DNA of 10,076 nt from Prevotellaceae bacterium (lineage in GTDB: Bacteria > Bacteroidota > Bacteroidia > Bacteroidales > UBA932). The DNA lies in contig JAIRLC010000140.1 in the NCBI GenBank assembly GCA_031259645.1, positions 1 through 10,076 of the forward strand. Reading direction: 5' to 3'. Shown here in pieces: positions 1-10,076 of this stretch (positions are counted from its first letter, which is position 1; each line of letters opens with the position of its first letter). Under the pieces are notes generated by a model, which saw only the letters and a program-made list of their open reading frames with translations, was not told where the DNA came from and ran no database searches. A program made the position numbers and the translations under genes.

Positions 1-1328
1 AAAGTGGTAGGGCTGAAACTCGGCGCTTCCCATTCGTATGTGATAGACGACCCGCCGGCGACCAATGAGCTGTTCACACTGAATGTCTTCGCCTCCAAGT
101 CTTTTACGATTTGAGGTGGCACATGAAAATCAAGTGTGCCGGTCATGTCCAACCCTCCCTTTACCGTAACGGTAGTCGCGAATGTGCTATTTATGTATTC
201 TGCGGCGCTTGCCGTAACTCTAATGGGGTAGTTGCCTGGCACACCGGGAGCAGTAGCAGTAAATGTATTACCTGTAGATTGAATGGGAGTAAAGTCAGGC
301 GCATCCCATACAAAAGAAATATCTTCATGAGGAACATTAGAAATATGATTGGTTATAGAGAAAGTTACCGGTTTTGATACGATTACTTCGGAAGGGAAGG
401 AAATGGTTATATTCCCCTCCATAGACGATTTATTGTTTACGATAATTTCTTTTCTCACTGTGCTATCGGTATATCCGGTGGCTCTTGCCGTAACAGCTAC
501 TGTATAAGTTCCTGCTGTGGGAGGACAAATGGTCGTATAGGAATTCCCACTTGCAGTACCTGCAGTAAATTTGGGTGCAGCCCATTCGTATGAAATATAT
601 TCGGCGGTGGGTGTGGTGATGCCGGATGCAGTGAATGTCACTTTTTGCCCAATAATAGTTGGCCCGGAAGCGTTAATATTAAACATCCCTTGCATCTTCC
701 GCCCGGGTTTCACTTGAATACTTTTTTGAATAGAAGTGTCACAGTAGTTTTCAGCCTTTGCCACTACGATCATCTCATACGTTCCGGCCGCCTTAGGCGC
801 ATTTGTCTCAAATGTGGCGCCGCCCGTATAACTTTTCGGTGAGAAATCAGGGGCATACCAATGGTAAGTCACATTTCCTTCAATGGGCGAAACAATGCCC
901 ATGGCAGTAAATTGCACGGTTTCCTCCTTTACCACATCGTCCGGGGCGACAATGTCTAAATGACCTGTCATGGGGATACACTCCACCACAGTGATTTTAT
1001 ACTTTTTGCTTACGTCACGGTATCCTGCCGAGTGGGCAGTAATGAGAATATAATACTCCCCTTTTTCGTCAGGGGCAAGGGCTTCAAGGGTAGTACCTGT
1101 AAAGGTGCCGGGTGTAAACCTCGGTGCGCTCCATGTATAGGCCACATTGCCGGGCGTAGTAATGCCACCGGCAGTGATTGTTACAGGCTGGTTTTTCCCA
1201 ATAATGGCAGGAACAGTACACACAGGTATGCCCTCCATTTCACTGAGCCATGCTTGTTGTTCGTTCTCACAAGCCAATAAAAGAATGCCGATGAGCAAAA
1301 AACTCAAAAAGCGATGTGAAGGCTTCAT
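1..1328 (-). CDS. Lipoprotein with tandem Ig/PKD-like repeats (C-terminus beyond window)
   Basis: The reading frame is open from an ATG at 1328 to the left edge (442 codons, no stop), so the protein is C-terminally incomplete here. It starts with a lipoprotein signal: basic MKPSHR, a hydrophobic stretch, then LLLAC with the lipobox Cys at residue 20, followed by acidic ENEQQ. It is therefore probably anchored in a membrane and exposed in the periplasm or on the surface. At least five tandem repeats of about 89-92 residues follow, beginning near residues 31, 120, 212, 303 and 395. Each opens with M-x-G and contains a Y/F-x-W-x-AP-x-F core, a GxY segment and a VTAxAxxY-type strand, as expected for all-beta Ig-like or PKD-like domains. 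No catalytic motif is visible. Adhesion, glycan binding or spacer roles are all possible; this cannot be decided without the missing C-terminus. A -7-like box lies just upstream and no strong Shine-Dalgarno is seen. Confidence 0.85.
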   Translation of the reverse strand, partial: MKPSHRFLSFLLIGILLLACENEQQAWLSEMEGIPVCTVPAIIGKNQPVTITAGGITTPGNVAYTWSAPRFTPGTFTGTTLEALAPDEKGEYYILITAHSAGYRDVSKKYKITVVECIPMTGHLDIVAPDDVVKEETVQFTAMGIVSPIEGNVTYHWYAPDFSPKSYTGGATFETNAPKAAGTYEMIVVAKAENYCDTSIQKSIQVKPGRKMQGMFNINASGPTIIGQKVTFTASGITTPTAEYISYEWAAPKFTAGTASGNSYTTICPPTAGTYTVAVTARATGYTDSTVRKEIIVNNKSSMEGNITISFPSEVIVSKPVTFSITNHISNVPHEDISFVWDAPDFTPIQSTGNTFTATAPGVPGNYPIRVTASAAEYINSTFATTVTVKGGLDMTGTLDFHVPPQIVKDLEAKTFSVNSSLVAGGSSITYEWEAPSFSPTT

Positions 1329-1359
1329 AGACTGGTTATGTTTAAGTTTAATACAGAGG

Positions 1360-1367
1360 CAAATTTA
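1360..1367 (-). promoter_or_regulatory. -7 box for the repeat lipoprotein gene
   Basis: On the minus strand this reads TAAATTTG, a full match to the Bacteroidota -7 consensus TAnnTTTG. It lies about 31 nt before the ATG at 1328. No clear TTTG was found at the usual 19-21 nt upstream, so only the -7 element is supported. Confidence 0.5.
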
Positions 1368-1421
1368 TGCTTTTTTTAAGACATAACCGCATTTTTTAAC
1401 AAATAATTAATGTCCGGAGCA

Positions 1422-1454
1422 ATAAAAGCCCTCCTGAAACAGGAAAGCTTTTAT
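1422..1454 (-). terminator. Hairpin terminator downstream of gdhA
   Basis: An inverted repeat with arms ATAAAAGC (1422-1429) and GCTTTTAT (1447-1454) encloses a second pair, TCCTG (1432-1436) and CAGGA (1440-1444), around an AAA loop with a 2x2 internal bulge. It begins 25 bp after the gdhA stop codon. The A/T-rich outer arms give a U-rich 3' side in the minus-strand transcript. It separates gdhA from the lipoprotein gene, which has its own -7 box. Confidence 0.7.
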
Positions 1455-1478
1455 CTGATATTGTTGAAGGTAAATTAG

Positions 1479-2816
1479 TTATACTATTCCTTGGTCTAAT
1501 ACGGCTTGTGCCACTTTCATAAAGCCTGCAATGTTGGCTCCGTTCACATAATTGATATAACCGTCTCTTTGTGTACCGTATTTCACACAGGCGCTGTGGA
1601 TGCTTTGCATAATTTGTTTCAATTTGGCGTCCACCTCTTCGGCCGGCCAGTTGAGGTGCATGGCGTTTTGTGTCATTTCAAGGCCCGAAGTGGCTACACC
1701 ACCTGCATTTACGGCTTTACCCGGGGCATACAGTATTTTATTTTTGATAAATTCGGTAATGGCTTCGGGCGTACAACCCATGTTTGAGATTTCGCCTACG
1801 CCCAGCACGCCGTTTTTAATCAAAGTTTTGGCGTCGTCGCCGTTCAGTTCGTTTTGAATGGCGCAGGGTAGGGCAATATCCACTTTTACCTCCCACGGGC
1901 GTTTGCCGGGCACGAATTTTGCGCCGGGGAACTTGTCGGCATAAGGTTTTACCACATCATTGGCCGTAGCCCGCAGTTCGAGCATGTAGTCTATTTTTTC
2001 GGCGTCTAATCCGGCTTCATCAAGGATATATCCGTCGGGGCCTGAGATGGTAATCACTTTGGCGCCCAGCTCGGTGGCTTTCAACGCCGCGCCCCACGCC
2101 ACATTGCCGAAGCCCGAAATGGCTACGGTTTTGCCGGTAAGGTCGGTGCCTTTGGTATTGAGCATGTGCTCTACAAAATAAATGCCGCCGAAGCCGGTGG
2201 CTTCCGGCCGGATAAGCGATCCGCCCCAGTTCAGCCCTTTTCCGGTGAGCACGCCGGTATTTTCGCGGGCTAATTTTTTGTAATAGCCGTAAAGGTATCC
2301 GATTTCGCGCCCTGCCACGCCAATATCGCCGGCGGGCACATCGGTGTCGGGGCCTAAATTACGCCACAATTCGGTCATGAACGCTTGACAAAAACGCATC
2401 ACCTCGGCATTCGATTTTCCTTTCGGATCGAAGTCGGAACCTCCTTTCGCACCGCCCATAGGCAGCGTGGTGAGCGCATTCTTGAAGGTTTGTTCAAAAC
2501 CTAAAAATTTCAACGTGGATAGCGTTACCGACGGGTGAAAACGGAAACCGCCTTTGTAGGGACCAATAGCGTTGTTGAATTGTACGCGGTAGCCGTTGTT
2601 TACGTGGATTTCGCCTTTGTCGTCCTGCCAGGTCACACGGAAAGTGAAAATACGGTCAGGCTCTACCATGCGTTCAATGATGCGGTTTTTCTCAAACTCT
2701 GGATGTTGGTTATACACCTCTTCAATGGATTCCAGCACCTCATGAACAGCTTGCAAATACTCTTTTTCATGGCCATACTTCTTTTCCAAGTTTGCCATTA
2801 TTTCTTTTACTTTCAT
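1479..2816 (-). CDS. gdhA: Glutamate dehydrogenase, hexameric class
   Basis: This 445-residue protein catalyses reversible reductive amination of 2-oxoglutarate to glutamate in the cytosol and has the usual length of the hexameric small-subunit class. The family signature is clear: YKGG (Lys88), the PMGGAKGG glycine-rich segment with the catalytic Lys124, and PAGDIGVAGREIG with Asp164. The dinucleotide-binding motif GFGNVA sits at about 235-240 inside a Rossmann fold, and the family's AVNAGGVATSGLEMTQN segment is present near the C-terminus. NADP use is likely from overall similarity to bacterial GdhA but is not proven by the motif (ISGPDG after the second strand). The gene lies 120 bp downstream of korB in the same orientation, and no TAnnTTTG box was found in the gap. 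It could therefore be co-transcribed with the genes that make or use 2-oxoglutarate. A hairpin terminator follows. Confidence 0.96.
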   Translation of the reverse strand: MKVKEIMANLEKKYGHEKEYLQAVHEVLESIEEVYNQHPEFEKNRIIERMVEPDRIFTFRVTWQDDKGEIHVNNGYRVQFNNAIGPYKGGFRFHPSVTLSTLKFLGFEQTFKNALTTLPMGGAKGGSDFDPKGKSNAEVMRFCQAFMTELWRNLGPDTDVPAGDIGVAGREIGYLYGYYKKLARENTGVLTGKGLNWGGSLIRPEATGFGGIYFVEHMLNTKGTDLTGKTVAISGFGNVAWGAALKATELGAKVITISGPDGYILDEAGLDAEKIDYMLELRATANDVVKPYADKFPGAKFVPGKRPWEVKVDIALPCAIQNELNGDDAKTLIKNGVLGVGEISNMGCTPEAITEFIKNKILYAPGKAVNAGGVATSGLEMTQNAMHLNWPAEEVDAKLKQIMQSIHSACVKYGTQRDGYINYVNGANIAGFMKVAQAVLDQGIV

Positions 2817-2822
2817 TTTAGT

Positions 2823-2846
2823 TAGACTATTAGATTATTAGATATT
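2823..2846. repeat. Three tandem 8-bp units in the gdhA leader
   Basis: TAGACTAT, TAGATTAT and TAGATATT follow one another without gaps directly upstream of the gdhA start codon. This is an AT-rich simple repeat in the mRNA leader and carries no Shine-Dalgarno. It is described from sequence only, with no known function. Confidence 0.55.
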
Positions 2847-2858
2847 GTTCATTTGTTG

Positions 2859-2878
2859 GGGCGTATAATTATACGCCC
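2859..2878. repeat. 20-bp perfect palindrome, first modular hairpin
   Basis: GGGCGTATAATTATACGCCC is self-complementary over its full 20 bp. It is followed at once by TTACATTGT (2879-2887), a tail that also follows the next hairpin 42 bp on. It has no T-run on either side, so it is not a standard terminator. It most likely belongs to a dispersed intergenic palindromic repeat family. Confidence 0.65.
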
Positions 2879-2899
2879 TTACATTGTCCTCATCTCCGG

Positions 2900-2920
2900 A
2901 GACGCGCGGGTCGCGCGTCT
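2900..2920. repeat. GC-rich hairpin, second modular unit
   Basis: Arms AGACGCGCG (2900-2908) and CGCGCGTCT (2912-2920) pair perfectly around a GGT loop. The shared tail TTACATTGT follows immediately (2921-2929). A smaller palindrome CTCCGGAG (2894-2901) abuts its left side. The pattern suggests a REP-like element between korB and gdhA that could stabilise the 3' end of the korAB message. This role is an inference. Confidence 0.65.
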
Positions 2921-2924
2921 TTAC

Positions 2925-2959
2925 ATTGTTCATTATTCATTGTTCATTGTTAATTGTCC
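2925..2959. repeat. Five degenerate 7-bp units overlapping the korB stop
   Basis: The units ATTGTTC, ATTATTC, ATTGTTC, ATTGTTA and ATTGTCC are in tandem. They cross the korB stop codon (2937-2939) and encode the last residues of KorB (roughly INNEQ), so the repeat has grown into, or supplies, the 3' end of the gene. Confidence 0.6.
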
Positions 2960-3962
2960 AGGTGGAGCCGCTGTGCAGCAGGTCGGTGACATTTCTGATG
3001 GCAGCTTTGCCTTGCACCTCAAGTACCTGGTCGCGCACATTGTCATCGTATGTTTTGTCGTTCACGGCACGGATTACACCCAGCGCCACCGGATAATCGG
3101 GCGCCTGCATGTTCACCAGCATCATGTGGATACCGGGATTGGGCTCTTTGGCGTCGTGCACTAATATATCTTTTTCGGTTATGCCGTTTTCGCCGAGCGT
3201 CACTACTTTTAATTTCAGTCCGTCGAGCGTCAGCCCCATATTACGGGCTGCACCGAAAATCATGGGCTGTCCGTGGCGCAGCACAATAGTGCGGTCGGCG
3301 CGGTATGCCTTATCGGTGATTTCATCGTGTGTGCCGTCGTTAAAAATAACGCAGTTTTGCAGGATTTCAGTGACGGCCGTGCCGTCGTGCTGCGCCGATT
3401 CCACCATAATTTCGGAAGAAAGTTTCAGCTCCACATCCAGCGAACGGGCGAAAAACGTGCCGCGCGCGCCCAACACCACCTCGCCGGGATTAAAAGGGTG
3501 TTCCACCGTACCGAACGGAGACGTTTTGGTTATTTTCCCCAACTTTGAAGTAGGCGAATATTGCCCTTTCGTCAAGCCGTAAATCTGATTGTTGAACAAA
3601 ATAATGTTGAGGTCGATATTACGGCGGATGGCGTGAATAAAGTGATTTCCGCCAATAGCGAGCGCGTCGCCGTCGCCGGTAACTTGCCATACGGTCAGCG
3701 ACGGATTGGCCACTTTCACGCCGGTGGCAATAGCCGGGGCGCGTCCGTGGATGCCATGAAATCCGTAGGTGTTCATGTAATAGGGGAAGCGCGAGGCGCA
3801 TCCGATACCCGACACAAACACAAACCGTTCGCGGGCGTAGTTGAGCTTTTCGCACACATCGGGCAAAGCGCGTTGCACGGAAGCCAGCACAGCGTGATTG
3901 CCGCAACCGGGACACCATTTCACTTCCTGGTCGCTTTTAAAATCCTGAGGAGTATATTTCAT
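2937..3962 (-). CDS. korB: 2-oxoglutarate (2-oxoacid):ferredoxin oxidoreductase, beta subunit
   Basis: This is the thiamine-diphosphate and 4Fe-4S subunit of a cytosolic 2-oxoacid:ferredoxin oxidoreductase that interconverts 2-oxoglutarate plus CoA with succinyl-CoA, CO2 and reduced ferredoxin. With the chosen start it has 341 residues. Cluster ligands expected for the family are visible: WCPGCGNH (Cys17, Cys20), SGIGC (Cys55) and QNCVIF (Cys204). The ThDP-binding motif runs from GDGD (96-99) to FNN (123-125). YGLTKGQYSPTS and GxRGTFFAR segments are typical of KorB/OorB. The frame also permits an ATG at 4007, but that overlaps korA and adds residues unlike the family. The ATG at 3962 gives the family-like MKYTPQDF start 22 bp after the korA stop. 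Substrate choice between 2-oxoglutarate and another 2-oxoacid is inferred, helped by the neighbouring gdhA. Its last codons lie in a 7-bp repeat. Confidence 0.93.
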   Translation of the reverse strand: MKYTPQDFKSDQEVKWCPGCGNHAVLASVQRALPDVCEKLNYARERFVFVSGIGCASRFPYYMNTYGFHGIHGRAPAIATGVKVANPSLTVWQVTGDGDALAIGGNHFIHAIRRNIDLNIILFNNQIYGLTKGQYSPTSKLGKITKTSPFGTVEHPFNPGEVVLGARGTFFARSLDVELKLSSEIMVESAQHDGTAVTEILQNCVIFNDGTHDEITDKAYRADRTIVLRHGQPMIFGAARNMGLTLDGLKLKVVTLGENGITEKDILVHDAKEPNPGIHMMLVNMQAPDYPVALGVIRAVNDKTYDDNVRDQVLEVQGKAAIRNVTDLLHSGSTWTINNEQ

Positions 3963-3984
3963 AAGGTATGACAACTGTTTTAAA

Positions 3985-5817
3985 TTATTGAAGATTGATA
4001 ACGGCATTTACAATTTCTTCCACCGTAAAAGGCTGCCCTTGCACTTTATTATATTGGCGGTAGGTGAATGATTGGTGTTGCATGCGCAAATAACCGGCAA
4101 ACTGTCCGCTGTTCAGTTCGCACACGAGTATTCTTTTGAATTTGCCGAATACTTCAGCGGTATTGCGCGGCAAAGGATTGATGAAATCAAAATGCGCGAG
4201 GCTCACCTTTATCTTTTTTGCTTTGAGTTCTTCAAGCGCTGTGTAGAGATGTCCGAATGTGCCGCCCCATCCCACGAGCAAGATGTCGCCCTTTTCGGGG
4301 CCTATGACCTGCATTTCGGGAATGAAATCGGCCACGCGGGTTACTTTTTCGGCGCGTTCACGCACCATGCGTTCATGCACCAACGGATTATTGGATACTT
4401 GTCCGTCATTATTTTTTTCCAGTCCGCCCAGCCGGTGTTCCACGCCCGGTGTTCCCGCAAGCGCCCAGCGGCGGGTCATACGCTCTTTGTCGCGCACAAA
4501 CGGTTGGTAATTGGTATCGTTCTCGGCCACCACCGGCGGTTTAATTTCGGGATAATCATCCATGCTTGGAATTTTCCACGGCTCGGAACCGTTGCCGAGA
4601 AATCCTTCGGAAAGGAGAATCACCGGCATCATGTGCTCCATGGCCAGCTTGCCCGCCCAAAAAGCGGCGTCGAAGCAGTGCGACGGCGAGTGCGACGCGA
4701 TAACCGCAATGGGACATTCGCCGTTGCGGCCGTAGAGTGCCTGTAGCAGGTCGGTTTGCTCGGTTTTCGTGGGAATACCGGTAGAAGGCCCGCTGCGCTG
4801 CACATCCACTACGATTAGCGGCAATTCGGTAATCATCGCAAGGCCCAACGCTTCGCTTTTCAACGAAAAGCCGGGTCCCGACGTGGTAGTAACCGCTAAA
4901 TTGCCGGCAAAAGCCGCACCAATAGCGGTACAAATGCCTGCAATCTCGTCTTCGCATTGCAGCGTTTTCACCCCTAAATCCTTGCGTAGCGCCAGTTCTT
5001 CGAGAATACTGGTGGCCGGTGTAATAGGGTAGGAGCCACAAAACAACGGACGTCCCGACTTCTCGGAAGCGGCAATCAAACCCCATGCCAACGCCTGGTT
5101 TCCGTTGATGTTGCGGTAAGTGCCCTTTGGCAGATTGGCGGCCGGCTTCACCACATACGTGTTTTGTATGGCATGAATGTTCGAGGCATAATTAAAACCG
5201 TCGCGCAACACTTTTTTATTGGACGTGATAAATTGCGGTTTTTTGCGGAACTTTATTTCACAGTACTTCTCGGTGGCTTCAAGCGACCGGTTGAAAAGAA
5301 AATAGCAGATGCCGAGCGCAAACATGTTTTTGTTGCGTATGATGGACTTGACGTCCATCCCGCTGTCTTTCAAACTTTCTTTCGTTAAGGAAGTGATTGG
5401 CGCGAAAATAATATTGCGGTCTTCAATACCCAGTTCTTTGATGGCGTTGTCGGTCTTAAAACCTGCGCGAGTTAGTCCTTTTTCGTCAAACGTGTCGGCG
5501 TCGAGGATAACGGTGGAAGTGGGTTTCAGCCAAGTCGTGTTGGCGCGAAGCGCCGCGGGATTCATGGCTACCAGCACGTCGCAAAAATCGCCGGGCGTGC
5601 TGATTTTATGGTCGCCGATGTGTACTTGAAAGCCCGACACCCCCGTGATAGAGCCCTGCGGCGCCCTGATTTCGGCAGGAAAATCGGGAAACGTCGATAC
5701 ATCATTGCCCATTAAGGCCGACGTGTCGGCAAATAAAGTGCCCGTAAGCTGCATTCCGTCGCCCGAGTCACCCGAAAAGCGGATAACCACATCCGGCAAG
5801 TCAATTAATTTATGCAT
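3985..5817 (-). CDS. korA: 2-oxoglutarate (2-oxoacid):ferredoxin oxidoreductase, fused gamma-alpha subunit
   Basis: This 610-residue partner of KorB has the usual length for a fused gamma-alpha chain. Residues 1 to about 190 form the gamma domain, with RFSGDSGDGMQLTG near the N-terminus. From about 230 the alpha pyrimidine-binding domain follows, with YPITP (263-267), CEDEIAG (288-294), TSGPG (312-316) and GPSTG (343-347). The C-terminal domain II contains LLVGWGGTFG and an LNSGQF segment. The enzyme allows ferredoxin-linked oxidation of 2-oxoglutarate, or reductive CO2 fixation onto succinyl-CoA, in anaerobes. The ATG at 5817 is the first in frame and directly precedes the conserved domain. 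The gene is first in the korA-korB unit, possibly extending to gdhA, and a good -33/-7 promoter lies about 80 bp upstream. The ferredoxin subunits (korC/D-like) seen in some organisms are absent here, as is usual for two-subunit forms. Confidence 0.95.
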   Translation of the reverse strand: MHKLIDLPDVVIRFSGDSGDGMQLTGTLFADTSALMGNDVSTFPDFPAEIRAPQGSITGVSGFQVHIGDHKISTPGDFCDVLVAMNPAALRANTTWLKPTSTVILDADTFDEKGLTRAGFKTDNAIKELGIEDRNIIFAPITSLTKESLKDSGMDVKSIIRNKNMFALGICYFLFNRSLEATEKYCEIKFRKKPQFITSNKKVLRDGFNYASNIHAIQNTYVVKPAANLPKGTYRNINGNQALAWGLIAASEKSGRPLFCGSYPITPATSILEELALRKDLGVKTLQCEDEIAGICTAIGAAFAGNLAVTTTSGPGFSLKSEALGLAMITELPLIVVDVQRSGPSTGIPTKTEQTDLLQALYGRNGECPIAVIASHSPSHCFDAAFWAGKLAMEHMMPVILLSEGFLGNGSEPWKIPSMDDYPEIKPPVVAENDTNYQPFVRDKERMTRRWALAGTPGVEHRLGGLEKNNDGQVSNNPLVHERMVRERAEKVTRVADFIPEMQVIGPEKGDILLVGWGGTFGHLYTALEELKAKKIKVSLAHFDFINPLPRNTAEVFGKFKRILVCELNSGQFAGYLRMQHQSFTYRQYNKVQGQPFTVEEIVNAVINLQ

Positions 5818-5894
5818 ATCAATTGCAACGAGATTTAATTACAAATTTAAGAATATTTAGCGTATTTGTTTACAAATTATAAGTAAAACTGTTG

Positions 5895-5925
5895 CAAATG
5901 TAGTATCTTTTTTTTTGAAAAACAA
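5895..5925 (-). promoter_or_regulatory. Promoter of korAB
   Basis: On the minus strand a TTG (5923-5925) and TACATTTG (5895-5902) are separated by 20 nt, matching the Bacteroidota -33/-7 pattern. Two more TTTG-containing boxes (TATAATTTG and TTAAATTTG) lie closer to the korA start and could be secondary start sites. The leader would be about 70 nt. Confidence 0.65.
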
Positions 5926-5948
5926 TAGGAAATGCGAGGAAATATGTC

Positions 5949-5956
5949 TAACTTTG
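5949..5956 (+). promoter_or_regulatory. -7 box of the carbonic-anhydrase operon
   Basis: TAACTTTG matches TAnnTTTG and lies 25 nt before the ATG at 5981. The usual upstream TTTG is not at standard spacing. A purine-rich AGGGGGAAAAGG run precedes the start codon and can serve as a ribosome binding site. Confidence 0.5.
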
Positions 5957-5980
5957 TTTGTAAATTAGGGGGAAAAGGTT

Positions 5981-6493
5981 ATGGCTATTATTCGAGCTGT
6001 TCGTGGTGTTGAACCATACATGGGAAAACGTTGTTTCATTGCGGAAAACGCTGTGGTTGTGGGCGATGTGGTGATGGGCGATGATTGCAGTATCTGGTAT
6101 TCGGCCGTGCTGCGGGGCGACGTGAACCCCATCCGCCTCGGCCACCGCGTGAATATTCAGGATGGCGCGGTGCTGCATACCCTTCATAATCGCTCGGTGG
6201 TGGAAATCGGCAATGACGTGTCGGTGGGGCACAATGCTATTATTCACGGCGCAAAAGTGGGCAACAACGTGCTGGTGGGTATGGGCGCCATTTTAATGGA
6301 TAACGCCGTGATTGCCGATAATACGATTATTGCCGCAGGCGCTATTGTGCTTAGCGACAAGGTGCTGGAGCCCGGCGTGTATGCGGGTATCCCGGCCAAA
6401 AAAGTGAAAGACAGTGATGAAAAATTAGTGGAAATGGTGCGTAGCAATGCGGCCGGCTACCTCATGTATAAGGATTGGTTTACGGCCGGATAA
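5981..6493 (+). CDS. Gamma-class carbonic-anhydrase-like hexapeptide-repeat protein
   Basis: This 170-residue protein belongs to the left-handed beta-helix family that includes YrdA, PaaY, CaiE and gamma carbonic anhydrases. Hexapeptide repeats such as VVGDVV and the run around IGNDVSVGHNAIIHGAKVG fill residues 20-140, and the protein ends in the typical YAGIPAKKVKD plus a C-terminal helix. Residues matching the active site are visible: Arg45-Gly-Asp47, Gln60-Asp61, and metal-ligand candidates His66, His84 and His89, the last two in the HNAIIH spacing of gamma enzymes. Reversible CO2 hydration with a trimeric Zn/Fe/Co site is therefore plausible, although many family members show little measured activity. 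It is divergent from korA, whose product uses CO2, which gives a plausible shared role. An 18-bp gap leads to the next gene. Confidence 0.9.
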   Translation: MAIIRAVRGVEPYMGKRCFIAENAVVVGDVVMGDDCSIWYSAVLRGDVNPIRLGHRVNIQDGAVLHTLHNRSVVEIGNDVSVGHNAIIHGAKVGNNVLVGMGAILMDNAVIADNTIIAAGAIVLSDKVLEPGVYAGIPAKKVKDSDEKLVEMVRSNAAGYLMYKDWFTAG

Positions 6494-6511
6494 CATAAAC
6501 CGAAGGAAACC

Positions 6512-7828
6512 ATGAAACGTTTATTGTGCCTGTTTTTTATGCTATGCGCGATGCTGGGCGCCTCGTCGCAACTTGCGGCAAGGCCGCAATCCGCAAGCCC
6601 CGATACGTCAATCTACATTACCGTACAGGGCAAGGTGCGTGACGCAATCACGCGCAAACCGCTCCGGCTGGCGTCCGTGGTGGTGAAGAAGCTGAATGTT
6701 TCAACAGTGACCAATGAGGAAGGCTATTTTATTTTGAAAATACCCGGCAACACGACGGAATGGACAGTCGATATAAGCCATGTGGGGTACAAAAACCAAA
6801 ATATCGCGGTGGCAACGCTGCTGCTGGATAAAATACAGGCCATTGACTTGCGGCCAACCGTCTATGATTTGGAAGATGTGGCGGTGCTGTCCTCCGACCC
6901 TGAGAAAATTTTACAAATGGTGATGGAACGTATTCCGCAGAATTACGGCGAAAGCCCGGTGGCTATGACGGCGTTTTACCGTGAATTTGTGAAACGCAAT
7001 AACCGCTATATTTCCATCGCCGAGGCGGTGACGGATATTTACAAGGCCTCCTACACCTCGCCGCAACGCGATATGGCGCGGATTTTCAAAGGGCGCAAAA
7101 GCGCCGATGTGGACAGGGTGGATACAGTGGTCTTCAAATATCAGGGCGGAATAGCGTCGTCGCTGTGGCTTGATGTGATTAAAAATAAGGACGTCGGTCT
7201 GTTTTCCGGCGATTTTTTTACCGACTACAACTTTGAGATGGGAGAAGTGGAAATGATCAACGATAAGCCGCACTATGTAATCAAATTTAACCAAAAACCG
7301 AATATTCGCGACATCCTCTTCCGCGGAAAAATATATGTCGAGCCACGCAGCATAGCCATAGCACGCATAGTGTTTAACATGAATGTGGAAAACCGGCCGG
7401 AGGCGGGACGCTTCTTCCTGAAACACGCGCCGCGAGGAATAAAACTATATATGGAGTGTGCGCAATATATGATTAACTACCGGGAAAAAAACAACCGCTG
7501 GTATTATAATTATGGAAGAATAGAAATTAAATTTAAAACAAATTGGAAAAAATTCCTGTTCTTTAAACCCACGGGTACCATGATCTCGGAAATGGCCGTG
7601 ACAGACATGAGCGACACAGATGTAACAGCCTTCTCGCGCAAAGAAGCCGTGAGAGAAAATGATATTGTATCCGATAAACTGTCGGTATTCTCGGGCGACA
7701 GCTTTTGGGAAAGTTATAATTATATCGAACCGGAACAGCCCATTGAACAGGCAATAAAAAAAATGAATAGGAAGCTATTGCGGGAAGGCATGTTAAAAGA
7801 CACAGAACAGGAGAGAGAAAACAAATGA
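6512..7828 (+). CDS. Exported protein with N-terminal carboxypeptidase-regulatory-like domain
   Basis: This 438-residue protein starts with a signal peptide (MKRLLC, a hydrophobic core, and a likely cleavage near AARPQ at about 23-26). Residues of about 36-115 form a CarboxypepD_reg-like beta-sandwich: VQGKVRDAITRKPL, SVVVKKLN and TNEEGYFILKIP are the diagnostic segments, and SHVGYKNQ follows. The remaining 300 residues contain a MTAFYREFVKRNNRYISIAEA segment and later stretches seen in Bacteroidota exported proteins annotated only as regulatory-domain containing, related to DUF5686-type proteins by impression. No catalytic residues are recognised. It lies 18 bp after the carbonic-anhydrase gene, with AAGGA before its ATG, and its stop overlaps the sufD start (ATGA). 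It is therefore co-transcribed with two cytosolic-type proteins. Role unknown; an envelope location is inferred. Confidence 0.8.
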   Translation: MKRLLCLFFMLCAMLGASSQLAARPQSASPDTSIYITVQGKVRDAITRKPLRLASVVVKKLNVSTVTNEEGYFILKIPGNTTEWTVDISHVGYKNQNIAVATLLLDKIQAIDLRPTVYDLEDVAVLSSDPEKILQMVMERIPQNYGESPVAMTAFYREFVKRNNRYISIAEAVTDIYKASYTSPQRDMARIFKGRKSADVDRVDTVVFKYQGGIASSLWLDVIKNKDVGLFSGDFFTDYNFEMGEVEMINDKPHYVIKFNQKPNIRDILFRGKIYVEPRSIAIARIVFNMNVENRPEAGRFFLKHAPRGIKLYMECAQYMINYREKNNRWYYNYGRIEIKFKTNWKKFLFFKPTGTMISEMAVTDMSDTDVTAFSRKEAVRENDIVSDKLSVFSGDSFWESYNYIEPEQPIEQAIKKMNRKLLREGMLKDTEQERENK

Positions 7829-8829
7829 TAGATTGCTCACAGTTGAAACCCCTGAACACACGCTTCTATTGCGATGTGCCGGGGCTGGATACGGAAAAAA
7901 TTTACCTGATGAATGGCGCCGGTGTGAAGAAAAATGCCGGTGAACAGGGCGTGCGGCTTGATTTTAACCGTTCGCAAACACCCAAGCCCATACAAATTAT
8001 TAGTGTACGCGAAGGCCATGCCTTTCCGGAAGTGCAGGTAAGGAATACCATTACGGTGGAAGCAGGCATTTCGGCAAGTTTGATATTGTGCGACCACACC
8101 ACGTCGGATTTTGCATTCGTCACCGAAACGTGGAATGAGTTTCATTTGGCTGCCGGCGCGCGGCTTCACATCTTGATGATGCAAAATGAACATAACGGCT
8201 CGGCGCATACTACAAACATCAGCGTGCGGCAGGAAGAGCACAGTTTTTTTTCATGTACGGCCATCACGCTGCACGGCGGAACCATTGAAAACCGCTTCGA
8301 GGTGGCGTTGCAGGGCGAGCAGGCGGAATGTGCGTTAAACGGCTTGTTCTTGTGCGACGGCGCGCAGCGGATAACCAATACGGTGCAGGTACGACACGCC
8401 GTGTCGTCGTGCCGGAGCAAACAGCTCTTCAAGGGCCTGCTCGACGACCGGGCGGTGGGGCATTTCAATGGCCACATCCGGGTGGATAAGGATGCGCAAA
8501 AAACGGAAGCCATGCAGGAAAATCACAATATGCTGCTTACGCCGGCCGCGAAAATGTACATACAACCCCATCTGGAAATTTACGCAGATGATGTGAAGTG
8601 CGCACATGGCGCTACCATTGGCCGGATTGACGAGAATGCGCTGTTTTACCTTCGCTCGCGGGGCATTAGTCTGGCCGAGGCGCAATTCCTGCAGCAATTC
8701 GCCTTTGCGCACGATGTGATTGAACGTATCACCTTACCTTCTTTGCGGGAACGCATTGCCGATTTGGTGGGCAAACGCTTGCGCGGCGAGTTGCACCCCT
8801 GCGCCGGCTGCGCCCGCCACTGCTGCTGA
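7825..8829 (+). CDS. sufD: Fe-S cluster assembly protein SufD (short form)
   Basis: SufD is a scaffold-complex partner of SufB and SufC that assists Fe-S cluster assembly, probably iron entry, in the cytosol. The SufBD beta-helix core is clear: residues of about 150-300 contain RHAVSSCRSKQLFKGLLDD, GHIRVDKDAQKTEAMQ and the strongly conserved DDVKCAHGATIGRID followed by LFYLRSRGIS. The tail carries Cys326, Cys329, Cys333 and Cys334, as I recall from Bacteroidales SufD. The protein has 334 residues, about 100 fewer than commonly seen, because the N-terminal helical region is missing. An in-frame stop at 7768 rules out an upstream start within this frame. The start overlaps the previous stop (ATGA), indicating translational coupling. 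sufB, sufC and sufS are not in the window, which is unusual. The last 158 bp (from about residue 285 through the stop) is duplicated at 9792-9949. Confidence 0.9.
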   Translation: MIDCSQLKPLNTRFYCDVPGLDTEKIYLMNGAGVKKNAGEQGVRLDFNRSQTPKPIQIISVREGHAFPEVQVRNTITVEAGISASLILCDHTTSDFAFVTETWNEFHLAAGARLHILMMQNEHNGSAHTTNISVRQEEHSFFSCTAITLHGGTIENRFEVALQGEQAECALNGLFLCDGAQRITNTVQVRHAVSSCRSKQLFKGLLDDRAVGHFNGHIRVDKDAQKTEAMQENHNMLLTPAAKMYIQPHLEIYADDVKCAHGATIGRIDENALFYLRSRGISLAEAQFLQQFAFAHDVIERITLPSLRERIADLVGKRLRGELHPCAGCARHCC

Positions 8830-8832
8830 GAA
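8675..8832 (+). repeat. 158-bp direct repeat, copy 1 (3' end of sufD)
   Basis: This segment begins at CCGAGGCGCAATTCC inside sufD and ends three bases after its TGA. It matches 9792-9949 at 155 of 158 positions with no gaps. The differences are 8694 G/A, 8727 T/C and 8757 T/C, all in third codon positions and all silent. The sequences diverge abruptly outside both ends, so the repeat has sharp borders. Confidence 0.95.
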
Positions 8833-8835
8833 ATA

Positions 8836-8878
8836 ACACAATTTAATATTCATTCATTTGGATTTTCAAAAATTGTGT
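8836..8878. repeat. 9-bp inverted repeat around the ncRNA promoter spacer
   Basis: ACACAATTT (8836-8844) and AAATTGTGT (8870-8878) are perfect inverted repeats 25 bp apart. The -33 TTTG lies in the loop and the right arm ends just before the -7 box, so it could be an operator. It could also be a weak 3'-end hairpin for sufD, but no T-run follows. Function is inferred. Confidence 0.4.
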
Positions 8879-8887
8879 GTATATTTG
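8857..8887 (+). promoter_or_regulatory. Promoter of the candidate ncRNA
   Basis: TTTG (8857-8860), a 19-nt spacer and TATATTTG (8880-8887) match the Bacteroidota -33/-7 consensus well. Transcription should begin at about 8892-8894. No long plus-strand reading frame follows before the terminator. Confidence 0.7.
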
Positions 8888-8892
8888 CAGTG

Positions 8893-9044
8893 TCATGGAG
8901 CGAAAGGAGCAATCCCTGAAAACTTTGGCAAGACCCGTTAATTCGGAGGGATGTAATCTCCTACGGCAGGTTGCATCTATGGTTTTAGGAACTTATTCCT
9001 AAGGCTGGAGGGGAGCGAGCAGAAATGCTCGCTTCATTATTTTT
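8893..9044 (+). ncRNA. Candidate stand-alone structured RNA of about 150 nt
   Basis: A good promoter upstream and an intrinsic terminator at the 3' end define a transcript of about 150 nt with no gene of convincing length. Internal pairing includes ATCCCT (8912-8917) with AGGGAT (8947-8952), an alternative GGAG/CTCC hairpin (8945-8948 with 8958-8961), and a 7-bp hairpin TTAGGAA-CTTA-TTCCTAA (8985-9002). I could not match it to tmRNA, RNase P RNA, SRP RNA, a common riboswitch or a tRNA. The next gene is convergent, so it is not a leader of that gene. It is only about 20 bp from the 3' end of the nuclease-like gene and shares the same inserted block. A 35-codon frame (8895-9002) lies inside it but has no ribosome binding site and a nearly leaderless start. 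It could instead be a long 3' UTR of sufD. Confidence 0.5.
9013..9044 (+). terminator. Intrinsic terminator of the ncRNA
   Basis: AGCGAGCA (9014-9021), a GAAA tetraloop and TGCTCGCT (9026-9033) form a perfect 8-bp stem followed by a T-rich tail ending in TTTTT (9040-9044). The T-run is only on the plus-strand side, so it acts on rightward transcription and may also terminate read-through from sufD. Confidence 0.85.
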
Positions 9045-9062
9045 GTGGTTCACCTGCAATTT

Positions 9063-9662
9063 TTATCTTGCCCACCATCTCATAAATAAATCAACAAACT
9101 TTCTGTTTTGTACGTGTCCATATCTCACATCGATCGGCTTCCCACCTAACAGTACTTTTATTGCCTTTATGTGTCTGTTCTGAAGATAAAAATCTTTTAT
9201 TGTGTCCGCTACATACCGCGAATCGACATTACCCACTATATTTAAAATTATCCTGTCAGACTGTAAAGAAGCCTTTTCTAACCTGTGATTAAGCGAATTT
9301 TTCCCATATATTGTTTTCAGTTCGTACAAATAGATATTATTGCCTTTTTTTAGAATAAAATCAGGACTTTTGCTGTTGAGTAATTTTGGCAACATAAACA
9401 CATTGTATCCAAGCCTGTTTAACGTCTTTGCCACATTCATATTATCGTTATATTCTACATCTATCTCATTGATATTCCTGAATACTTTTGTGACTGTCTT
9501 TGTTTCATTATCCTTTAGCTTCGTCACAAATCCCTTATGCTGTATTAGTTCACCGAGTATATTTGCCTTGTCCCTGTTGTTCAAATTCCCATGGGTGACA
9601 TCCGTTAGTTTTATAACAATATCTTCTGCGATATTCGACAATTTCCTTAATGTTAACGGCAT
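9063..9662 (-). CDS. PD-(D/E)XK-type nuclease-like protein, orphan CDI/polymorphic-toxin-like domain
   Basis: This 199-residue protein has no signal peptide and no membrane segment. Residues of about 72-145 carry the pattern of a restriction-endonuclease-like core: a helix (MNVAKTLNRLGYNV), then SPDFIL with Pro100-Asp101, a turn, and YLYELKT with Glu114-x-Lys116. These are followed by a helix with LEKASLQSDRIILN (Gln134). This spacing (PD, 12 residues, ExK, then a helix with Gln) resembles CdiA C-terminal tRNase-like domains and domains fused to some phage head proteins. Nucleic-acid cleavage is therefore a reasonable but unproven guess. Residues 1-65 are not recognised. An in-frame TAA 18 bp before the ATG fixes the longest frame. 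Base composition is clearly more AT-rich than in neighbouring genes, which suggests transfer. No immunity gene is next to it. It is convergent with the ncRNA and lies between the two sufD 3'-end copies. Confidence 0.7.
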   Translation of the reverse strand: MPLTLRKLSNIAEDIVIKLTDVTHGNLNNRDKANILGELIQHKGFVTKLKDNETKTVTKVFRNINEIDVEYNDNMNVAKTLNRLGYNVFMLPKLLNSKSPDFILKKGNNIYLYELKTIYGKNSLNHRLEKASLQSDRIILNIVGNVDSRYVADTIKDFYLQNRHIKAIKVLLGGKPIDVRYGHVQNRKFVDLFMRWWAR

Positions 9663-9767
9663 GTTGGTTCTAATTTTTTATTTCCGGAACTGTAGTTTCA
9701 CAATGTGTTTTGCTGCGTTTTTAACTTGTGTGGTGGCTTTAAATAAAAAAATGCTTGAGCGTTGCGG

Positions 9768-9775
9768 CAAAGATA
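9768..9775 (-). promoter_or_regulatory. -7 box for the nuclease-like gene
   Basis: On the minus strand this reads TATCTTTG, matching TAnnTTTG. It lies about 105 nt before the ATG at 9662 and 17 bp inside the right border of the inserted block. A TTG is present upstream but 24 nt away, longer than usual. The resulting leader of about 100 nt is long, and there is a weak purine match before the ATG. Confidence 0.4.
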
Positions 9776-9791
9776 ACAATTAATTATGGAA

Positions 9792-9949
9792 CCGAGGCGC
9801 AATTCCTGCAACAATTCGCCTTTGCGCACGATGTGATTGAACGCATCACCTTACCTTCTTTGCGGGAACGCATCGCCGATTTGGTGGGCAAACGCTTGCG
9901 CGGCGAGTTGCACCCCTGCGCCGGCTGCGCCCGCCACTGCTGCTGAGAA
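9792..9949 (+). pseudogene. Displaced 3' fragment of sufD (direct repeat copy 2)
   Basis: The segment encodes the last 50 residues of SufD, from EAQFLQQF to the Cys-rich tail and stop, identical in protein sequence to the end of the complete gene. The rest of sufD is missing upstream, so it is a remnant and not a functional gene. The frame is open back to a TTG at 9755, but those extra codons belong to unrelated AT-rich DNA and no ribosome binding site is seen. Perfect protein conservation with three silent changes suggests the two copies once were functional ends of two related sufD genes, or that the copy is recent. Confidence 0.9.
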
Positions 9950-9968
9950 TTTTTTAAACAGGACCGTC

Positions 9969-9998
9969 TTGCTGTTTCAAAAAAACTTCCTACCTTTG
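9969..9998 (+). promoter_or_regulatory. Promoter of the right-edge AAA-ATPase_like gene
   Basis: TTG (9969-9971), 19 nt, and TACCTTTG (9991-9998) match the -33/-7 consensus. The -33 lies beside a short inverted repeat, AAACAG (9956-9961) and CTGTTT (9972-9977). The start codon is 16 nt downstream of the -7 box, giving a very short leader. Confidence 0.65.
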
Positions 9999-10014
9999 TC
10001 GTATAGCTATTGTT

Positions 10015-10076
10015 ATGGCAACGAAAGTAAGGGACATGCCTATCGGCATACAGGATTTTGAGAAGTTGCGCAGAGG
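10015..10076 (+). CDS. Start of an AAA-ATPase_like / PDDEXK_9-type protein (cut by window edge)
   Basis: Only about 20 codons are visible, beginning MATKVRDMPIGIQDFEKLRR. The PIGIQDFEKLR stretch is the characteristic N-terminus of the large Bacteroidota family with an N-terminal AAA-ATPase_like domain and a C-terminal PD-(D/E)XK (DUF1703-type) nuclease domain. These are often present in many copies per genome and their role is unsettled. The gene follows the displaced sufD fragment by 68 bp and has its own consensus promoter. The call rests on a short segment, so only the family is offered. Confidence 0.7.
   Translation, partial: MATKVRDMPIGIQDFEKLRR

Follow-up and report, generated by a model that had tools for sequence, protein, structure and literature searches.

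A CdiA_C nuclease gene and a convergent structured RNA behind sufD: a candidate mobile toxin–antidote cassette

Introduction

What separates two nearly identical copies of the 3′ end of sufD, and how did it come to lie there? The question is raised by a stretch of Prevotellaceae DNA (the window, 10,076 nt, analysed as a whole). The source bacterium is uncultured and of gut type, and the right limit of the window, 10076, is also the end of its contig. Between the copies lie a structured RNA and a nuclease gene that are read towards each other (Table 1). The reading that we favour, with modest confidence, is a mobile toxin–antidote pair, made up of a CdiA_C nuclease as toxin and the RNA as antidote, which was inserted with duplication of a 158-bp target.

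Table 1. Features of the sufD region and its cassette (window coordinates)
Feature	Position	Strand	Basis
sufD, complete, 334 aa	7825..8829	+	ORF; Pfam SUFBD_core, E 1.9e-66
Left copy (A) of 158-nt direct repeat, the 3′ end of the complete sufD	8675..8832	+	
RNA promoter, with TATATTTG box at 8880-8887	8833..8892	+	Recurrence in genus; box before RNA core
Structured RNA with its own promoter	about 8893..9045	+	Folding, covariation, homologues
199-aa PD-(D/E)XK nuclease, Pfam CdiA_C	9063..9662	-	Pfam, alignment; convergent with RNA
Nuclease 5′ leader and likely promoter, TATCTTTG at 9768-9775	9663..9791	-	Read from sequence; predicted
Right copy (B) of 158-nt repeat, a sufD 3′ fragment with no gene body	9792..9949	+	

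Repeat and cassette borders

The repeat comprises the final 155 bases of sufD, including the stop codon, and 3 further bases. In the direct-repeat listing of the window its two copies agree at 155 of 158 positions (98%). The mismatches, at 8694, 8727 and 8757, all fall at third codon positions of sufD and are silent, and the two copies have the same translation. Among the matches listed, which cover 20 of 28 families, the other direct repeats are 16-36 nt long and 71-94% identical, so the 158-nt repeat lies far beyond chance. The segment has no further match in its own genome (60% complete), and in the 69 loci examined its sole matches are the sufD genes of relatives.

The cassette between the copies is 959 bp long (8833-9791). 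The original prediction of a complete sufD followed by a cassette between near-identical 158-bp repeats is thus borne out, as is its view that the cassette lacks a recombinase, since none was recognised there on inspection of the ORF list. The nuclease is the only cassette ORF of at least 150 aa, and there is no methyltransferase; on inspection, the ORF list of 8833-9791 offers no other recognisable gene, an immunity-protein gene included.

A repeat of this kind could also be an artefact of assembly or binning, in which the sufD copies of two strains were joined. The contig does belong to a draft (60% complete, 190 contigs) and the repeat copies differ by 1.9%. However, the longest exact run common to both is 75 nt, so that an assembler working with longer words would keep them apart, and homologous cassettes are found in unrelated places and genomes. 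We regard an artefact as highly improbable.

Insertion sites in relatives

Two related species have sufD without the cassette behind it. In G002, whose sufD is 93% identical, the gene ends in TGA-GAAATAACAC... and runs on into other DNA; in G003 (67%) the downstream DNA is also different, and the cassette has no match anywhere. Both cases support the inserted, non-autonomous element first suggested. The right flank has no match in G002, G003 or G004 and two partial matches in G001.

The further suggestion that the 3′ end of sufD serves as an attachment site was not supported. Other copies in the genus are located elsewhere: that of G002 is a remnant behind a tRNA gene, that of G001 has a different neighbourhood, and another copy in the window's own genome lies, as judged by eye, ahead of a putative blaI gene. 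The cassette is therefore not specific to sufD. Long direct repeats of host DNA, as in restriction-modification insertions, are present at the window copy (W, 158 nt) and at copy Y, the single other copy so flanked, whose repeat is a different one (43 nt, 86%). The 65-nt repeat at copy X was rejected as a target duplication, being the RNA's own 3′ end; two whole RNA–nuclease units stand in tandem in G286, which gives a route by which a repeat of the X type can arise. Among seven modules from outside the genus, flanking repeats are weak in two (L097, L100) and absent from five.

Rather than duplicating its target, the cassette may have brought a foreign 3′ end in exchange for the native one, which would now lie displaced downstream as copy B. 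This competes with target duplication and not with the pairing of toxin and RNA. It would match the layout of the fungal mitochondrial mORFs of PMC3630166, where an inserted gene end comes first, then an endonuclease ORF, and the native end has been displaced beyond them, and the three silent differences at third codon positions are as expected of two alleles. Against G002 sufD, however, A differs at 10 and B at 9 of the 158 positions, so neither copy looks foreign, and elsewhere in the genus no copy lies between duplicates of a gene 3′ end, the RNA itself excepted. We consider an imported end unlikely, if still worth bearing in mind.

Structured RNA

The RNA consists of a GNRA hairpin, a UUAA hairpin, a long stem capped by UACG and a terminator. 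Its fold was equalled by one of 200 shuffles (z -3.8), and homologues exist elsewhere, which makes good the 'RNA-like unit' noticed originally. Inside 8893-9045 there is no direct repeat of at least 12 nt, and 8833-9791 holds no tandem array; the tandem arrangement in G286 involves entire RNA–nuclease units and is a separate matter. The initial 57 nt of the promoter region recur in the genus ahead of another RNA. We take its TATATTTG box to be of the Bacteroidota type; the core was found in 13 RNAs, and 11 of these have this box or TACATTTG upstream of it.

No Rfam family corresponds to the RNA. It was without a match when the window was searched at E≤1; across 11 loci only a tRNA exceeded its gathering score, and across nine module loci at E≤5 there were seven weak matches, none above the gathering score.

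In an alignment of seven RNAs, three of them near-identical phage copies, the helices covary when compared with shuffles, two of five measures not being extreme. There were 8 pairs changed on both sides, against 6.2 in shuffles (a level reached by 51 of 500), and 16 further pair types, against 12.4 (reached by 20 of 500).

An antisense role of the RNA towards the nuclease message or sufD was rejected, complementarity being no better than in shuffles. With the nuclease message the longest exactly complementary stretch measures 8 nt (shuffle mean 8.1); with neither strand of the sufD repeat does such a stretch reach 7 nt.

Nuclease

What had been described as a nuclease-like gene scores 27.9 bits against CdiA_C, above the cut-off of 26.6, and this is the sole Pfam family that its product matches at E≤10. 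Residues D101, E114 and K116, the catalytic set, are invariant across the six aligned proteins, which places the protein among the PD-(D/E)XK CdiA-CT nucleases. Its relatives fall below the Pfam cut-off; six of eight match CdiA_C at E≤0.01 and two do not. Other resources had little to say of the window nuclease: the PDB gave no result by sequence, NCBIfam one match far below cut-off and PHROGs weak matches only, of unannotated function.

A first AlphaFold2 model, built from two sequences with a mean pLDDT of 59.6, was replaced by a second. The best structural match of the nuclease is CdiA-CT 4g6v; ToxN is missing from that list of matches, which carries no weight either way. Foldseek returned no match at E≤0.001. 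By analogy with the CDI toxins of this fold, its target is probably tRNA.

RNA–nuclease pairing across genomes and phages

A phylum search of 395 genomes matched the window's own genome alone, and the first RNA pattern found nothing beyond it in 393 genomes of the order and nothing in viral contigs. The A1 profile marked 42 stretches of viral contigs, none of them a relative; a plasmid search found none; and a search of genome contigs gave two loci, G001's contig and a 21-residue match in Herbaspirillum.

A model built from the seven RNAs added 11, spread over six further genomes of the order. Eight of these face a homologous nuclease, convergent at the end of the RNA, and no nuclease was found near the remaining three. 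This conserved pairing goes beyond the original prediction. The window pair lies tail to tail with a gap of 18 nt, and at other loci with both, RNA and nuclease are convergent in eight of eight. In G557 a nuclease relative (37%) occurs with no RNA that could be recognised, and remnant Z is matched by RNA model R1 and not by R2. Two candidates were rejected: in the R1 match of G544 (L088) only the terminator-like part aligns, and the pattern match at L096 falls inside a phage ORF where R1 finds no RNA.

Phages also carry the pair. There the nuclease forms the C-terminal portion of a head protein (that of L095 matches a minor-head PHROG, E 2.5e-17), the RNA lies directly behind it, and two small ORFs follow beyond the RNA. 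In phage PJN03 the toxin domain is fused to a trafficking N-terminus, whereas the window protein is free-standing; the PJN03 RNA has a modest R1 E-value of 7.2e-5, and its call rests on position and later finds.

The tail-to-tail layout, in which the terminator falls on or close to the stop codon of the nuclease, would also suit an RNA that acts in cis, as a strong convergent transcript whose terminator limits read-through or which lowers nuclease expression, binding no protein. Yet W and Y share 94% identity over 70 bases spanning the promoter box and the 5′ half of the RNA, against 59% for their nucleases. This conservation and the covarying helices exceed what a terminator requires. Complementarity to the message is at the shuffle level, and RNAs without a nuclease exist. 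We give a cis element little credence.

Alternatively, the RNA could be a guide or activating cofactor and the nuclease active only as an RNA–protein complex that attacks DNA or RNA, either in defence or to achieve its own homing. The pairing with the nuclease is tight and conserved, homing would suit a mobile cassette that carries a nuclease, and the PADLOC candidate model HEC-02B is weakly matched (E 0.0013 for W, 0.00036 for X). The variable arms of the RNA, however, are self-paired and covarying, so that no free variable stretch of guide type is seen; the sufD repeat offers no exact complementarity of at least 7 nt, and three of the 11 additional RNAs have no nuclease found nearby. A guide or cofactor is in our view improbable.

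Proposed function

Returning to the toxin–antidote pair, the RNA is probably the antidote of the nuclease, because other bacteria, and phages too, carry the two together. Transcribed separately and convergently, it would bind and block the putative toxin much as a type III antitoxin does, taking the place of the usual immunity protein. Behind a head-borne toxin, the phage RNA would protect the lysogen, while chromosomal copies such as that of the window would be free-standing toxin–immunity cassettes. The window cassette would have entered behind sufD and duplicated its target over 158 bp, with the outcome seen for restriction-modification genes.

Several points tell against this reading. The small phage ORFs beyond the RNA could encode a protein antidote; and an antitoxin RNA of the present kind would be single and convergent, unlike known type III antitoxins, which consist of repeats and lie upstream of the toxin on the same strand. 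On the same side weigh the two covariation measures that are not extreme, the weak or absent flanking repeats outside the genus, the phylum search that matched the own genome alone, the G557 nuclease, remnant Z, and the low CdiA_C scores of the relatives together with the Foldseek result.

We see an even chance that RNA immunity is a property of CdiA_C-class polymorphic toxins, provided by a new family of structured, convergent antitoxin RNAs, both phage-borne and chromosomal, with orphan RNAs as stand-alone immunity. We know of no earlier RNA antidote of a polymorphic toxin. None was found among open papers, the 'noncoding RNA' passage of PMC9086364 being concerned with microRNA. If true, this would be the first, and the system would be type III-like with no relation to ToxIN. 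By occupying the immunity slot, a conserved RNA would link polymorphic toxins with RNA antitoxins, would point to another origin of RNA-neutralised nucleases and would make similar unannotated gene tails candidates. The sufD case offers a concrete example of cassette entry without a visible recombinase.

Comparison with known systems

Type III toxin–antitoxin systems (ToxIN, CptIN, TenpIN) and AbiF-RCd22 likewise set a nuclease-type toxin gene beside a structured RNA, and phage-borne cases are known, including prophage AbiF-RCd22 (PMC5086642 and PMC12373285). By Pfam sequence comparison the toxin here is CdiA_C/PD-(D/E)XK and not ToxN-like or AbiD/F. The window RNA is a single unit without repeated motifs, and the genes are convergent, whereas in type III systems the RNA lies upstream of the toxin in one operon with a terminator between them.

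The MuF/CDI PD-(D/E)XK toxins belong to the same toxin family, and the phage version here sits at the C-terminal end of a head protein. Toxin and immunity cassettes are known for polymorphic toxins, with proteins as immunity factors in the portions cited of PMC5576092, PMC3482391 and PMC9086364; the conserved partner here is an RNA, and the window copy has no trafficking domain.

Integrative elements with an attachment site differ from the window cassette, in which no recombinase was recognised by inspection. Fungal mitochondrial mORFs share with it an ORF between two copies of a host-gene 3′ end, the gene being kept intact (PMC3630166). Their endonucleases are LAGLIDADG or GIY-YIG enzymes, and their inserted end is clearly foreign, a point on which A and B, with 10 and 9 differences from G002 sufD, allow either reading.

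Restriction-modification genes have a methyltransferase where this cassette has an RNA partner. What the two have in common is a small nuclease cassette, no recombinase seen, and a long direct repeat of host DNA; for restriction-modification genes, insertion with long target duplications is described in PMC3031569 and PMC3874152.

Sites and copies within the genus

The window corresponds to C173, a contig of a 1.12-Mb draft genome that is 59.7% complete. The direct repeat of the sufD 3′ end claimed in the original prediction was borne out: the two copies are identical at 155 of 158 positions, with a longest common exact run of 75 nt. All three differences are silent in sufD, and since the left copy has 10 and the right copy 9 mismatches per 158 nt relative to the sufD of G002 (a member of the five-genome genus set), neither copy stands out as foreign. 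The data fit both a target duplication, long and variable forms of which (order of 100 bp) are described for R-M genes in PMC3874152 and PMC3031569, and import of a replacement sufD end, as described for mitochondrial mORFs in PMC3630166. The predicted insertion behind sufD also agrees with the relatives, where the cassette is absent behind sufD in G002 (sufD 93% identical) and G003 (sufD 67%); the sufD query gave only weak matches in G001 (71% complete) and G004 (65%).

Coordinates of features in the window and of related units in the genus
Feature	Location	Description
Left copy	window 8675-8832	sufD 3′ end
Right copy	window 9792-9949	sufD 3′ end
Open frame	window 3-1328 (-)	long; coding DNA with 276-bp period, repeat copies at 22, 298, 574 and at 183, 459
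Y	G000:C98	own genome, RNA-nuclease unit
X	G001:C55	RNA-nuclease unit
Z	G002:C58	truncated remnant, behind tRNA gene (Met by anticodon, judged by eye)

The Y nuclease is 59% identical to that of the window and full length, except that its stop comes three codons before the end of the window protein. A 43-nt repeat (86% identical) lies on both sides of Y; its 25-nt core, allowing up to 3 mismatches, occurs twice in its own genome, both times flanking Y, and once in G002, without a cassette and beside a gene resembling Y's neighbour by eye. This G002 site is only suggestive of a cassette-free counterpart, because it contains a further deletion. In X the order is an RNA 3′ end, the nuclease and a whole RNA. 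X's 65-nt repeat consists of the RNA itself, the best reading being that it is what is left of a tandem array. Outside the genus flanking repeats are the exception, being found at two of seven loci and weak at both.

Behind the G002 sufD, which has no cassette, stands GAAATAACAC (L010:1485-1500), exactly the sequence at the cassette's left junction in the window. A dispersed RNA, about 275 nt long, has a promoter box that begins with this ATAACA as well, and an RNA gene may formerly have stood behind the G002 sufD. The box of the dispersed RNA, ATAACA...TATATTTG, is identical to that of the cassette RNA; four of the five genus genomes contain 6-14 matches to it each, cassette matches counted, and G003 contains none. 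In an alignment of 13 copies (L054, L007, L060, L063, L057, L056, L059, L048, L055, L058, L062, L042 and L065:810-1084), blocks of constant sequence, GTGTGGGCCTAATTTATTT and GGCTCGCGCTAC among them, stand between variable, apparently self-complementary arms. No Rfam family matched the dispersed RNA in those of its loci that were scanned.

Searches of the family, order and phylum

In 199 family genomes, a covariance model (R1) from the window, X and Y RNAs matched only G000, G001, G002 and G544, the last being rejected. The reverse search, by protein and in the same number of family genomes, gave seven matches: the window unit, X, Y and the remnant Z have RNA sequence alongside, and no RNA was found beside those of G557, G549 and G023. 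The G557 relative (L076, G557:C31; 37%, one in-frame stop) lies near a gene resembling RNase P RNA by eye, and convergent with it is a different short terminator-ended stretch, possibly another RNA partner.

A second model (R2), built from seven RNAs and tested blind on 393 genomes of the order, gave 13 matches, of which two fall in the own genome and the remaining 11 in six genomes from three families; in 395 genomes of the phylum it matched the own genome only. Both searches used the stricter Infernal filters, with at most nine candidates scored per genome among the matches listed. With a nuclease profile from six proteins, 8 of these 11 loci showed a homologue lying convergently at the end of the RNA (E 1e-46 to 1e-64), its stop codon within or adjoining the terminator T-run. 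The eight loci do not amount to eight separate events, since they come from four genomes of two families and two of them are tandem units on a single contig. No nuclease was found in the fetched flanks of L101, L102 and L103, which are possibly stand-alone immunity RNAs; L101 and L102, from two genomes, have flanking sequence in common.

The tandem units (L098/L105, G286:C37) are 1057 bp apart, and the first is preceded by a tandem array whose repeat period is about 33 bp. The L104 module lies between genes resembling aspS and tadA by eye, both tRNA-related, which may be chance.

RNA structure and covariation

Folds and alignments show a UUAA-loop hairpin, a long stem ending in UACG or CACG and a terminator common to the RNAs, and a further hairpin that has a GNRA loop in most and UUCG in L101 and L102. 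A regular expression for the core motif matched 13 of 17 sequences, with variants in L097, L099, L105 and L106. No internal repeats were found in the window RNA, and no Rfam family matched it. Six other RNAs folded singly gave z from -1.9 (phage PJN03, 13/200 shuffles as good) to -5.2.

In a plain MAFFT alignment of the seven RNAs, 11 pairs, belonging to two helices, are formed in all 77 cells, compared with 29-48% in slid controls, although the helices were named from these same RNAs, three near-identical, which biases the test in the structure's favour. Against 500 shuffles, double-change cells (25 versus 9.7) and the covariation score (0.95 versus 0.33) were never equalled; less extreme were pairs with double change (8 versus 6.2; 51/500) and further pair types (16 versus 12.4; 20/500).

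Phage copies and a putative antidote

Among 50,697 phage records a single nuclease relative was found at E<=0.1, in vB_RanS_PJN03 (35% over 86%), where it forms the C-terminal portion of a head-morphogenesis protein (578 aa) encoded two genes past the portal gene. Immediately behind it, in convergent orientation, R1 finds an RNA (21.8 bits, E 7.2e-5 in 38 kb). The same RNA occurs in two viral contigs whose nuclease domains are 91% identical. Three viral contigs matched a pattern derived only from the RNA, namely these two and a new one, L095, where the RNA is convergent with a nuclease again fused to a head protein; the L095 RNA was identified by pattern and alignment, an R1 search of the locus not finding it. 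The single match of a second RNA pattern was rejected as chance.

The simplest account is that the nuclease would be a toxin and the convergent RNA its putative antidote. Toxins of this family are known to be accompanied by an antidote, no conserved partner other than the RNA was seen, no further gene was recognised in the window cassette, and the RNA also occurs alone, as do orphan immunity genes; each of these points favours the antidote reading. So does the phage RNA's position directly behind the toxin, where PMC5576092 reports immunity genes. Small ORFs beyond the RNA in the phages are possible protein antidotes. A guide or a cis-regulatory element is a less likely role for the RNA than that of antidote.

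Relation to known systems

The nuclease places the window cassette among polymorphic-toxin cassettes, but these are expected to have a protein where it has an RNA, and no RNA antidote of a polymorphic toxin came up in our search of the open literature. With a putative RNA antidote the cassette would resemble a type III toxin-antitoxin system in its mode of action. Its toxin family, judged by sequence, is however not the type III one, its RNA is without the repeats that are a feature of type III antitoxins, and its gene order differs from the type III operon. The cassette is therefore not a member of type III as defined.
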